From: Thiothrix sp.
GTDB lineage: Bacteria; Pseudomonadota; Gammaproteobacteria; Thiotrichales; Thiotrichaceae
Length of the DNA: 64,000 nt
Assembly (NCBI RefSeq): GCF_028714775.1
Contig: NZ_JAQTLS010000003.1
Location: 62,001-126,000 of the forward strand
Direction: 5' to 3'
Notes under the pieces: generated by a model
The model's input: the letters and a program-made list of their open reading frames with translations, nothing else
What the model was told of the DNA's origin: nothing
Databases searched by the model: none
Made by a program: the position numbers and the translations under genes
Part shown: positions 1 through 64,000 of the stretch, one piece after another
How the letters are laid out: every line of letters starts with the position of its first letter
Numbering within the stretch: position 1 is the first letter of the stretch

Positions 1-1
1 A

Positions 2-1663
2 GAAATCGCCAATGCAGTGGTCGACATATTCCAAAAAATGAACATGGATCGTCGGATTACAGCGACCAATGATGTCAAAAATTACCTTAACATCAGCATC
101 ACGGAAGCTAGGGTAAAGTTAGACGAATCCGTACAAAAGCTGGAATCGTACTCCAGAGAACACGGCATCATCCCGGTAGACGGCAAAGGTGAAACCATCG
201 CCTCATTAAAGCTCAAAAAGCTGACCGAGGAACTGCTACTGGTACAGAAGCAACGTTCTGAAAACGAAAGCAAATATGAGCTACTCAACGATAAAACCCG
301 CAAACTGGCTGACCGCTTTGGGGTATTGGAAGATAACGCCGCTTACCTGCAAACCATGCGGCAAAACCTTGACCACCTGAAAGCCTTGCAAGACAAAAAT
401 CCGAGCGCAGCCCAACGCAAGTTGATCCGCCAAAAAGAAGGTGAAATTCAAGTCGAAGTAGACAACAAATTGTCATCCCTGCGTGGAGAACTGGCGAGCA
501 TCAAACGGAGGGAAGCAGCCATTCATGAAAGCACCGCCAGAGCCAAAACGGAAGCGCTTCAAGAGCAAGATAAGATCATTGGTCACAGCACACTACAACG
601 TGAAGTTGACACCAATCAGGAATTGTACCAAGGACTTCTGCAACGTCTGAAAGAAATCAGCATTGCGGGGGGCATGACCTCCAACAATATTTCCGTCATT
701 GACCGGGCACAAGTTCCCGTCAATAAATTCAAACCCAACCTGATGACCAACTTATCATTTGGTGCGTTGTTAGGCTTGTTGCTGGGCATTTCTGGCGCAT
801 TCCTGCGCGAATTTATGGACGATAAGGTCAAAAGTATTAATGAATTGGAAAGCACTACCCAACTGTCGGTCTTGGGCATTGTGCCTGAAATCCTGAACAG
901 CACCCCTAGCCAACTTGCCCAATTGACGATCAAGGAACCCAAGTCCAGCATTGCTGAGGCATTCCGGTCTTTGCGGACAGCCATGCGCTTCATCCTAAGG
1001 ACTGAAAACAACGCGGTTATTTTCGTCACGAGCGCCTGTGCAGGGGAAGGTAAAAGTACTTCGGCGACAAATCTGGCTTGCGCTTACGCCAATGCGGGTA
1101 GCCGGGTATTGCTCATAGATGCCGACCTGCGTAACCCGTCCCTACACAAAATGCTGGACATCAATACACCAACGGGGTTAGCCGATTACCTGAAGGGCAA
1201 CGCCAGCATCAATACGCTAGTACAGTCCACCGAAGTCAGTAACCTCAACCTGATCCCGGCTGGCGTACTGCCGGAAGACCCTTCCGAACTGTTGTCATCC
1301 CCACTCATGCGCGAATTGCTCAGCAGCGCACGCGGGGAATACGACCAAATCATTCTGGATGGCCCACCGATTCTGGGTCTAGCCGATGCGCTGGTACTGT
1401 CTTCCCTCGCTGACGCGACCTTAATCGCGGTACGTGCTGAAAGCACCCGTTTGGGCGCAGTCAACAATGCCTTGAAGCGTTTACGCCAGTCCCATGCAAC
1501 CATTTCCGGTATCTTGTTGAACCGCGTTGCCCTGCACCGTGGCAGCAGCTACGGCTATGGTTATGACTACTCAGATTACTACTACAATACGGATAAAAGC
1601 AAACCGCATTCAGCAGGCAAAAAAGCGGTAGTAACAACCCTACGTAGCCTCAGATTGCTGTAA
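2..1663 (+). CDS. Wzc-like polysaccharide co-polymerase / tyrosine autokinase (5' partial)
   Basis: The reading frame is open to the left edge, so the gene begins upstream; the visible part is 553 residues. It starts inside the Wzz-type region with a long coiled coil (about residues 30-210), then a membrane segment (LSFGALLGLLLGISGAFL) and a cytoplasmic BY-kinase domain. Walker A (AGEGKSTSATN), Walker A' (LLIDADLRNPS) and Walker B (IILDGPP) are intact. The C-terminus carries a tyrosine cluster (YGYGYDYSDYYY), the usual autophosphorylation site. Family members control chain length and export of extracellular polysaccharide at the inner membrane. A possible partner phosphatase of the Wzb type lies at 10791-11270. 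Family assignment is firm; which polysaccharide it serves cannot be told. Confidence 0.9.
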   Translation, partial: EIANAVVDIFQKMNMDRRITATNDVKNYLNISITEARVKLDESVQKLESYSREHGIIPVDGKGETIASLKLKKLTEELLLVQKQRSENESKYELLNDKTRKLADRFGVLEDNAAYLQTMRQNLDHLKALQDKNPSAAQRKLIRQKEGEIQVEVDNKLSSLRGELASIKRREAAIHESTARAKTEALQEQDKIIGHSTLQREVDTNQELYQGLLQRLKEISIAGGMTSNNISVIDRAQVPVNKFKPNLMTNLSFGALLGLLLGISGAFLREFMDDKVKSINELESTTQLSVLGIVPEILNSTPSQLAQLTIKEPKSSIAEAFRSLRTAMRFILRTENNAVIFVTSACAGEGKSTSATNLACAYANAGSRVLLIDADLRNPSLHKMLDINTPTGLADYLKGNASINTLVQSTEVSNLNLIPAGVLPEDPSELLSSPLMRELLSSARGEYDQIILDGPPILGLADALVLSSLADATLIAVRAESTRLGAVNNALKRLRQSHATISGILLNRVALHRGSSYGYGYDYSDYYYNTDKSKPHSAGKKAVVTTLRSLRLL

Positions 1664-1715
1664 TCATCCAGCAATGCAGGTAAAATGACGCGATTGAAAT
1701 TTAAGGAGAATCACC

Positions 1716-2174
1716 TTGTCAGTCGCGTTAGCTTTTCACGTCCTTGCCGTCGTCATTTGGGTCGGCGGCATGTTTTTCGCCTATATGGCACTCCGCCCCG
1801 CCGCTGCTGCGGTACTTGAACCCTCCCAACGCCTGACCTTGTGGTCTAATGTCTTTGCCCGTTTCTTCCCTTGGGTGTGGGCATCAATCATCGCTATCCT
1901 TGCTTCCGGCTACTGGATGCTATTTGTCTATTTTGGCGGCATGGCGAATGTTCCTGTGTTTGTCCATATCATGAATGGCCTTGGGCTGGTCATGATGCTG
2001 ATATTCTTCTACGTTTATTTTTCCCCTTACCAGCATCTTCGTGAATATGTATTAGGTATGCGTTGGCAGGAAGCAGGCAAAGCCCTCGCCCGCATCCGCA
2101 CCCTTATCGCTGTCAACCTCAGCATTGGCCTGCTGACTGTCACGATTGCCGCAGCAGGTAAATATTTCTTGTGA
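1716..2174 (+). CDS. CopD-like four-helix integral membrane protein
   Basis: 152 residues that are almost entirely hydrophobic, with four predicted membrane helices. It begins with a His/Trp-containing first helix (ALAFHVLAVVIWVGGMFF) typical of the CopD/DUF2269-like membrane family, where paired histidines may bind haem or copper. The start is TTG at 1716, chosen because AAGGAG at 1703-1708 sits 7 nt upstream. The stop overlaps the GTG start of the next gene by 4 nt, so the two are probably translationally coupled. The substrate is unknown; the copper-resistance name is by family only. Confidence 0.7.
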   Translation: MSVALAFHVLAVVIWVGGMFFAYMALRPAAAAVLEPSQRLTLWSNVFARFFPWVWASIIAILASGYWMLFVYFGGMANVPVFVHIMNGLGLVMMLIFFYVYFSPYQHLREYVLGMRWQEAGKALARIRTLIAVNLSIGLLTVTIAAAGKYFL

Positions 2175-2662
2175 ACGATGTAGTACGTTTAGCCGATGTC
2201 GGGGTAGAGCCAATGACTGCCCTATTCGCCCGTTATGGTTTGCAGTTTGAACTGGTTGCGGAGCAAAGTCCCATTCCCGGTAGCTATTGGCATGAAACGG
2301 AAGCGGGGATCATCGGCCTGAACGTACTGGCACGAATGGACTCGCCGATCCATTCGATCCTGCACGAAGGTTGCCATACCATCTGCATGGACAAGGAACG
2401 CCGCGCTGTCCTCCATACCGATGCGGGCGGGGAATTTGCAGAAGAAGATGCGGTCTGTTATCTGCAAATCCTGTTGGCAGACCAACTTCCGCACATGGGG
2501 CGAGAACGGATGATGCAGGACATGGATACGTGGGGGTACACCTTCCGCCTTGATTCTGCGGCGGCGTGGTTCCATCAAGATGCGGAAGATGCCCGAGCAT
2601 GGCTTATCCAGCATGGGCTGCTGACTACCGACGACCAAATCGTTTACACACTGCGCCAATGA
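2171..2662 (+). CDS. Conserved hypothetical protein with HExxH motif
   Basis: 163 residues with no signal peptide. A HEGCH sequence at residues 65-69 fits the zinc metalloprotease HExxH pattern, and about 22 residues later comes GGEFAEEDAVCYLQ, whose acidic residues could supply a third metal ligand, as in gluzincin-like folds. The GTG start overlaps the preceding membrane-protein stop (GTGA). I do not recognise a characterised homologue. A zinc-dependent peptidase or a structural relic of one is inferred from the motif only. Confidence 0.6.
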   Translation: MNDVVRLADVGVEPMTALFARYGLQFELVAEQSPIPGSYWHETEAGIIGLNVLARMDSPIHSILHEGCHTICMDKERRAVLHTDAGGEFAEEDAVCYLQILLADQLPHMGRERMMQDMDTWGYTFRLDSAAAWFHQDAEDARAWLIQHGLLTTDDQIVYTLRQ

Positions 2663-2703
2663 CCGTAAGCAACGCAGTATAATGTGCTGAAAAATAACGG
2701 AAT

Positions 2704-3123
2704 TTACTTCCCGCTCGCCTCAATTTGCTGCTGTGTTGCCTGCAAAAGCGTTAGCAAATCACCACCCTGCGCTGCCTGAAAATCCTTGGCATCACGGATC
2801 GCGCCCTCAAGGAATGCCAGCGCCTTGCCGCGCTCAAGGTAACGGTAATCTTGCTGTTCTTCCTGCACAACCGGGTATGACTGCTTGACGATAGTCAGCG
2901 GCACATCCCAATACACCACCACTTTGATGGGGTAACGGGTATCAGGATTGCCGTCGCCTTGCGGTTGCCATTGCCACCATTCATTGCCCAACACTTCGTA
3001 GGACAGCGCACTCGGGCCAAATGCAGCATAATCAAAAACGAGCGTGTTTTTCGCTAGCGGACGACCACCGCAGCCCAATAACCCCAGCAAAACAAGCAAC
3101 AAAGCAATATAACGACGCCACAT
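2704..3123 (-). CDS. Small putative lipoprotein
   Basis: 139 residues. The N-terminus MWRRYIALLLVLLGLLGCGG is a lipoprotein signal peptide with lipobox LLGC, so the mature protein should be lipidated at Cys18. The rest has no motif I know; it contains Trp-rich segments (NEWWQWQPQG) and ends in a helical Gln-rich tail. It lies 12 nt downstream of the 3136-3831 gene on the same strand and probably shares its transcript. Confidence 0.6.
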   Translation of the reverse strand: MWRRYIALLLVLLGLLGCGGRPLAKNTLVFDYAAFGPSALSYEVLGNEWWQWQPQGDGNPDTRYPIKVVVYWDVPLTIVKQSYPVVQEEQQDYRYLERGKALAFLEGAIRDAKDFQAAQGGDLLTLLQATQQQIEASGK

Positions 3124-3135
3124 GGCAACTACCTT

Positions 3136-3831
3136 TTATACGGGGGATGAAGGGACAAAACTGCGGGTCAAACCAGCCGCACGCAACTGTTTGGCGGTTT
3201 CCGGTGGCACGGCAATGACGCCACTGAGCCATGCGAAATCCACCAGCGGGGACTTTTCGTACAAATCATCACCTATACCGTACCAGTGGACTTCGTATAC
3301 CGAACCTGCTGAAAATACCCACGTATGCACCCCGCCGCGTGAGATGCCGAAACCGAACTTGATCAAATTCAGCAAAGCAATGTCTTTAGCATTCAGTGGC
3401 GTAGGGGACGTGACGCCTTCACCTTGGGTCGGGCGGTAATCCACCGCCACAAACGAAACCGGCAACTTGTAATAGTTGTGGTATTTCTTCACCAGATACC
3501 ATGAAAACGGGTGTTCTTGGTCGCCATCTTCCGGGTTGCGGGTATCCGGGTTGATGTAAATGCACTCCCAATTGTGCTCGGTCGCTAGGTAGGAAATGAC
3601 ATTGACGCCGCTGACGATGTTTTTCCACACTTCACGCGCGGCGCGGTTATCACCTGCGCGGGTAAAACCGTAGGAAATACAATTCAGTGCGTAAGTAATG
3701 CAATTGGTGCGTTGGTAGCCTGCGTAACGTTGCGGGTCTTCCTTGTACAACTCGCTGCCGACTTCGTGCTCGTGGTGCTGGTACAAATCCAGCATTTTTT
3801 GGTGGGCATACTTGGAGAATAAATCGCTCAT
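3136..3831 (-). CDS. Hypothetical protein, possible papain-like fold
   Basis: 231 residues, no signal peptide, no family I can name. An early NCITYALNCISYGF segment and a later GGVHTWVFSAGSVYEVHW segment recall the Cys...His spacing of NlpC/P60, CHAP and related amidase folds, in which a Cys at a helix start pairs with a His on a strand. This is only a resemblance. The stop is followed 12 nt later by the lipoprotein gene, suggesting a two-gene unit. Confidence 0.5.
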   Translation of the reverse strand: MSDLFSKYAHQKMLDLYQHHEHEVGSELYKEDPQRYAGYQRTNCITYALNCISYGFTRAGDNRAAREVWKNIVSGVNVISYLATEHNWECIYINPDTRNPEDGDQEHPFSWYLVKKYHNYYKLPVSFVAVDYRPTQGEGVTSPTPLNAKDIALLNLIKFGFGISRGGVHTWVFSAGSVYEVHWYGIGDDLYEKSPLVDFAWLSGVIAVPPETAKQLRAAGLTRSFVPSSPV

Positions 3832-3907
3832 GGCATTATCCTTAAAATATCAACTCCATTGATGACGCTTTAAGTCTAGTACACTCCGCCACACTTTCTG
3901 CGACCAT

Positions 3908-4387
3908 TTATCCCGATAAATAATACCGCTCTACGCCACGCAAGGCATATTCCACGGATTGCAGCCGCACTGCATCACGATCACCCGTAAAATGGCAGGT
4001 TTCAGTATGCACTTCCCCGCCTTGCCTTGCCCAGCCGAAACAAACCGTACCCACCGGCTTGCTTGCCGTGCCACCCGTTGGCCCCGCAATACCGCTGACC
4101 GACAAGGCGATTTGCGCACGGGAATGCAATAACGCCCCCGCCGCCATTTCCGCCACCACGGGTTCGCTGACAGCACCATGCTGAGCGAGCGTTGCCGCAG
4201 CCACCCCCAGCATATCCTGCTTGGCCTCGTTGCTGTAAGTGACGAAACCGCGCTCAAACCAAACGGAACTGCCCGCCAGATCGGTACAGAGCTTGGCAAT
4301 CCAACCGCCCGTACAGGATTCAGCCGTCGCCAACATCCAGCCACGCATCCGCAAAGCATCAGCCAATCGCTGCAATATCAAATCCAT
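3908..4387 (-). CDS. pncC: Nicotinamide-nucleotide amidase (CinA C-terminal type)
   Basis: 159 residues, the usual length of stand-alone PncC. The family hydrolyses nicotinamide mononucleotide to nicotinate mononucleotide and ammonia in pyridine-nucleotide salvage. Diagnostic motifs are TAESCTGGWIA near residue 20, the FVTYSNEAK segment, and GIAGPTGGT followed by KPVGTVCFGW. It is on the same strand as sppA, HAD and rluC but is separated from sppA by a 60-nt gap holding an inverted repeat, so it may be transcribed separately or attenuated. Confidence 0.9.
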   Translation of the reverse strand: MDLILQRLADALRMRGWMLATAESCTGGWIAKLCTDLAGSSVWFERGFVTYSNEAKQDMLGVAAATLAQHGAVSEPVVAEMAAGALLHSRAQIALSVSGIAGPTGGTASKPVGTVCFGWARQGGEVHTETCHFTGDRDAVRLQSVEYALRGVERYYLSG

Positions 4388-4395
4388 GCATTCTT

Positions 4396-4447
4396 TCTCT
4401 TGCCCCCCTCGCCCGCTTCGCGGGAGAGGGGCTGGGGGTGAGGGTTC
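4396..4447. repeat. GC-rich intergenic inverted repeat, family A (single arm)
   Basis: The stretch between sppA and pncC contains CCCCCCTCGCCCG-cttc-GCGGGAGAGGGG followed by CTGGGGGTGAGGG, a variant of the element seen as larger pairs at 22805-22920 and 36018-36128. It probably folds into a stem at the 3' end of sppA mRNA. Confidence 0.6.
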
Positions 4448-5395
4448 TTAACGCAAAGTAGTCCGGGGTGCTGCTTCCAGCGAAACCAGCGACTGCACTG
4501 AGGTTTCCACCCGTTCGCTCAAACGCTGGAACAGGTCTTTTTCCGATGTAAAATTAACCATATCTTCGGCCTTGATCAATTCCCGCGCCACGTAGGCATC
4601 GCTACCCAAGCCGTCGATCAAGCCCAGTTTGACGGCATCTTCACCCGTCCAGAACAGCCCGGAGAAAATGTCCGGGTTCTCTTGCAAGCGTTTGCCGCGC
4701 CCTTCCTTGACCACATTGATGAATTGTTGGTGGGTAACATTGAGCATGTTTTGTACGTGCTGCACCTGTTCGGGCTTTTCCGGCAGGAATGGGTCAAGCA
4801 TCCCCTTGTTCGCCCCGGCAGTATACAAGCGCCGTTGGACACCGAGCTTTTCCATCAAATCCACAGCGCCGAAATTATCCATGCGCACACCGATGGAACC
4901 GACGATACTGGCCTTGTCCGCGTAAATGTTATCCGCTGCAACCGCGATATAGTAACCACCGGAAGCACACAGGTCGGCAACCACCGCATACACGGGAATG
5001 TCTTTGTGCTTGGCTTTCAGACGACGGATTTCATCATTGATCATGCCCGCCTGCACCGGGCTACCACCGGGGCTGTTGATACGCAAGATCACACCCTTAG
5101 TGCGCTCGTCCTCAAACGCATCCTGCAAACCGGGGATCACGAGATCAGCGCTTGCCAACGCACCGTCCATGATGATGCCGTTGATCTCGACCACCGCTGT
5201 AATTTCTTTGGCGGAAGTCAGCTTGCCATCCTTAGCGTTGCCGCCAACCAGCGCCGAAGCCAAAACAACCAACAGAAAACCGTAAAAGCACAGCTTGAAG
5301 AAAATCCCCCAACGCCGCGCTGCACGTTGTTCCTTGATACCCGCCAGCGCCACGTCTTTGAGGGCTTGAATGGCTTGTGTTTCTTCTTGACTCAT
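4448..5395 (-). CDS. sppA: Signal peptide peptidase, S49 family, short form
   Basis: 315 residues from the ATG at 5395. That start is chosen over an earlier in-frame codon because it overlaps the HAD stop codon (ATGA). An N-terminal cytoplasmic tail of about 28 residues precedes one membrane anchor (FFKLCFYGFLLVVLASALVGG). The serine nucleophile is in CASGGYY, and the lysine general base is probably the one in GANKGMLDPF, as in short SppA enzymes. These enzymes cut residual signal peptides and other peptides in the membrane, as oligomers. The order rluC-HAD-sppA is also found in Pseudomonas. Confidence 0.9.
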   Translation of the reverse strand: MSQEETQAIQALKDVALAGIKEQRAARRWGIFFKLCFYGFLLVVLASALVGGNAKDGKLTSAKEITAVVEINGIIMDGALASADLVIPGLQDAFEDERTKGVILRINSPGGSPVQAGMINDEIRRLKAKHKDIPVYAVVADLCASGGYYIAVAADNIYADKASIVGSIGVRMDNFGAVDLMEKLGVQRRLYTAGANKGMLDPFLPEKPEQVQHVQNMLNVTHQQFINVVKEGRGKRLQENPDIFSGLFWTGEDAVKLGLIDGLGSDAYVARELIKAEDMVNFTSEKDLFQRLSERVETSVQSLVSLEAAPRTTLR

Positions 5396-6057
5396 TGTTT
5401 GACCTTTTGTTTCGCTAACCAATTCGGAATCTGTGCCACCGTATCAACATGACCACGCGGCTGATGTTGCAATAGGCGTTCCAACTCATGCACGCCGCAA
5501 CTGACCGCCAGTGAATCCATGCCGATAGCCTGCGCCATCAGCAAATCATACTCGCTATCACCGATCATAAGCGCATCATGCGGCGCGGCATCGTAATCTG
5601 TCAAAATCTCCTCCAACATTTGGGGATGCGGCTTGGAACGGGTTTCGTCCGCACAACGGGTAATGGGGAACAGTGCCGCCAACCCGGTTTCATCCAGCAC
5701 CTTATCCAACCCCCGGCGCGATTTGCCAGTCGCCACCGCCAGCATGTAACCCTGCGCCGCCAGTGCGTGCAGGGCTTCGCGTGTGCCATTGAAGAGTTCG
5801 CTGCCGTGTTTGGTGCGCACCAGAAATTCCTGCCGGTACTCACCCACAATCCGGCGGATCAACGCGGGTGTACCTTGCGGGTACAAATGCCACACCGCCT
5901 CATCCAGCCCAAGACCGATGATGTTACGGATTTCGCTATCCGTGCGCGGCTCCGCATTGACGATGGCAATCGCATTGCGCATACAGGTGGTGATGTGCGC
6001 CGCCGAATCCATCAGCGTGCCATCCCAGTCGAAAATCAGCAGGGAATAGGGTTTCAT
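5392..6057 (-). CDS. HAD-superfamily hydrolase, phosphoglycolate phosphatase-like
   Basis: 221 residues with all four HAD motifs: FDWDGTLMDS (motif I, nucleophile and acid/base Asp), VATGKS (motif II), KPHPQML (motif III Lys) and MIGDSEYDLLMA (motif IV). An alpha-helical cap lies between motifs I and II. The protein most resembles the phosphatases found between rluC and sppA in many gammaproteobacteria; the substrate is not established. The ATG at 6057 overlaps the rluC stop and its own stop overlaps sppA, so all three should be co-translated. Confidence 0.85.
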   Translation of the reverse strand: MKPYSLLIFDWDGTLMDSAAHITTCMRNAIAIVNAEPRTDSEIRNIIGLGLDEAVWHLYPQGTPALIRRIVGEYRQEFLVRTKHGSELFNGTREALHALAAQGYMLAVATGKSRRGLDKVLDETGLAALFPITRCADETRSKPHPQMLEEILTDYDAAPHDALMIGDSEYDLLMAQAIGMDSLAVSCGVHELERLLQHQPRGHVDTVAQIPNWLAKQKVKQ

Positions 6058-6989
6058 TTCAGGTTTGCCACCACCGCTTTGAGTTCATCCGGCAAGGGCG
6101 CTTCGACAATGTAGCGCCGCCCGGTCAAGTACAAGACGAAATTGACGTTGGCGGAATGCAGGAACAAGCGTTTCAAGCCCTTTTCGCGGAACTGGCGGTT
6201 AAGGGCGAAATCACCGTAGCGGTCATCGCCCAAAATCGGATGCCCCAAGTTTTGCAGTTGCACGCGGATTTGGTGCATACGCCCAGTAAGGATTTGCGCT
6301 TCCACCAAGGATGCCCCGTGCAAGTTTTTCACCGGGGAGAAAATGGTTTCGGATTCCTTGCCGCCCTCTTCCACCACCTGAACTTTTTGGCGCGTGCCTT
6401 CTTCCTTGCCCAGATTCATGGTGATGTGCTGGCGACCGAGCTTCCAACGACCTGCCACCAGTGCCAGATAGCGTTTGTCGATGTTACCTTCGCGGAACAA
6501 TTCATGCAGTTCGGTCAAAGCTTGGCGCGATTTCGCCAAAATCACCACGCCGCTGGTGTCGCGGTCGATACGGTGGGCGAGTTCCACATACGGCAAATTG
6601 GGGCGTAACTGGCGGAACGCCTCGATCAGGCCGAGTTTATAGCCACTGCCACTGTGTACCGGCAACCCGGCGGGCTTGTTGATGAAGATCAGTTGTTCAT
6701 CTTCGCGCAGCACTGCCGCCTCCAAAGCCTCCAACAACGACTGGGAAGCCACCGCTGGCTTGTCGGGCGGATTGATCTCTGCCTCCTGCTTGACTGGCGG
6801 GATGCGGATGACCTCACCCACCTCCAATTTCTTCTCCGGTTTGACGCGCTTTTTGTCTACGCGCACCTCGCCTTTGCGTAAAATGCGATAAATTGCGCTT
6901 TTGGGAACTTGCTTAAAGTGGCGGATGAGGAAGTTGTCAACCCGCTGCCCAGCTTCATGTTCGGTCACTGTGTGATATTGGACTGTCAT
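6054..6989 (-). CDS. rluC: 23S rRNA pseudouridine synthase RluC
   Basis: 311 residues using the ATG at 6989 (MTVQYHTV), close to the 319 of E. coli RluC. The longer frame to 7103 adds 38 residues with no family similarity. An S4 RNA-binding domain (residues about 15-75) precedes the RluA-type catalytic domain, with the catalytic aspartate in HRIDRDTSG and the late LTGRMHQIRVQL motif. The E. coli enzyme modifies U955, U2504 and U2580 of 23S rRNA. It is divergent from rne, as in E. coli. Confidence 0.92.
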   Translation of the reverse strand: MTVQYHTVTEHEAGQRVDNFLIRHFKQVPKSAIYRILRKGEVRVDKKRVKPEKKLEVGEVIRIPPVKQEAEINPPDKPAVASQSLLEALEAAVLREDEQLIFINKPAGLPVHSGSGYKLGLIEAFRQLRPNLPYVELAHRIDRDTSGVVILAKSRQALTELHELFREGNIDKRYLALVAGRWKLGRQHITMNLGKEEGTRQKVQVVEEGGKESETIFSPVKNLHGASLVEAQILTGRMHQIRVQLQNLGHPILGDDRYGDFALNRQFREKGLKRLFLHSANVNFVLYLTGRRYIVEAPLPDELKAVVANLK

Positions 6990-7519
6990 AAATGAGAAAC
7001 ATACCCGAATTATCTGAAATCTAAATTGAATATGATTAACCGAATTGATATATTCGCTATGGGCAAAATGCAGGTGTGATCCCACCTGACAAACCGGGTT
7101 CAATCAAGAACGAGATGATATGACCCGCGCCTTAGTGATTCAATCATAAATTCCAATGGCAAACATCACGCCTACGAATTTGTGACCGGGTGGATACGAC
7201 GAAAAGAGAAGTCCAACACCCAAAAATGACGCCTGCATTGCTGAAAAGTTAAGCATACAGGTCTGACATTAACAGCAGGTACTTGTTGCTGATGTCTGTT
7301 AAAAGAATACGCCAGCGGTTTACAACGCACATGCACCCGCCCTTTATGCGGCACTTTCATGACCCGTGACAACCGAACGATTCTTCGAAGAAGGTGGACA
7401 GATTAAGGTTAGCCCGCGTTGCGATCAGCCTAACTTATTGATATTCATAGAATGACAAAATCTGACCTAACCTGAAACAAACAGGTAACAGGTACTGCAT
7501 GACAAGGCTTATGTAGTAC
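6990..7519 (+). promoter_or_regulatory. Long rluC/rne intergenic region, probable rne leader
   Basis: 530 nt without a convincing gene. The half next to rne has several foldable segments: CAGCA-(9 nt)-TGCTG flanked by ACAT/ATGT near 7270-7310, a perfect TTCTTCGAAGAA palindrome near 7380, and ACCTG-aaacaaa-CAGGT near 7470-7490. In E. coli a 361-nt structured rne leader lets RNase E cut its own mRNA; a similar role here is inferred from position and size. Promoter positions for rne and rluC were not pinned down. Confidence 0.45.
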
Positions 7520-10500
7520 ATGAAACGTATTCTGATTAATGCTACGCAACCGGAAGAAATCCGGGTTGCGATGGTTGATGGGCAACGCCTATACGACCTT
7601 GATATTGAGCACCCCTTCCGTGCGCAAAAAAAGGCCAATATTTACAAGGGAATTATCACCCGTATTGAGCCTAGCCTCGAAGCTGCGTTCGTTAACTATG
7701 GCGCACAACGTCATGGTTTTCTGTCGTTCCGCGAAGTTGCGCCTGAATTTTACCACGCTGACGCAAGAAACAACGGTCGCCCCAACGTCAAAGACATGCT
7801 GCGCGAAGGCCAAGAGGTCTTGGTACAGGTCGACAAGGAAGAACGCGGCAACAAAGGTGCAGCACTTACCACTTACCTGAGCCTCGCTGGGCGCTATTTG
7901 GTGCTGATGCCCAACAACCCGAAAGCGGGTGGCGTTTCGCGCCGCATTGAGGGCGATGAGCGCCAGCAAATCAAGCAAACCCTGAACGAGCTAGATGTTC
8001 CCGACAGCATGGGCGTAATCGTGCGCACAGCCGGTATCGACCGCGAAGCCGACGAATTAAGCTGGGACTTGGATTACCTCAAAACCCTCTGGGCTGCCAT
8101 CCAACAAGCCTACAACCAGCACAAAGGCCCGGTACTGCTGTACCAAGAAAGCAATGTAATCATCCGCGCCCTGCGTGATTATTTCCGTCGTGACATTGGC
8201 GAAATCGTTATTGATGACGAAAAAGTCTATAACCAAGCGCGTGATTTCATGCAAGCGGTCATGCCGCACAACATGCGCAAGCTCAAACATTACACCGATG
8301 GCACACCGCTGTTCAGCCGTTATCAGGTTGAAAACCAGATAGAAACAGCTTATCAGCGCACGGTTGGCCTGCCTTCCGGCGGCGCTATCGTGATCGACCA
8401 TACGGAAGCACTGGTTTCCATCGACATCAACTCCGCCCGCGCTACCAAGGGGCAGGATATTGAAGAAACCGCGCTCAACACCAACCTCGAAGCGGCAGAC
8501 GAAATCGCCCGCCAGTTGCGTTTGCGTGACTTGGGTGGCCTGATTGTCATCGACTTCATCGACATGCTGCCCAGCAAACACCAGCGCGAAGTGGAAAAGC
8601 GTCTGCGTGACGCGATGAAACTCGACCGCGCCCGCGTTCAAGTCGGTCGCATTTCCCGCTTTGGTTTGCTGGAAATGTCCCGCCAACGTTTGCGCCCGTC
8701 ACTGGGTGAATCCAGCCAGATCGTGTGCCCACGTTGCACCGGGCATGGACACATCCGCAGCACCGATTCCTTGGCACTGTCCATCCTGCGCTTGATGGAA
8801 GAGGAAGCCATGAAGGAAATGACTGGCAAGGTCATTACCCAAGTGCCGGTTGCTGTTGCCACTTTCTTGCTCAACGAAAAGCGTCAAGCGCTGGCAGACA
8901 TCCAAACGCGCCGCAATATTGAGCTGATCGTGATCCCGAACCCGTATCTGGATACCCCGCACTACGAAATCAGCCGTATCCGCAATGACGGGCTGGAAGA
9001 CACGGAAATTGCCAGCTACAAGCACATTCCAGAGCCACCGTCGTTGGAAGACACCACCCAACAGGAAATCCTGCCGAAACAGGTTCCGGTGGAAGCGGCT
9101 GTCACCAACGTCATGCCCAGCAAACCAGCGCCACAAAACGCCCGCGCCACCGAAGTTACGGAAACAGCCAGCGATACCGCGCCTGCTGCTGCTCCGGCTT
9201 CCGCGCCTGTCAAAGGCCCTGGCTTGGTACGCCGCATTTTCAACAGCCTGTTTGGCAGCAACCCTAAAGCAGACCAAGCTGCCGAAGCCGCAGAAAAAGC
9301 CGAAGCCAGTGCTGAAGCCAAACCTGCCAACCGTCAAGAAGGCCGCCAGCCGCAGGAGCAATCCAACCGGCGCAGCAATAACGGGCGTAACGATGGGCGC
9401 AATGACCGCCGCGACCGTAACAACCGTCCTGCGGGTCAAGATGAACGCGGCAACAACAAGGCGCAAGAAGGGGCAGAAAACCCAACACCACGCAACAGCG
9501 ACGATAACCGCAACCGCCGTAACGAACGCAATGACCGGGGCGAACAGCGCAACAACCGTAACGAACGCGGCGAACGTAACGAGCAACGTGAACCACGTAA
9601 TGACCGTAATGGCAACGAGCAACGTGAACCGCGCAATGACCGTAACGAACGCACTGAACGTAACGGCAATGAGCAACGCGAACCGCGCAACGACCAAAAC
9701 GAGCAGCGTAATGAGCGCAATACCCGCGACCGTTCCAACGGACGTGGCGGCAATGAGCAACGCGAACCGCGCAATGACAACCGTGAAAACCGTCAGCCGC
9801 GTAACGACCGTCAACGCCAAGACCGTCAAGCGGCTCCTGTTGCCCCCAATATGGACGAGCAAGCGCCAGTCGAAATCAGCTTGACGCCACCACCAGCGCA
9901 AGCCAGTGACAATGCGGTAGCAGAGGGCGAACGCCAATCACGCAGCCGCCGTGACCGTTCACGCCGTGACCGCCGTCCACGCCAAGCATTCACCGAAAAC
10001 AGTGTGGATACCGCCGCAACGGAAATGCCGGAAAATGATGTCGAGGCAGTAGCAACACCTGTCGCGCCAGCAGAACCACGCCGCCAAGAGCCGCGCAACC
10101 CGCCGGTGAAGGAAGTGTTTGAAACAACGGCTGATGAAGAAGACGCATTTGAACCGGGCAACGAAGCCAACGCAAGTGACGACGTTGATACAGAAGACAC
10201 CACCGATGCCGGTATGCAGCAACGCCCGCCGCGTGAATACCGTGAACGCCGTGGTCGTACCCGCCGTCCGCGTGGTGGACAAGACCGTGGCGACCGTCAA
10301 CGCCAGCCACGTTCAAACGACTTGGAAGCTATGCCATCACAGGAATCAATGGAACCCTTCTTCCTTGACCTGACACCGGAAAAGCCCAAGGCAGAACGCA
10401 CCAGCAAACCTGTGGAAGTCATTGTCGCGCCAGTAGCCGAAGCCGCACCTGTGGTTGAACCTACCCCGGTTGTGGAAGCGGCTCCAGCCGTGGAAACCGC

Positions 10501-10777
10501 ACCGAGTCAGCCTGCTGAAGTTGTCGTTGAGCCAGTAATCGTCAAGGTTGCCACGGTTGTGGAAGCGGCTCCAGTCGTGGAAACCGCACCTAGCCAGCCT
10601 GTCGAAGTTGCCGCCGAACCAGCCGTTGAAGCGACTCCAGCAGCAGAACCTGTCGCGGAAGCGCCGCCAACACCAGCTCCCGCACCAGCGGAACCTGTGG
10701 TTGCAGCGGAAGAGGCAGCACCTGCGCCAGCTCCCGTCAAAAAGCGTCCATCATGGATGCACGCTGACATCGACTAA
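7520..10777 (+). CDS. rne: Ribonuclease E
   Basis: 1085 residues, similar to E. coli RNase E (1061). The catalytic half begins MKRILINA, with the S1 domain at about 35-125, catalytic aspartates in SIDINSA (about 300) and VIDFIDM (about 343), and the Zn-link CPRC near 403. Around residues 566-580, [11 protein letters not shown] looks like the amphipathic membrane-targeting helix found at the same place in E. coli. The tail is disordered: Arg/Asn/Glu-rich with four NEQREPRND repeats (about 9575-9790), then an acidic region, then Ala/Pro/Val-rich repeats. It endonucleolytically cuts single-stranded AU-rich RNA and scaffolds the degradosome. The tail is too diverged to assign partner sites. Confidence 0.97.
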
Positions 10778-10790
10778 GGTTAGGTAAGAC

Positions 10791-11270
10791 CTACAAATGA
10801 TTGCGGCGGATATGTGCTAACAAGCCTGCCGCCGCATCTTCTGCCATATCCAACACCCGCTCAAAACCGCTATCGCCCCCGTAATACGGGTCAGGCACTT
10901 CATCGACATTCCACCGGCTCGCAAACTGCATGAACAAATGAATGCGTCCGTGCTGTTCCACTGGTGCAACCTGCTGTAAATCTTCTAGGTTGGCGTGATC
11001 CATCGCCATAATGTAATCAAAATGTCCAAAATCCCGCACCGCCACTTTCCGGGCGCGTTGCGCTGACAAATCCAACCCTCGGGATTTCGCCGCCGATTGC
11101 GAACGCTTATCGGGCGGATTACCGACGTGGTAAGCGTGCGTCCCTGCCGAGTCGATCAGAATGTGTTCGGACAAGCCCTCCGACTGGACTAACTGTTCAA
11201 ATACGCCCTGCGCAGTCGGTGAACGGCAAATATTGCCCATACAGACAAAGAGAACCTTAACTTTTTCCAT
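10791..11270 (-). CDS. Low-molecular-weight protein tyrosine phosphatase
   Basis: 159 residues. The P-loop CMGNICRSPTA (CX5RS) near residue 10 holds the nucleophilic cysteine and arginine, and the DPYYGG loop supplies the general-acid aspartate. Such enzymes dephosphorylate BY-kinases (Wzb/Wzc pairs), and a Wzc-like kinase is at the left end of the window, although the two are 9 kb apart. It is convergent with rne, with stops 14 nt apart. Confidence 0.93.
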   Translation of the reverse strand: MEKVKVLFVCMGNICRSPTAQGVFEQLVQSEGLSEHILIDSAGTHAYHVGNPPDKRSQSAAKSRGLDLSAQRARKVAVRDFGHFDYIMAMDHANLEDLQQVAPVEQHGRIHLFMQFASRWNVDEVPDPYYGGDSGFERVLDMAEDAAAGLLAHIRRNHL

Positions 11271-11365
11271 AATATCCTATTGCTCTTGATGCTTACTGCT
11301 TTACAAAGTGGTGTAAAGCGTATAATCAGGTAAGTCAGAATAAATCACAACAACACAGAAACAGT

Positions 11366-13261
11366 ATGGCGCAATTCCTAACCCCCTTGAACGGTTGCCT
11401 ACCCAAAATGCAAGCTGGCGAAAAACGTTTCGCACGGCGGCTAGAGCAGATGCTGGAAGACGATTACCAGTGTTGGTACGACCTGCCTGTGGGCAAACGC
11501 CAACGCTATTCCGATTTCATCATTGTCCACCCCTTGCGTGGCTTGCTGTTGCTGGAAGTGAAGGACTGGAAGCTGGAAACCATCCGCACCATCGACAAGC
11601 AGTCTGTCACCCTGTTGCTCAATACCGGCTTGAAAACCGTTTCCAACCCTTTGGAACAAGCGCGGCAATGTGCCTACCAGTTGGTTAACCAGCTTGAGCG
11701 CGACCCGCAATTGATCCAGTACGCCGGAAAATACCAAGGAAAACTGGCATTCCCCTACGGTTACGGCGTCGTACTGACCAGCATTACCCGCAAACAGTTT
11801 GACGCCACGGATTTAGGCGAAGTGCTGCCGTGGAACCGGGTGCTGTGCAAAGATGACATGTTGGAAACCAGCGACCCGGAAGATTTCCAGCAATGCCTGT
11901 GGAATATGTTCGAGTACCAATTCCCTAAGCCGTTGACCTTGCCGATGCTCGACCGGATACGTTGGCATCTGTTCCCGGAAATCCGCATTGGCGGGGAACA
12001 AGGCAGCTTGTTTGGGGACAATGGGCAAGCGCCGGATTCCGACGCCGAAACATTGCTGCCTGACATTATGAAAGTGATGGATATGCAGCAGGAACAGCTT
12101 GCTCGCAGTTTGGGGACAGGGCATCGCGTGATTCATGGGGTTGCCGGATCGGGTAAAACGCTGATTTTGGGGTTCCGCTGCTTGTACCTCGCCAGCCTGT
12201 TGCACAAGCCGATTTTGGTGCTGTGTTACAACATCACCTTGGCGGCACGCCTGCGGGTGTTGATGCAGGAACAAGGCATTGCCGACCGGGTGAATGTTTA
12301 CCACTTCCACGATTGGTGCGGGGAATTGCTGCGGCACTACCACGTTGACCGCCCCACTGTGCAAGGTACGGAGTATTTTGAGCAGTTGGTGGCAACGGTT
12401 ATCCATGCTGTGGAAGCGGGCAAGATTCCACGCGAGCAATACGGCGCGGTGATGATCGACGAAGGCCACGACTTCCAACCCGAATGGCTGAAACTGGTCA
12501 GTGGCATGGTTGACCCGGAAACGGATTCCTTGCTGTTGTTGTACGACGATGCGCAATCCATTTACAACCGTGACAAGCAACTGGATTTCAGCTTGTCGAG
12601 TGTGGGGATCAATGCGCGGGGGCGCACCACCGTCCTCAAGCTCAATTACCGCAATACCGATGAAATTTTCCGTTTCGCTGACCAGTTTGCCAAACGTTAC
12701 CTGCAAGTGCAGGAAAGTGATGAGGATCATATCCCACTGCTTGCTGCCCAATCCGTAGGCCGTCATGGGCTGGAACCAGAAGTGCGGGGTTTTGACAGCT
12801 ATGCGCAGGAGGTCAGGACAATTGCGCACTGGCTGCAACAATGGCATGTGCAACGCGGCATGGCGTGGTCGGAAATCTGCGTGGTGTACCGCCATGCCGC
12901 ACAGGGCAGGCAACTTTTTGAGGCTTTACGGGAAGCGGCAGTTCCTTGCCAATGGCTCGGCAATTCACAGGCCAAGAAGCAGTTCAACCCCAGCGACGAT
13001 TGCGTGAAACTGATGACCATACACAGCAGTAAAGGGCTGGAATTTCCGTTAGTGGTGGTTTCTGGGTTAGGCTTCATGCCAAAGGAAGGGCGAGACACGC
13101 AGGCAGAAGCGAAATTGCTGTATGTGGCGATGACGCGCTCAACCGAAAAGCTGCTGCTGACTTACCATCAGGAGACCGCGTTTACGCAGGCTATCCGTGG
13201 TCATAAACCAGCACCAGTGAATGCAGGCAGCGACGAATTTGCCGAAGTTACAACTACCTAA
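11366..13261 (+). CDS. NERD-domain UvrD/Rep-like DNA helicase
   Basis: 631 residues. An N-terminal NERD (nuclease-related) domain (about 10-130) shows SDFIIVHPLRGLLLLEVKDW, with the conserved Asp...Glu-x-Lys of the restriction-endonuclease-like fold. A superfamily 1 helicase follows: Walker A GVAGSGKT (about 258), DEGHD box (about 363), an LNYRNTDEIF motif, and HSSKGLEFPLVV with VAMTRS at the end. The fusion of a putative nuclease to a helicase suggests DNA repair or defence against foreign DNA, but the family has no single known role. msrB follows after 14 nt. Confidence 0.88.
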   Translation: MAQFLTPLNGCLPKMQAGEKRFARRLEQMLEDDYQCWYDLPVGKRQRYSDFIIVHPLRGLLLLEVKDWKLETIRTIDKQSVTLLLNTGLKTVSNPLEQARQCAYQLVNQLERDPQLIQYAGKYQGKLAFPYGYGVVLTSITRKQFDATDLGEVLPWNRVLCKDDMLETSDPEDFQQCLWNMFEYQFPKPLTLPMLDRIRWHLFPEIRIGGEQGSLFGDNGQAPDSDAETLLPDIMKVMDMQQEQLARSLGTGHRVIHGVAGSGKTLILGFRCLYLASLLHKPILVLCYNITLAARLRVLMQEQGIADRVNVYHFHDWCGELLRHYHVDRPTVQGTEYFEQLVATVIHAVEAGKIPREQYGAVMIDEGHDFQPEWLKLVSGMVDPETDSLLLLYDDAQSIYNRDKQLDFSLSSVGINARGRTTVLKLNYRNTDEIFRFADQFAKRYLQVQESDEDHIPLLAAQSVGRHGLEPEVRGFDSYAQEVRTIAHWLQQWHVQRGMAWSEICVVYRHAAQGRQLFEALREAAVPCQWLGNSQAKKQFNPSDDCVKLMTIHSSKGLEFPLVVVSGLGFMPKEGRDTQAEAKLLYVAMTRSTEKLLLTYHQETAFTQAIRGHKPAPVNAGSDEFAEVTTT

Positions 13262-13275
13262 AGGAGCACTACCGG

Positions 13276-13722
13276 ATGTTAAATTGGAACCGAGTCATCC
13301 ATTTCGCCGAAAGCGGCAACCCCACCCCCGAACGCAGCGTGCGCAAAACCGATGCCGAATGGCAGGCGCAATTGACCCCGGAGCAATACCGAGTAACCCG
13401 CCAGCATGGCACAGAGCGGCCTTTCAGTTCGGCAATGTGCAGCCTGTTTGAGCCGGGGCTGTACGCCTGTGTTTGCTGCGGTACGGTGCTGTTTGATGCC
13501 AACCAGAAATTTGAATCGGGCACGGGCTGGCCTTCCTTCACCCAACCGCTGACCGAAAACGCGCTGGCTTATCGCGCCGACAAATCGCACGGGATGTACC
13601 GCGTGGAAACCGTGTGCAATACCTGCGAAGCGCACTTGGGGCATGTGTTTCCCGATGGCCCAGCGCCTAGCGGCTTGCGGTATTGCATGAATGCGGTGGC
13701 GCTGGAAAAGGTCAAAGCCTAA
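13276..13722 (+). CDS. msrB: Peptide methionine-(R)-sulfoxide reductase MsrB
   Basis: 148 residues. The family signature is clear: a Zn site made by two CxxC pairs (CVCC and CNTC), FESGTGWPSF, and the catalytic cysteine in RYCMNAVAL. It reduces methionine-R-sulfoxide in proteins with thioredoxin. The ATG at 13276 is preceded by AAGGAG. The gene follows the NERD helicase closely and is probably co-transcribed. Confidence 0.95.
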   Translation: MLNWNRVIHFAESGNPTPERSVRKTDAEWQAQLTPEQYRVTRQHGTERPFSSAMCSLFEPGLYACVCCGTVLFDANQKFESGTGWPSFTQPLTENALAYRADKSHGMYRVETVCNTCEAHLGHVFPDGPAPSGLRYCMNAVALEKVKA

Positions 13723-13790
13723 ACGCGGCGAATCCTCTCCCTCAACCAGCCTTTTGCTATACTGCTGAAAACCACCGCAAAGGGCTTGCC

Positions 13791-16700
13791 ATGTCTGCCA
13801 AACACATCTTCATTTCGCACGCCAGCGCTGACGATGCCTTCGTCAAGGAGCTGCGCATCAAGTTGGAACTGCTCGGCCTGACGGTCTGGGCGGATTCACG
13901 CAATCTGGTAGCTGGCAACAAGTTAGCGCCCGAAATTGAACAGGCGATCCGCGATGCACAACATTTCATCGCTGTCCTCAGCCCACGTACCATCAACTCC
14001 GCATGGGTACGCAAGGAAATCCGGCTGGCAGAACAGAGTAAGTTGGATGTGATTCCATTGCTGTTACCGGGTATCGAAACCAGCGCCTTGAGCATGTGGT
14101 TTGACGAAGAACCGTTAGGGGTAAAAATTGAACTCGACCCCGGCAAACTCGACGAAGCCCTCCCCCGCATCCTTGCAGCCCTCGGCGAACGCTTGCCCGA
14201 CGATTTGCCACAAGAACAACAAGTCGAAAACAAACCCCTTGCCGAATTGCTGCTGAAACTCACCCGCCCCTCCCTCTCCCTTGTAGGAGCCAGCCCTGCT
14301 GGCGATTCTTCGGCATCGGGGGAATCGCCAGCAGGGCTGGCTCCTACAGGGGGAACGGTACTCAGTGCCGAAGCCGAGTTGGTATTTTACCCTGCCGATC
14401 TCAGCAAAGAACGCGAAGTCACCAGCCGCCCATTCCGCTTCACTGCCCCCATCGGGCAGATTGAGCAGGACGAATTGCGCTGGTATCTGGAAGATTACCT
14501 CCACTGGCCTGTTGGGTTGTTCCGCGAACGGGCGCAACGCACCGAAGTGCAATTGCCACAATGGGGCGCGAAGCTGCTTGCCGCCGTGCTGGACAAGACC
14601 GAATGTCAGGCAGTGAAAGCGGCTTGGCATAATACCCGCACCGAGTCCGAACGCCTGTTTTCGGTACTGGTGGAAACGGCTTTGCTGGAAGATGCCAGCG
14701 ATGCGGAAAAAGCCAATGCCAACACCGCCGCCAGCCGCTTGCAAAGCCTGCCGTGGGAATTGCTGCACGATGGCAAAGGTTACGTCAGTGATGGCAAGTA
14801 CCCGGTGCGCATCCGCCGCCGTTTGCCCAATTACGATCAGAAACCGCCCAGCATTACCCAGTTACCGATCCGCATTTTGCTGCTGAGTCCGCGCCCGGAA
14901 CAGGATGGCGTGGGTTATATCGACCACCGTGCCAGTGCCTTGCCGCTGGTGGAGGGGGTAGCAACCCTTGGCGAGTTGGTGCAAGTGAGCGTGTTGACGC
15001 CGCCGACCTTGGGCGCACTGGAAAAGGAATTGCGTCGCGCCAGTGAAGCGGGCAAACCCTATCACGTCGTCCACTTCGATGGTCACGGGGTCTACGACCA
15101 GCAGCATGGGCTGGGCGCGTTGTGTTTTGAAGACCCACAGGATAGCCATGAGTTGAAAAATCGGCGGATGCAATTGGTACACGCCGACACACTGGCGGCA
15201 CTATTGCGCGATTACCGCATTCCGCTGGTGTTTCTCGAAGCCTGCCAAACCGCGCAGACTGATACCGACCCCAGCGCGTCGGTTGCCGCCAAATTGCTGG
15301 AAGAAGGCATTGCCTCGGTGGTTGCGATGTCGCACAGCGTGTTGGTGGCAACGGCGCGGCGTTTCGTCACCCAGTTTTACCGCACCTTGGCGGAGGGGCA
15401 ACGCATTGGCAAGGCAATGCTGGCGGGGCAAACGGAGCTGATGCGCGACACGTTCCGCCTGCCGATTGCGGGCGCGGGCGATTTGCACTTGCAGGACTGG
15501 TTTGTGCCGATTCTGTATCAGGAACAACACGACCCCCAGTTGTTCGCACGGTTGCCTTCCGCCACCGCGCAATTGATGACGGCGCAACAACGCCAGACGC
15601 GACTGGGCAGGCTACCCGAACCGCCACCACACAGTTTCATCGGACGTAGCCGCGAATTGCTGCAAGTCGAGCGGCTGTTGGAACAGCAACCCTACGCGGT
15701 GCTGCGCGGTCAGGGTGGCGCAGGCAAAACCACGCTGGCGGTGGAACTGGCGCGGTGGCTGGTGCAAAGCCGTCGCTTCGAGCGGTGCGCCTTCGTCAGC
15801 GTCGAGCAGTACACCCACCCCGACTACGTGCTGGAACAACTGCTCCAGCAACTGGTGAACCCGAACCACAATTTTGCGGCGGAATACGCCAGCGACACCG
15901 ATAAAGCCTTGCAGGCAATCCGGCGGGTGCTGGAAAACGAGCGCGTGTTGATTGTGGTGGATAATGTGGAGGCGTTGTTGGCGGATGAGGGGAATGTGGG
16001 GGCGGTGTTGCAGCTTCTGTCGAAGCTGTTAAACCCCCCATCCCCGACCCTTCCCCCGCAAGGGGGGCAGGGAGCAAGAATGCTGTTTACTACCCGCGAA
16101 CCACTCCCTGCGCCGTTCCACCACACAGCCCGCGAGATTGTGCTGGGGGCGTTGAGCGTGACGGATGCCAAGGCGTTGGTGATGCAGGTGATGAACAACG
16201 AAGGTTTGCACCTGCGCCATGATGATCAGGGCAATACGCCGCAGGAAGTGGATGATCTGGTGGGTTCGGTCGGTTGCCATGCGCGGGCGTTGGTGCTGCT
16301 GGCGCGGGAACTGGCACAGCGCGGGGTGAAGGCGACCACCGCGAATGTGCGGGCGATCATGCAGGAACTGGAACAACGCCATCCGAGGCAACGCGAATTG
16401 TCGCTGTTCGCCAGCGTGGAACTCTCCCTGCGGCGGCTGTCGCCGGAAGTACGGGAGCAGATTGCCGGGCTGGCAGTGTTTCAGGATGGCGGAAATTATG
16501 CGGCATTAGTGCAGGTATTGGATGTAGATACCGACCAAGTAGTAATCATCATCAAAGCACTGATCGAAGTCGGTCTGGCACAACCCATCGGCGACTACGG
16601 CTACATCCGCCTTGATCCCGCCTTGCCTGCAACGCTGGATTTGGGGCTGACCGCGCAACAGCGCGAGGGCTATCGGCAACGCTGGCGGGAAGTGATGGGG

Positions 16701-18260
16701 CAACTGGTGGGTTTTCTCTATCAGCAGCAATTCAAAGATACCAAGCTGGCAGCACAACTCACCCAACTGGAATTGCCCAATCTGATGGCCTACTTACGCA
16801 TCTTGGTACAAACGGTAGCAAGCGGGCAAGCCGCAGCGGAAACTCTCGCTGACAAGACAGACAACATTGAGACATTGCTTGCACAACTCAACCAACCGCA
16901 GGCACTGGCTGAAGTGGTATGCATACGCCAGAAAGCTGCCCAACACCTGAGTGAGTGGAGCCATGCGCGTTACCGAAACGAAAATCAGAACATTGAGAGA
17001 CTGTTACAGCAAGGGACATTGCAACCAGCATATGAAGCTGCACTAGCTCTGTTGCAGCAATGCCAGCAAGCTGGGAAACAGGCATATACGGGAGCAGATT
17101 ATGATCTAGCATCAGCCTATTTTACTCTAGGTAGGATATTGAAAACTATCGGTGTTGCGGATCAAGCTAAAACCTATTTACAAGAAGCACAATTGCGTTT
17201 TGATATACTCGGCGATGAGGGGAAAGGAATGGCTTATGTAGCTCTCAGTGAACAAGGCGATTGCCTTCGTGATATGGGACAAATGACCGCTGCCGTAGAT
17301 GCTTATGAGAAGTCGATTCAATGTGGCGAACAACAAAAGAACATACGTCATGTTGCAGCAGTGAAGTTCCAGCTTGCTACAACTTGTATGCTCCAAAAAC
17401 GCTATAAGGATGCCCTAAAAGGCTATCAAGCAGCATTGGAGCTATTTACACAGTTGGATGAACCCTCTGCCATAGGAGGTATTTGGTATCAGATTGGCAT
17501 GGTGCATTGGCAGTTAGGGGATTATCCACAGACTGAGCAGGCATATAGGCAGGCGCTTTCCATTCAAGTAACTCACTGCTTAGAATTGGACAAAGCGGCA
17601 AGTTTAGGTGCATTGGGCAGCTTGTATGATGACTGGGATCGATTAGAACAAGCCGTAAGCTTTTCCCAGCAGGCAATAGATTTGTACGTGTTGTTGAGGG
17701 ATCAGTATCATGAAGGTGTTATTCGCGGCAATCTTGCTGGTACTTTGGTCAAGTTAGGAAGTTACGATGAAGCTCGATTGGAATTACAACAAGCTCTTCA
17801 GTGTAAGCAGAAGATTGGTAGTACCTCTGATCTTTGGAAAACATGGGGTGTTCTGTACGATTTGGAGCTGGCTAGCGGCAACCCACAAGCAGTGCAGAAA
17901 GCACGACAACAGGTGCTAGAAGCATACCTAACTTATCGACGAGGTGGAGGGGAAATCCATTCTGGGGCAGAGCATCTGTGCTTGCTCGTTGGAGAAGTGT
18001 TGAAGCAGAAGGGGGATACAACAGAAATTAAACAGGTGATTAATCAATTATTGAGGAAAGACGATTGGGATAAGAAGTTTCTAAGTCAATTACAAGTCAT
18101 TCTTGCCGGGGAACGAAATTTGGCTTTAGTTGATGATGAGACTTTGCATTATCAGTCAGCGGTTGAGCTTTTGCTATTGTTGGAAGGGTTGCGGGAAGCG
18201 GGGTTGGATTCCCCGCTGCCGAAAAAAAAATCGTGGTTTAAGCGATTATTTGGGCGGTAA
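13791..18260 (+). CDS. TIR-CHAT-NB-ARC-TPR protein, putative immune sensor
   Basis: 1489 residues from the ATG at 13791 (MSAKHIFISHAS); the upstream extension of the frame overlaps msrB and is not coding. Domains in order: TIR (1-135), with FISHASADD, the WADSRN loop and SAWVRKE, whose Glu is at the NADase catalytic position; a linker; CHAT caspase-like protease (about 360-600), with His in HFDGHG and Cys in FLEACQTA; NB-ARC ATPase (about 620-900), with P-loop GQGGAGKTT, VLIVVDNVEALL and MLFTTRE; TPR repeats (about 1070-1420) as the likely sensor; and a basic end (KKKSWFKRLFGR). Two GC-rich repeat elements are embedded in frame. STAND proteins with TIR or CHAT effectors are known in bacterial defence; an anti-phage role is inferred. 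Confidence 0.88.
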   Translation: MSAKHIFISHASADDAFVKELRIKLELLGLTVWADSRNLVAGNKLAPEIEQAIRDAQHFIAVLSPRTINSAWVRKEIRLAEQSKLDVIPLLLPGIETSALSMWFDEEPLGVKIELDPGKLDEALPRILAALGERLPDDLPQEQQVENKPLAELLLKLTRPSLSLVGASPAGDSSASGESPAGLAPTGGTVLSAEAELVFYPADLSKEREVTSRPFRFTAPIGQIEQDELRWYLEDYLHWPVGLFRERAQRTEVQLPQWGAKLLAAVLDKTECQAVKAAWHNTRTESERLFSVLVETALLEDASDAEKANANTAASRLQSLPWELLHDGKGYVSDGKYPVRIRRRLPNYDQKPPSITQLPIRILLLSPRPEQDGVGYIDHRASALPLVEGVATLGELVQVSVLTPPTLGALEKELRRASEAGKPYHVVHFDGHGVYDQQHGLGALCFEDPQDSHELKNRRMQLVHADTLAALLRDYRIPLVFLEACQTAQTDTDPSASVAAKLLEEGIASVVAMSHSVLVATARRFVTQFYRTLAEGQRIGKAMLAGQTELMRDTFRLPIAGAGDLHLQDWFVPILYQEQHDPQLFARLPSATAQLMTAQQRQTRLGRLPEPPPHSFIGRSRELLQVERLLEQQPYAVLRGQGGAGKTTLAVELARWLVQSRRFERCAFVSVEQYTHPDYVLEQLLQQLVNPNHNFAAEYASDTDKALQAIRRVLENERVLIVVDNVEALLADEGNVGAVLQLLSKLLNPPSPTLPPQGGQGARMLFTTREPLPAPFHHTAREIVLGALSVTDAKALVMQVMNNEGLHLRHDDQGNTPQEVDDLVGSVGCHARALVLLARELAQRGVKATTANVRAIMQELEQRHPRQRELSLFASVELSLRRLSPEVREQIAGLAVFQDGGNYAALVQVLDVDTDQVVIIIKALIEVGLAQPIGDYGYIRLDPALPATLDLGLTAQQREGYRQRWREVMGQLVGFLYQQQFKDTKLAAQLTQLELPNLMAYLRILVQTVASGQAAAETLADKTDNIETLLAQLNQPQALAEVVCIRQKAAQHLSEWSHARYRNENQNIERLLQQGTLQPAYEAALALLQQCQQAGKQAYTGADYDLASAYFTLGRILKTIGVADQAKTYLQEAQLRFDILGDEGKGMAYVALSEQGDCLRDMGQMTAAVDAYEKSIQCGEQQKNIRHVAAVKFQLATTCMLQKRYKDALKGYQAALELFTQLDEPSAIGGIWYQIGMVHWQLGDYPQTEQAYRQALSIQVTHCLELDKAASLGALGSLYDDWDRLEQAVSFSQQAIDLYVLLRDQYHEGVIRGNLAGTLVKLGSYDEARLELQQALQCKQKIGSTSDLWKTWGVLYDLELASGNPQAVQKARQQVLEAYLTYRRGGGEIHSGAEHLCLLVGEVLKQKGDTTEIKQVINQLLRKDDWDKKFLSQLQVILAGERNLALVDDETLHYQSAVELLLLLEGLREAGLDSPLPKKKSWFKRLFGR
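14282..14348. repeat. REPIN-like perfect inverted repeat inside the TIR-CHAT gene
   Basis: Two 27-nt arms (14282-14308 and 14322-14348) are exact reverse complements with a 13-nt loop. The outer end TGTAGGAGC and inner palindrome CCAGCCCTGCTGG resemble REP/REPIN elements spread by RAYT transposases. The element lies in frame and encodes an Ala/Gly/Ser/Pro-rich linker between the TIR and the middle region. Confidence 0.85.
16028..16079. repeat. GC-rich repeat fragment inside the TIR-CHAT gene
   Basis: The stretch with AACCCCCCATCCCCGACCC, CTTCCCCCGCAAGGGGGGC and GGGAGCAAGA is related to the intergenic family B repeats. It lies in the NB-ARC domain coding region, just before MLFTTRE, and adds a Pro-rich loop (LNPPSPTLPPQGGQGA) without breaking the frame. 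Confidence 0.7.
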
Positions 18261-18261
18261 A

Positions 18262-18371
18262 ACCGCTGAAGAAACCCATCCCCAGTTCTTCCCTTATCAA
18301 GTAAGGGAGCAAGAGGTAGCACGCATTCTTGCTCCTCCCCTGACAAGGGGAGGCTGGGAGGGGTTTCTTCT
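18262..18371. repeat. Intergenic inverted repeat, family B (paired)
   Basis: Facing arms: GAAACCCATCCCCAGTTCTT near 18271, and CTCCCCTGACAAGGGGAGGC with GGGAGGGGTTTCTTC ending at 18371. Between them are GGGAGCAAGAGG and TCTTGCTCC. The same design occurs at 40645-40745. It lies between the TIR-CHAT gene and the PIN gene and may stabilise or end transcripts. Confidence 0.7.
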
Positions 18372-18413
18372 GCGTAGCATCGGTTCCTTGTTTTCTCTGA
18401 TATACTGACCATC

Positions 18414-18851
18414 ATGAAGCTATACCTTGACAACTGTTGCCTGAACAGACCATTTGATGACCAGTCCGACCCGCGCATCCATCTGGAAGCTGAGGCAGTC
18501 AAAACTATCCTATCGTTATGCGAAGAAGGAACATGGGCATTGGTCAGCAGCGACGTGCTGGCTTTTGAAATCAACAACGCGCCTGACATGCAACGTAGCA
18601 ATATCCTGCAACTGATGAGCAAATTATCGGTCGAATCTATTCCACTGACTGAAGCCATCCGCCAGCAGGCAAACGTCTACGCAGCCGCAGGCTTACAGAC
18701 ATTTGACGCATTGCATCTGGCAAGCGCAGAGGGAAAAGTGGATATTTTCCTGACAACAGACGACAAGTTTCGCAAGAAAGCACAACAGATTCCGGGTTTG
18801 CCTCTCAAGGTAGCTAACCCGTTACTCTGGCTAGAAGAGGTATTACCATGA
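18414..18851 (+). CDS. PIN-domain protein, probable toxin RNase
   Basis: 145 residues. The acidic PIN residues are visible: Asp in LYLDNCCLNRPFDD, Glu in DVLAFEI, Asp in FDALHLASAE and the LTTDDKF pair. PIN proteins bind Mg or Mn and cut RNA; most act as VapC-type toxins. The stop overlaps the ATG of a 66-residue gene by 4 nt, which could be its partner in toxin-first order. Confidence 0.8.
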   Translation: MKLYLDNCCLNRPFDDQSDPRIHLEAEAVKTILSLCEEGTWALVSSDVLAFEINNAPDMQRSNILQLMSKLSVESIPLTEAIRQQANVYAAAGLQTFDALHLASAEGKVDIFLTTDDKFRKKAQQIPGLPLKVANPLLWLEEVLP

Positions 18852-19048
18852 GCATCACCAGAACCTACCAAACCGAACAAGAAATCCAGCGGCAAGCACT
18901 CCAAGCCCTGCGCAATAGCCTTGGCGTAGTCGGGCTAATCCGCTTCATGCAGCAATACGATAAAGGCCACGGCAACTACACGCTAGACCGTCAGGCATGG
19001 CAGCAATCTTATTCCGTCGATAGCCTGTTTGCTGCTATCAAAGGCTAA
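18848..19048 (+). CDS. Small protein coupled to PIN gene, possible antitoxin
   Basis: 66 residues, start overlapping the PIN stop (ATGA). No DNA-binding motif is obvious. The sequence has a helical N-terminal half rich in Gln and an aromatic C-terminal part (DRQAWQQSYSVDSLFAAIKG). The antitoxin role is inferred only from coupling and size. Confidence 0.5.
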   Translation: MSITRTYQTEQEIQRQALQALRNSLGVVGLIRFMQQYDKGHGNYTLDRQAWQQSYSVDSLFAAIKG

Positions 19049-19071
19049 TGCCAAACGCTGCTCAGGACAAA

Positions 19072-19113
19072 CCCCCGCCCCTCCCCTGATAAGGGGAGGT
19101 TGGGAGGGGTTTC
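19072..19113. repeat. Intergenic inverted repeat, family B (single arm)
   Basis: CCCCTCCCCTGATAAGGGGAGG followed by TTGGGAGGGGTTTCTT lies between the small PIN-partner gene and the maeB stop. It may act as a shared 3' hairpin for the two convergent units. Confidence 0.7.
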
Positions 19114-21384
19114 TTACTTCCGGCTAACCGCCTCCACCCCCGCGAACGCTGCCATATTCACAATCCCGCGCACGGTGGTACTTTCCGTTAGGATATGCGC
19201 GGGGTAATTCGTCCCCACCAGCATCGGCCCGACCGGCAAGCCATCCGCCAGCATTTTGGTCATGTTGTAAGCGATATTCGCCGAGTTCAAATCCGGGCAC
19301 ACCAGCAAATTCGCTTCGCCTTCAAACGCCGCGCCTTTGAACAAGCGGTCACGGGTTTCTTGCGACAGCGCCGCGTCGGCGTGCATTTCGCCTTCCACCA
19401 GTAAATCCGGGTGCTTTTCACGCAAAATTGCCAGTGTCTTGCGCAATTTGTCGGAATGCACGTTCATGCGGCTGCCGAAGTTAGAATGTGACAGCAACGC
19501 GGCTTTCGGCTCCATACCAAAACCTGCCACCAGTTCCGCTGCCAGCGCGGTGTTGTCAGCAAGCTGTTCGGCGGTTGGGTCTTCGTTGACGTGGGTGTCG
19601 GTCATGAAATACGTGCCGTTTTTGAGGATCAGCATGGTGACAGCCGCAACATCGGTGAGGCCGGGGCGAGCGCCAATCAGGTCGCGGATGTAGTGCAAAT
19701 GCGAAATGAAGTTGCCTTCCACCCCGCAAATCATCGCGTCAGCATCGCCACAACGCACCATCACCGCCGCAATCTGCGTGGTACGCGCCGTCATCACCCG
19801 GCGGCTGTAAGTCGGCGTCACACCTTTGCGGCACATGACAGCGTAATGTTCTGCCACATGGCGTTCGTAATCGGGGTTATTGCGCGGGTCAACCACGGTG
19901 ATGTTTTCACCGATTTTCAGGCGCAAGTCGTAGGCTTCGATATTGCGTTGGATCAGCTCAGGGTTGCCCAACAAAATCGGTTTGCAAATGCCATCGTCCA
20001 CCAATTGCTGCACCGCATTAATGACGCGCTGCGATTCACCTTCGGCAAACACAATGCGTTGCGGGTTGCGCTTCGCCTTTTCAAACACTGGCTTCATGGT
20101 CATGCCGGAGCGGAACACGAAGCTTTCCAGTTGGCGTTCATACGCCTCGAAATCGGTAATCGGACGGGTAGCAACCCCGCTTTCCATCGCTGCTCTGGCG
20201 ACACGCGGCGGGATGATGGTCATCAAACGCGGGTCAAACGGCTTGGGGATCAGGTATTCGCGCCCGAAGTGGAATTCCGCACCGCCATACGCCGAGACCA
20301 CCACGTCGGAGGCTTCGCGCATGGCAAGGTCGCCAATTGCTTCGACCACCGCGATTTTCATCGCTTCGTTGATTTCGGTTGCGCCAACATCCAACGCGCC
20401 CCGGAACAGGAACGGGAAGCACAGCACGTTGTTCACTTGGTTGGGGTAATCGCTGCGCCCGGTGGCAACAATCGCGTCGGAACGCACTTCGTAAATCAAT
20501 TCGGGGCGGATTTCTGGCTCAGGGTTGGCGAGTGCGAGGATGAGGGGGTTTTCCGCCATCACCTTCACATGATGCTGTTTCAACACGCGCGGCGCGGACA
20601 AACCGAGGAATACGTCCACGCCATCCATCACATCATCCAAGGTACGGGCATCGGTGTCGATCGCATAAGCGGCATTGTACGGGTTCATTTCTTCGACCCG
20701 GCCTTTGTAGATGATGCCGAAACGGTCGTTGACGACGATGTTTTCCTTTTTCAGCCCCATTTCCACCAGCAAGTTCATGCAGGCAATCGCTGCCGCACCC
20801 GCGCCGGAACACACGAATTTCACGTCTTCGATCTTCTTGCCTGCGACACGCAAACCGTTACGGATCGCGGCTGCCACGCAAATCGCAGTGCCGTGTTGGT
20901 CATCGTGGAACACCGGGATTTTCATCATGGCTTTGAGGCGTTTTTCCACCTCAAAACACTCCGGCGCTTTAATGTCTTCCAGATTGATGCCGCCGAAAGT
21001 GGGTTCCAGCAGGCTGATCGCGTCCACCAAACGGTCTACGTCTAGGGTGTCCATTTCGATGTCGAAGGCATTCACACCCGCGAATTTCTTGAACAATACC
21101 GCCTTGCCTTCCATGACGGGTTTGGAGGCGAGTGCGCCAATTGAACCCAAGCCCAGCACCGCCGTGCCGTTGGAAATGACCGCCACCAAATTGCCCCGGC
21201 TGGTGTAATCCGCCGCACACGCGGGGTCAGCCGCAATCGCAAGGCTTGCCGCCGCCACGCCGGGGGAATACGCCAGTGCCAAATCGCGCTGGTTCGCCAT
21301 GTTTTTGGTGGGGGTGACTTCGAGTTTGCCCGGTTGCGGGAAGCGGTGGTAGTCGAGTGCGGCTTGGTCTAGTTCGTCTTTCAT
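19114..21384 (-). CDS. maeB: NADP-dependent malic enzyme with phosphotransacetylase-like domain
   Basis: 756 residues, matching E. coli MaeB (759). The malic enzyme half (1-430) has the YSPGVAAAS motif, VFHDDQHGTAI, and the Rossmann segment FVCSGAGAAAIAC. The C-terminal half is phosphate acetyltransferase-like (VFAEGESQRVINA), a regulatory domain in this family. The enzyme oxidatively decarboxylates malate to pyruvate with NADP. Its position next to dctPQM fits use of imported C4-dicarboxylates. Confidence 0.95.
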   Translation of the reverse strand: MKDELDQAALDYHRFPQPGKLEVTPTKNMANQRDLALAYSPGVAAASLAIAADPACAADYTSRGNLVAVISNGTAVLGLGSIGALASKPVMEGKAVLFKKFAGVNAFDIEMDTLDVDRLVDAISLLEPTFGGINLEDIKAPECFEVEKRLKAMMKIPVFHDDQHGTAICVAAAIRNGLRVAGKKIEDVKFVCSGAGAAAIACMNLLVEMGLKKENIVVNDRFGIIYKGRVEEMNPYNAAYAIDTDARTLDDVMDGVDVFLGLSAPRVLKQHHVKVMAENPLILALANPEPEIRPELIYEVRSDAIVATGRSDYPNQVNNVLCFPFLFRGALDVGATEINEAMKIAVVEAIGDLAMREASDVVVSAYGGAEFHFGREYLIPKPFDPRLMTIIPPRVARAAMESGVATRPITDFEAYERQLESFVFRSGMTMKPVFEKAKRNPQRIVFAEGESQRVINAVQQLVDDGICKPILLGNPELIQRNIEAYDLRLKIGENITVVDPRNNPDYERHVAEHYAVMCRKGVTPTYSRRVMTARTTQIAAVMVRCGDADAMICGVEGNFISHLHYIRDLIGARPGLTDVAAVTMLILKNGTYFMTDTHVNEDPTAEQLADNTALAAELVAGFGMEPKAALLSHSNFGSRMNVHSDKLRKTLAILREKHPDLLVEGEMHADAALSQETRDRLFKGAAFEGEANLLVCPDLNSANIAYNMTKMLADGLPVGPMLVGTNYPAHILTESTTVRGIVNMAAFAGVEAVSRK

Positions 21385-21591
21385 AGCGGTGGTTATCCTA
21401 AAGCAGTTATCAAAACGCGACCGACCCCCGACACCAATGGAAAATCGTGCCGACTGGGGCTAACGCGCTATTCTTCGTCTAACTGGGTGAGCGTGCGTAC
21501 TTTATTCTTGGCTTCGATATTACCTGAGTTTTTTACTCTGCGGTAAATGTTTATGATGGATTTGCACGGGCAATGCGTTTCACCCAGCAGC

Positions 21592-21638
21592 GGCGGAAAT
21601 CCGCCACCTTCACAACCGCGTTCTGGCGGAATACCGCC
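21592..21638 (+). promoter_or_regulatory. Tandem dyads, candidate DctD enhancer sites
   Basis: GGCGGAAATCCGCC (21592-21605) and GGCGGAATACCGCC (21625-21638) are inverted repeats of the form GGCGG-N4-CCGCC. Their centres are 33 bp apart, about three helical turns, and roughly 133-166 bp upstream of the predicted dctP start site. Rhizobial dctA has two tandem DctD sites in a comparable place. The dctD gene is in this window. Confidence 0.7.
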
Positions 21639-21737
21639 GTCTGTCGGCTACCCTTTCGTTTTTCAGTACTCATAGCCATCACAACAACCAATTGATTCAC
21701 AATGATATTAATCAAAAATCCTAAAAACCATCAGCAC

Positions 21738-21754
21738 TTGGCACGTTTCTTCCA
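21738..21754 (+). promoter_or_regulatory. Sigma-54 promoter for dctPQM
   Basis: TTGGCACG-TTTC-TTCCA matches the -24 element exactly and the -12 element with one change (TTCC for TTGC), with the correct 10-nt gap between the GG and GC positions. It is about 45 nt upstream of the dctP ATG. DctD is a sigma-54 activator, which supports the call. Confidence 0.75.
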
Positions 21755-21799
21755 ATACAACTGGGGTGATTAACCCACCCGTTTATTGGAGAGAGAGAA

Positions 21800-22798
21800 A
21801 TGAAAAAGACATTATTAACCCTGACGACTGCCGTTATGCTCGGCCTTTCCAGCCTGTACGCCTACGCTGCTGACCCCATTGTGATCAAGTTCAGCCACGT
21901 GGTTGCGCCCGATACACCAAAGGGCAAAGCAGCAGAAAAGTTCAAAGCACTGGCGGAAGAAAAGACCAAAGGCGCGGTCAAGGTTGAAGTTTACCCGAAC
22001 AGTACCCTCTACAAAGACAAGGAAGAAATGGAAGCCCTGCAAATGGGTGCGGTACAAATGCTCGCGCCATCACTGGCGAAATTCGGCCCACTGGGAGTGA
22101 AAGAGTTTGAAGCATTCGACCTGCCGTACATTTTCGACGGTTACGATGCACTGCACAAAGTTACCCAAGGCGAAGTCGGCAAAAGCCTGCTGGCGAAATT
22201 GGAACCTAAAGGCGTGAAAGGCTTGGCGTACTGGGACAACGGTTTCAAAATCATGAGTGCCAATAAGCCGCTGAAAACCACGGATGATTACAAGGGTCTG
22301 AAGATGCGCATCCAATCTTCCAAAGTGCTGGAAGCTGAAATGCGGGCGCTGGGTGCAAACCCACAAGTTATGCCGTTCTCTGAAACCTACCAAGCGCTGC
22401 AAACCGGCGTTGTCGACGGTACGGAAAACCCACCTTCCAACCTTTACACCCAGAAAATGCATGAAGTGCAGAAGAATGCCTCCGTCACTAACCACGGTTA
22501 CTTAGGCTATGCGGTCATCGCCAACAAAGCTTTCTGGGACGGCCTGCCTGCTGAAACCCGCACCGGATTGGAAGAAGCGCTGAAAGAATCCACCGATTTC
22601 GCCAACCAAATTGCCAAGGAAGAAAACGACAAGGCACTGGAAGCCGTGAAAGCCTCCGGCAAAACCGAAGTTTATGTCCCGACCGAAGACGAAATCAAAG
22701 CCCTGAAAGCTGCCCTGCTGCCAGTACACGACGAAATGGCTGAGCGCATCGGCAAAGACCTGATTGACTCCATCAAGAAGGCAACAGAAGCGAAGTAA
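21800..22798 (+). CDS. dctP: TRAP transporter substrate-binding protein DctP
   Basis: 332 residues with a clear signal peptide (MKKTLLTLTTAVMLGLSSLY... cut after AYA). The mature protein is a DctP-family periplasmic receptor (IVIKFSHVVAPDTPKG start; the conserved Arg for carboxylate binding is in GLKMRIQSS). It captures C4-dicarboxylates such as malate, succinate or fumarate and passes them to DctQM. The substrate is inferred from the family and from the dctBD and maeB neighbours. Confidence 0.93.
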   Translation: MKKTLLTLTTAVMLGLSSLYAYAADPIVIKFSHVVAPDTPKGKAAEKFKALAEEKTKGAVKVEVYPNSTLYKDKEEMEALQMGAVQMLAPSLAKFGPLGVKEFEAFDLPYIFDGYDALHKVTQGEVGKSLLAKLEPKGVKGLAYWDNGFKIMSANKPLKTTDDYKGLKMRIQSSKVLEAEMRALGANPQVMPFSETYQALQTGVVDGTENPPSNLYTQKMHEVQKNASVTNHGYLGYAVIANKAFWDGLPAETRTGLEEALKESTDFANQIAKEENDKALEAVKASGKTEVYVPTEDEIKALKAALLPVHDEMAERIGKDLIDSIKKATEAK

Positions 22799-22804
22799 GA
22801 CGAA

Positions 22805-22920
22805 GAATTCCCCTCACCCCCTAGCCCCCTCTCCCTCAAGGGGCGAGGGGGAACAAGAAAAAACACGTTTTTTAGCCCCTCTCCCCTTGAGGGAGAGGGG
22901 TTGGGGTGAGGGGTTCTTAA
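22805..22920. repeat. Intergenic inverted repeat, family A (paired)
   Basis: Two arms face each other between dctP and dctQ: CCCCTCACCCCCTAGCCCCC with CTCAAGGGGCGAGGGGG, then CCCCTCTCCCCTTGAGGGAG with GGGGTTGGGGTGAGGGG. Strong stems here could stabilise the dctP mRNA and lower dctQM expression, a common arrangement for binding-protein operons. Confidence 0.8.
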
Positions 22921-22942
22921 ATACATTTTGGAGGAGAAATGT

Positions 22943-23563
22943 ATGAAATGGCTTGACCGTCTTGAGGAAATTTTCATTACAGCGCTGATTGCCGTCGCCA
23001 CACTGGTGATTTTCGCTGCTGTTGTCCACCGTTACCTGTCGGGGCTGCATTTAGGAGCCGTACAGGACTTTTTATTGAGCATCCATTTCAGTTGGGCGCA
23101 GGAACTGTGCATCATCCTGTTTGTGTGGATGGCGAAATTCGGCGCGGCTTACGGCGTGCGCCAAGGGATTCACGTGGGGGTCGATGTACTGGTAAACCGT
23201 TTGGCTCCCGATAATCGCCGCATCATGGTTATGGTAGCACTCGCTGCTGGGGTTTTGTTTACTGGCATTGTCGCCATTTTGGGCGCTCGTATGGTGTGGG
23301 AAAACGGGCTGGCGTATGTGGCGCTGAACATGCTGGGTATGGATGTTGGCAACCACTACGAAGGCCCGACCACGCCTGATCTGGAATGGCCGACATGGGC
23401 GGTGTATCTGGCAGTGCCGTTGGGTTCGTCGTTGATGTCGTTCCGGTTTATGCAAGTGCTGGCGAATTTCTGGCGCACGGGCGATTTGCCCCACCATGAC
23501 CACGGTCATGTGGATGGGCTGGATGACGTTGAACCCTTCCCTGTCGTGGAGCAAAAACCATGA
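22943..23563 (+). CDS. dctQ: TRAP transporter small membrane subunit DctQ
   Basis: 206 residues from the ATG at 22943, preceded by GGAGGAG at 22930-22936; an upstream in-frame TTG lies before this ribosome site and is rejected. Four membrane helices are visible, starting LEEIFITALIAVATLVIFAAVV. It joins DctM to form the Na+-coupled membrane part. A His/Asp-rich tail (HHDHGHVDG) is unusual. The stop overlaps dctM (ATGA). Confidence 0.9.
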   Translation: MKWLDRLEEIFITALIAVATLVIFAAVVHRYLSGLHLGAVQDFLLSIHFSWAQELCIILFVWMAKFGAAYGVRQGIHVGVDVLVNRLAPDNRRIMVMVALAAGVLFTGIVAILGARMVWENGLAYVALNMLGMDVGNHYEGPTTPDLEWPTWAVYLAVPLGSSLMSFRFMQVLANFWRTGDLPHHDHGHVDGLDDVEPFPVVEQKP

Positions 23564-24843
23564 GCGCACTAATCATTTTTGGCTTATTGATGCTGCTGAT
23601 GCTGACCGGGATGCCGATTTCAATCGCACTCGGCCTCACGGTATTGACCTTCCTGTTTACCATGACCTCTGTGCCGATTGAAGCGGTGGCGTTAAAGCTG
23701 TTCACCGGGATTGAGAAATTCGAGATCATGGCAATCCCCTTCTTTATTTTGGCGGGTAACTTCCTCACGCATGGCGGGGTGGCGAAACGCATGATCTTCT
23801 TTGCCTCGTCGATGGTGGGGCATTGGTATGGCGGCTTGGGTCTAGCGGGCGTCTTGGCTTGCGCTTTGTTCGCGGCAGTGTCTGGTTCTAGCCCAGCAAC
23901 CGTGGTAGCGATTGGCTCAATCTTGTTGCCTGCGATGGTGAAAGCGGGTTTCCCGAAAAGTTTTGGCGCGGGGGTAATTACTACTTCTGGGGCACTGGGG
24001 ATTTTGATCCCACCGTCCATCGTCATGGTCATGTATGCGGTGGCAACCAATACGTCGGTCGGAGCGCTATTCATGGCAGGGGTAGTTCCGGGCTTGCTGC
24101 TGGCAGGTTTTCTGGGCTTCACCACCTGGTATCGGGCGCGTAAACACAATTACCCGCGTCAGCCCAAAGCCAGTTTTGCAGTACGTTTGAAATCCTTCAA
24201 AGATTCGGTGTGGGGCTTGCTGCTGATCGTGGTGGTCATGGGCGGGATTTACACCGGCATATTCACCCCGACGGAAGCGGCGGCAATGAGTGCGGTGTAT
24301 GCCTTCGTAGTAGCAGTGTTCGTCTACAAGGACATGGGGCTGAAGGATGTGCCGAAAGTGTTGCTGAATTCTGCCAGCATGTCGGCGATGTTGCTGTACA
24401 TCATCACTAACGCCGTGATGTTCTCGTTCATCATGACCAATGAGCAAATCCCGCAAACCTTGGCGGAATGGATGTTGGCGCAAGGCTTAGGCCCGATTGT
24501 ATTCCTGCTGGCAGTGAACGTGTTGCTGCTGATGGCGGGTAACTTTATGGAACCTTCCAGCATTACGCTGATTTTCGCACCGATCCTGTTCCCGATGGCG
24601 ATGAAACTGGGCATTGACCCGATCCATTTCGGCATCCTGATGGTGGTGAATATGGAAGTAGGGATGTGCCATCCGCCCGTGGGCTTGAACTTGTACGTGG
24701 CGTCTGGGATTACCAAAATGGGCATCACCGAACTGACCGTAGCGGTGTGGCCTTGGTTGCTGACCATGCTGGTGTTCCTGATGCTAGTGACTTACTGGCC
24801 TGCGATGAGCCTGTGGCTACCGGGCGTAATGGGCATGTTGTAG
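23560..24843 (+). CDS. dctM: TRAP transporter large permease DctM
   Basis: 427 residues with about 12 membrane helices, the standard length for DctM. Family motifs include GSSPATVVAIGSI, the GILIPPSIVMVMYAVATNTS segment and the C-terminal MCHPPVGLN. It carries out secondary transport of the substrate delivered by DctP, driven by a Na+ gradient. The ATG overlaps the dctQ stop. Confidence 0.95.
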   Translation: MSALIIFGLLMLLMLTGMPISIALGLTVLTFLFTMTSVPIEAVALKLFTGIEKFEIMAIPFFILAGNFLTHGGVAKRMIFFASSMVGHWYGGLGLAGVLACALFAAVSGSSPATVVAIGSILLPAMVKAGFPKSFGAGVITTSGALGILIPPSIVMVMYAVATNTSVGALFMAGVVPGLLLAGFLGFTTWYRARKHNYPRQPKASFAVRLKSFKDSVWGLLLIVVVMGGIYTGIFTPTEAAAMSAVYAFVVAVFVYKDMGLKDVPKVLLNSASMSAMLLYIITNAVMFSFIMTNEQIPQTLAEWMLAQGLGPIVFLLAVNVLLLMAGNFMEPSSITLIFAPILFPMAMKLGIDPIHFGILMVVNMEVGMCHPPVGLNLYVASGITKMGITELTVAVWPWLLTMLVFLMLVTYWPAMSLWLPGVMGML

Positions 24844-24849
24844 GAAGTA

Positions 24850-25350
24850 ATGAAAATGACTGAAATGAAACCGTTTAAAACCATTTTGTATGCCACCAAC
24901 TTGGGCACGCACATGCGCCCGGTGTTCCGGCAGGCGATCAATCTGGCGCGTATCCATCAGGCGAAAATCATCATGTTGCACGCGGTTGCGCCAATTGGCT
25001 CGACTGGGCAAGCCATCCTGTCGATGTATTTACCCGACAAGGAAGTGCATGACATTGAGCAGGAAAGCATGAATCAGGTGATCGAAACCATGCGCGAACG
25101 CTTGAAAAACTACTGTGCCGAAGAGGATGACATCTGCAAGGACAAGGACGAGTTGCTCGACAAGATCGTGGTCAGCGCGGGCAATCCGGCAGATGTGATC
25201 AACCATTACGCCGAAACGCACGGGGTGGATTTGATCGTGATCGGTACGCATACCCGCCATGCTGGTGGGCATACCATGCTGGGGTCAACAGCGCGGACGG
25301 TGACGCAGCATAGCAAGGTTCCTGTGTTGATTATTCCGAACGGGGAATAG
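24850..25350 (+). CDS. Universal stress protein, UspA family
   Basis: 166 residues, single Usp domain (FKTILYATNLG start). The ATP-binding region shows DLIVIGTHTRHAGGHTMLGSTARTV, close to the G-2x-G-9x-G-S/T pattern. It is 6 nt behind dctM and likely part of the operon. Usp proteins are often coupled to TRAP transporters, where they may sense ATP; the role here is inferred. Confidence 0.9.
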   Translation: MKMTEMKPFKTILYATNLGTHMRPVFRQAINLARIHQAKIIMLHAVAPIGSTGQAILSMYLPDKEVHDIEQESMNQVIETMRERLKNYCAEEDDICKDKDELLDKIVVSAGNPADVINHYAETHGVDLIVIGTHTRHAGGHTMLGSTARTVTQHSKVPVLIIPNGE

Positions 25351-25377
25351 CCGCCCCTCGCGTTTTTTGTGGTATTT

Positions 25378-25409
25378 GCGCCTGCCGCTCCTCCGTCAGG
25401 CGCTTTTTT
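25378..25409 (+). terminator. Rho-independent terminator after dctPQM-usp
   Basis: GCGCCTG-(12 nt)-CAGGCGC followed by TTTTTT. The stem is 7 bp. It ends at the stop of the convergent secreted-protein gene. Confidence 0.85.
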
Positions 25410-26007
25410 ATAGCCAAACCCGATTACCCGTTTCAGGCGGAGGTGGTTTTACAGGTGCTGGCGGGGTGATTACTGGCGGCGCAGGCTGCCAATTGGGTTG
25501 CACGTTTGGTATGCCCCCGAATGCCGGAAAACCCTGAAAAAACTTCTGCACAAACTCGTCATTCAACGGACTGTCCTTGAAAAATGGGTCGTCAAACGGG
25601 TCTTGCTTGAAGAACGGATGGTCGAACGGGTCTTTGCCGCCGAACAGCGAATTACCCAACGGGAAACCGTTGCCAAACGCATTGCCAAACAGCGCGTCTG
25701 GGCGCATTTCCAGTGCCTGCAACACGGCCTGCTTACGGTCTTCCGGTAAATTCGCTTGCGCCAATTGCTGGCGGATTTCCTCTTGCGTACCCTCAAAGGT
25801 GAACTTGTGGGTGTCGTTGGTTTGATCCTGATAATTGATTTCCGCGTGGTAACGCCCGTCCGGCAGGGTATGGACTTGCACAGCCTGCGACTGTAGCTGG
25901 ATGTTGGGAGCTGCGTGCGGTTGCTGAAGCTGGAAGGGGTCGTCTGCCCACGCGGGGCTGCTTAATAGGGTTGCCAGTGTCAACGCCAGAAGATGTTGTG
26001 CTTTCAT
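25408..26007 (-). CDS. Hypothetical secreted protein with Phe-rich repeats
   Basis: 199 residues with signal peptide (MKAQHLLALTLATLLSSPAWA). The middle is acidic and helical (TQEEIRQQLAQANLPEDRKQ). Next comes a run of short Asp-Pro-Phe repeats (DPFDHPFFKQ, DPFDDPFFKD, then ...FVQKFFQGF), and a Pro-rich tail ending NRVWL. No known family. It lies between the TRAP operon and dctB but on the other strand. Confidence 0.6.
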   Translation of the reverse strand: MKAQHLLALTLATLLSSPAWADDPFQLQQPHAAPNIQLQSQAVQVHTLPDGRYHAEINYQDQTNDTHKFTFEGTQEEIRQQLAQANLPEDRKQAVLQALEMRPDALFGNAFGNGFPLGNSLFGGKDPFDHPFFKQDPFDDPFFKDSPLNDEFVQKFFQGFPAFGGIPNVQPNWQPAPPVITPPAPVKPPPPETGNRVWL

Positions 26008-26192
26008 ACGTCACGCCTCATCGGGTAAGACGGCTAAGGTTTATGAATGTTACAGCAGCAATTTTAAGCCAGATGGACAGCGGGTACAGTTACGAAATGT
26101 TAAGGTTTTCACATGGCTGGGAGTATTGCTTGATACACTAGACCATAGTCAGACGTGGTGTTGTAAGCGTACATGATGATCAATAAAGGTTA

Positions 26193-27995
26193 ATGCACTT
26201 GGGTAAACGATCCCACCACCAGTGGTTATTTTCGCGCCTCCCCCAGCGGCGACCTTTCAGTGCGGCAACGTGGTTCTGGCTACTGCTGCTATTTGCCATC
26301 ATCACCTTGCTGACGGTTTACCACAGCGTGCAACAAAGCGCGGCTGACGGTTTGAAACGTGAGGCTTACAGCCAACTCGCACGCTTACGCAGCCAATTGG
26401 AATCCGCGCTCGACCGCCACGCCTACCTGCCCGAACTGTTGGCAGCAAACCGCGAAGTGCAAGATTTCCTGCAAACCTCCCCTGCCGACCCCACGAAATT
26501 GGCGCACCTCAACCAGTATTTGGAACAGGCCAACACCATTGCAGGCACGGCGGACATTTACCTGATGCGAGCCGATGGCCTGACCATCACCGCCAGCAAT
26601 TGGAACAAACCGTTCACGTTTATTGGCAAAAACTTCGCGTTCCGCCCCTATTTTCAGCAGGCGATACAGGGGAAAACCTCACGTTATTACGCGCTGGGAA
26701 CCACGTCTGGCGAACGCGGCTATTACTTCGCAGCCCCGGTACACACAACGCAAGGCACGGTATTGGGGGTGGTCGCGGTCAAGGTCGGGGTAGAAACACT
26801 GGAAAGCGGATTGGCGCAACGCAATATGGATTTCATCGTCACCGACCCGGACGGGATTGTGTTCATGTCCAACCCTGAACGTTGGCGTTACCATGCCTTG
26901 CAAGCCCTGCCCGCCGATAAACTGGCGCAACTGCGCGACAGCCGCCGTTATGCGGATACGGTCATTACCCCGTTGCCGGATTTGTCCATCCAACCCAACT
27001 TGCTGGAGCAACAGGTTAACGAAGACGACACGCCCTATCTTGTACTGCACAATGACATGATGGATGCCGCCGGATGGCATCTTTACCTGCTGGTTGACCG
27101 GGGAAGTGTGAGCCGCACGGCACTGCTGGCGGTATTGTTTGCCGCGATCTTGCTGACGTTGAGCAGTTTGCTGATCTATTTGTTATGGAAAAACCAGCGT
27201 CAGCGCCGCGAATACGAGCAGCACATCCGCGAAGAACTCGAAGCCAAAGTCGAAAAACGCACCCGTGAATTGCGTTACACCCAAGAAGAACTGGTGCAAG
27301 CAGCGAAAATGGCAGCATTAGGGCAACTTTCCGCCGGGATCAACCACGAGTTGAACAATCCGCTGACCGCGATCCGCGCTTACGCCGACAATGCCGCGCA
27401 GTTCCTCGACATCGGCAAACCCGAGATTGCCCGCAATAACCTCACCGAAATCGTCGCCCTCACCGAACGCATGGCAACGATTACCCGCCAGCTCAAAACC
27501 TTTTCGCGCAAAAGTACGGGGCAAATGGAAACCTGCGACCTGCACCGCGCCCTTGATTCCGCCCTTAGCATCGTGCAGCCGAAACTGGCGCAAACCCGCG
27601 TGCAACTGGAACAACTGCGGGCTGACCATACCCGTTACGTGCAGGCAGATTTGGTGTGGTTGGAACAGATTCTGGTCAACCTGCTCAGCAATGCGGTCGA
27701 AGCGGTGCAGGAACAGGACGAACAGCACATCTGGATTACCCTGCAACAAGCCGATGGGCAAGTGTGCGTCAGCGTGCGTGATAACGGCGCGGGCATCAGT
27801 GAGCAAGCCCTGCCGCGTGTGTTTGAAGCATTTTTTACCACCAAAACCGTCGGTAAAGGGTTAGGATTAGGCTTGTCGATTTCCTATCGCCTTGCCAAAG
27901 ACATGCACGGGCATTTGGCGGTGCGCAATGCGCGGGAAGGCGGCGCAATTTTCACCCTGAGCTTGCAACAAGCCGCCGACGGAGGGCAGCAATGA
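26193..27995 (+). CDS. dctB: C4-dicarboxylate sensor histidine kinase DctB
   Basis: 600 residues. A first membrane helix (WFWLLLLFAIITLLTVYHSV, about 27-47), a periplasmic double-PDC/Cache sensor (about 50-300), a second helix (LLAVLFAAILLTLSSLLIYLL), a coiled coil, then HisKA with the phospho-His in GINHELNNPL and HATPase_c with NLLSNAVEA, DNGAGI and GKGLGLGLSI. It senses external C4-dicarboxylates and phosphorylates DctD. The ATG at 26193 follows AAAGG. dctD overlaps the end by 4 nt. Confidence 0.93.
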   Translation: MHLGKRSHHQWLFSRLPQRRPFSAATWFWLLLLFAIITLLTVYHSVQQSAADGLKREAYSQLARLRSQLESALDRHAYLPELLAANREVQDFLQTSPADPTKLAHLNQYLEQANTIAGTADIYLMRADGLTITASNWNKPFTFIGKNFAFRPYFQQAIQGKTSRYYALGTTSGERGYYFAAPVHTTQGTVLGVVAVKVGVETLESGLAQRNMDFIVTDPDGIVFMSNPERWRYHALQALPADKLAQLRDSRRYADTVITPLPDLSIQPNLLEQQVNEDDTPYLVLHNDMMDAAGWHLYLLVDRGSVSRTALLAVLFAAILLTLSSLLIYLLWKNQRQRREYEQHIREELEAKVEKRTRELRYTQEELVQAAKMAALGQLSAGINHELNNPLTAIRAYADNAAQFLDIGKPEIARNNLTEIVALTERMATITRQLKTFSRKSTGQMETCDLHRALDSALSIVQPKLAQTRVQLEQLRADHTRYVQADLVWLEQILVNLLSNAVEAVQEQDEQHIWITLQQADGQVCVSVRDNGAGISEQALPRVFEAFFTTKTVGKGLGLGLSISYRLAKDMHGHLAVRNAREGGAIFTLSLQQAADGGQQ

Positions 27996-29347
27996 CCGCA
28001 ACCAACATCATTTTGGTCGATGACGAAAAAGCGGTACGCGATTCCACCGCGCAATCCCTGATGCTGGCAGGTTTTGAGGTGGAAACCTTCAGCAACGCGC
28101 CAAGCGCACTGGCGAAAATTACCCCCGAATTTGAGGGCGTGGTGATTTCCGACATCCGAATGCCGGGGATGGATGGCTTGGAATTCCTCCAACGCATTTT
28201 GAAAATCGACCGCGATTTACCCGTCATCCTGATCAGTGGGCACGCCGACGTAGCCACGGCAGTGCTAGCCATGCGCAAAGGCAGCTATGATTTGCTGGAA
28301 AAACCGTTTTCCAACACCCAATTGGTGGATGTGATCAAACGCGCCAGCGAAAAACGCCGCCTGACGCTGGAAAACCGCGCCCTGAAAGAAGCACTGGAAA
28401 ACCAAACTCGCCCCGGCCCACGCATCATCGGGCAAACCCCGTCGATCATGAACCTGCGCAAGATGATCACGCGCCTCGCCAACGTCAACGCCGACGTGCT
28501 GGTGTGGGGCGAAACGGGCACGGGCAAGGAATTGGTGGCGCGTTCCCTGCACGAACAGAGCAAGCGCCGCGACCACAATTACGTGGCGATCAATTGCGCG
28601 GCGATCCCCGAAAGCCTGCTCGACAGCGAGCTGTTTGGGCACGAAGCGGGCGCTTTCACCGGGGCAAAAGTCAAACGCATCGGCAAGTTTGAACACGCCA
28701 ATGGTGGCACGCTGTTTCTGGATGAGATTGAAGGGATGCCGCTTTCCACCCAAGCACCGTTGCTGCGGGTGTTGCAGGAACGCAAGATCGAACGGTTGGG
28801 TTCCAATAAGCTGATTCCGCTCGACATCCGCGTGATTGCTGCGACCAAGGTGGATTTAATGGAAGCGGCAGAACGCGCGGAATTCCGCAAAGATTTGTAT
28901 TACCGCCTGAATGTGGTGACGCTGGAAGTGCCGCCGTTGCGGGCGCGGCGAGAAGACATCCCGCTACTGTTCCAACATTTTGTGCTGGTGGCAGCGGCGC
29001 GGTGCGAAACCGAAGTGCCGCCGCTCAACAGCAAGGCGCTGCACGTGCTGATCGGGCACGACTGGCCGGGCAATATCCGCGAATTGCGCAATATTGCCGA
29101 GCGTTATGTGCTGCTGGGTGAGGCGTACAATTTCGACCTTGCCGCACTGATGAAATCCGATGAAAAGCTGGAAGGCATGTCGCTGGCAGAACAGGTTTCC
29201 TGCTTTGAAAAAATCCTGATCGAACAGGCACTCAACCGCCACAAAGGTAACACGCGGGAAGTGATGGACGCGCTCGACTTACCGCGCAAAACCCTGACCG
29301 ACAAGATGAAAAAGTACGGTTTGGAACGCGGGCAATTCCGCGAGTAA
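27992..29347 (+). CDS. dctD: Sigma-54-dependent response regulator DctD
   Basis: 451 residues. Receiver domain (1-120) with the acidic pair in VDDEKAV, phospho-Asp in ISDIRMPGMDG and Lys in LEKPF. AAA+ domain (about 140-370) with Walker A GETGTGKE, the sigma-54 contact loop GAFTGA, and Walker B TLFLDEIEG. Fis-type HTH at the C-terminus (NTREVMDALDLPRKTL). It should activate the -24/-12 promoter in front of dctP through the dyads at 21592-21638. Confidence 0.95.
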   Translation: MTATNIILVDDEKAVRDSTAQSLMLAGFEVETFSNAPSALAKITPEFEGVVISDIRMPGMDGLEFLQRILKIDRDLPVILISGHADVATAVLAMRKGSYDLLEKPFSNTQLVDVIKRASEKRRLTLENRALKEALENQTRPGPRIIGQTPSIMNLRKMITRLANVNADVLVWGETGTGKELVARSLHEQSKRRDHNYVAINCAAIPESLLDSELFGHEAGAFTGAKVKRIGKFEHANGGTLFLDEIEGMPLSTQAPLLRVLQERKIERLGSNKLIPLDIRVIAATKVDLMEAAERAEFRKDLYYRLNVVTLEVPPLRARREDIPLLFQHFVLVAAARCETEVPPLNSKALHVLIGHDWPGNIRELRNIAERYVLLGEAYNFDLAALMKSDEKLEGMSLAEQVSCFEKILIEQALNRHKGNTREVMDALDLPRKTLTDKMKKYGLERGQFRE

Positions 29348-29354
29348 CCGCCCC

Positions 29355-30359
29355 TTACCGCTCGCGCTGGCGTTTCGCAGGCCGCACATAGATATGCCCC
29401 GGCGGATGCTTAATCACAATCGGTTGTGCACAATGCGGACAATTGGTGTAAGTCTGTAGGCGGATGTCCTGCTTGACCTCTTCAAACACCAAGCGTGCGT
29501 CAGAGCGGCTGATACCGATTTTGAGGCGCACCTTTTCCAGATAACGCAGGCCACCGAAATCCAGCCTGCCGTCTTCCATCGCTTTGATCATTTCAATACG
29601 GAAACTTTCGCGCCGCCGCTTCAATTCATTGATGATGCCAGACGCCAAAATCGCCGCAGGCAAGGCCGCCACCGCAATCCCGGTAATGATGATCATGCCG
29701 CTGAACACCTTGCCTACCGTGGTAATCGGCACGGCATCGCCGTACCCCACCGTAGCCACTGTCACCGTTGACCACCACACGGCACGGGGAATGCTGCCGA
29801 ATTTTTCCGGCTGGATATGCCCTTCGACCAGATACATGCCAGTCGCGGACAACAAGATCAACATGCTGAGGATGAACAGCGCCGACACCAGCGTTTCCGC
29901 CTCCTGTTTAAGCACCACCAGCAGCAAACCGAGGGAATGGGAGTAACGGGTCAGCTTCAGCAGCCGTAACAAACGCAGGCTACGCAGCACGCGCCAATCC
30001 GCCACACCCAAAAAGAAACTGAGGTAAAACGGCAGGATTGCCACCAAATCCACCAACGCCATCGGCGACAGCAAATAGCGCCAACGCCCCCCGACCGGGT
30101 GCTTAAAATCCACATCGCTGGATTCCACGCAAATCCACGCACGCACGATATACTCGATGGTGAAAACCGCCACCGAAAAAACTTCAAACCACCAAAAGAA
30201 CGCCGCATACGTCTCGTAGATGCTGTGCTCAGACTCCACCGTGACCGCGATCACATTGAGCGATACCAACACCATCAAGAAGCGGTTGATGAATTTTATC
30301 CACCCCGCGCCCTTTTGTTCCTCCAACGCCAAAAACAGCCAACGGCGAGCATTATACAT
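29355..30359 (-). CDS. Voltage-gated-type potassium channel
   Basis: 334 residues. Six membrane helices with an S4-like segment RSLRLLRLLKLTRYS, a pore with selectivity filter TVGYGD, then a cytoplasmic C-terminal region. That region ends with a zinc-ribbon-like CPHC and a basic tail. It conducts K+ across the inner membrane; gating in bacteria is poorly known. It is convergent with dctD, 7 nt apart. Confidence 0.9.
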   Translation of the reverse strand: MYNARRWLFLALEEQKGAGWIKFINRFLMVLVSLNVIAVTVESEHSIYETYAAFFWWFEVFSVAVFTIEYIVRAWICVESSDVDFKHPVGGRWRYLLSPMALVDLVAILPFYLSFFLGVADWRVLRSLRLLRLLKLTRYSHSLGLLLVVLKQEAETLVSALFILSMLILLSATGMYLVEGHIQPEKFGSIPRAVWWSTVTVATVGYGDAVPITTVGKVFSGMIIITGIAVAALPAAILASGIINELKRRRESFRIEMIKAMEDGRLDFGGLRYLEKVRLKIGISRSDARLVFEEVKQDIRLQTYTNCPHCAQPIVIKHPPGHIYVRPAKRQRER

Positions 30360-30417
30360 ACCCTAACCCTTTGCAAAGGGCGTAGCCCTACGCCCTTCCC
30401 TATCACCTGATTATTAT

Positions 30418-30837
30418 TTAAAAACGGCTACGAATTTTCTGGTACAGCCCAGAAATTTCCTCGCCCAGTTCATGCAACTCTTCCATCACCTCAAGGCGTA
30501 CATCTTCCACCTTGTCGGCAATTTTGTGTTGCAGCTTATCCACATCTTCGCCCAAATCGTGGATTTCCTCTTTGGCCTTCATGTTCAACTTCCACGTCGT
30601 AGCGGAAGCCCCACTCTTGAGTTCACGCAATTCATCCTCAAACCCTTCGATCAAGTCACCGGCTTTTTCCGCCAGCACCAGACCGGAATGTTTTAAGCGC
30701 CCTTGCAGGTTCTCCCATTTGCCTTCGGCCTTTTCCCACTCGTCGTGGGCATCCATATTGCCCAAATGCATACGTACCCGGAATTCTTCGCGCTCGGCTT
30801 TCAGTTTAGCCAGCAGTTGTTCCACTTTCTCGTGCAT
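30418..30837 (-). CDS. Hypothetical coiled-coil protein
   Basis: 139 residues, almost entirely charged helix with heptad-like spacing and many Glu/Lys. There is no signal peptide or membrane segment. It resembles small cytoplasmic coiled-coil proteins of unknown role, and no family can be named with confidence. It stands alone on the minus strand; the 180 nt between it and the lipoprotein gene show nothing definite. Confidence 0.6.
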   Translation of the reverse strand: MHEKVEQLLAKLKAEREEFRVRMHLGNMDAHDEWEKAEGKWENLQGRLKHSGLVLAEKAGDLIEGFEDELRELKSGASATTWKLNMKAKEEIHDLGEDVDKLQHKIADKVEDVRLEVMEELHELGEEISGLYQKIRSRF

Positions 30838-31017
30838 GATGTCATCCCTCTCTTGTGTAAGTTCATGTTCAATATACTATATCCACCACCTGCGCCGTTA
30901 TGCCATTGGTCATGTGATTGAACTTTTCCGCAAAACAACGCTCAATTGGGTAACATTATACCGCCATCGAAGGGCTATGCCGGTATGTTACTTTGACCAC
31001 AAACTAGGGGCTTTTTC

Positions 31018-31845
31018 ATGAAAAAAATTCTATTTTCACTCGCAATTGTTGGGGGACTGAGCGCCTGCGCACCCATGTCGCAAATGCAGCCGCCACCCAC
31101 CGTCGTTTCCGCCCAAGACTTGAACTGGATCGCCGACAAAGTTTTCAAAAACGAAACCAGCGGTGATCCAGCGAAACTTATCGTGTGGAACGCGCAAGAA
31201 GAGTTCGCCTCACTCGGCATCGGGCATTTCATCTGGTATCCCGAAGGGCGGCACGGGCCTTACACCGAAACCTTCCCCGGCTTGCTGGAATACACCAAAA
31301 CCAGCGGCGTCCCACTCCCCACTTGGCTGCAAAACCGCACGGCACGCGGTGCACCGTGGCCTAATAAAGTGGCATTTGAACGGGCGCAAGGCGACAAGGA
31401 AGTGACCGAACTGCGTAATTACCTGCAACAAACCATGAATCTTCAGGCTAATTATATGTCAGCCCGCCTGACCCGTGCCTTACCGGAACTGCTGAACCAC
31501 GTTGCCCCCGCAGAGCGCGACCGGGTGCTGAAAAATTACCAAGCTGTTGAAAAATCACCTAAAGGGCTGTATCCGCTGCTGGATTACGTCAACTTCAAAG
31601 GCGAAGGCATCAGCCCCACCGAACGTTACAACGGTCAAGGCTGGGGTTTGCTGCAAGTGTTGTTGGCAATGAACCCATCACAACCGGGGCCGCAAGCCCT
31701 GTCTGAATTTGCCCGCGCTGCGGAAGATGTCTTAACCCGCCGCATTGCCAATGCCCCACCGGAACGCCAAGAAGCCAAATGGATGGCGGGATGGCGGGCG
31801 CGGTTGGATACCTATCGCCCACAGAATTTGCTGGCTGGGTATTAA
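31018..31845 (+). CDS. Putative lipoprotein, conserved hypothetical
   Basis: 275 residues. Lipoprotein signal MKKILFSLAIVGGLSACAP with lipobox LSAC at about 14-17. The body contains LIVWNAQEEFASLGIGHFIWYPEG and GPYTETFPGLLEY. The ASLGIGHFIW segment resembles the GIGH..W region of lysozyme-like folds, but a catalytic assignment cannot be made. The end overlaps the convergent cbbY-like gene by 4 nt. Confidence 0.6.
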   Translation: MKKILFSLAIVGGLSACAPMSQMQPPPTVVSAQDLNWIADKVFKNETSGDPAKLIVWNAQEEFASLGIGHFIWYPEGRHGPYTETFPGLLEYTKTSGVPLPTWLQNRTARGAPWPNKVAFERAQGDKEVTELRNYLQQTMNLQANYMSARLTRALPELLNHVAPAERDRVLKNYQAVEKSPKGLYPLLDYVNFKGEGISPTERYNGQGWGLLQVLLAMNPSQPGPQALSEFARAAEDVLTRRIANAPPERQEAKWMAGWRARLDTYRPQNLLAGY

Positions 31846-32603
31846 ACCTGCGCGTGCAATGCGTGCAGCAACTCGGGGGTAACGTAGGTGTAAGTGCCTG
31901 CGTTGCCCTGCAACACCGTAAAAGGCGCATCCGGCTCACCGAATTGGTCGAGCACCAACACTGCCTTGCTGAAATCGTGATCGCGGGTGTAATCATTGAC
32001 CGTGACAATCGTTTTCAGGTTTGCCGCTGTGGATGAGCGGATGCCATTGTCGGAATCCTCAAACGCCAGACATTCCGCTGGCTCCACGCCCATTTGTTGC
32101 ATCGCGTATTGGTAAATATCCGGTGCGGGCTTTTTCTTCGGCACAATATCACCCGCCGCAATGCACTCGAACCAACCGATGGACTCCTCACCCAACGTGG
32201 CTTTCAGCAAATATGTAACATTTTCCGGCGTGGTCGTCGTGGCAATGCCAAGGCGTAAGCCAGCGGCACGCGCTGCCCGGATCAGGCGTTCCGCACCGTT
32301 ACGCAGCGGGATTTCACCGTTTTGCAGCATTTCCAGATAGAAATGGGTTTTGCGCTTGTGCATCCGTGCCGCGAAATCAGCTACGCCTTCCGGCGGGGTG
32401 AAATCGGGCAAGTATTTTTCCAAAAAATAGCGGATGCGTTCTTTGCCGCCCGTAACGGTCAGCAGGTCGGCGTAGATTTCCACCGTCCAATTCCAATCTA
32501 GCCCCGCTTCGGCGAAGGCTTTGTTGAAGGCGGGGCGATGCCCATCGCGTTCGGTGTCGGCGAGCGTGCCGTCTACGTCAAATAAGAGTGTGGTGAGTGC
32601 CAT
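31842..32603 (-). CDS. cbbY: CbbY-type HAD phosphatase
   Basis: 253 residues. HAD motifs LFDVDGTLADTE, IATTTTPENV, KKKPAPDIY and AFEDSDNGIRS. The long cap and the DVDGTLADTERDGHRPAFN start are typical of CbbY, which dephosphorylates xylulose-1,5-bisphosphate, a misfire product that inhibits RuBisCO. This suggests a Calvin-cycle host, although no RuBisCO gene is in the window. Related beta-phosphoglucomutases are the main alternative. Confidence 0.82.
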   Translation of the reverse strand: MALTTLLFDVDGTLADTERDGHRPAFNKAFAEAGLDWNWTVEIYADLLTVTGGKERIRYFLEKYLPDFTPPEGVADFAARMHKRKTHFYLEMLQNGEIPLRNGAERLIRAARAAGLRLGIATTTTPENVTYLLKATLGEESIGWFECIAAGDIVPKKKPAPDIYQYAMQQMGVEPAECLAFEDSDNGIRSSTAANLKTIVTVNDYTRDHDFSKAVLVLDQFGEPDAPFTVLQGNAGTYTYVTPELLHALHAQV

Positions 32604-32714
32604 GTCGTTACCTTTGGTTTTTAGCGTGGCTGTATTCTAGTCTGCGGGCAAAAGTGGGGAAAATAGCCCTTGTGTGCTATGGTTAACGCTATCATTCGAC
32701 TCGGAGCGGCGGGC

Positions 32715-33349
32715 ATGTCACTGGCTTATCAACTCGGTACACAAGAACACTTTACCTATGCCGATTACTGCAAATGGTCAGAGGATGAGCGCTGGGAACT
32801 GATTGACGGGGTTGCGTATGCGATGGCTGCGCCTAGCACCACCCACCAGCGGGTCATTAGTGAACTTGTCCGTCAAATTGGCAACTTTTTAGTAGGCAAA
32901 CCTTGCGAAGTGTTCCCCGCCCCGTTTGATGTGCGCCTTGCCGCTACTGATGCCACCGATGACCAAACCAACAACGTGGTACAGCCTGACATTTCCATAA
33001 TCTGCGATAAAAACAAACTGGATGACAAAGGCTGTAAAGGTGCGCCGGATTGGATCATCGAAGTGCTTTCCCCCTCCACCGCATCCAAAGACCTGATCCA
33101 CAAGCTGCGGCTGTACGAACGTCACGGGGTACGTGAATATTGGGTCGTACACCCGGTTGACCGCGTGGTAATGATGTGGACGCTGTGCACTGACGGGCGT
33201 TACGGCGCGTGCTGATCGAAGAAACCCAAGGCACTCAAGCCTCCGCGCTATTCCCTGATCTGGTGTTGGAGTGGGATGTGCTGTTCCCTCCGCCTGAACC
33301 GCCCGTGTACCTGAAAGAACCACCAGCGGGGGTTTATTATTCCCGTTAG
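32715..33349 (+). pseudogene. Uma2-family endonuclease-like gene with frameshift
   Basis: The frame from ATG 32715 (GGAG 8 nt upstream) gives a DUF820/Uma2 protein (FTYADYCKWSEDERWELIDG start, VVQPDISIICDK, DWIIEVLSPSTA core). It stops at 33215. The missing C-terminal part continues in the -1 frame from about 33209 (VLIEETQGTQASALFPDL) to TAG at 33349. A single base loss near GGCGCG would explain it. Either a real frameshift or a sequence error; the PD-(D/E)XK core is upstream of the break. Confidence 0.75.
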
Positions 33350-33490
33350 GCACTGATCCACCACCCAAATCAAACGATTTTCGGCGTTAAATTCCGCACA
33401 ACGAAAAAGGCTAGCTAAGGGGATTTTTAAACCATCCCACCTGCGCTATGCTTCCCCTACCCCATCGCCCCGCACAAAAGGATTTGAGTC

Positions 33491-34774
33491 ATGTCCCATT
33501 GGTATTCTGCACGAGTAAAAACGGCCTGCGTGGCGATCGTCGCCGGGTTGGCGATATTGGCCTCCCCCATCGCTTCCGCATTTGATGCCCCTCAGATTGC
33601 GGCAAAAATCAAAGCTGCCAGACCCAAAGTACGTGACCCGGCGGGCTGGGCAAACGACATACTGGGTGCATTGCAAGCACATAACCTGCCGCAAACCCCG
33701 GAAAACGTTTGCGCCTTGGTGGCGATTATCGACCAAGAATCAGCTTTTTCCGCCAACCCCAGCGTGCCCAATCTGGGCAAAGTGTCGGAAAAGGCAGTCA
33801 TTGCCAAACTCAACCAGCATCCCATTTTAGGCGGGCAAGCCAGCACGTTTCTTGCCCAATACCCCAACCCACGCAACAGTTTCATGCAGCGCATCCGCCA
33901 TGCCAAAACCGAACGTGACCTTGATTGGGCTTACCGCGACTTAACCGCCGGGATAGCGCAGGAATACAAACTGAGTTTCCTGATGAACAGCGACTTCGCC
34001 CGCGATTTCATCGAAAGCCAAAACGAAATCAACACCCTCGGCCCCATGCAAGTCGATGTCAACTTTGCCGTGCAACACGAAGCAGCACGACGTGGCAGAG
34101 CCTTGTCCTTGCAGGAAATTTACCAACTGCGCGACGCACTTTATACCCGCAAAGGTGGGCTGTACTACGGCACACTGCTGCTATTGGGGTATGAAACGGG
34201 CTATGGCAAAAAGCTGTTCCGCTTTGCCGACTACAACGCAGGGCGCTATACCAGCCGCAACGCCGCCTTCCAAACCGTGGTGGGTGCATTGGCAAAACTG
34301 CCTATCGCCACCGATGGTGATTTATTGATGTATGAAAAAGGTAGCGTCAGCTCAGCGGTCAGCAATACCGAACAGGCTGTGCGCATCGTCGCCGACAAAT
34401 ACGGCCTAATCCTGCCCAACCAGCGCATCCGCAGCGATTTGATGCAGGAAAAAACACTGGGTTTCAATAGCACCTCGACCTACAAAACCGTGATGCAAGC
34501 CTACCAATTGGTGAAAAAAGCTGCCCCGCCGTATGCAGTCGTGCCGCGCATCACCTTGCACAGTGAAAAAACCTCGCGCATCCTCACTACCGAACGTTTT
34601 GCCAATATGGTCAATAAACGCTACCAACGCTGCCTTGCCCAACCCGAAGGCGTTGTTAGCCAAGCCATTCCAGCAACCGTAGGTAAAAGCCTCAGCCCAG
34701 CAGTTCCAGCGGCAACTGATCAACGTCCAGCCCCTTCATTTCTACAAGACTGGGTAAATCTTCCAGCGATTTGA
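33491..34774 (+). CDS. DUF1615-like secreted protein with transglycosylase-like motifs
   Basis: 427 residues with a signal peptide or N-terminal anchor ending near ASPIASA. Three spaced motifs recall SLT-type lytic transglycosylases: DQESAF (Glu as possible acid), LGPMQVD and YNAGRY. I associate this with the DUF1615 family, which is not characterised. The last 83 nt overlap the convergent scpB 3' end, so the two mRNAs are complementary there. Confidence 0.75.
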   Translation: MSHWYSARVKTACVAIVAGLAILASPIASAFDAPQIAAKIKAARPKVRDPAGWANDILGALQAHNLPQTPENVCALVAIIDQESAFSANPSVPNLGKVSEKAVIAKLNQHPILGGQASTFLAQYPNPRNSFMQRIRHAKTERDLDWAYRDLTAGIAQEYKLSFLMNSDFARDFIESQNEINTLGPMQVDVNFAVQHEAARRGRALSLQEIYQLRDALYTRKGGLYYGTLLLLGYETGYGKKLFRFADYNAGRYTSRNAAFQTVVGALAKLPIATDGDLLMYEKGSVSSAVSNTEQAVRIVADKYGLILPNQRIRSDLMQEKTLGFNSTSTYKTVMQAYQLVKKAAPPYAVVPRITLHSEKTSRILTTERFANMVNKRYQRCLAQPEGVVSQAIPATVGKSLSPAVPAATDQRPAPSFLQDWVNLPAI

Positions 34775-35243
34775 GGTTGAAATAGTCGAGGAACTGGCGG
34801 GTCGTGCCGAGCATTTCCGGTCTGCCCGGCAGTTCCTTATGCCCTACCACCCGCACCCAATCGCGCTCCAACAAGGTTTTGATGATGTTGGCATTGACCG
34901 CCACGCCCCGGATTTCTTCGATTTCTGCACGGGTAATCGGTTGCCGCCACGCAATCAGTGCCAAAGTTTCGAGGAAGACGCGGGAATATTTCGGCGGCTT
35001 TTCCTGCGAGTGACGTTGCACCCATTCTTTGAATTCAGCGCGGGTTTGCAGGCGGAAACCACTTGCTGTTTCCACCAATTCAAAGCTTTGCCCTGCACAC
35101 GCGGTTTGCAATACCTGTAACGCCACGCGGATGGTTTGGCGCGTCACCCGTTCTTCTGGCGGGAAATAGCCTTCCAATTGTTCCAGCGACAAAGGTTTCT
35201 CAGCGGTAAGCAAGATTGCTTGCAGAATGGTTTCAAGCGGCAT
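34692..35243 (-). CDS. scpB: Segregation and condensation protein B
   Basis: 183 residues from the ATG at 35243 (MPLETILQAILL). GGGAG is 6 nt upstream of it; an ATG two codons earlier has no room for a ribosome site. Two winged-helix domains are evident (LSLEQLEGYF, then ALIAWRQPITRAEIEEIRGV). ScpB binds the kleisin ScpA in the condensin complex with Smc. The gene overlaps scpA by 11 nt. Confidence 0.92.
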   Translation of the reverse strand: MPLETILQAILLTAEKPLSLEQLEGYFPPEERVTRQTIRVALQVLQTACAGQSFELVETASGFRLQTRAEFKEWVQRHSQEKPPKYSRVFLETLALIAWRQPITRAEIEEIRGVAVNANIIKTLLERDWVRVVGHKELPGRPEMLGTTRQFLDYFNLKSLEDLPSLVEMKGLDVDQLPLELLG

Positions 35244-36015
35244 GGGCATCTCCCGCAGGACGGATATATAGCAATGCATAGACATCATCGCTTTGCACCA
35301 CGTCAATCAAGTGCGCCTTGAGCAATTCCAGCACCGCCATCAGCGACACCACCACCCCACGTCGCCCCTCTTCCACTTTGAACAAATGGGTAAACGGCAC
35401 AATGGCTTGCTGCTGCAACAGGCTCAGAATGTGGGTCATGCGTTCGCGGATCGACAAGTGTTCGCGCTTGATCTGGTGATGGCTGAACATATCTGCCCGC
35501 CGTAGGACATCCTGAAACGCCAGCAGCAATTCGCGTAAGGAAACCTGCGGTTGCGGGCGCGGCGGCTTGGGGAAATCGGCAGCCGTTTGCGCCACGTAAT
35601 GTTCCCGCTCCAAACGCGGCAAGCTATCCAGCTCGGCAGCAGCCTGCTTGCACTGCTCGTATTCCTGTAATTGGCGCATCAACGCAGCACGCGGGTCATC
35701 TTCTTCATCAATCTCAGCATGGCGTGGCAACAACATGCGGGATTTGATTTCCGCCAACATTGCCGCCATCAGCAAGTATTCCGCCGCCAAATCGAGGTTA
35801 AAATCTTTCATCAACTCGACATAGGCCATGTATTGCACGGTCACATCGGCAATGGGGATGTCGCAAATGTCGAAATTTTGCCGCCGGATCAGGTACAACA
35901 GCAAATCCAGCGGGCCTTCAAAGGCTTCCAAAAAGACCGCTAGCGCGTCGGGCGGGATGTACAAATCCTCCGGCATGGTGACAAGCTGTTCACCACGCAC
36001 AATCGCCAGCGGCAT
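35233..36015 (-). CDS. scpA: Segregation and condensation protein A
   Basis: About 260 residues from the ATG at 36015 (MPLAIVRGEQL). The frame runs further upstream, but that part is a translation of the GC-rich repeat at 36018-36128 and is unlikely to be protein. The kleisin N-terminal domain shows FEGPLDLLLYLIRRQNFDI, and the C-terminal winged helix ends the protein. It bridges Smc heads in chromosome condensation. It is in an operon with scpB and perhaps trpS. Confidence 0.9.
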   Translation of the reverse strand: MPLAIVRGEQLVTMPEDLYIPPDALAVFLEAFEGPLDLLLYLIRRQNFDICDIPIADVTVQYMAYVELMKDFNLDLAAEYLLMAAMLAEIKSRMLLPRHAEIDEEDDPRAALMRQLQEYEQCKQAAAELDSLPRLEREHYVAQTAADFPKPPRPQPQVSLRELLLAFQDVLRRADMFSHHQIKREHLSIRERMTHILSLLQQQAIVPFTHLFKVEEGRRGVVVSLMAVLELLKAHLIDVVQSDDVYALLYIRPAGDAHAA

Positions 36016-36017
36016 CT

Positions 36018-36128
36018 CTTTTTGGATGAACCCCTCACCCCCCAGCCCCCTCTCCCTCAAGGGGCGAGGGGGAGCAAGAGGTTTTCTTAGCCCCTCTCCC
36101 CTTGAGGGAGAGGGGTTGGGGTGAGGGG
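36018..36128. repeat. Intergenic inverted repeat, family A (paired)
   Basis: Same design as 22805-22920: CCCCTCACCCCCCAGCCCCC with CTCAAGGGGCGAGGGGG, a short spacer with GCAAGAGG, then CCCCTCTCCCCTTGAGGGAG with GGGGTTGGGGTGAGGGG. It lies between trpS and scpA. Confidence 0.85.
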
Positions 36129-36131
36129 TAA

Positions 36132-37352
36132 TCACAAATGATGGGTAAAACGCATGGCTTCCATCACATCCACCATCGTTGCCTTGGCAACTTGGCGGGC
36201 GGTTTCAGCCCCTTCGCGCAAAATTTCACGCACCCTCCCCCGGTCTGCCTCAAATTCGGCAGCACGTTGTTGGATCGGCGCAAGTTCCGCCTGCACTGCC
36301 GCAATCACCGGCTGTTTGCATTCGATGCAACCGATACCCGCGCTGCGGCAACCTTCCTGCACCCATTGCTTGGTGGTGTCGTCGGAATACACTTCGTGGA
36401 ACTGCCATACCGGGCAACGTGCTGGATCGCCGGGGTCAGTACGGCGCACGCGGTTGGTGTCAGTCGGCATGGTGCGGATTTTCTTTTCCACACTCTCCGG
36501 CGACTCGCGCAGGGAAAGGGTGTTGTTGTAGGACTTGGACATTTTCTGCCCATCCAGCCCCGGCATTTTCGAGGCTTTGGTCAGCGCGGCTTGCGGTTCA
36601 GGCAGGATGGTTTTACCAGAGCCTTCCAAATAACCCAGCAAACGTTCGCGGTCGCCTACACTCAGACTTTGCTGCGACTCCAACAACGCCCGCCCCATAA
36701 CAATCGCATCGGTACTGCCTTGCTCTTGGTATTGGCGACGCAAGTCACGGTAAGTTTTCGCGTGTTTCTTACCCATCTTATTGGCGGCTTGTTCGGCTTT
36801 TTCTTCAAAGCCCGGTTCGCGCCCGTAGAGGTGGTTGAAACGCCGCGCCACTTCGCGGGTAATTTCGATATGCGCCACTTGGTCTGCACCGACGGGTACG
36901 TGGTCAGCCTTGTAGATCAGGATGTCCGCCGATTGCAGCAGCGGGTAGCCCAAGAAACCGTAAGTGGCCAAGTCGCGCTCTTTGAGCTTTTCCTGCTGGT
37001 CTTTATAAGTCGGAACCCGTTCCAACCAGCCCAACGGAGTAATCATCGACAACAGCAGGTGCAATTCGGCATGTTGCGGCACATGCGATTGGGTGAAAAC
37101 GGTCGCACAACGCGGGTCTATGCCTGCTGCCAGCCAATCAATCGCCATGTCTTCCACGTGCTGGGAAATGCCATCCGGCGTTTCGTAATGGGTGGTGAGG
37201 GCGTGCCAATCGGCAACGAAGAAAAAGCACTCGTGCTGGTGCTGCATTTCAACCCAATTTTTCAGGACACCGTGATAATGCCCCAAGTGTAACAGTCCGG
37301 TTGGGCGCATCCCGGAAACGATGCGCTGACGATGCGAAGGCGTAGTACTCAC
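36132..37352 (-). CDS. trpS: Tryptophanyl-tRNA synthetase
   Basis: 406 residues, longer than the 334 of E. coli. Class I signatures HLGHYHG (HIGH) and KMSKSYNN (KMSKS) are intact. The extra length is mostly an insert of about 65 residues (KHAKTYRDLRRQ... to ...LLGYLEGSGKT) ahead of the KMSKS loop. It charges tRNA-Trp. Neighbours scpAB and the M50 peptidase are a common gammaproteobacterial order. Confidence 0.95.
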   Translation of the reverse strand: MSTTPSHRQRIVSGMRPTGLLHLGHYHGVLKNWVEMQHQHECFFFVADWHALTTHYETPDGISQHVEDMAIDWLAAGIDPRCATVFTQSHVPQHAELHLLLSMITPLGWLERVPTYKDQQEKLKERDLATYGFLGYPLLQSADILIYKADHVPVGADQVAHIEITREVARRFNHLYGREPGFEEKAEQAANKMGKKHAKTYRDLRRQYQEQGSTDAIVMGRALLESQQSLSVGDRERLLGYLEGSGKTILPEPQAALTKASKMPGLDGQKMSKSYNNTLSLRESPESVEKKIRTMPTDTNRVRRTDPGDPARCPVWQFHEVYSDDTTKQWVQEGCRSAGIGCIECKQPVIAAVQAELAPIQQRAAEFEADRGRVREILREGAETARQVAKATMVDVMEAMRFTHHL

Positions 37353-37374
37353 GCAAATACCTTATTCATTCAAC

Positions 37375-38037
37375 TCAAAAGAAAAGATGCCCCAACAAGG
37401 CAGCCAATGTACCGACCAGCGGCATGATAATGTTATCCAGCACCCCAAAATACAGCAGCGCCACCACGATGATCATACCATACGGCTCAATCTGGTCGAG
37501 CACGCTGGAAATGCTGGGCGGCAACAAGCCGGAAAGCACCCTGCCCCCATCCAGCGGCGGAATCGGCAACAGGTTAAACACCAGCAACACCAAGTTGATC
37601 ATAATGCCATTCTGGCTCATTGCCATGAAACCACGCGCCACATTCTCATTGGGGATCAGGTTGGCGAACACGATCAGTAAAATAATCCACAAAACCGCCA
37701 TCAATAAGTTGGCTAATGGCCCAGCAATAGCCACCAACACCATGTCTTTACGGTAGTTTTTCAGGTTACGGAAATTCACTGGAACGGGCTTTGCCCAGCC
37801 AAACAGAAAGGGCGCATTCAGCAGCAGTAACACCACAGGCACGGCGATTGTCCCTATCGGGTCAACGTGCTTGATCGGGTTCAGCGACAGCCGCCCCAAC
37901 ATTTTTGCGGTGCTGTCCCCTAATTTGTTCGCCATCCAACCATGCGCAACTTCGTGCAAGGTGATCGCAAACAATACCGGGATAGCCCACGTTGCCAACC
38001 CGTACATAAAGGCATTGATGTCAAAATCCATATTCAA
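37375..38037 (-). CDS. Site-2 protease family (M50) membrane peptidase
   Basis: 220 residues with about five to six membrane helices. The zinc motif is ITLHEVAHGWMA (HExxH) near residue 25, and the third ligand is in LLPIPPLDGGRVL. This is the short, PDZ-less M50 type adjoining trpS in many bacteria; the substrate is unknown. It follows yciO by 3 nt. Confidence 0.9.
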   Translation of the reverse strand: MNMDFDINAFMYGLATWAIPVLFAITLHEVAHGWMANKLGDSTAKMLGRLSLNPIKHVDPIGTIAVPVVLLLLNAPFLFGWAKPVPVNFRNLKNYRKDMVLVAIAGPLANLLMAVLWIILLIVFANLIPNENVARGFMAMSQNGIMINLVLLVFNLLPIPPLDGGRVLSGLLPPSISSVLDQIEPYGMIIVVALLYFGVLDNIIMPLVGTLAALLGHLFF

Positions 38038-38040
38038 ATC

Positions 38041-38667
38041 TTAATGCTCCACCAACCAATTCACACTGCCCTTGCCTTCACGCAGGACAACCGGACGGGC
38101 TTCCATCAAATCCACGACCGTAGTGGGTTCGTGTCCACAAAAACCACCATCAATGATCAAGTCCACCTGATGCTCCAAGGACAAACGGATTTGGTAAGGG
38201 TCAACCATCGGCAGGTCTTCCCCCGGCAAAATCAAGGTGCTGGACATCAACGGCTCGTTCAGCTCCTGTAAAAGCGTCTGCGTAACAATGTGATCCGGCA
38301 GACGGATACCGATAGTCTTGCGTTTGGGGTTTTGCAAACGGCGCGGCACTTCACGGGTAGCCTGAAGGATAAAGGTGTAAGGCCCCGGCGTTAGCGACTT
38401 GATCAGCCGATAGTTCATATTATCAACTTGCGCATACAGGGCAATTTCCGACAGGTCGCGGCACACCAAGGTGAAGTTGTGTTTGTTGTCCACCTTGCGG
38501 ATACGTTGGATACGTTCCATCGCCGCCTTGTCGCCCAAATGGCAACCAATGGCATAACTGGAATCGGTTGGAAACACCACCACACCACCATCACGGATGA
38601 TTTGTACGGCTTGCTTAACCAATCGGGCTTGGGGGTTTTCAGGATGAATTTGAAAATACTGACTCAT
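38041..38667 (-). CDS. yciO: YciO/TsaC/Sua5-family protein
   Basis: 208 residues from the ATG at 38667 (MSQYFQIHPEN); the frame runs upstream but that part overlaps the divergent yciB region. Sua5/YciO features are GGVVVFPTDSSYAIGC, KHNFTLVCRDLSEI and RLPDH. TsaC relatives make threonylcarbamoyl-AMP for tRNA t6A; YciO paralogues are less well defined. The subgroup is assigned by the N-terminus and the yciB/yciI neighbours. Confidence 0.88.
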   Translation of the reverse strand: MSQYFQIHPENPQARLVKQAVQIIRDGGVVVFPTDSSYAIGCHLGDKAAMERIQRIRKVDNKHNFTLVCRDLSEIALYAQVDNMNYRLIKSLTPGPYTFILQATREVPRRLQNPKRKTIGIRLPDHIVTQTLLQELNEPLMSSTLILPGEDLPMVDPYQIRLSLEHQVDLIIDGGFCGHEPTTVVDLMEARPVVLREGKGSVNWLVEH

Positions 38668-38724
38668 GGTTCGATTATCGTTTAGAATTGGCGACTTTAA
38701 AATTAACTGATTATACCAATACGC

Positions 38725-39342
38725 ATGAAGTTCCTGTTTGACTTTTTCCCGGTTGCACTGTTCTTTCTGGTGTACAAATTCTTTGGCGACCTGCCTGCCG
38801 CGTGGGTAGAAGCCGCCAACCAATTTCCACTGATGGCCTTGAACCAGAGCAACCCCAAGGACGCGATCCTGATGGCAACGTTGGTGATCATACTCGCAAC
38901 GATCCTACAAAACGTGGCGTATTTTGCCATGCACCGCCGTTTCGAGCGGATGCACCTGATCACGCTGGGAATTTTACTGGTATTCGGCACACTGACGCTC
39001 TTCCTGAAAGACCCACTGTTCATCAAATGGAAAGTCAGCATCATCAACTGGGCATTCGCGCTGGCCTTCATTGGCAGCTTGTTTGTGGGCAACCGCAAAC
39101 CACTGGCGGAACGCATGATGTCCCACGCCATCCAAGCCCCCGCCGCGACATGGAAACAGGTTAACACGCTGTGGGCCATTTTCTTTGCTTTCATTGGTGT
39201 GTTAAACCTTGTCATTGCCTACTTTTTTAGTGAAAACGTCTGGGTAAACTTTAAACTATTCGGCGTACTGGGACTAACCTTGGTATTTGTTGTCATACAA
39301 GCGCTCTACTTGCAAAAGTATGCCGACGAACCGGCTGAATAG
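38725..39342 (+). CDS. yciB: Inner-membrane septation protein YciB (IspZ)
   Basis: 205 residues, about six membrane helices, with the family start MKFLFDFFPVALFFLVYKF and the FGTLTLFLKDPLFIKWK segment. YciB is linked to envelope integrity and cell division. It is followed by yciI, as in E. coli. Confidence 0.93.
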   Translation: MKFLFDFFPVALFFLVYKFFGDLPAAWVEAANQFPLMALNQSNPKDAILMATLVIILATILQNVAYFAMHRRFERMHLITLGILLVFGTLTLFLKDPLFIKWKVSIINWAFALAFIGSLFVGNRKPLAERMMSHAIQAPAATWKQVNTLWAIFFAFIGVLNLVIAYFFSENVWVNFKLFGVLGLTLVFVVIQALYLQKYADEPAE

Positions 39343-39360
39343 TTACGAAAATTTAAGGAC

Positions 39361-39669
39361 ATGGCGAATATGTTATATGTAATCATCGGCGACGACACAG
39401 CGGATAGCCTGCCCGCACGGCTAGCGGCACGCCCGGCACACTTGGAACGGCTCCACGCCCTGCGTGATGCAGGCCGTTTGCTGGTAGCAGGCCCCACCCC
39501 GGCAATTGATGCCAATGACCCCGGCGAGGCGGGTTTCACCGGCAGCATCATTATTGCCGAATTTGATTCGCTGGAAGCGGCACAAAGCTGGGCAGACGCT
39601 GACCCTTACCGGGCAGCAGGTGTTTACCAGCGTGTCACCGTCAAACCTTTCAAGAAAGTGTTACCTTAA
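39361..39669 (+). CDS. yciI: YciI-family protein
   Basis: 102 residues, ferredoxin-like fold. The His-Asp type region is [23 protein letters not shown], and [12 protein letters not shown] is the second family motif. The function of YciI is not settled. It lies between yciB and a peptidyl-prolyl isomerase gene and is likely co-transcribed with both. Confidence 0.9.
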
Positions 39670-39687
39670 AAGAGGAAGAGTAAAACA

Positions 39688-40623
39688 ATGCGATTGATAA
39701 CCAATAAAATGCTTGTAACTGGGCTGCTTGGGCTGAGCTTGGTAGCGGCTGCCAACCTGTATGCAGAAACTGCACCGGCTGCAACACCACCAGCGGGCGC
39801 GGCTGCTCCTGCTGCTGACGCCAAAGGCGCGGATGCCGTAGTCGCCACAGTAAATGGTCAAAACATCACTAAATCTACCTTGGATACCGTCATCGGCATG
39901 GTGCGCGGCTCCAGCCCTGATGCCAAAGTCGACACCAAAGCCGTGCTTGATGACCTGATCATCACCGAAATTGCACGCCAAGAAGCCAACAAATCCGGCC
40001 TTGCCGACCGCGCCGACATCAAGCAAAAACTCCAAGACATCACCGACAAACTGGTGCTGAACGCTTGGACACAAGACAAAGCGGCTTCCTTCAAAATCAC
40101 TGACGAAGAGCTGAAAGCCTCTTACGACAAGCAAATCAGTGCTGGCGACAAGTTTGAATACCATGCCCGCCACATCCTGATGAAAACCAAGGAAGAAGCC
40201 CAAGGCGTCATCAAGGAATTGGACAACAAAGGTGATTTCGCTGAACTGGCGAAGAAATCTTCCGATGGCCCATCAGCATCTACTGGCGGCGATCTCGGCT
40301 GGTTCAAGCTGGCTACAATGGTCAAGCCATTCGCTGAAGCCGTTGCCAAAATGGAACCGGGCACGATTACCAAAGAACCTGTGCAAACTGAGTTCGGCTT
40401 CCACGTCATCAAGTTGGAAGAACGCCGCGAAGTCAAACCACCTGAATTCGACGCGGTAAAACCCCAACTGCAACGCCAAATGGAGCAAGAAAAAATGCTC
40501 AAGTACATGGAAGAGTTGCGTACTAAAGCGGACGTAAAAGTCCTGCTGCCGGAAGAAAAAGCAGCCGACGCAAAACCTGCTGATGCTAAAGCAGCAGAGC
40601 CGAAGGCTGAAGAGAAGAAATAA
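39688..40623 (+). CDS. Parvulin-type peptidyl-prolyl cis-trans isomerase
   Basis: 311 residues with an N-terminal signal (GLLGLSLVAAANLYA) and an Ala/Pro linker. A SurA-like helical region (VATVNGQNITKSTLD) comes before the parvulin domain (about 150-250: YHARHILMKTKEEA, GGDLGWF, FGFHVIKLEERR). The tail is Ala/Lys-rich. It probably acts as a periplasmic folding catalyst of the PpiC/PrsA type. Confidence 0.9.
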   Translation: MRLITNKMLVTGLLGLSLVAAANLYAETAPAATPPAGAAAPAADAKGADAVVATVNGQNITKSTLDTVIGMVRGSSPDAKVDTKAVLDDLIITEIARQEANKSGLADRADIKQKLQDITDKLVLNAWTQDKAASFKITDEELKASYDKQISAGDKFEYHARHILMKTKEEAQGVIKELDNKGDFAELAKKSSDGPSASTGGDLGWFKLATMVKPFAEAVAKMEPGTITKEPVQTEFGFHVIKLEERREVKPPEFDAVKPQLQRQMEQEKMLKYMEELRTKADVKVLLPEEKAADAKPADAKAAEPKAEEKK

Positions 40624-40644
40624 AAGTCCCTCTTTTTCCGTATA

Positions 40645-40745
40645 AAGAAACCCCTCCCCATCCCTCCCCTTATCAGGGGAGGGAGCAAGAGGCGGAGTGG
40701 ATTTCTTTCTCCTCCCCTGATAAGAGGAGGTCGGGAGGGGTTTCC
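40645..40745. repeat. Intergenic inverted repeat, family B (paired)
   Basis: GAAACCCCTCCCCATCCCTC with CCTTATCAGGGGAGGGAGC, and CTCCCCTGATAAGAGGAGG with TCGGGAGGGGTTTCC, facing each other between the isomerase gene and ygfZ. Related to 18262-18371 and 19072-19113. Confidence 0.85.
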
Positions 40746-40769
40746 ATACACCGCAACAAGGGAGCTGTC

Positions 40770-41798
40770 ATGAAGCCAGACTGGAAGAATTTTCTGATTG
40801 ATTGTGGAGCTGAGTTTGCTGATGACTCGCTCGTTTCTTTCGGCAATCCTGAACGCGAACGCCGTATCCCCCCGCAAGGTGCAATCCTGTGCGACCTTTC
40901 ACACTTTGGCCTGATCAGTGTCAGCGGCGACGATGCCACCACTTTTCTACAAGGCCAACTGACCAACGACATCCGCCAAGTGACCGATTCCGTATCGCAA
41001 CTGAGTGCTTGGTGCACTGCCCAAGGCCGTGTGTTGGCAACCTTTTTCATCACCAAACGTCACGGTGCTTACTACCTAAGCGTATCAAGTGATTTGCTCG
41101 AACCTGTACTCAAACGCCTGCGCATGTACGTGCTGCGTTCCAAAGTGGTACTGGAAGATGCCAGCGCCAGCTTGGTGCATTTCGGTTACGCCGCACCCGA
41201 CGGTGACAAGCGTTTGCAGGAAATCCTCGGGGCAGCGCCCGCCAAAGCCTACGACACCGTGCAAGTCAATGGCCTGACCATTATGCACCAACCCGCACCG
41301 ATCCCGCGTTTCAAAATTCTGGGTGAACTGGATGAAGCGCGGAAGCTGTGGGAGTTACTCAACGTCAACTCGGCCTGCGTAGGGCGCAGTGGCTGGGAAT
41401 ATTTCAACATCCTCTCCGGCGTACCGATGGTTTCTAAAGCCAGCAGCGAAGCGTGGGTTCCGCAGATGTTGAACATGCACGTGATCAACGGCGTGAGTTT
41501 CACCAAAGGCTGTTTCCCCGGTCAAGAGATCGTTGCCCGCCTCAAATACTTAGGCAAGTCCAAACGCCAGATGTACCGCATCGGCATTCCCCATTGCGTG
41601 AAAACACCGGCAGTAGGAAGCCATATTGCCAGTGGCACTGACCCGGATGCTGGAACCATCCTCAACGCCACCCTCAACCCGGATGGTTATGTGGAAGCAC
41701 TGGCGGTGATGAAGATTGCGGAAGCGGCAAATCCGCTGCATCTGGGGGAATATACGGTGAAAGTACTGGAATTGCCTTACGAATTGGAAACCGAGTAA
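40770..41798 (+). CDS. ygfZ: Folate-dependent Fe-S / tRNA-modification factor YgfZ
   Basis: 342 residues. The signature KGCFPGQEIVAR is intact, and the N-terminus has GDDATTFLQGQLTNDI. YgfZ binds tetrahydrofolate, aids Fe-S enzymes and affects tRNA thiomodification. It is a stand-alone gene with a terminator behind it. Confidence 0.93.
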   Translation: MKPDWKNFLIDCGAEFADDSLVSFGNPERERRIPPQGAILCDLSHFGLISVSGDDATTFLQGQLTNDIRQVTDSVSQLSAWCTAQGRVLATFFITKRHGAYYLSVSSDLLEPVLKRLRMYVLRSKVVLEDASASLVHFGYAAPDGDKRLQEILGAAPAKAYDTVQVNGLTIMHQPAPIPRFKILGELDEARKLWELLNVNSACVGRSGWEYFNILSGVPMVSKASSEAWVPQMLNMHVINGVSFTKGCFPGQEIVARLKYLGKSKRQMYRIGIPHCVKTPAVGSHIASGTDPDAGTILNATLNPDGYVEALAVMKIAEAANPLHLGEYTVKVLELPYELETE

Positions 41799-41815
41799 CT
41801 CAACTCTCTTCCAAC

Positions 41816-41842
41816 AAAAGGGCGCAGATTGCGCCCTTTTTT
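41816..41842 (+). terminator. Terminator between ygfZ and idh
   Basis: AAAGGGCGC-agatt-GCGCCCTTT followed by a T run. It can serve both convergent genes, because A residues precede the stem. Confidence 0.88.
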
Positions 41843-41849
41843 ATGGTCA

Positions 41850-44120
41850 TTACTTACGGGCGTCTAGCTCCGCAGCAGAAAAGCCCGGCATACGTGCTGC
41901 CATAATGGCATTAGTGAACGTCGCACTCGGACGCATAACCGCTTTGGTCATGGCAGAATCGGCGAAGAAATAACCGCCAATATCCACAGGCTGGCCTTGG
42001 ACGCTTTTCATCTCCGCAATGATGCTGTCTTCGTTTTCCGCCAGAACTTTCGCCAGCTTGCCAAAATGTTCAGCCATCTCCGGTTCTTCGGTTTGCTTGG
42101 CGAGCGCTTGTGCCCAATACATCGCCAGATAGAAGTGATTGCCGCGCGTATCCAGCTCGCCAGTTCGCGGCTTCGGTGACTTATCATTCAACAACACATT
42201 CCCGATGGCCTCATCCAGCGTGACCGAAAGCACTTTGGCTTTGTTGCTGCCGTATTGTCTAGCCACCTGTTCAAAGGAAACCGTCAGCGCCAGAAACTCC
42301 CCTAAGGAATCCCAGCTTAGATGGTTCTCTTCCAGCAATTGCTTCACCAATACCGGCGCAGTACCACCCGCACCCGTTTCATACAAGCCACCGCCGTTCA
42401 TCAGCGGCACAATAGACAGCATTTTGGCGCTAGTACCCACTTCCATAATCGGGAACAAGTCAGTCAGGTAGTCGCGTAAAATATTACCAGTAACGGAAAT
42501 CGTGCTCTTGCCACGGATAATACGTTCCAGACTGAAACGCATCCCGCGCAGGGGTGACATAATGCAAATATCAACATCCGTCAGGTCGTAATCCTTCAGG
42601 TAAGTTTTAACCTTTTTGATCAGCTCATTCTCATGCGGACGGTACTCATCCAGCCAGAATACCGTCGGCAATTTGGATTCACGCGCCCGTCTGACCGCCA
42701 ACCCCACCCAGTCACGCACTGGCAGGTCTTTGGTTTGGCACATGCGCCAGATGTCGCCAGCTTCCACGTTTTGCTCAATCAGGACATTGCCCTGATCATC
42801 CACAATACGCGCCACGCCATCTTCGGGAATTTCAAAGGTCTTGTCATGCGAACCGTATTCTTCGGCTTTTTGCGCCATCAGACCGACGTTCGGCACCGAA
42901 CCCAGTGTCCTAGGGTCGAAAGAACCGTGGGTTTTACAGAAGTTAATGATCTCCTGATAAATACGCGCAAACGTACTTTCCGGCATCACCGCCTTGGTAT
43001 CTTTCAACTTACCCGCCGGACCATACATTTTGCCGCCATTGCGGATCATGGCTGGCATCGAGGCATCCACGATGACATGGTTCGGGGAATGCAGATTGGA
43101 AATGCCTTTGGCTGAATCCACCATCGCCAGTTCTGGGCGGTGTTCGTAGCAGGCATGAATGTCCCGCTCGATTTCTTCACGCAACGAGGTTGGCAGTGTG
43201 GCAATCTTTTCATACACACTGCTCATACCGTTGTTCGGGTTGACACCCAGTTCCTTGAACAACTGACCGTGTTTTTCAAACAGCTCTTTGTAGAAAATCT
43301 TGACGCAGTGACCGAAAACAATCGGGTGCGAGACCTTCATCATGGTGGCTTTCACATGCAGCGAGAACATGACGCCCGTTTCCTTCGCGTCTTCAATCTG
43401 CTTTTCATAGAACTCGCACAGGGCTTTTTTGCTCATAAACATGCTGTCTATGATTTCGCCTTCCAGCAGGGAAACTTTCGGCTTGAGCACGATGGTTTTA
43501 CCGCTCTTTGTCAGCAAATCCATGCTGACATCGCAGGCACGATCCATCGTCATGCATTTTTCACTGCTATAAAAGTCACCGCCATGCATGTGTGAAACGT
43601 GCGTCCGTGACGCTTGGCTCCACTCCTTCATTTCATGCGGGTAAGTTTGTGCGTAACGCTTGACGGCAGCCGGTACACGGCGATCCGAGTTGCCTTCACG
43701 CAGCACCGGGTTGACTGCACTGCCCAGCACTTTGGAGTAACGGCGCAGAATGGTTTTTTCTTCTTCTGTTTGCGGGTCTTCGGGGTAATCCGGCAGGTTG
43801 TAGCCTGCGGCTTGCAGTTCTTTGACAGTCGCGACCAGTTGCGGCACAGAGGCACTGATATTGGGCAGCTTGATAATATTGCTATCCGGCTCTTGCGTCA
43901 GTTGCGCCATGATCGCCAGCTCATCCGATACCTGTTGCTCGGCTGTCAGGTAATCAGCGAATTCTGCAAGGGCACGTGCGGGCAGGGACAGATCACTTTT
44001 GGCGATTTCAATGCCAGCGCCTGATGCAAAAGTGCGAATAATCGGTAGCAAGGAACAAGTCGCCAGCAGCGGCGCCTCATCAGTCAGTGTGTAAATTACC
44101 TTTGGTGTTTCATTATTCAT
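41850..44120 (-). CDS. idh: NADP isocitrate dehydrogenase, monomeric type
   Basis: 756 residues (start [11 protein letters not shown]; a second ATG lies two codons upstream). The length and the [22 protein letters not shown] and [15 protein letters not shown] segments identify the large monomeric family, unrelated in length to the homodimeric Icd. It converts isocitrate to 2-oxoglutarate in the TCA cycle. It is divergent from aceK across 188 nt, so both may be co-regulated. Confidence 0.95.
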
Positions 44121-44308
44121 GTACAACTATTCCTGGAAGCGAGATTGTCAGACGATCTTATATAAAAACCGCAATAATCGCTACTAACTCCGAATGAAAA
44201 AACACGAATTGTCGACATTATATTGTTTTAATGCTTTTGTTGCAGCGCACATACGCTATCCTGTAACATTCGCCTTATCCCTATCAATATAGTCAGGTAT
44301 TAACATCC

Positions 44309-46066
44309 ATGCCAGAGCCAGCATTGCATAACGATCACCTTGTACGCGACATTGCCACCACCATCCTGCAAGGCTTCAACCGCCACTTTGAAATTTTCCA
44401 ACGCATTACCGCCGGGGCGCGGCAGCGTTTTGAAGATGCAGATTGGCGGGCAGTGCAATTGGCTTCGCGTGAACGTATCGTGCTGTATGACCGGCGTATT
44501 GAGGAAACCATCGTTCTGGTGCGTGACCTGTACGAAATCCGCAGCATCGACCCCGACTTGTGGCGTGAAATCAAGCATTGTTACGTGCGCCTGCTGCTCA
44601 ACCACCAGCAGCCGGAATTGGCGGAAACCTTTTACACCTCGGTGTTTTGCCGCCAGTTCCCACGCCAGTACTACACCAACGAATACATTTTCCTGCGCAG
44701 CTCCATTTCCACCGAATACATCGACTCGGAAGAAACCAGTTACGTTGCCTACTACCCACACGCCACTGGCTTGCGGACAAGCATCCGCAGCATCATCAAC
44801 AATGCCGGGTTCACCCTGCCGTTTGAAAATCTGGAACGCGACCTGCGCAATATTTTCCGCGCTATCGTGAAACAGTTCCGGGGCAAGTCGGCGCGTAAGG
44901 CACATTTGAATTTCCAGCTTTCGGTGATCCGCCACCCGTTTTTCCGCAACAAGGCAGCGTACCTCGTCGGTTTAATGACCAATGGACGCAAGGAAGTGCC
45001 GTTTGCGCTGCCGATCCTCAATAACGAGCGCGGCGGGCTGTACATTGATGCGCTGTTGCTGGGGGAAAAACTGCTGTCGGTGGTGTTCAGCTATTCGCAG
45101 GCGTATTTCATGATGGAACACCAAGTCCCGTCGGCGGTGACTTCGTTCCTGCAAAAGCTGCTGCCGCGCCGCGACACCTCGGAGTTGTATTCCGCGATTG
45201 GCTTGCACAAGCAGGGCAAGTCGGCGTTTTACCGCGATTTCTTGCACCACCTGAAACATTCCAGCGATGAATTTGTTATCGCGCCGGGGATACGCGGGAT
45301 GGTCATGATGGTGTTCACCCTGCCCTCCTACCCCTACGTGTTCAAGATCATCAAGGATCGGTTTGCACCGCAGAAAGAGTTCAGCCGCCAGCAGGTCGAG
45401 GAAAAATACCAGTTGGTCAAACGCCATGACCGCGTGGGGCGCATGGCGGATATGCTGGAATATTCTAATGTTGCGCTGCCGCGTGAACGTTTCGTGCCGG
45501 AATTGTTGCAGGAATTGCAGGACACTTGCGCCAGCAGCATCACTATTGACGGCGATAGCGTTATTTTCCGCCATATCTATCTGGAACGGCGCATGATCCC
45601 GCTGAACATTTTCATCGAAACCGCCGACGACGCCTTGCTGGAAAAAGTGATCGTGGATTACGGCACGGCGATCAAACAACTGGCGGGCGCGAACATCTTC
45701 CCCGGCGATTTCCTCTACAAAAACTTCGGCGTAACGCAATTGGGGCGGGTGGTGTTCTACGACTACGACGAAATCACTTACATGACCGAATGCAACTTCC
45801 GCAACATTCCGCCGCCACGCTGCGAAGAAGATGAATTCAGCGCCGAGCCGTGGTATTCGATAGAACCCAACGACGTGTTCCCGGAAGAATTCGGCACATT
45901 CCTGTTAACCAACCCGAAAATCCGCAAGACCTTCCTCCAGCACCACAAGGATTTGCTGACGGCTGATTACTGGCGCGGAAAACAGGCAAATATCCGCCAC
46001 GGGAAATACGAAGACGTATTCCCCTACCCAGAGGAACTGCGCTTCCCTATTTCTCCCACGCGCTGA
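44309..46066 (+). CDS. aceK: Isocitrate dehydrogenase kinase/phosphatase AceK
   Basis: 585 residues, the usual length (E. coli 578). Family segments GLHKQGKSAFYRDFL, APGIRGMVMMVFTLPS and YPYVFKIIKDRF, and the VFYDYDEITYMTE active-site region, are present. AceK switches carbon flow to the glyoxylate bypass by phosphorylating a serine of dimeric Icd. Only monomeric idh is next door here, so the target is open. The 3' end overlaps the next gene by 20 nt. Confidence 0.95.
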   Translation: MPEPALHNDHLVRDIATTILQGFNRHFEIFQRITAGARQRFEDADWRAVQLASRERIVLYDRRIEETIVLVRDLYEIRSIDPDLWREIKHCYVRLLLNHQQPELAETFYTSVFCRQFPRQYYTNEYIFLRSSISTEYIDSEETSYVAYYPHATGLRTSIRSIINNAGFTLPFENLERDLRNIFRAIVKQFRGKSARKAHLNFQLSVIRHPFFRNKAAYLVGLMTNGRKEVPFALPILNNERGGLYIDALLLGEKLLSVVFSYSQAYFMMEHQVPSAVTSFLQKLLPRRDTSELYSAIGLHKQGKSAFYRDFLHHLKHSSDEFVIAPGIRGMVMMVFTLPSYPYVFKIIKDRFAPQKEFSRQQVEEKYQLVKRHDRVGRMADMLEYSNVALPRERFVPELLQELQDTCASSITIDGDSVIFRHIYLERRMIPLNIFIETADDALLEKVIVDYGTAIKQLAGANIFPGDFLYKNFGVTQLGRVVFYDYDEITYMTECNFRNIPPPRCEEDEFSAEPWYSIEPNDVFPEEFGTFLLTNPKIRKTFLQHHKDLLTADYWRGKQANIRHGKYEDVFPYPEELRFPISPTR

Positions 46067-47498
46067 AGGCTTCGGGGTTTGATACAGTCAAAACCGCGCC
46101 ATCGGCACTGATGCTGCTCCCGCCTTTGAGGTTCAGCGTCGTGCCGCCGCATTCACCCTGAAAACTCAGCGTGCCATTGGGGCCACCGGAGAATGTCCCT
46201 CCGCAGGACTTTTCTTCGCTGACGCCATTGAGGGATGCGACTGCTTTGGATTTCATGCTGGCTTCGCCATAACCGGGCACTTGGCTACCGACATTCCAGA
46301 AAGATACGGTAATGGTGGTTGTCACAATGTTTTTGAAACCACCGTAGCTGTAGTCGCCATCAAATGAGCCTGATGCCGTGACCTTGACGGGCGTTATATC
46401 GGAAGCGGCTGCATTGGGCGCAGGAGGTTCATCGGGTTTTACCTCTTCGGAATCTTTGGTGTCAGGTTGCGCTTTTTCACCTTTATTGTCTTCCTCCCCG
46501 GTCAAACCTTTCCTTACCGCTTCCCAAGCCTCCGCATCGTTATTTTTTAATGCTTCGTGGCGCTCTTCCGGGGTCATGTCAGCATAGCTCTTTTTTGCTG
46601 GTGGTTTTGGTGCTGATTCCTCTTCCTCAGCCTCTTTGGTTTCTTTTATCTTGTCTTCCAAACGCTTTCTGGCATCTTTCGCTTCTTGGGCTTCTTTTTC
46701 TTTGCGTGCTGCACTTTCCTTTTCGGCCTTTTCTTTTGCAGCCGCTTCTTCGGCTTTTTTCGCTTCATCAGCCTTGGCTTTTTCAGCCGCCTCCTGCGCT
46801 TTTTTGTCTTCTTCGGCTTTTGCCGCCACTTCTTTTTTCCAACCGTTTATGTGGCTGCTGACTTCCCGCTGAAATTTATCGAGGTCGGGAATATGCGAAT
46901 AATCTGTTTCGTCGAATAAGGTAATAAAAGGGCTGGTAATGACATCGCCGACTTTAGTGGCATCCGCCAAGTTTTTATAAAGGTCGGACTCCAGAATAAA
47001 GCCCGTAATGATACGGTCATGGTATCTGACGGCTGCTTCAGGGTCGGCAGGCACTCTGTCCCACTTGGTGGGGTCTTCGGGCAATTTCATCGAATCTTGG
47101 ACTGCCACTCTATCTGCCATTGCTTTGAGCTTGAACTCGTATTGCTTACCGTAAATCTTGCCGTACTTTTCCGCAATCAGGTAGCCAAAATCATGGCGTT
47201 GCGCCACTTCATCCAAGGAATCCATCGGGGCTTCAAGACCTGCTTTATTCGCATCCGTGCCGCCGCCCCAATAACCGGGGCCGTACCATTTGCCATAGCG
47301 GGCGATAGGCTCATTCTTGATCACCCCCTCACACAACGATGCCCAGCCGCGATCTGCGCGATCCGCCGTCACGCCCATCATTTTTAATGCCTGTTGACAC
47401 CGATCCCGCGTGGAAATTTCCGCCAAGGCGTCATTAGCTGCAAACAGGGAATACGCTGCCAATACGGCAAGCATCACTTGGTTCGTTTTACGTTTCAT
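46047..47498 (-). CDS. Secreted protein with phospholipase A2-like motif
   Basis: 483 residues from the ATG at 47498 (MKRKTNQVMLAVLAAYSLFA), chosen because it starts a good signal peptide cut after ALA near residue 26. Residues 72-106 read YGPGYWG...PMDSLDEVAQRHDFGY, which matches the Ca-loop (YxGPG) and catalytic D..A..HD..Y pattern of parvoviral-type PLA2 domains; H102-D103 would be the dyad. Next comes a Lys/Glu/Ala coiled coil (about 225-310), an acidic Pro-rich linker, and a Gly/Ser/Thr-rich beta domain with two Cys. A secreted lipase or toxin is inferred. It lies between aceK and the CRISPR array. Confidence 0.6.
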   Translation of the reverse strand: MKRKTNQVMLAVLAAYSLFAANDALAEISTRDRCQQALKMMGVTADRADRGWASLCEGVIKNEPIARYGKWYGPGYWGGGTDANKAGLEAPMDSLDEVAQRHDFGYLIAEKYGKIYGKQYEFKLKAMADRVAVQDSMKLPEDPTKWDRVPADPEAAVRYHDRIITGFILESDLYKNLADATKVGDVITSPFITLFDETDYSHIPDLDKFQREVSSHINGWKKEVAAKAEEDKKAQEAAEKAKADEAKKAEEAAAKEKAEKESAARKEKEAQEAKDARKRLEDKIKETKEAEEEESAPKPPAKKSYADMTPEERHEALKNNDAEAWEAVRKGLTGEEDNKGEKAQPDTKDSEEVKPDEPPAPNAAASDITPVKVTASGSFDGDYSYGGFKNIVTTTITVSFWNVGSQVPGYGEASMKSKAVASLNGVSEEKSCGGTFSGGPNGTLSFQGECGGTTLNLKGGSSISADGAVLTVSNPEAFSAWEK

Positions 47499-47667
47499 CT
47501 TGTTATGCCTATGTATCAAAGTCCAAGTCACCGCGCCGCAAGCTCACTGCGGAACCTGCGTTGGGTGGGTCAACCACCTTACCCAAGATTGTAGCGTATC
47601 AGAGCCGACCCACTGCTGGGTTGCCATACGTCAAGGGTTGACGAGTCAAGTGCATGGCTGAGCAATT

Positions 47668-50365
47668 TTTTCAATTCACTCCCGACCAATAAAGCCGGGA
47701 GAATGTTGCGCTGAGCTGCAAACCGGCTGTCAAGCCGTGGTTTCAATCCACTCCCGACCAATAAAGCCGGGAGAATTTATCGTGCAAATGACCGTGGAAC
47801 AACACACCGTTTGTTTCAATCCACTCCCGACCAATAAAGCCGGGAGAATGCCACGGAAACCGGAAGCAAGCTGCAAAGTGCCGGGTTTCAATCCACTCCC
47901 GACTAATAAAGCCGGGAGAATCGCGTGCTATCCGTAAATCACGCATTTTCAGCGGGTTTCAATCCACTCCCGACTAATAAAGCCGGGAGAATCAAATAAA
48001 GACAGCATCGCCCCCTCTTCACTCCCGTTTCAATCCACTCCCGACTAATAAAGCCGGGAGAATGAAGGGCAGCATCACCTACATGCAAGCCGCCCAAGGT
48101 TTCAATCCACTCCCGACTAATAAAGCCGGGAGAATCGGTTGCGGGTAGCGGCGTTGTCCACGCGCTCCACGTTTCAATCCACTCCCGACTAATAAAGCCG
48201 GGAGAATATCCAACTACCCTTGTTGACGAGCGTTCCCATCACCGGTTTCAATCCACTCCCGACTAATAAAGCCGGGAGAATCGCGCCGTCACCAACCCCT
48301 ACGCTGACCAACTGGCGTTTCAATCCACTCCCGACTAATAAAGCCGGGAGAATAATGTCCTCGCTGATCCCGCCGCTACTGATGCCGGTTTCAATCCACT
48401 CCCGACTAATAAAGCCGGGAGAATGAGTAACAATATTCGCTGGAGGTGTGCTGTACGGGTTTCAATCCACTCCCGACTAATAAAGCCGGGAGAATTTGTC
48501 GCTGCCATTGATAATGTCCCGCGAGGCGATGTTTCAATCCACTCCCGACTAATAAAGCCGGGAGAATCTGGGGATTCTGGGACTGGGAGGCGAATCTCGG
48601 TGTTTCAATCCACTCCCGACTAATAAAGCCGGGAGAATGCCTTGAGGTTACGCGGTCTGTGTGGTATCAGCGGGGGTTTCAATCCACTCCCGACTAATAA
48701 AGCCGGGAGAATTATTTATTACAAGCTTTTCATTATCAAGAGAAAATGTTTCAATCCACTCCCGACTAATAAAGCCGGGAGAATAGTTGGACAAACTTAC
48801 GTTGACTTTGCAGCAGGCTGTTTCAATCCACTCCCGACTAATAAAGCCGGGAGAATAGTACAAACGCGGCATACGAGACGCGCTGCTCAATGTTTCAATC
48901 CACTCCCGACTAATAAAGCCGGGAGAATTGACGATACCCGGCTCTTTGATGCGTAGACGCAGGTTTCAATCCACTCCCGACTAATAAAGCCGGGAGAATT
49001 GACGATACCCGGCTCTTTGATGCGTAGACGCAGGTTTCAATCCACTCCCGACTAATAAAGCCGGGAGAATATTTCTGCGGCCTGCGCATTGCGGGTCATA
49101 CTGGCGTTTCAATCCACTCCCGACTAATAAAGCCGGGAGAATACTTATATCTCATAAGCGTATGTTTTTCTATGTCGGTTTCAATCCACTCCCGACTAAT
49201 AAAGCCGGGAGAATGCTGTTTTCATGATTTCGATGTCGGCTTTTCCGCTGTTTCAATCCACTCCCGACTAATAAAGCCGGGAGAATGATAGTGGTCATTT
49301 GCAAGCTGCGCCGTTTGATGTTTCAATCCACTCCCGACTAATAAAGCCGGGAGAATCAAGTGTCATGCGCCGATTTGACAGTGAGCGGGCTGTTTCAATC
49401 CACTCCCGACTAATAAAGCCGGGAGAATTTCGATGGTGGCTTTTATCTGCCCAAGTGTGATTTGTTTCAATCCACTCCCGACTAATAAAGCCGGGAGAAT
49501 GTTTTGTCACATCACAAACTAGCCACATCGAGCGCGTTTCAATCCACTCCCGACTAATAAAGCCGGGAGAATGAGTTCTTGTGTTTGGATGCGGTACACG
49601 AGACGGGTTTCAATCCACTCCCGACTAATAAAGCCGGGAGAATGCCATACAGCCTGATTCGCAGAAAATCGGCAAGATGTTTCAATCCACTCCCGACTAA
49701 TAAAGCCGGGAGAATCTCAAGCAGTACGATTGGCTGCTTGAGCAGGTTATTGTTTCAATCCACTCCCGACTAATAAAGCCGGGAGAATCAAATTCAAGAC
49801 CGCATTCAAACGACCAGTTTTTGTTTCAATCCACTCCCGACTAATAAAGCCGGGAGAATGCATGGTGGCCTACCGCCGCAACCCGCAAGTGTTGTTTCAA
49901 TCCACTCCCGACTAATAAAGCCGGGAGAATCTATATAAAGCATAATTATATAATTATATTATACAGTTTCAATCCACTCCCGACTAATAAAGCCGGGAGA
50001 ATGTGGATAGATGCACATTGCCTTGCAGGTACTTTTTGTTTCAATCCACTCCCGACTAATAAAGCCGGGAGAATCCCATATCACCGCAATACCCCGGAGT
50101 GGCACGAGTGGTTTCAATCCACTCCCGACTAATAAAGCCGGGAGAATCCTGTCACGAAAATCATCATAGCTATAATTGGCAGCAGTTTCAATCCACTCCC
50201 GACTAATAAAGCCGGGAGAATTCTGAGGTTATTTATGGCTGTTTTTGTGGATGATATGTTTCAATCCACTCCCGACTAATAAAGCCGGGAGAATCCTACT
50301 CAGCGAGGCAGGACACGGGACAACAAACGTTTCAATCCACTCCCGACTAATAAAGCCGGGAGAAT
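47668..50365 (-). CRISPR. Type I-C CRISPR array, 38 repeats and 37 spacers
   Basis: The 37-nt repeat reads GTTTCAATCCAC at its plus-strand left end and ends CCGGGAGAAT, with a CTCCCG/CGGGAG hairpin. In crRNA sense (minus strand) it ends with the type I-C handle TGGATTGAAAC. Spacers are 33-37 nt. The copies at 47668, 47740 and 47813 have ACC for ACT in the loop, and the 47668 copy has two further changes, so the low-coordinate end is the old, leader-distal end; the leader is at 50366-50680. Spacers 48929-48962 and 49000-49033 are identical. Transcription should run leftward, as for the cas genes. Confidence 0.98.
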
Positions 50366-50680
50366 TGCCCAGATGTAAGGGCGTAAAATACAAGAGATTT
50401 TTGGCGAGTTTGCGCGAACCGATAAGGCGGGAATGTGAAGGATGGTTCGCGGCGAGGGTTCATTGTTTCGTTCCAAGTAGAATCAACAGGTTGCGATTCC
50501 GCGAACACCTCGGCAAATTCGCCATTGCTTAGGGTTCGCGTCTCGAAGGTTTACCTTGATAATTATAGCATATTCACATCTAAATCATAATGTTACATCA
50601 AGATTTAGTTTAAGCTGTAGTCAATTGGAAGCACTGTTCCTGTCCATTTCTTCATCCTGAGAATCCCAGTTCAGACAACC
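50366..50680 (-). promoter_or_regulatory. CRISPR leader with array promoter
   Basis: 315 nt without a gene between cas2 and the first repeat. On the minus strand TGC-TATAAT (hexamer at 50562-50567) is an extended -10 element, with only a weak -35 (TTATGA at 17 nt). The part next to the array has GCGAACC (50414), GGTTCGC (50444 and 50533) and a near-dyad GGCGAGTTTGC / GGCAAATTCGCC (50403 and 50512), so leader RNA may fold strongly. Confidence 0.7.
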
Positions 50681-50971
50681 TCACAGGATCAATGGTGCGT
50701 CAAAGTCAGTGGCACGAAACTTACCGAACTCCTTCACGTTTTTGGTCAGCGGCTCAGTCAGTCGGTAAATACGCAGGTTATCTTCCGCCATGTCGATTTC
50801 TTTCAACAAAGCATCTTGCAGGATTTCTAGCGTCATCGTATCCACCTTGCACTCAAACACCGACTTCTGCACCCGCTGCCCGTAGTTCTGGCACACCTTC
50901 GCCACGCGCCGCAAACGCTTACGCCCCGCTGCCTCCAAGGTCGAAACGTCATAACTCACCAATATCAACAT
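50681..50971 (-). CDS. cas2: CRISPR adaptation protein Cas2 (type I-C)
   Basis: 96 residues, ferredoxin fold starting [11 protein letters not shown], with the first-strand Asp and the [22 protein letters not shown] segment of I-C Cas2. With Cas1 it forms the spacer-integration complex. It is the last cas gene, 10 nt behind cas1. Confidence 0.95.
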
Positions 50972-50981
50972 GGAGATTTTC

Positions 50982-52016
50982 TCATTTGTTAAGGAACGGG
51001 ACGTATGCCTCTACATCCCCACGCAGATACCGCGCCAACATCCGCGCTTGCAGCAACGGCAACAAACCGATTTCCACCTGCGCCTCCAACACCGGATGCT
51101 GCAATGTCTCCTTCTTGCGTTCCTGATACGCCATGATCACGGTTTTGCGCCCGGTGTCATTCAGCATCACCGCACCACCGGGGCGAAAATCAAAATCCTT
51201 TTGGCGCAATTGCCCGCGATTGATCAACGTCAACGCCAAGCGATCACCCAGCACGGCGCGGAATTCTTCCACCAAATCCAACGCCAACGCAGGGCGACCG
51301 GGGCGCACCACATGGAAAAACCCCAACTGCGGATCAAGCCCCACCGTCTCCAACGCGCTGCGGCAATCATTCAGCAACAACGCATACAAAAACGAAATCA
51401 ACGCATTTACCGTATCTTTTGGCGGACGGCGGCTACGCCCCTTGTACTCAAACTCCTCGCGCATCTGCGGCTTAATCATGGTATTGAATTGCTCGAAATA
51501 CACCCGTGCCGCATCACCTTCCAAACCCAACACCGACGCGGCGGATTCCGCATGAGCCAAATTGCGCAAGTTAATTGCCAGCGACTTCGCCGCTCTTACC
51601 AACTGCGTTTTCGCCGCTTCATCCTTGCTATCCCGCGCACTGCGCAACAACACATTGCGGCTATTGCGCAACTTGCCCGCAATGAATGCCTTACTCACTT
51701 CCAGCGCGGTTTCCACTTTGTCAGCAGCGCGGAACTGCGCCTGCCGTAACAAAATATTGCCATTCACCGGGCCTTCCACCCGCGCCTGAAAGCGCCCGTG
51801 TTCGTTCAACCACACGATGCTGCGCCCATCATCCATACAACGCGCCATCAATGCCGGACTCATGTTCACCCGCCCAAGACACACAATCGCGCCCAAATGA
51901 TGCAGCGGAACTTGGTGTTTTTTCACCTTCTCCACCGACAGCACCAGCGTTTCACCCTCTAACCGTAGGTACGCCCCTTCGGTAGACACATACAAGGTAT
52001 TGAGTAATTGTTTCAC
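50982..52016 (-). CDS. cas1: CRISPR adaptation integrase Cas1 (type I-C)
   Basis: 344 residues. The N-terminal beta domain starts [16 protein letters not shown]. The metal-site residues are Glu in [12 protein letters not shown], His in [10 protein letters not shown] and Asp/Glu in [10 protein letters not shown]. The GTG start at 52016 overlaps the cas4 stop (GTGA). It integrates new spacers at the leader end. Confidence 0.96.
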
Positions 52017-52651
52017 GCTTCCCCGTCGTCCTCCGCATCATACAAGGTATCGTGCAAACGGCGGATTCGCGCCCGATTGCCCGTCAAATCTGGCTGGCAG
52101 CTATCCTGCAACGAACACTCCTTGCACAAAGCACGCTCATCCACTGGCGACGGCATCTGCCCCGACTCCAGCAACGCCCGCACCTTCGCAATCAAACCAA
52201 TGGTGAATTCACGCAACTCTGGCGTAATCGGTACAACGCGGCGGCGACGGCTTTTATGGTGGAAAATCGCACCTTCCGGCACTGCCTTGCCCGTCATTTC
52301 CTCCAAACACAACGCCTGCCCGACCAATTGCACATCATCGTGTGTCTTCTTTTGGCGCGAACCCTGCTTGTATTCGATGGGGTAAGGCGTGCCGTCATCA
52401 AGAAACTCCACTGCGTCCGCCCTACCCGTCAGCCCATACTGCTCGCTGTACAAAGGCAAAGAACGCTCCACCCGCACCCCATATTCTGTGCCACTTTCGC
52501 CACTATCCACCCGTTCATGCGCCAGATTGCCGCGTACCGTATGCACATTGTCAGTAAACGTCTGTTCCTGATGGATCAGCGCACACTGGCGCGGGCAATA
52601 GCTGTAGTGTTGCAGCGCGGAGAGCATGATGGGGAGGAGTGGTTCAGACAT
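52013..52651 (-). CDS. cas4: CRISPR adaptation nuclease Cas4
   Basis: 212 residues from the ATG at 52651 (MSEPLLPIMLSALQ). The frame extends upstream into the PIN gene, but this start gives the standard Cas4 N-terminus. Fe-S cysteines are in YSYCPRQC and CKECSLQDSC; RecB-type residues are in GRADAVEF and IEYKQG. It trims prespacers and selects the PAM. Its ATG overlaps the stop of the PIN toxin by 8 nt, so the inserted toxin gene is translationally linked to cas4. Confidence 0.93.
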   Translation of the reverse strand: MSEPLLPIMLSALQHYSYCPRQCALIHQEQTFTDNVHTVRGNLAHERVDSGESGTEYGVRVERSLPLYSEQYGLTGRADAVEFLDDGTPYPIEYKQGSRQKKTHDDVQLVGQALCLEEMTGKAVPEGAIFHHKSRRRRVVPITPELREFTIGLIAKVRALLESGQMPSPVDERALCKECSLQDSCQPDLTGNRARIRRLHDTLYDAEDDGEA

Positions 52652-53075
52652 TGGGTAGTAACAGGTTCTCAAAGGGTTGACGGCTTTTCCAGCGATAACA
52701 ATCGAAATCGCGCTGGTCAGTGGAGAGAACTCGACCATGCCCCAAGGCTTCAGCCAATAACACCATCGAAGCATCTGCCAAATCCATTGGCAAATCGGCA
52801 TACTTTTCCATCAATATGGCGGCATGTTGCAATTGCTCGACTTCCAATGGAAATATCACAAAATACCCCTGCGACCCCATATCCAGAAATTGTCGAACCG
52901 CCTGCATCCCGCGACGGCTCAACAACATATAACAAGCCTCGGTAATCACAGGCCACGTTGTCACCAAAGTTTGACGACAACCCGCCAAATACGTGGTTGC
53001 TTGCGTGTGAAAAGCATCATCCTTGTTGAGTAAGGCGACCCAGAATCCCGTATCAGCGATGACCGAATTTTTCAT
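52644..53075 (-). CDS. VapC-like PIN toxin embedded in the cas operon
   Basis: 143 residues. PIN acidic residues: Asp in IADTGFWVALL, Glu in ITEACYML, Asp in DLADASMV and Asp in LSTDQRDF. It is predicted to be a Mg-dependent RNase. The start overlaps the RHH antitoxin by 23 nt and the stop overlaps cas4 by 8 nt, so it sits in a tightly coupled cas7-[antitoxin-toxin]-cas4 order. PIN genes are not standard type I-C components. Confidence 0.9.
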   Translation of the reverse strand: MKNSVIADTGFWVALLNKDDAFHTQATTYLAGCRQTLVTTWPVITEACYMLLSRRGMQAVRQFLDMGSQGYFVIFPLEVEQLQHAAILMEKYADLPMDLADASMVLLAEALGHGRVLSTDQRDFDCYRWKSRQPFENLLLPNV

Positions 53076-53322
53076 CCAGATACCCTTTCACGTACTTTTT
53101 GTAATTCACAGAACTATCTGCCGGAGCAGACATAATGCCGCCCAGCATCTGCAACAGTTTCTGATTTTTCGCTAACGCTTCGTCCTCATCTTGACGGAGT
53201 TTGGTTGCAAAATAGCTATCCAACGCCTCTTTCAAAATATCAGAACGGTTCTTCCGCTCGCGCTGCTGCACAAGCTGAAACTTGCGCTCGTAGCTATCAT
53301 CCAGCCTTGCATTAATTCTCAT
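53053..53322 (-). CDS. Ribbon-helix-helix antitoxin
   Basis: 89 residues. The MRINARLDDSYERKFQLV start is an RHH strand-helix pattern with RKNRSDILKEALDSYF as the second helix, which fits DNA-binding antitoxins. The C-terminal half would bind the PIN toxin. GAGGA lies before the ATG at 53322. Upstream is a perfect palindrome (53337-53352), probably its operator. Confidence 0.85.
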   Translation of the reverse strand: MRINARLDDSYERKFQLVQQRERKNRSDILKEALDSYFATKLRQDEDEALAKNQKLLQMLGGIMSAPADSSVNYKKYVKGYLDEKFGHR

Positions 53323-53336
53323 GGCAATATCCTCAT

Positions 53337-53352
53337 GTATGACAAGTCATAC
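53337..53352 (-). promoter_or_regulatory. Palindromic operator and promoter for the embedded toxin-antitoxin
   Basis: GTATGAC-AA-GTCATAC, a perfect 7+7 inverted repeat directly after the cas7 stop. On the minus strand its TATGAC half can be a -10 with TTGAAG (53368-53373, inside cas7) as -35, 16 nt apart. RHH binding here would block that promoter. Confidence 0.7.
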
Positions 53353-54243
53353 TTAAGAGTGTACCAGCTTCAACAATGTCACGCCATTTGGCAAATCAGC
53401 CTCATCCACCGTGACGGCATAATCAGCAAAACGACGCGGCACACTGTTTGTGTCTTTCAACTCCGCCTTGATACGCTCGAACAAGCTAAACGCCTGCGCA
53501 TTACCCAACTTGCCTTCATGCTTGAACACATACAGCCCACGGGTCGCCATTTCACCACGCGCTGCGGAACGGTCATGCTCGAACATATTGCCCAATGCTT
53601 GCCACAACAATTCCAGATCACCCTCTGAAAAGCCTGTTTGATCGGCTAAATGTGCAGAAACGAAACCGTGCGCAACATACAAACCATAGGGCACGGTGAA
53701 TTTGCGCCCCATCGTGCGGTTGTCACCATCCTGCTTTTCCGCTTCTTTCTCAGTCGCCACAGCCATACGGGTAATCGAATGCTCACTCGCAATCACCGGA
53801 TCAACCGAACGGGCAAACGTAATCTGTACCGGCCCACGTACCTGCCCACAGTTCACACCCGTTGACATAACCGCGCCGAAAGTACGCACGTCAAAGAAGT
53901 TGTGGCACATCCACTGCCGTGCTTCTTCTACCTTGTCGCCGCCTTTACGTTTTTTATCGTCGCCCGCCAACAGTTCAGCGCCGCCGGGAATGGCTTGATA
54001 AGCGCGTTCGTGCTGCTTGTTCAGAATGGCTTTTTCCTTGACGTAGATTTCATAAGGCGGCTGTTCTTCTTTCAACAACCCAATGAAATTGCGGACTTTG
54101 CGTTTCAGGCTAACATCCGTCACTAAGCCTTGCCCGGTTTCCGCATCGACACGCGGCAAATTGCCTGCATCTGGGTCGCCATTAGGGTTGCCATCTTTCA
54201 CATCAAACAGCAGTACGAAGTCATAACGGTTTTGCAGGCTCAT
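53353..54243 (-). CDS. cas7: Cascade backbone protein Cas7c (Csd2)
   Basis: 296 residues beginning [27 protein letters not shown], the Csd2 signature. Further conserved parts are [14 protein letters not shown] and [11 protein letters not shown]. Several copies bind the guide part of crRNA. The start overlaps cas8c (ATGA). Confidence 0.96.
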
Positions 54244-55991
54244 AACAATTCTCCTTGTGCCCCGGTTTCAGATTCAGGTTGGGTAGTTTCGGTTTTAGTG
54301 TGTTTCTTGAAAAAATCTTGGCGCTGATGGTAGTAACCAATCGCAAAACGCCCTTGATCAGCTAATGGCAAATGGGCAGGGAAATCGACAATGCCACCCA
54401 TAATCTCGCCCAACAGTTTTTCAAAATTGCTGACTCGCCCCTTGTTATCCAGCTTGCTCAAATGATGGTTTTTCAATTTCAGCAGTGTGGAAAACACCGT
54501 GACAGGTGTAGCAGAAGCCGCCCCGTAATAACGGTCACGGATGGTGGCATTGATACCGGGTTGGGCTTCTTCCTGTATTTTTTCCAGCACCGCAAACAGA
54601 CGACCTAAACGGTAGCCCGTATTTGAATTTTCAAGATCAAGTGACACGGCAAGATTCTCCGTTGGATTAAGTCGGTTCAAATAGGCTTTGATCAAAGCCG
54701 CCCGTGGGTAAGTGACTTCCTGTTCTGCACGGATACGCCGCACAGCCGAAGCCAATAATGTTTGAGGGTAAGGCAAACCTTCCAGAATACAGCGGATCAC
54801 ATCGCCTGCCAGATTTGGCGGAACGTTTTCGGTTTTGCCCAGCAATGCAGTTGAACGTAACAGCAACCACAGCGGTAGGAATTCTGCATCACGCTCGCTA
54901 TGCTCAATCCGCAAATACTCAAAATGATCAACAATCCGCTGGCTGATTTCCCGCACGGTTCCCACATGCCAAAAACGGACGCTGATTCGCGCCGCATTGG
55001 GTGCAAGTCCCAGAATAAAAAAGCGGGTTGTTTCGCCCAAAGCAGGATTGCGTCCGTATTCCTGCACAGCCTTGTACAAGGCTTTCACTGCATTAGTGTT
55101 ACGATCAGGATCATCTTTATTGTTATCCGCCGCACCCCACAGCGCGGTGAAATCATCGACCAGCGTATGTTCTTGCTCAGCCCAGAAAACGGTAGAAGCA
55201 TCGCCTACCTGCATCCGTTGCGTAGAATCCTTACTCAGCAAGTGATTCAACGCCGTGGTATAGGCAAACGCCGCCTCTTTACTGACTGGCGCATTGAAAC
55301 TCTGACTCTTACCGTAAGAAGTGAACGCATCAAGGTTAAAGGAAATGATGTTCGCCCCAGAACTTTGCGCCCCCCACACACCTTTGATGGAGGGATGCAG
55401 GCGTTCAATCTCGGCTTGTTCACCCGTCAACAGACAAGTGGCTTTAGCGTTATCGTCACCGCATGGACTCATCAATGCCGCTTGGACTTTGCGGCTTTGA
55501 CAAACCAAATGCAGTTGTCCTTGCAAACGAAACGTCAGATTAGGGTTGGTGACAGCAATCTCTTCCCATTGCGGTTGCTGCTGTAAAACTTCGGTATCCA
55601 GATTTTCCAGAAAAGCTAATACCGCAGCGATGCCTTCATCCTGTTCTGAAATAGCTAATTGGCGGATACGTTCGGCAAAAGCGGCTTGCTGTTCCTTTAC
55701 CCGCTCTGGCTTGCCTTTGGTATCAATACCCAACACATATTCAGCGTTATCCCACAGCAGGTTGGCAGCAACACCGGAGGTTTTCTTTACACCTTGCGGC
55801 ACACGTTCTGATTTTGCCCGCTTCTTTTTGCCATCACCTGTGCGGGTATCTTCAATCTGTGCCAATTTGCCATCAGCGGTAACTTCCAGAATGAAAGGGA
55901 TTTCTTTGTACTCAAATCCGGCAGGAGCTAAAGCAGAATCCGCGTTGGCTGATTTGCGTTGGTAGTAATCGTAGAGTGCTTGCAGAATCAT
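54240..55991 (-). CDS. cas8c: Cascade large subunit Cas8c (Csd1)
   Basis: 583 residues, typical for Csd1. Start [13 protein letters not shown]; recognisable segments include [17 protein letters not shown] and [11 protein letters not shown]. It recognises the PAM (TTC in known I-C systems) and opens target DNA; I-C systems also make a small subunit from an internal start of this gene, which I did not locate. It overlaps cas5c and cas7 by 4 nt each. Confidence 0.95.
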
Positions 55992-56650
55992 CCGCGTATC
56001 TCCTCGCTATCCCATGCGGGAACGTGAACCACACCATCTTGCATTTTCGCTTGAAAGAATCGTGGCATAGGGTTAGCGGTATCGACAAAATCCATGTCAT
56101 ACAACATCCAACCTAATTCGCGTGTTTCAGGTAAAGGCTGGGCGAGAGCAGTGTCAGCGTCAACCAAACGGAAATCACAGGAAAATTCGCGTGCCCCCAA
56201 ATAAGGCTGATTGAAACACTGCCCTTTGCTGGCGCGGCGTTTGAACATTTCAGCAAACTTGACCGGATTGTTCTCCGGGTTGTTATTCAGCATTTCAAAC
56301 TCAGCGTGAAGCCGGTAGCGCACATCCCGTAAAAACAAACCTGCCCGTTGTTGGCGGTCTTCCTCCACATACATGCCTAGGTTGCCTTTACCTTGCTTCA
56401 TCGCTGACCTGACCGCCCCAGCAGGTACAACCCCTGAGACTTCGTTGCGGCGCAAGTTAATCCAGCGAATCGGATTCAGCACCTCAATTTTGCGGATATG
56501 CCAACGAATCGCAGGCTTCCACAAAATCGACTCGAATACGGCACGGGCGGCAGAAGGAGTGATGACATCGTAAGATACACGTTCCACCTTCATTTCCGGT
56601 CGAGTGAAGCAGGCGAAACCACCTGAAACCTCCAAACAAAAGCTCTTCAT
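55988..56650 (-). CDS. cas5c: crRNA-processing Cascade subunit Cas5c (Cas5d)
   Basis: 220 residues from the ATG at 56650 (MKSFCLEVSGGFACFTRPEM); an upstream TTG in frame would add five residues. In type I-C, Cas5 rather than Cas6 cuts pre-crRNA at the 3' base of the hairpin, leaving an 11-nt handle. The G-rich tract of the family is present in the first strand. It is the first gene after the crRNA-like element at 56703-56774. Confidence 0.95.
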   Translation of the reverse strand: MKSFCLEVSGGFACFTRPEMKVERVSYDVITPSAARAVFESILWKPAIRWHIRKIEVLNPIRWINLRRNEVSGVVPAGAVRSAMKQGKGNLGMYVEEDRQQRAGLFLRDVRYRLHAEFEMLNNNPENNPVKFAEMFKRRASKGQCFNQPYLGAREFSCDFRLVDADTALAQPLPETRELGWMLYDMDFVDTANPMPRFFQAKMQDGVVHVPAWDSEEIRG

Positions 56651-56702
56651 TACCGTTCTCGCCAAAATACTAAGTTTGTGAAATGGGCGCGGAGAACCCG
56701 CG

Positions 56703-56774
56703 CCCGTCTATCCATTCCAACAAGTTTCAAACATTGTGTTTCAATCCACACTTGCTATCAAAACAAGTGATGAG
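56703..56774 (-). ncRNA. crRNA-like RNA from a degenerate repeat, predicted cas-regulating guide
   Basis: A solitary 37-nt degenerate repeat (56738-56774). Its last 11 nt, TGGATTGAAAC, equal the handle of the array repeats. Its stem, CACTTG/CAAGTG (9-nt loop), differs from the array stem CTCCCG/CGGGAG on both sides, so pairing is kept. The following 35 nt (56737-56703) form the guide, beginning ACAATGTTTGAAACT. The predicted start site (about 56770) lies right at the stem. A GC stem of 8 bp (56685-56705) follows and may stand in for a second repeat or slow transcription. The region is the 5' leader of cas5c. Confidence 0.75.
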
Positions 56775-56776
56775 CT

Positions 56777-56805
56777 ATCCTAGCATTAGTTTCAAATATT
56801 GTGAA
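56777..56805 (-). promoter_or_regulatory. cas5c operon promoter overlapping a self-target site
   Basis: On the minus strand TTCACA (56800-56805) and TAGGAT (56777-56782) are 17 nt apart, with TGC before the -10 (extended -10). The TTC at 56803-56805 is followed by ACAATATTTGAAACT, which equals the guide of the adjacent RNA except at position 6. Cascade bound here would cover -35, -10 and the start site. Confidence 0.75.
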
Positions 56806-56813
56806 GTAAAGTT

Positions 56814-56999
56814 ATGGATTGGAAAGTCATAAAAGAGATTAGGTTACTCCTCACCTCCTTACCAGAACGCTTGGTATGGGGAATTTTGGTGTCGATAGTT
56901 GTCATCCTACTAACTCTTATCACCAAACTAACTCCTCCGGCGCAAGCTGTAGTGGATCAACCAACAGACCAAGTTTCCCATCATACAGGCCGGGGGTAG
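56814..56999 (+). CDS. Small hydrophobic ORF divergent from cas5c
   Basis: 61 residues on the plus strand with one membrane segment (LVWGILVSIVVILLTLI). The first 35 codons lie in the gap between cas5c and cas3; the last 27 are antisense to the cas3 3' end. A possible promoter is TTGCTA (56752-56757), 18 nt, TATCCT (56776-56781), lying within the degenerate repeat and self-target. The ribosome site is weak. It may be a small membrane toxin or not a gene at all. Confidence 0.35.
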   Translation: MDWKVIKEIRLLLTSLPERLVWGILVSIVVILLTLITKLTPPAQAVVDQPTDQVSHHTGRG

Positions 57000-59184
57000 T
57001 TTGCTCGTAAATACCGGGCAAATTGGCAAGCTCACGAATATCGCCTGACTGCAACAGACGCTTTTTCACCTGTTCACGCACAGTTACGGTGTAGCGTTGC
57101 AGCTTGCGCATCAGGTTACGTTTCGGCCCGATAAATTTCAGTTGTTCAATCAGTTTTGCGCCTTCGCCGTATGTGACCAACACCGCCGACCCATCATCGT
57201 CAATCAGTCGAAAACGCTGGGCAGCCGTGCGGAACTGGATTTTCAATTCACGCGCATTCTGAGCAAGTAAATCGACAATGCCATGCTTATCCCGTGATTC
57301 TGCCCGTGCATAGAAATGTTCAAAGTAAATCTGAAAGTGCGAATGATGTAACGGCGCTTGAGAAAAACTTGGCAACGAAAGCAAAGAGCGGCTCACGGTT
57401 ACAGACCGCCCCAAATGTCCCGGCAATTTGGCATTGAGTGGCGGCACGAACACAACCACCCTACCCTTATCGGCTTGTTTACCTTCACGATTACAACGCC
57501 CCGCTGCTTGTGCAATCGAATCCAGCCCCGCTAACGCTCGGTAAACCACAGGAAAATCCACATCCACGCCAGCTTCAATCAATTGCGTGCTGACCACACG
57601 CAGCACAGGTTCACCATCTTGCAAACGCTGACGAATTTCTTGCAACTTCTCAGAACGATGTTCCCCACACAAATTCGTCGTCAGATAGTAAGTTTCAGGA
57701 GGCAACAAGCGACACAGTTCCGCAGCCTGCTTCTTGGTATTGACGATAACGAGTACAGAATCCAGTTCCGCAATTTCCTCCGCTAGCGCTTCCCACGAAC
57801 GTTCTGTCACCAAATCCTTTGGCAGTTCCACATTCACGCGCTCTAACGCAGTAAACAACGCTTCGGGATCAGGCATTATTTCCTTGATCTGATCTGCACC
57901 AAACCCTTTCACCACCGCTGTTCCGAAGGAGTCTTGATAGGTATGCAAGGCAGGTTGGGTTGCAGTGGAAAGCACAAACGTCACACCGTAGTGTTCCACC
58001 AAGGCTTTCATCACGCCCAGAATCGGGTTCAGGAATTCCGGTGGCAATAATTGCGCTTCATCCAACACAATGACGCTGTTTGCCAGATTGTGCAGCTTGC
58101 GGCAACGGCTGGTGTGGCTGGCAAACAGTGATTCAAACAACTGCACATTGGTGGTAACAATAATCGGCGCATCCCAGTTTTCCGTCGCTAATCGGCTTTG
58201 CGCATCTTCCCTATCGGGGTCAAGGTTGCTGTGATGTTCCACCACGCAATTACCGAAGATATGGCGGTAAATATTAGCGGTTTGTTCGATGATACTCGTG
58301 TAAGGGATGGCATAGATGATGCGCCGTTTGCCGTGCTGGATAGCATGTTCCAACGCAAAGGCCATACCAGATAATGTTTTGCCACCACCCGTTGGTACGG
58401 TCAGGGAAAAGATACCCGGTGGTTTTGCTGCTGCTTCCTGACAATCACGCAGGATTTGCGCCCGCAAACGGTTAACGGGTGTATCTGCCGCTTTCGCTGA
58501 AAATCCCATCATGTGTTGGGTGAAACGGGTAAGCAATTGGCTCAGCTCTGGATATTGCCCACGCAAATCCTGCTTTTCTGGCTGCATGAAAGCTTCAGCA
58601 TCCAGAAAATCCGCATCCACAAGGCAAGAAAACAGCATCCTTATCCACAAAGCAGCGTTATCAATGCCACCCACTGGCGCAGAGGTGGGCATTTTTGTTT
58701 GCAGAATATCTTCTGGAATGGGGACTTGCAGCGCTTTATCCAGATGAACCGCGTCTTGCAAAATTTCTTCCAACGACCGCCCATTACCTGTGTCTTCCCT
58801 GACCCAATCAGGCAAACCAGAGTGATGACCTGCAATCAGGTAAGCAAGAATTTTCCCAAACAGCTTCTTTGGATTCTGATCTTGATCAATAGCATACAAA
58901 GCACCAGCAGCGGAGTGGTTAACTTTACCGGGAGAGTGATCAGTTTCAATATGGGCATTGAGTGCGATATAGCCTGTTTTATCGCTGATATAGCGCTGAA
59001 ATTCAGGGTTGTATTTACCGAGATCATGCCAAATTCCAGCAACATGCGCCCAATCCTTTCCAAACAACACCGCATAGCCTGCTGCTAACTTGGCAACCTC
59101 GTGTAAATGCTCATCCAGCCAATGCTCAATCGGCTGTTCCTGTTCATCAAAACGCACATGCGCTATCGGGCGGGCTTTATTCAC
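56920..59184 (-). CDS. cas3: CRISPR nuclease-helicase Cas3
   Basis: 754 residues, GTG start. N-terminal HD nuclease (His-Asp in GIWHDLGKYN; GHHSGLPDW), then an SF2 helicase with Walker A VPTGGGKT, VLDEAQLLPPEF (DEAQ box) and the QLIEAGVDVDFP and QAAGRCNREG motifs. It degrades DNA once Cascade has bound a full target. It is 52 nt behind the WYL regulator and separated by 269 nt from cas5c, so it belongs to a different transcription unit from the Cascade genes. Confidence 0.96.
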   Translation of the reverse strand: MNKARPIAHVRFDEQEQPIEHWLDEHLHEVAKLAAGYAVLFGKDWAHVAGIWHDLGKYNPEFQRYISDKTGYIALNAHIETDHSPGKVNHSAAGALYAIDQDQNPKKLFGKILAYLIAGHHSGLPDWVREDTGNGRSLEEILQDAVHLDKALQVPIPEDILQTKMPTSAPVGGIDNAALWIRMLFSCLVDADFLDAEAFMQPEKQDLRGQYPELSQLLTRFTQHMMGFSAKAADTPVNRLRAQILRDCQEAAAKPPGIFSLTVPTGGGKTLSGMAFALEHAIQHGKRRIIYAIPYTSIIEQTANIYRHIFGNCVVEHHSNLDPDREDAQSRLATENWDAPIIVTTNVQLFESLFASHTSRCRKLHNLANSVIVLDEAQLLPPEFLNPILGVMKALVEHYGVTFVLSTATQPALHTYQDSFGTAVVKGFGADQIKEIMPDPEALFTALERVNVELPKDLVTERSWEALAEEIAELDSVLVIVNTKKQAAELCRLLPPETYYLTTNLCGEHRSEKLQEIRQRLQDGEPVLRVVSTQLIEAGVDVDFPVVYRALAGLDSIAQAAGRCNREGKQADKGRVVVFVPPLNAKLPGHLGRSVTVSRSLLSLPSFSQAPLHHSHFQIYFEHFYARAESRDKHGIVDLLAQNARELKIQFRTAAQRFRLIDDDGSAVLVTYGEGAKLIEQLKFIGPKRNLMRKLQRYTVTVREQVKKRLLQSGDIRELANLPGIYEQTTPGLYDGKLGLLVDPLQLAPEELVW

Positions 59185-59236
59185 CGTGCTTTACCTTGCT
59201 AATGAATTCGCTGCCCAGTCTACCACCCCTACCTAG

Positions 59237-60220
59237 TCAAACCGTGACAAGGCAACCGTAATTCCCCAACATTTTTTGCAGTTTTTCACATACCGCTGCC
59301 CGCAATTCCGGCGGTTCCAACACCGTTACACCATCGCCAAACCGCAGGATTTCCCCAATTAGTTCGGTGGCGTGGCTGTATGGGATGCGTAACACATACG
59401 CCCCGTCCTTCCAGCCCGATTCTTGTGCATTGTGCCATGTCACGCCTTCCACCCAACGTGCTGCTTCTGGCGTAAAGCGCAATACTGCCACTGCTGCAAC
59501 CCGTCCAGAAAAGATGCCAAACGTAGAAAAAAACACGTCATCCAATTCCGTTTTCGGCACTGACAGGCTATCAACTTCAAGTTGTTCGATGTTACTGATA
59601 CGGTCAAGTGAATAGGGATGTAGGGTATTTTCGCGGTGGCAATACGCCCCCAAATACCAGTTGTCACGGTAATAAATCAGCAGTTGCGGCGACAGCGTGC
59701 GCAGCAGGCATTCATCGTTGGAACGCGCATGGTAAGAAACACGCAATTGCTTACGTTGCAAACACGCGCTGGCAATGATTTGGAAGTTGCTGTACTGGTG
59801 GTCGCGGCGGTTATAGGGTAACAGACGAATGTAATTCCCCAGCGTTTCAGTGCTGTTCAATCCGGTAGTTTTACTGATAATTTCACGTAGGCGGGTTTCA
59901 ATCGGGGCAATTTCATCATGCAGCAATTCCGGGTCGAAGTTCCCCAATAGTTGTTGCATCGCCAATAGGCCGTAAATTTCTTGGTCATTCAACCAAAAAC
60001 CGGGCAGTGAATACGCCCCCTTGTCTTTGCAGTAATGCCAACCATTGCGGAGGCGGTCATATTCGATGGGCGCATTGAAACGGTTTTGCATGGTGATGAT
60101 CACCCGCCGCACCGTGCTTTCCGAACAATGCAGCGCTTCCATAAGCCGTTTAATGGAAATGGGCGACCGTGCCGAGCCCAGCAGTTTATCGAGACGGTAA
60201 ATTTTGTCGATATTTTCCAT
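59237..60220 (-). CDS. WYL-domain transcriptional regulator
   Basis: 327 residues from the ATG at 60220 (MENIDKIYRLDKLL). The winged HTH (SIKRLMEALHCSESTVRRVI) is N-terminal; the WYL region includes YYRDNWYLGAYCHRENTLHPYSLDRI. WYL proteins often control CRISPR or defence genes and may bind nucleic acid ligands. It is in line with cas3 and probably regulates this locus. The start is set by a TATAAT box 6 nt upstream, which leaves no leader. Confidence 0.9.
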   Translation of the reverse strand: MENIDKIYRLDKLLGSARSPISIKRLMEALHCSESTVRRVIITMQNRFNAPIEYDRLRNGWHYCKDKGAYSLPGFWLNDQEIYGLLAMQQLLGNFDPELLHDEIAPIETRLREIISKTTGLNSTETLGNYIRLLPYNRRDHQYSNFQIIASACLQRKQLRVSYHARSNDECLLRTLSPQLLIYYRDNWYLGAYCHRENTLHPYSLDRISNIEQLEVDSLSVPKTELDDVFFSTFGIFSGRVAAVAVLRFTPEAARWVEGVTWHNAQESGWKDGAYVLRIPYSHATELIGEILRFGDGVTVLEPPELRAAVCEKLQKMLGNYGCLVTV

Positions 60221-60226
60221 CCCCGG

Positions 60227-60232
60227 ATTATA
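60227..60232 (-). promoter_or_regulatory. -10 box for a leaderless WYL-cas3 transcript
   Basis: Perfect TATAAT on the minus strand, ending 6 nt before the ATG at 60220, so transcription should start at or next to the start codon. No good -35 is visible, which would suit activator control. Confidence 0.5.
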
Positions 60233-60242
60233 TCGCAAAACT

Positions 60243-60271
60243 TGTTACCTTTTCCCTCCCCGCCTGTATAA
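60243..60271 (+). promoter_or_regulatory. ECF-type promoter for the sigma gene
   Basis: TGTTACC, 16 nt, GTATAA. The stretch between and around is nearly the same as at 61088-61116 (CTTTTCCyTCCCCGCCkGTATAA shared). It indicates that the sigma factor drives its own gene. Confidence 0.7.
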
Positions 60272-60298
60272 GCTATCACTGACAATACAGGAAACCGC

Positions 60299-60862
60299 GT
60301 GGACATTCAGCTCATCCTCCAACACATCAGCCGGGGCAACCGACAGGCGTTTGCTGCCGTGGTTGACCGCTACCAGCGCCCGCTGTTCAGCTACTTGGGG
60401 CGCATGGGTTTACCGCAGGCGATGGCGGAAGAAATTGCGCAGGAAACCTTCCTCCGCGCATGGCAAAACCTTGGGCAATATGATCCCAAACGTGCCGAAT
60501 TTTCCACATGGCTGTTTACCATTGGGCGGCGGTTGGCTTTGAATGCGCTGGAACGGGCTTCCCATCGGCTGGAAGTTGGGCAGGAAGATCACCTCATCCC
60601 CGGTGAAGAAAGCGAAGACCACAACACCCCACAACCGCTGGAACGGCTGGAATTACAGCAACAGCAGCAGCGTCTGCAAGCTGCATTACGCCGCCTTCCG
60701 CTGCATGACCGCAGCGCCCTTGCCTTGGCTTACCTCCAAGGTCTTGACCTGAAAACCATCGCCGCGATTGAAAACTGTAGCGAAGCGGCGCTAAAAGTCC
60801 GTTTACACCGCGCCCGCGAACAATTACGCCACTGGCTGGAGGCTACTGATGGAACTGCATAA
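60299..60862 (+). CDS. ECF-family RNA polymerase sigma factor
   Basis: 187 residues, GTG start. Region 2 contains DRYQRPLFSYLGRMG and EEIAQETFLRAWQNLGQYD, with AEFSTWLFTIGRRLALN; region 4 (LPLHDRSALALAYLQGLDLKTIA) recognises -35. Length and lack of region 3 fit the ECF group. The next gene starts 14 nt before its end and likely encodes the anti-sigma. The signal peptide or envelope target is suggested by the promoter before the signal peptidase gene. Confidence 0.93.
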   Translation: MDIQLILQHISRGNRQAFAAVVDRYQRPLFSYLGRMGLPQAMAEEIAQETFLRAWQNLGQYDPKRAEFSTWLFTIGRRLALNALERASHRLEVGQEDHLIPGEESEDHNTPQPLERLELQQQQQRLQAALRRLPLHDRSALALAYLQGLDLKTIAAIENCSEAALKVRLHRAREQLRHWLEATDGTA

Positions 60863-61085
60863 GCATGACGCACTCGATCAACTGTTACGCACCGACCTGT
60901 TGCAAGTGCCGAATAATTTCACCACCGAAGTCATGCAGCAGGTCAACAGCTTGCCGTTCCCGGCGAAAACCGCCAAACCGTTGGAGTGGCTGCAATGGTT
61001 GGCGCTGATCGGCGGGGTATTGGTGGGCATCGAGCAATTGGTGGCGTTCATGCTAGGCGTGTGGGCGTTGAACGCGGCAGGGTAA
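60849..61085 (+). CDS. Small membrane protein, putative anti-sigma factor
   Basis: 78 residues overlapping the sigma gene by 14 nt. A soluble N-terminal half (DQLLRTDLLQVPNNFTTEVM) precedes one or two membrane helices (LALIGGVLVGIEQLVAFMLGVWAL). The layout fits a short membrane anti-sigma, but no zinc motif is seen. Confidence 0.65.
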   Translation: MELHKHDALDQLLRTDLLQVPNNFTTEVMQQVNSLPFPAKTAKPLEWLQWLALIGGVLVGIEQLVAFMLGVWALNAAG

Positions 61086-61087
61086 GC

Positions 61088-61116
61088 TGTAACCTTTTCC
61101 TTCCCCGCCGGTATAA
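61088..61116 (+). promoter_or_regulatory. ECF-type promoter for the signal peptidase gene
   Basis: TGTAACC, 16 nt, GTATAA, 30 nt before the ATG at 61146. It is near-identical to the promoter of the sigma gene. Confidence 0.7.
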
Positions 61117-61145
61117 ACTGACAATCACAACATTAGGAACCACCC

Positions 61146-62069
61146 ATGCAAACTTCCGAACTTCGCATCAAACGCCGCAAACCGCTGTTCGCGCTGCTGA
61201 TGTCATTTGTCCTCCCCGGTTACGGGCAGCTTTATAACGGCGAGGTGAATAAGGCCATCTGGCTGTTTTTGTGCTTTGCGTTGCTGACTGTCCCAGCGGT
61301 AGCGGTGATTGCTTTGTACTTGCCGCCGGATTGGATGTTGCCCGCGTTCCTGATCGGCTTGGTGCTAGTGCTGGGGGTATGGCTGTACGGCATGGTGGAT
61401 GCGTTCCGCAGCGCCCGCCGCCAACCGGATTACGTGCTGCAAGGTTGGCAACACAGCGGCATGTACGTGCTGGCGTTCCTGCTGTGCAATACCGTTGCCC
61501 TGCCACTGCTGATTGATTACGTGCGCCAACATCAGGTGGAATCGTTCAAAGTTCCGTCCGGTAGTATGGAGCCGACGGTTATGACGGGCGACATGCTGTT
61601 TGCCGACAAGCGTTACAACTGTCCGGGGTGCAAAACGGCGGTGCAGCGCGGCGATATTGCGGTTTTCACCTACCCCAATGACCGCACCAAGTATTTCATC
61701 AAACGCATCATCGGCCTGCCGGGGGATAAGCTGCAAATCAATGGCACGGATGTGTCCATTAACGGCAAATCCCTCAAAATGCAGGAAACACCCTTACCCA
61801 AGGGCACGCAAGTTACCGAAACCGACGGCAAGGCAACCTGGCAAGTGGTGTGGGTGACTGACGGCAAAAACCTGCCACAAACCGACCTGACCATCCCCGC
61901 CGGAAATATATTTGCGATGGGTGATAACCGTTCCGCCAGCAATGATTCACGCTTTTTCGGCACTGTCCCATTGCAGGATGTAGTAGGCAAAGCGCGGCAA
62001 GTGTGGCTGTCGCTCGATAACAAAGGGCAGCATGTGCGCTGGGAGCGCTCAGGGAAGGTGTTGGAGTAA
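61146..62069 (+). CDS. lepB: Signal peptidase I with extra N-terminal membrane domain
   Basis: 307 residues. The first 125 residues hold about four membrane helices, starting with VLPGYGQLYNGEVNKAIWLF, a short TM2-like/DUF5683-like motif not found in E. coli LepB. The catalytic part has Ser in PSGSMEPT, Lys in YFIKRIIGLPGD and box E GDNRSASNDSRFFG. A CPGC between the boxes could bind metal. It removes signal peptides of exported proteins; it may be a stress-induced second enzyme under the ECF sigma. Confidence 0.9.
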   Translation: MQTSELRIKRRKPLFALLMSFVLPGYGQLYNGEVNKAIWLFLCFALLTVPAVAVIALYLPPDWMLPAFLIGLVLVLGVWLYGMVDAFRSARRQPDYVLQGWQHSGMYVLAFLLCNTVALPLLIDYVRQHQVESFKVPSGSMEPTVMTGDMLFADKRYNCPGCKTAVQRGDIAVFTYPNDRTKYFIKRIIGLPGDKLQINGTDVSINGKSLKMQETPLPKGTQVTETDGKATWQVVWVTDGKNLPQTDLTIPAGNIFAMGDNRSASNDSRFFGTVPLQDVVGKARQVWLSLDNKGQHVRWERSGKVLE

Positions 62070-62417
62070 GGTACTTTTGTCATTCACCCAAGCCAGCACG
62101 ATGATTTTGCGCTCGGCGTGGTAGCGGAAAAACAAGCGGTATTGCTGGAAGAATTTCACCCGGAACCAGTGTTTGTATTCCGCCCCCAAAGTGTTGCCCT
62201 GCCGGTATTCCGGGCGGGTGGGGTCTTGCGGGATAACCTCGAAAATCAAACTTTTGATAACTTCCAAACGTTTTGCTGCTGACTTACGGATGTATCCCTG
62301 AGGGTCTTTCCTCCTCAAGCGCAACACATGCAGTCTCAGTGCATCATACTGATCCAAAAATAATGGGTGCATATAAATAGACCAACCATTTATGCAAATG
62401 GGAGAAAGCTCAGGCAT
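62049..62417 (-). CDS. yhaV: Toxin YhaV (RelE-superfamily ribonuclease)
   Basis: 122 residues from the ATG at 62417; earlier in-frame codons at 62429 and 62432 overlap prlF more. The YhaV pattern is clear: INGWSIYMHPLF, SAAKRLEVI, YRLFFRYHAERKIIVLAWVND. It is about 30 residues shorter at the C-terminus than E. coli YhaV (154). The toxin is a translation-dependent RNase. The 3' end overlaps the signal peptidase gene by 21 nt. Confidence 0.9.
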   Translation of the reverse strand: MPELSPICINGWSIYMHPLFLDQYDALRLHVLRLRRKDPQGYIRKSAAKRLEVIKSLIFEVIPQDPTRPEYRQGNTLGAEYKHWFRVKFFQQYRLFFRYHAERKIIVLAWVNDKSTLLQHLP

Positions 62418-62757
62418 CGTCGTCCTCATCATCTTCCAGAGGGGCGTTAATATCGCCTATTTCCACACCTGCCAACAACTCATTCAACTCATCCAACATC
62501 GCTTGTGTAACGGGAACCAGACCTTGTGGGCGCTGGGTAATGTCTTTTTCCAGAAATTGCAGGAATGAGCCGAGCGCAGGGTCTTCCGCCTTTTCATCCT
62601 CTTTTACCCGCGTCAATACCACGCTGCCATCGGCTTGGATGGTGTAATGGATTTTGTCGCGCTTACCCAATCGCAAGGCGCGGCGTACTGGCTCCGGCAC
62701 AGTCGTTTGGTAACGGTCGGTCAAGGTGGACTCGGCTTCAAACACGGATATGGGCAT
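62410..62757 (-). CDS. prlF: Antitoxin PrlF (SohA)
   Basis: 115 residues from the ATG at 62757 (MPISVFEAESTLTDRYQTT), preceded by a strong AGGAGG; the longer frame to 62808 is rejected. The AbrB/swapped-hairpin fold (TLTDRYQTTVPEPVRRALRL) is N-terminal and the tail is acidic (EDDEDDDA). It binds YhaV and represses the pair's promoter. Its stop overlaps yhaV by 8 nt. Confidence 0.92.
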   Translation of the reverse strand: MPISVFEAESTLTDRYQTTVPEPVRRALRLGKRDKIHYTIQADGSVVLTRVKEDEKAEDPALGSFLQFLEKDITQRPQGLVPVTQAMLDELNELLAGVEIGDINAPLEDDEDDDA

Positions 62758-62999
62758 AACAACCTCCTTGGTAGGGTAATGCAATTGCATTGTCTTGGGC
62801 GCTATCATACATCTCTAATGGGTAAAATGGCAAAATCCATGCCGCCAAGCCCTTGTTTGTGCAGTGCAATAGCCGTCTTCATCTTTACACCAGCCGCCTA
62901 CTCCCGCAAACTATCGGTACAAAAAAATCGTGGTTTTTGACCACATCATGCTCACACAGTTAACGGCAACCCGATCCACTTTCATTCAAAGGCTGTCCA

Positions 63000-64000
63000 A
63001 TGACCCGGCAAATCAAGAAGCTTCTGGTCGCCAACCGTGGCGAAATCGCAATCCGCATCCTGCGTGCTGCGGCAGAACTCAAGTTGTGTACTGTCTCCAT
63101 TTACACCTATGAAGACCGTTTCTCCCCGCACCGTTACAAGGCGGACGAAGCCTACCAGATCGGCAAGGATGACGAACCGCTCAAGCCCTATCTGGATGTC
63201 GAGGAAATCATCAAGGTCGCCAAGCGCAACCATGTCGATGCCATCCACCCCGGCTACGGTTTCCTCTCCGAAAACGTGCGGTTTGCAACCCGTTGCCGTG
63301 AGGAAGGGATCATTTTCGTCGGCCCATCCCCGGAAGCGATGCAGAAACTCGGCGACAAAGTAGCCGCCAAGGAAATCGCGCTTGCCGCTGGTTTGCCTGT
63401 CATCGAAGACAGCCGCGAACCGCTGGATACGCTGGAAATTGCCCGCCGTGAAGCTGACCGCATCGGTTTCCCACTGATGATGAAAGCCGCTTCCGGTGGT
63501 GGTGGTCGTGGGATGCGCGTGTTGCGTGATGCTTCCCAGCTTGAATCGGCGTACAACGATGCACGTAACGAAGCCTTGAAAGCGTTCGGCGATGCCACCG
63601 TGTTCCTCGAAAAATACATCGACTCGCCCAAGCACATCGAAGTGCAAATCATCGGCGACACCCACGGCAACCTCGTGCACCTGTTTGAGCGCGACTGCTC
63701 AGTACAACGCCGCTTCCAAAAAGTGGTGGAAGTTGCCCCCAGCATTACCCTGAAACAAGAAACCCGTGACAAGCTGTACGAATACGCGCTGGCAATTACC
63801 CGCCACGTCAACTACTCGTGCGCCGGTACGGTCGAATTCTTGGTCGATAAAGACGAGCGCATTTACTTCATCGAAGTGAACCCGCGTGTGCAAGTCGAAC
63901 ACACCATCACCGAAGAAGTGACTGGCATCGACATCGTGCGTACCCAAATCCACGTTGCCGACGGACGCAAACTGTCTGACCCTGAAATCGACATCCCTTC
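63000..64000 (+). CDS. Pyruvate carboxylase / biotin carboxylase subunit (3' partial)
   Basis: The frame from ATG 63000 (AAAGG 7 nt upstream) stays open to the window end: 333 codons. It is a biotin carboxylase domain: LLVANRGEIAIRIL start, HPGYGFLSEN, KAASGGGGRGMR glycine loop, EKYIDSPKHIEVQI, the catalytic ERDCSVQRR and EVNPRVQVEHTITEE. The YTYEDRFSPHRYKADEAY and DVEEIIKVAKRNHVDAIHPG wording resembles pyruvate carboxylase more than AccC. It would make oxaloacetate from pyruvate and bicarbonate. The missing C-terminus would decide this. Confidence 0.82.
   Translation, partial: MTRQIKKLLVANRGEIAIRILRAAAELKLCTVSIYTYEDRFSPHRYKADEAYQIGKDDEPLKPYLDVEEIIKVAKRNHVDAIHPGYGFLSENVRFATRCREEGIIFVGPSPEAMQKLGDKVAAKEIALAAGLPVIEDSREPLDTLEIARREADRIGFPLMMKAASGGGGRGMRVLRDASQLESAYNDARNEALKAFGDATVFLEKYIDSPKHIEVQIIGDTHGNLVHLFERDCSVQRRFQKVVEVAPSITLKQETRDKLYEYALAITRHVNYSCAGTVEFLVDKDERIYFIEVNPRVQVEHTITEEVTGIDIVRTQIHVADGRKLSDPEIDIP

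Follow-up and report, generated by a model that had tools for sequence, protein, structure and literature searches.

A probable CRISPR-regulated toxin–antitoxin module between cas3 and cas5c of a Thiothrix type I-C locus

What does a lone degenerate CRISPR repeat do between cas3 and cas5c? We asked this of a Thiothrix locus in a window of 64,000 nucleotides (the whole stretch of DNA that was analyzed), where the minus strand carries, in order, a WYL regulator, cas3, a gap of ~270 nt, cas5c, cas8c, cas7c, an RHH/PIN pair, cas4, cas1, cas2 and a 38-repeat array. Family calls assign cas4 to type I-C, as they do the four genes listed below, and those four together with the matching array identify the system as type I-C. 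The genes that we take to be cas1 and cas2 were named from their position and size.

56920..59184, minus strand: cas3 (I-C family call)
55988..56650, minus strand: cas5c (I-C family call; the ATG at 56650 was chosen by eye, and the mechanical reading frame runs from TTG at 56665)
54240..55991, minus strand: cas8c (I-C family call)
53353..54243, minus strand: cas7c (I-C family call)
47668..50365, minus strand: CRISPR array of the same system, 38 repeats, with the minus strand as crRNA strand

Within the cas operon, between cas7c and cas4, a VapBC-like pair (52644–53322, minus strand) encodes an RHH-like protein of 89 aa, whose RHH match lies under the Pfam cut-off, and a PIN-domain protein of 143 aa. 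An HTH-WYL-WCX regulator (59237–60238, minus strand) sits immediately upstream of cas3 and is a possible second layer of cas control. In the array, two adjacent repeat-spacer units (48892–49033) are identical across 71 nt and represent a duplicated spacer.

The cas3–cas5c gap contains a miniature CRISPR element and a site that matches its guide.

56749..56769, minus strand: psi-repeat 1, hairpin CACTTG-N9-CAAGTG, which ends exactly 11 nt before the guide; expected Cas5c processing site
56738..56748, minus strand: 11-nt 5′ handle TGGATTGAAAC, identical to the handle of the array repeats
56706..56737, minus strand: psi-spacer (guide), whose first 15 nt ACAATGTTTGAAACT pair with the target except at position 6
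56685..56705, minus strand: GC-rich 3′ hairpin GGGCGCGGGTTCTCCGCGCCC, about where a second repeat is expected
56788..56805, minus strand: PAM TTC (56805–56803) and target ACAATATTTGAAACT (56802–56788), identified by sequence match to the guide

An initial annotation of this DNA had described a lone degenerate repeat with the exact 11-nt handle, and we find it in place between cas3 and cas5c. Both arms of its hairpin have changed, as that annotation had also observed, reading CACTTG/CAAGTG here versus CTCCCG/CGGGAG in the array repeats (crRNA strand). The 3′ hairpin, which it had not included, is probably repeat 2 reduced to a hairpin and possibly a terminator-like stop. The window therefore holds a crRNA-like gene with degenerate repeats, a hallmark of CRISPR-regulated toxin–antitoxin (CreTA) modules, with the second repeat present as a hairpin only.

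Guide and target are identical at 14 of 15 positions, with the single difference at position 6, and are mismatched at positions 16 and 17. The match, its TTC and its spacing of ~65 nt had been claimed before and are confirmed, the spacing at 65 nt; the window sequence also supports the proposed crRNA-like RNA with a TTC PAM, an 11-nt handle and limited pairing. In 20,000 guide shuffles, no TTC-flanked match within the surrounding 700 nt scored 14/15, and a score of 13 occurred once. A search of the 4.3-Mb genome for TTC plus target, with positions 6 and 12 free and at most two mismatches, returned only this target and the guide itself. The match in the window is far beyond chance, and genome-wide uniqueness of the pattern and the shuffled-guide controls exclude a chance match or array debris. 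A Racr-like anti-CRISPR RNA (a solitary phage repeat) was likewise excluded, as the element lies among cas genes and its guide has a local target.

We surveyed 194 loci with a Cas5c match, 190 of them with distinct upstream sequence, drawn from samples at genus, family, class and phylum level, from two further families, from three plasmids and from the 80 best matches (out of at least 589) in a species-genome collection; the order sample comprised the same 63 genomes as the family sample. The loci were chosen by Cas5c match, not by a per-locus subtype call, and include seven that match Cas5c distantly, four with less than 300 nt upstream, and one (L182) that is half of a split gene. In that genome (G1039, L182/L183), the two pieces of cas5c lie ~1.1 kb apart, perhaps through an insertion.

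The first scan looked for handles upstream of cas5c, on its strand, in the 190 loci and scored all guide positions with any PAM. All-position scoring replaced a scoring that skipped every sixth position, because the latter would favor the claimed pattern. Twenty-one handles were found, 15 of them with a nearby site of at least 12/17 (12 at one locus, L039; 13 at four; at least 14 at ten), and TTC was present at 14 of these; the remaining six handles score 10–11, none with TTC. At L038, the PAM position reads TTT, not TTC. Shuffled guides reached at least 12 in 12.5% of cases, 13 in 1.9%, and 14 in 0 of 630. A second scan, of both strands and requiring TTC with 13/17, added 10 loci whose mini-CRISPR lies on the opposite strand; here 23 of 223 non-array handles reached this score versus 3 of 892 shuffled guides. 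By these fixed criteria, 25 of the 194 loci carry a degenerate mini-CRISPR with a nearby match to its guide.

Four weaker loci, added after the mini-protein search described below, bring the total to 29: L169 (11/17), L127 (12, with GTT as PAM), L023 (12) and L081 (which needs a gap). Their handles are clear, and on score alone their matches are not beyond chance. A scan without the handle requirement gave 28 matches against 12 expected from shuffles and was too noisy to be used alone; inverted matches without a handle at L118 and L020 were not counted, and the L120 match from the both-strand scan was dropped as lying within a regular array. The both-strand scan found no self-matching mini-CRISPR within 4 kb on either side in T. 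fructosivorans (L027).

Of the 9 close cas5c loci within the genus, 6 lack the module, as do the 2 distant ones, and in all of these cas3 and cas5c are 16–21 nt apart. The module is dispensable, since most congeners do without it at this spacing, and it seems to have been gained or lost as a cassette. In the six congeners L007–L010, L012 and L013, cas3 and cas5c are separated by just 18–21 nt.

In type I Cascade, every sixth base of the pairing is flipped out, and the initial annotation had expected that no pairing would be demanded there. The survey upholds this: among 27 gap-free pairs, 16 have a mismatch at position 6 and 19 at position 12, versus 9 of 324 for the other twelve positions of 1–14 (Fisher 2.5e-27). 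The 15 pairs of the first scan alone give 20 of 30 mismatched at 6 and 12 versus 4 of 180 elsewhere in 1–14 (Fisher 6e-17). From position 15 the match fades, with mismatches in 9/27, 11/27 and 15/27 at positions 15, 16 and 17. At positions 1–5 and 7–11, where CreTA guides pair, every base matches in the window and five mismatches occur over the 27 pairs. As judged from these alignments, the pattern fits the prediction for pairing inside type I Cascade.

The 27 pairs, out of 29, leave out L169 (mismatches at 3, 6, 11, 12, 14 and 15) and L081 (a one-base gap at position 6 and a mismatch at 12), and include L023 and L127 though these were picked after the mini-protein search; without the latter two, the counts are 14/25 at position 6, 17/25 at position 12 and 8/300 elsewhere in 1–14. 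L019 is an exception to the pattern, with mismatches at 3, 13 and 16. By eye, the L081 target seemingly has no base opposite guide position 6 (TTAGA-GGGTTAGTTAG versus TTAGAAGGGTTTGTTAG), as if the flipped-out base could be absent.

Congeners show how such pairs evolve: L011 has kept the target, with the mismatch now at position 12, and in L014 both guide and target differ, with mismatches at 6, 12, 14 and 15. Guide sequences are mostly unrelated between genera and the pairing is retained, so guide and target have changed together. Co-variation of the two in relatives had been proposed as a check, and its outcome is strongly positive (25 loci by fixed criteria, with shuffled-guide controls). 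These results weigh against one alternative, a decaying, functionless orphan repeat whose spacer was accidentally taken from the neighborhood. The repeat is indeed degenerate and alone, but its hairpin arms have changed together, pairing survives the turnover of guides between genera, and mismatches within positions 1–14 are nearly confined to 6 and 12; decay would not spare the pairing positions alone. We consider this reading extremely improbable.

The RNA structure can be followed across the 29 loci. A Cas5c cut is expected to leave 11 nt before the guide, and the first hairpin ends exactly there in 16, at 8, 9 or 13 nt in 11, and was not found in two (L142 and L159). A strong 3′ hairpin starts at guide position 21–34 in 27 of 29, with ΔG ≤ −12 in 27 of 29 versus 11% of shuffles. 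At L121 and L122, a recognizable second repeat stands in the place of the 3′ hairpin.

The gap also holds a reading frame, on the strand opposite the guide RNA, that was absent from the initial annotation.

56814..56999, plus strand: mini-protein gene, 61 codons, beginning MDWKVIKEIRLLLTSLPERLVWGILVSIVVILLTLITK; hydrophobic, with the first ~38 codons conserved

The frame begins 8 nt past the PAM and points away from cas5c, and its 3′ part is antisense to the end of cas3. Hydropathy predicts one membrane-type hydrophobic segment (17-residue mean 3.0), and no clear Shine-Dalgarno sequence was seen in the region upstream. An HMM built from nine ORFs of this kind and refined by iteration over the six-frame ORFs of the 194 loci gave 17 matches (E ≤ 2.6e-7), with a consensus of roughly M[DE][WY]xxx[RK]E[LI]RLLxxxLPxxRF[YW] plus the hydrophobic segment and a conserved core of ~35–47 aa. 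Three pairs of relatives have pN/pS of 0.087/0.56 (L006/L011), 0.027/0.40 (L050/L116) and 0.099/0.87 (L019/L017), which indicates purifying selection on the mini-protein. Of 369 genomes sampled from the class, with up to 20 candidates scored in each, five gave a single HMM match, every one beside cas5c; all five belonged to the seed set, and the informative part is that no matches lay elsewhere. In 359 genomes of another family, two matches were found, both adjoining cas5c.

Database searches placed the mini-protein in no known family. For the window protein and two relatives, Pfam gave no match up to E 1, KilA-N included, a domain that characterizes CrePA toxins, and NCBIfam gave chance-level matches only (E 0.036 and 0.049, far short of cut-offs). 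PHROGs returned only a weak, chance-level match for one relative (E 0.015), and PADLOC gave no match for either the window protein or the one relative searched. The mini-protein is most likely a membrane toxin that would penalize loss of immunity. It could instead be a membrane partner of immunity, a sensor or anti-phage effector released when anti-CRISPRs block Cascade, in a CrePA-like abortive defense. Such a partner would follow the same logic, and CrePA is a case of it with a KilA-N protein (PMC12737573), but no KilA-N, Pfam, NCBIfam or PADLOC match comes near a cut-off, and sequence cannot tell such a protein from an addiction toxin. We think this partner role unlikely.

The toxin assignment draws on linkage. 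At all 17 HMM-match loci, the mini-protein adjoins the handle of a diverging mini-CRISPR, and the target lies between the two, clearly at 13 loci and in weak or irregular form at four. A blind case, L209, came from a genome unused before: an HMM match (E 4.6e-7) between cas3 and cas5c homologues is accompanied by guide CAAATCTGACTAGCTGC and target TTC-CAAATATGTCTTGCTGC, which match at 14/17 with mismatches at 6, 9 and 12. With L209, the arrangement is diverging in 18 of 18, and the target is clear in 14 and weak or irregular in four. Small hydrophobic ORFs starting within 110 nt of the target occur at 10 of the 15 first-scan loci versus 1.2 expected; L017 fails this test only through the ORF length limit or for want of an ATG/GTG in range, and is still an HMM match.

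Orientation varies relative to cas5c. The mini-protein gene runs towards cas3 in six of the 17 loci (L006, L011, L014, L017, L019 and L088) and towards cas5c in the other 11; with L209, 12 of 18 face cas5c, their guide RNA pointing away from cas5c to cas3. Because the unit is kept and its orientation to cas5c varies, it is the mini-protein, and not the cas operon, that forms the guide's conserved partner.

How the target could control transcription in the window depends on two predicted promoters.

56777..56805, minus strand: TTCACA-17-TAGGAT, a predicted promoter of the extended −10 type (TG ahead of the −10), directed into the guide RNA and cas5c; consensus match
56752..56781, plus strand: weak candidate mini-protein promoter TTGCTA-18-TATCCT, score 7.5, not found by the stricter scan

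Two promoter-like sites occur in 501 nt, with 0.7 expected, and the first promoter is one of them; by this consensus match the target sits between the −35 and −10 of that promoter. The earlier placement of the target inside a promoter reading into cas5c thus gains support from the prediction at 56805–56777. The −10 of the second candidate overlaps the opposing −10 TAGGAT; as the two promoters share this region, one bound Cascade would cover both. For the window genome, the model is least secure here, in the weak consensus of the mini-protein promoter candidate. The gaps at L014 and L088 contain symmetric −10 sequences, which suggest bidirectional promoters common to mini-protein and guide RNA.

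A target in the cas operon promoter is a trait of CreR, and it is predicted in the window and not constant among relatives. Could the RNA act purely as a CreR, letting Cascade repress its own cas5c operon, with the mini-ORF a bystander? The better-scoring promoter around the target reads into cas5c, and at L038 and L039, which have no mini-protein match, the target adjoins or overlaps the hairpin of the first repeat. RNA-guided cas autorepression in other CRISPR types, which the initial annotation had invoked, is indeed on record, as CreR in I-B, I-E and V-A, according to PMC13131331. CreR (Liu 2023) resembles our element in being a crRNA-like RNA that partly matches a cas promoter (reviews PMC13131331 and PMC12737573), but in these sources it is generally uncoupled from a toxin, a rule that PMC12737573 treats as general, not absolute, whereas here the mini-protein at 56814–56999 and its relatives are coupled to the RNA. 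A bystander ORF is also at odds with the guide RNA pointing away from cas5c at 12 of 18 mini-protein loci, with purifying selection, and with all HMM matches in two genome samples adjoining cas5c (5/5 and 2/2). We judge a purely CreR role rather unlikely. The proposal that Cascade silences its own cas operon stands in part: the target does lie in the predicted cas5c promoter of the window, but across relatives the constant partner of the guide is the mini-protein.

The mini-protein is present at only 17 of the 29 mini-CRISPR loci. At six others (L121, L122, L142, L149, L186 and L191), small hydrophobic ORFs unrelated to it lie downstream of the target and upstream of the mini-CRISPR, that of L122 being under the hydropathy cut-off. 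No small hydrophobic ORF was found near the target at L038, L039, L173 and L159; at L068, one lies on the guide-RNA strand only, over the target, and L198 is borderline. Given these loci without a convincing small ORF, plain regulators probably exist too, and L038 and L039 look like plain autorepressors. In L038, a Nitrospira MAG, a cysteine-rich small ORF (translated by eye) lies between mini-CRISPR and cas5c, at about −252 to −50.

Taken together, the module is probably a type I-C CRISPR-regulated toxin–antitoxin system of the CreTA kind, a reading we uphold, and with unchanged odds after four of the 17 mini-protein loci were downgraded from matching to weak on re-examination, because it is borne by the linkage and by the 14 clear loci. 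Constraint on guide and target, linkage, coding selection and flipped orientation are established at the level of sequence. For transcription, Cascade binding, repression and toxicity, we infer the following course. The degenerate mini-CRISPR would be transcribed from a promoter in the cas3–cas5c gap, and Cas5c would cut its hairpin to leave the 11-nt handle. The resulting crRNA-like RNA would load into Cascade, which would bind the TTC-flanked target through ~15 nt of pairing, ignoring positions 6 and 12. Sitting just upstream of the mini-protein gene, Cascade would keep it off without Cas3 cleavage. Loss of Cascade or its block by an anti-CRISPR would then allow the mini-protein to be made and to harm the membrane, so that cells losing immunity are penalized. 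In the window, the divergent promoters appear to overlap, so CreR-like cas autorepression is likely too: through this one binding event, guide RNA and cas5c operon would be repressed as well, as feedback.

More tentatively, and with slightly more doubt than belief, we propose a joint model of a type I-C addiction module in many genera whose toxin is a dedicated, conserved membrane-protein family of ~40 aa, and in which, in some genomes including that of the window, Cascade occupies a single site on a shared bidirectional promoter and so keeps the toxin, the guide RNA and the cas operon down together. If this is true, an anti-CRISPR would simultaneously raise Cas proteins and free the toxin.

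Among tested cases, the nearest is the type I-E CreTA of Citrobacter rodentium with its translated toxin, which has the same layout. As PMC12055562 describes it, that system, like ours, has a small translated ORF in the cas3/casA gap, a crRNA-like CreA upstream on the opposite strand, and a partly matching, PAM-flanked target near the toxin promoter. It differs in being type I-E with an ATG PAM, where ours is type I-C with TTC, and in its 96-bp ORF, reported without homologues, where our mini-protein forms a family in several genera. The haloarchaeal I-B CreTA (PMC8501985, PMC9458426) shares the degenerate repeats and the pairing of guide nucleotides 1–5 and 7–11 with a TTC-flanked site upstream of the toxin, and the mismatch pattern of the window family agrees with this published I-B CreA pairing (PMC8501985). 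Its toxin is an RNA with a mini-ORF of 4–6 codons that sequesters a rare tRNA, in contrast to the conserved mini-protein here. In place of a small RNA with 4–6 rare codons, our module has a conserved 38-codon protein segment under purifying selection, which makes it CreTA-like and nearest to the translated I-E toxin. CrePA (Shu 2025), as described in PMC12737573, likewise has a protein toxin repressed by Cascade and a crRNA-like RNA, as proposed here, but its toxin is a KilA-N protein acting on FtsZ, a domain without counterpart in the mini-protein. Among the literature matches listed, in which CreR (2023) and CrePA (2025) were covered through reviews, there is no type I-C module of this kind, and the term I-C is absent from the accessible text of PMC9458426, PMC8501985, PMC10097628 and PMC12737573.

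Poor sequence conservation has made CRISPR-regulated toxins difficult to find, as stated for CreTA (PMC8501985). Here, a homologous protein family that an HMM can recognize goes together with a guide RNA and a single CRISPR subtype in several genera. A review asks whether such modules exist in other CRISPR types with other cellular targets (PMC12737573), and the type I-C module supplies concrete candidates. The guide–target pairs are, in addition, a natural record of the positions that type I-C Cascade seems to need for repression, not cutting.
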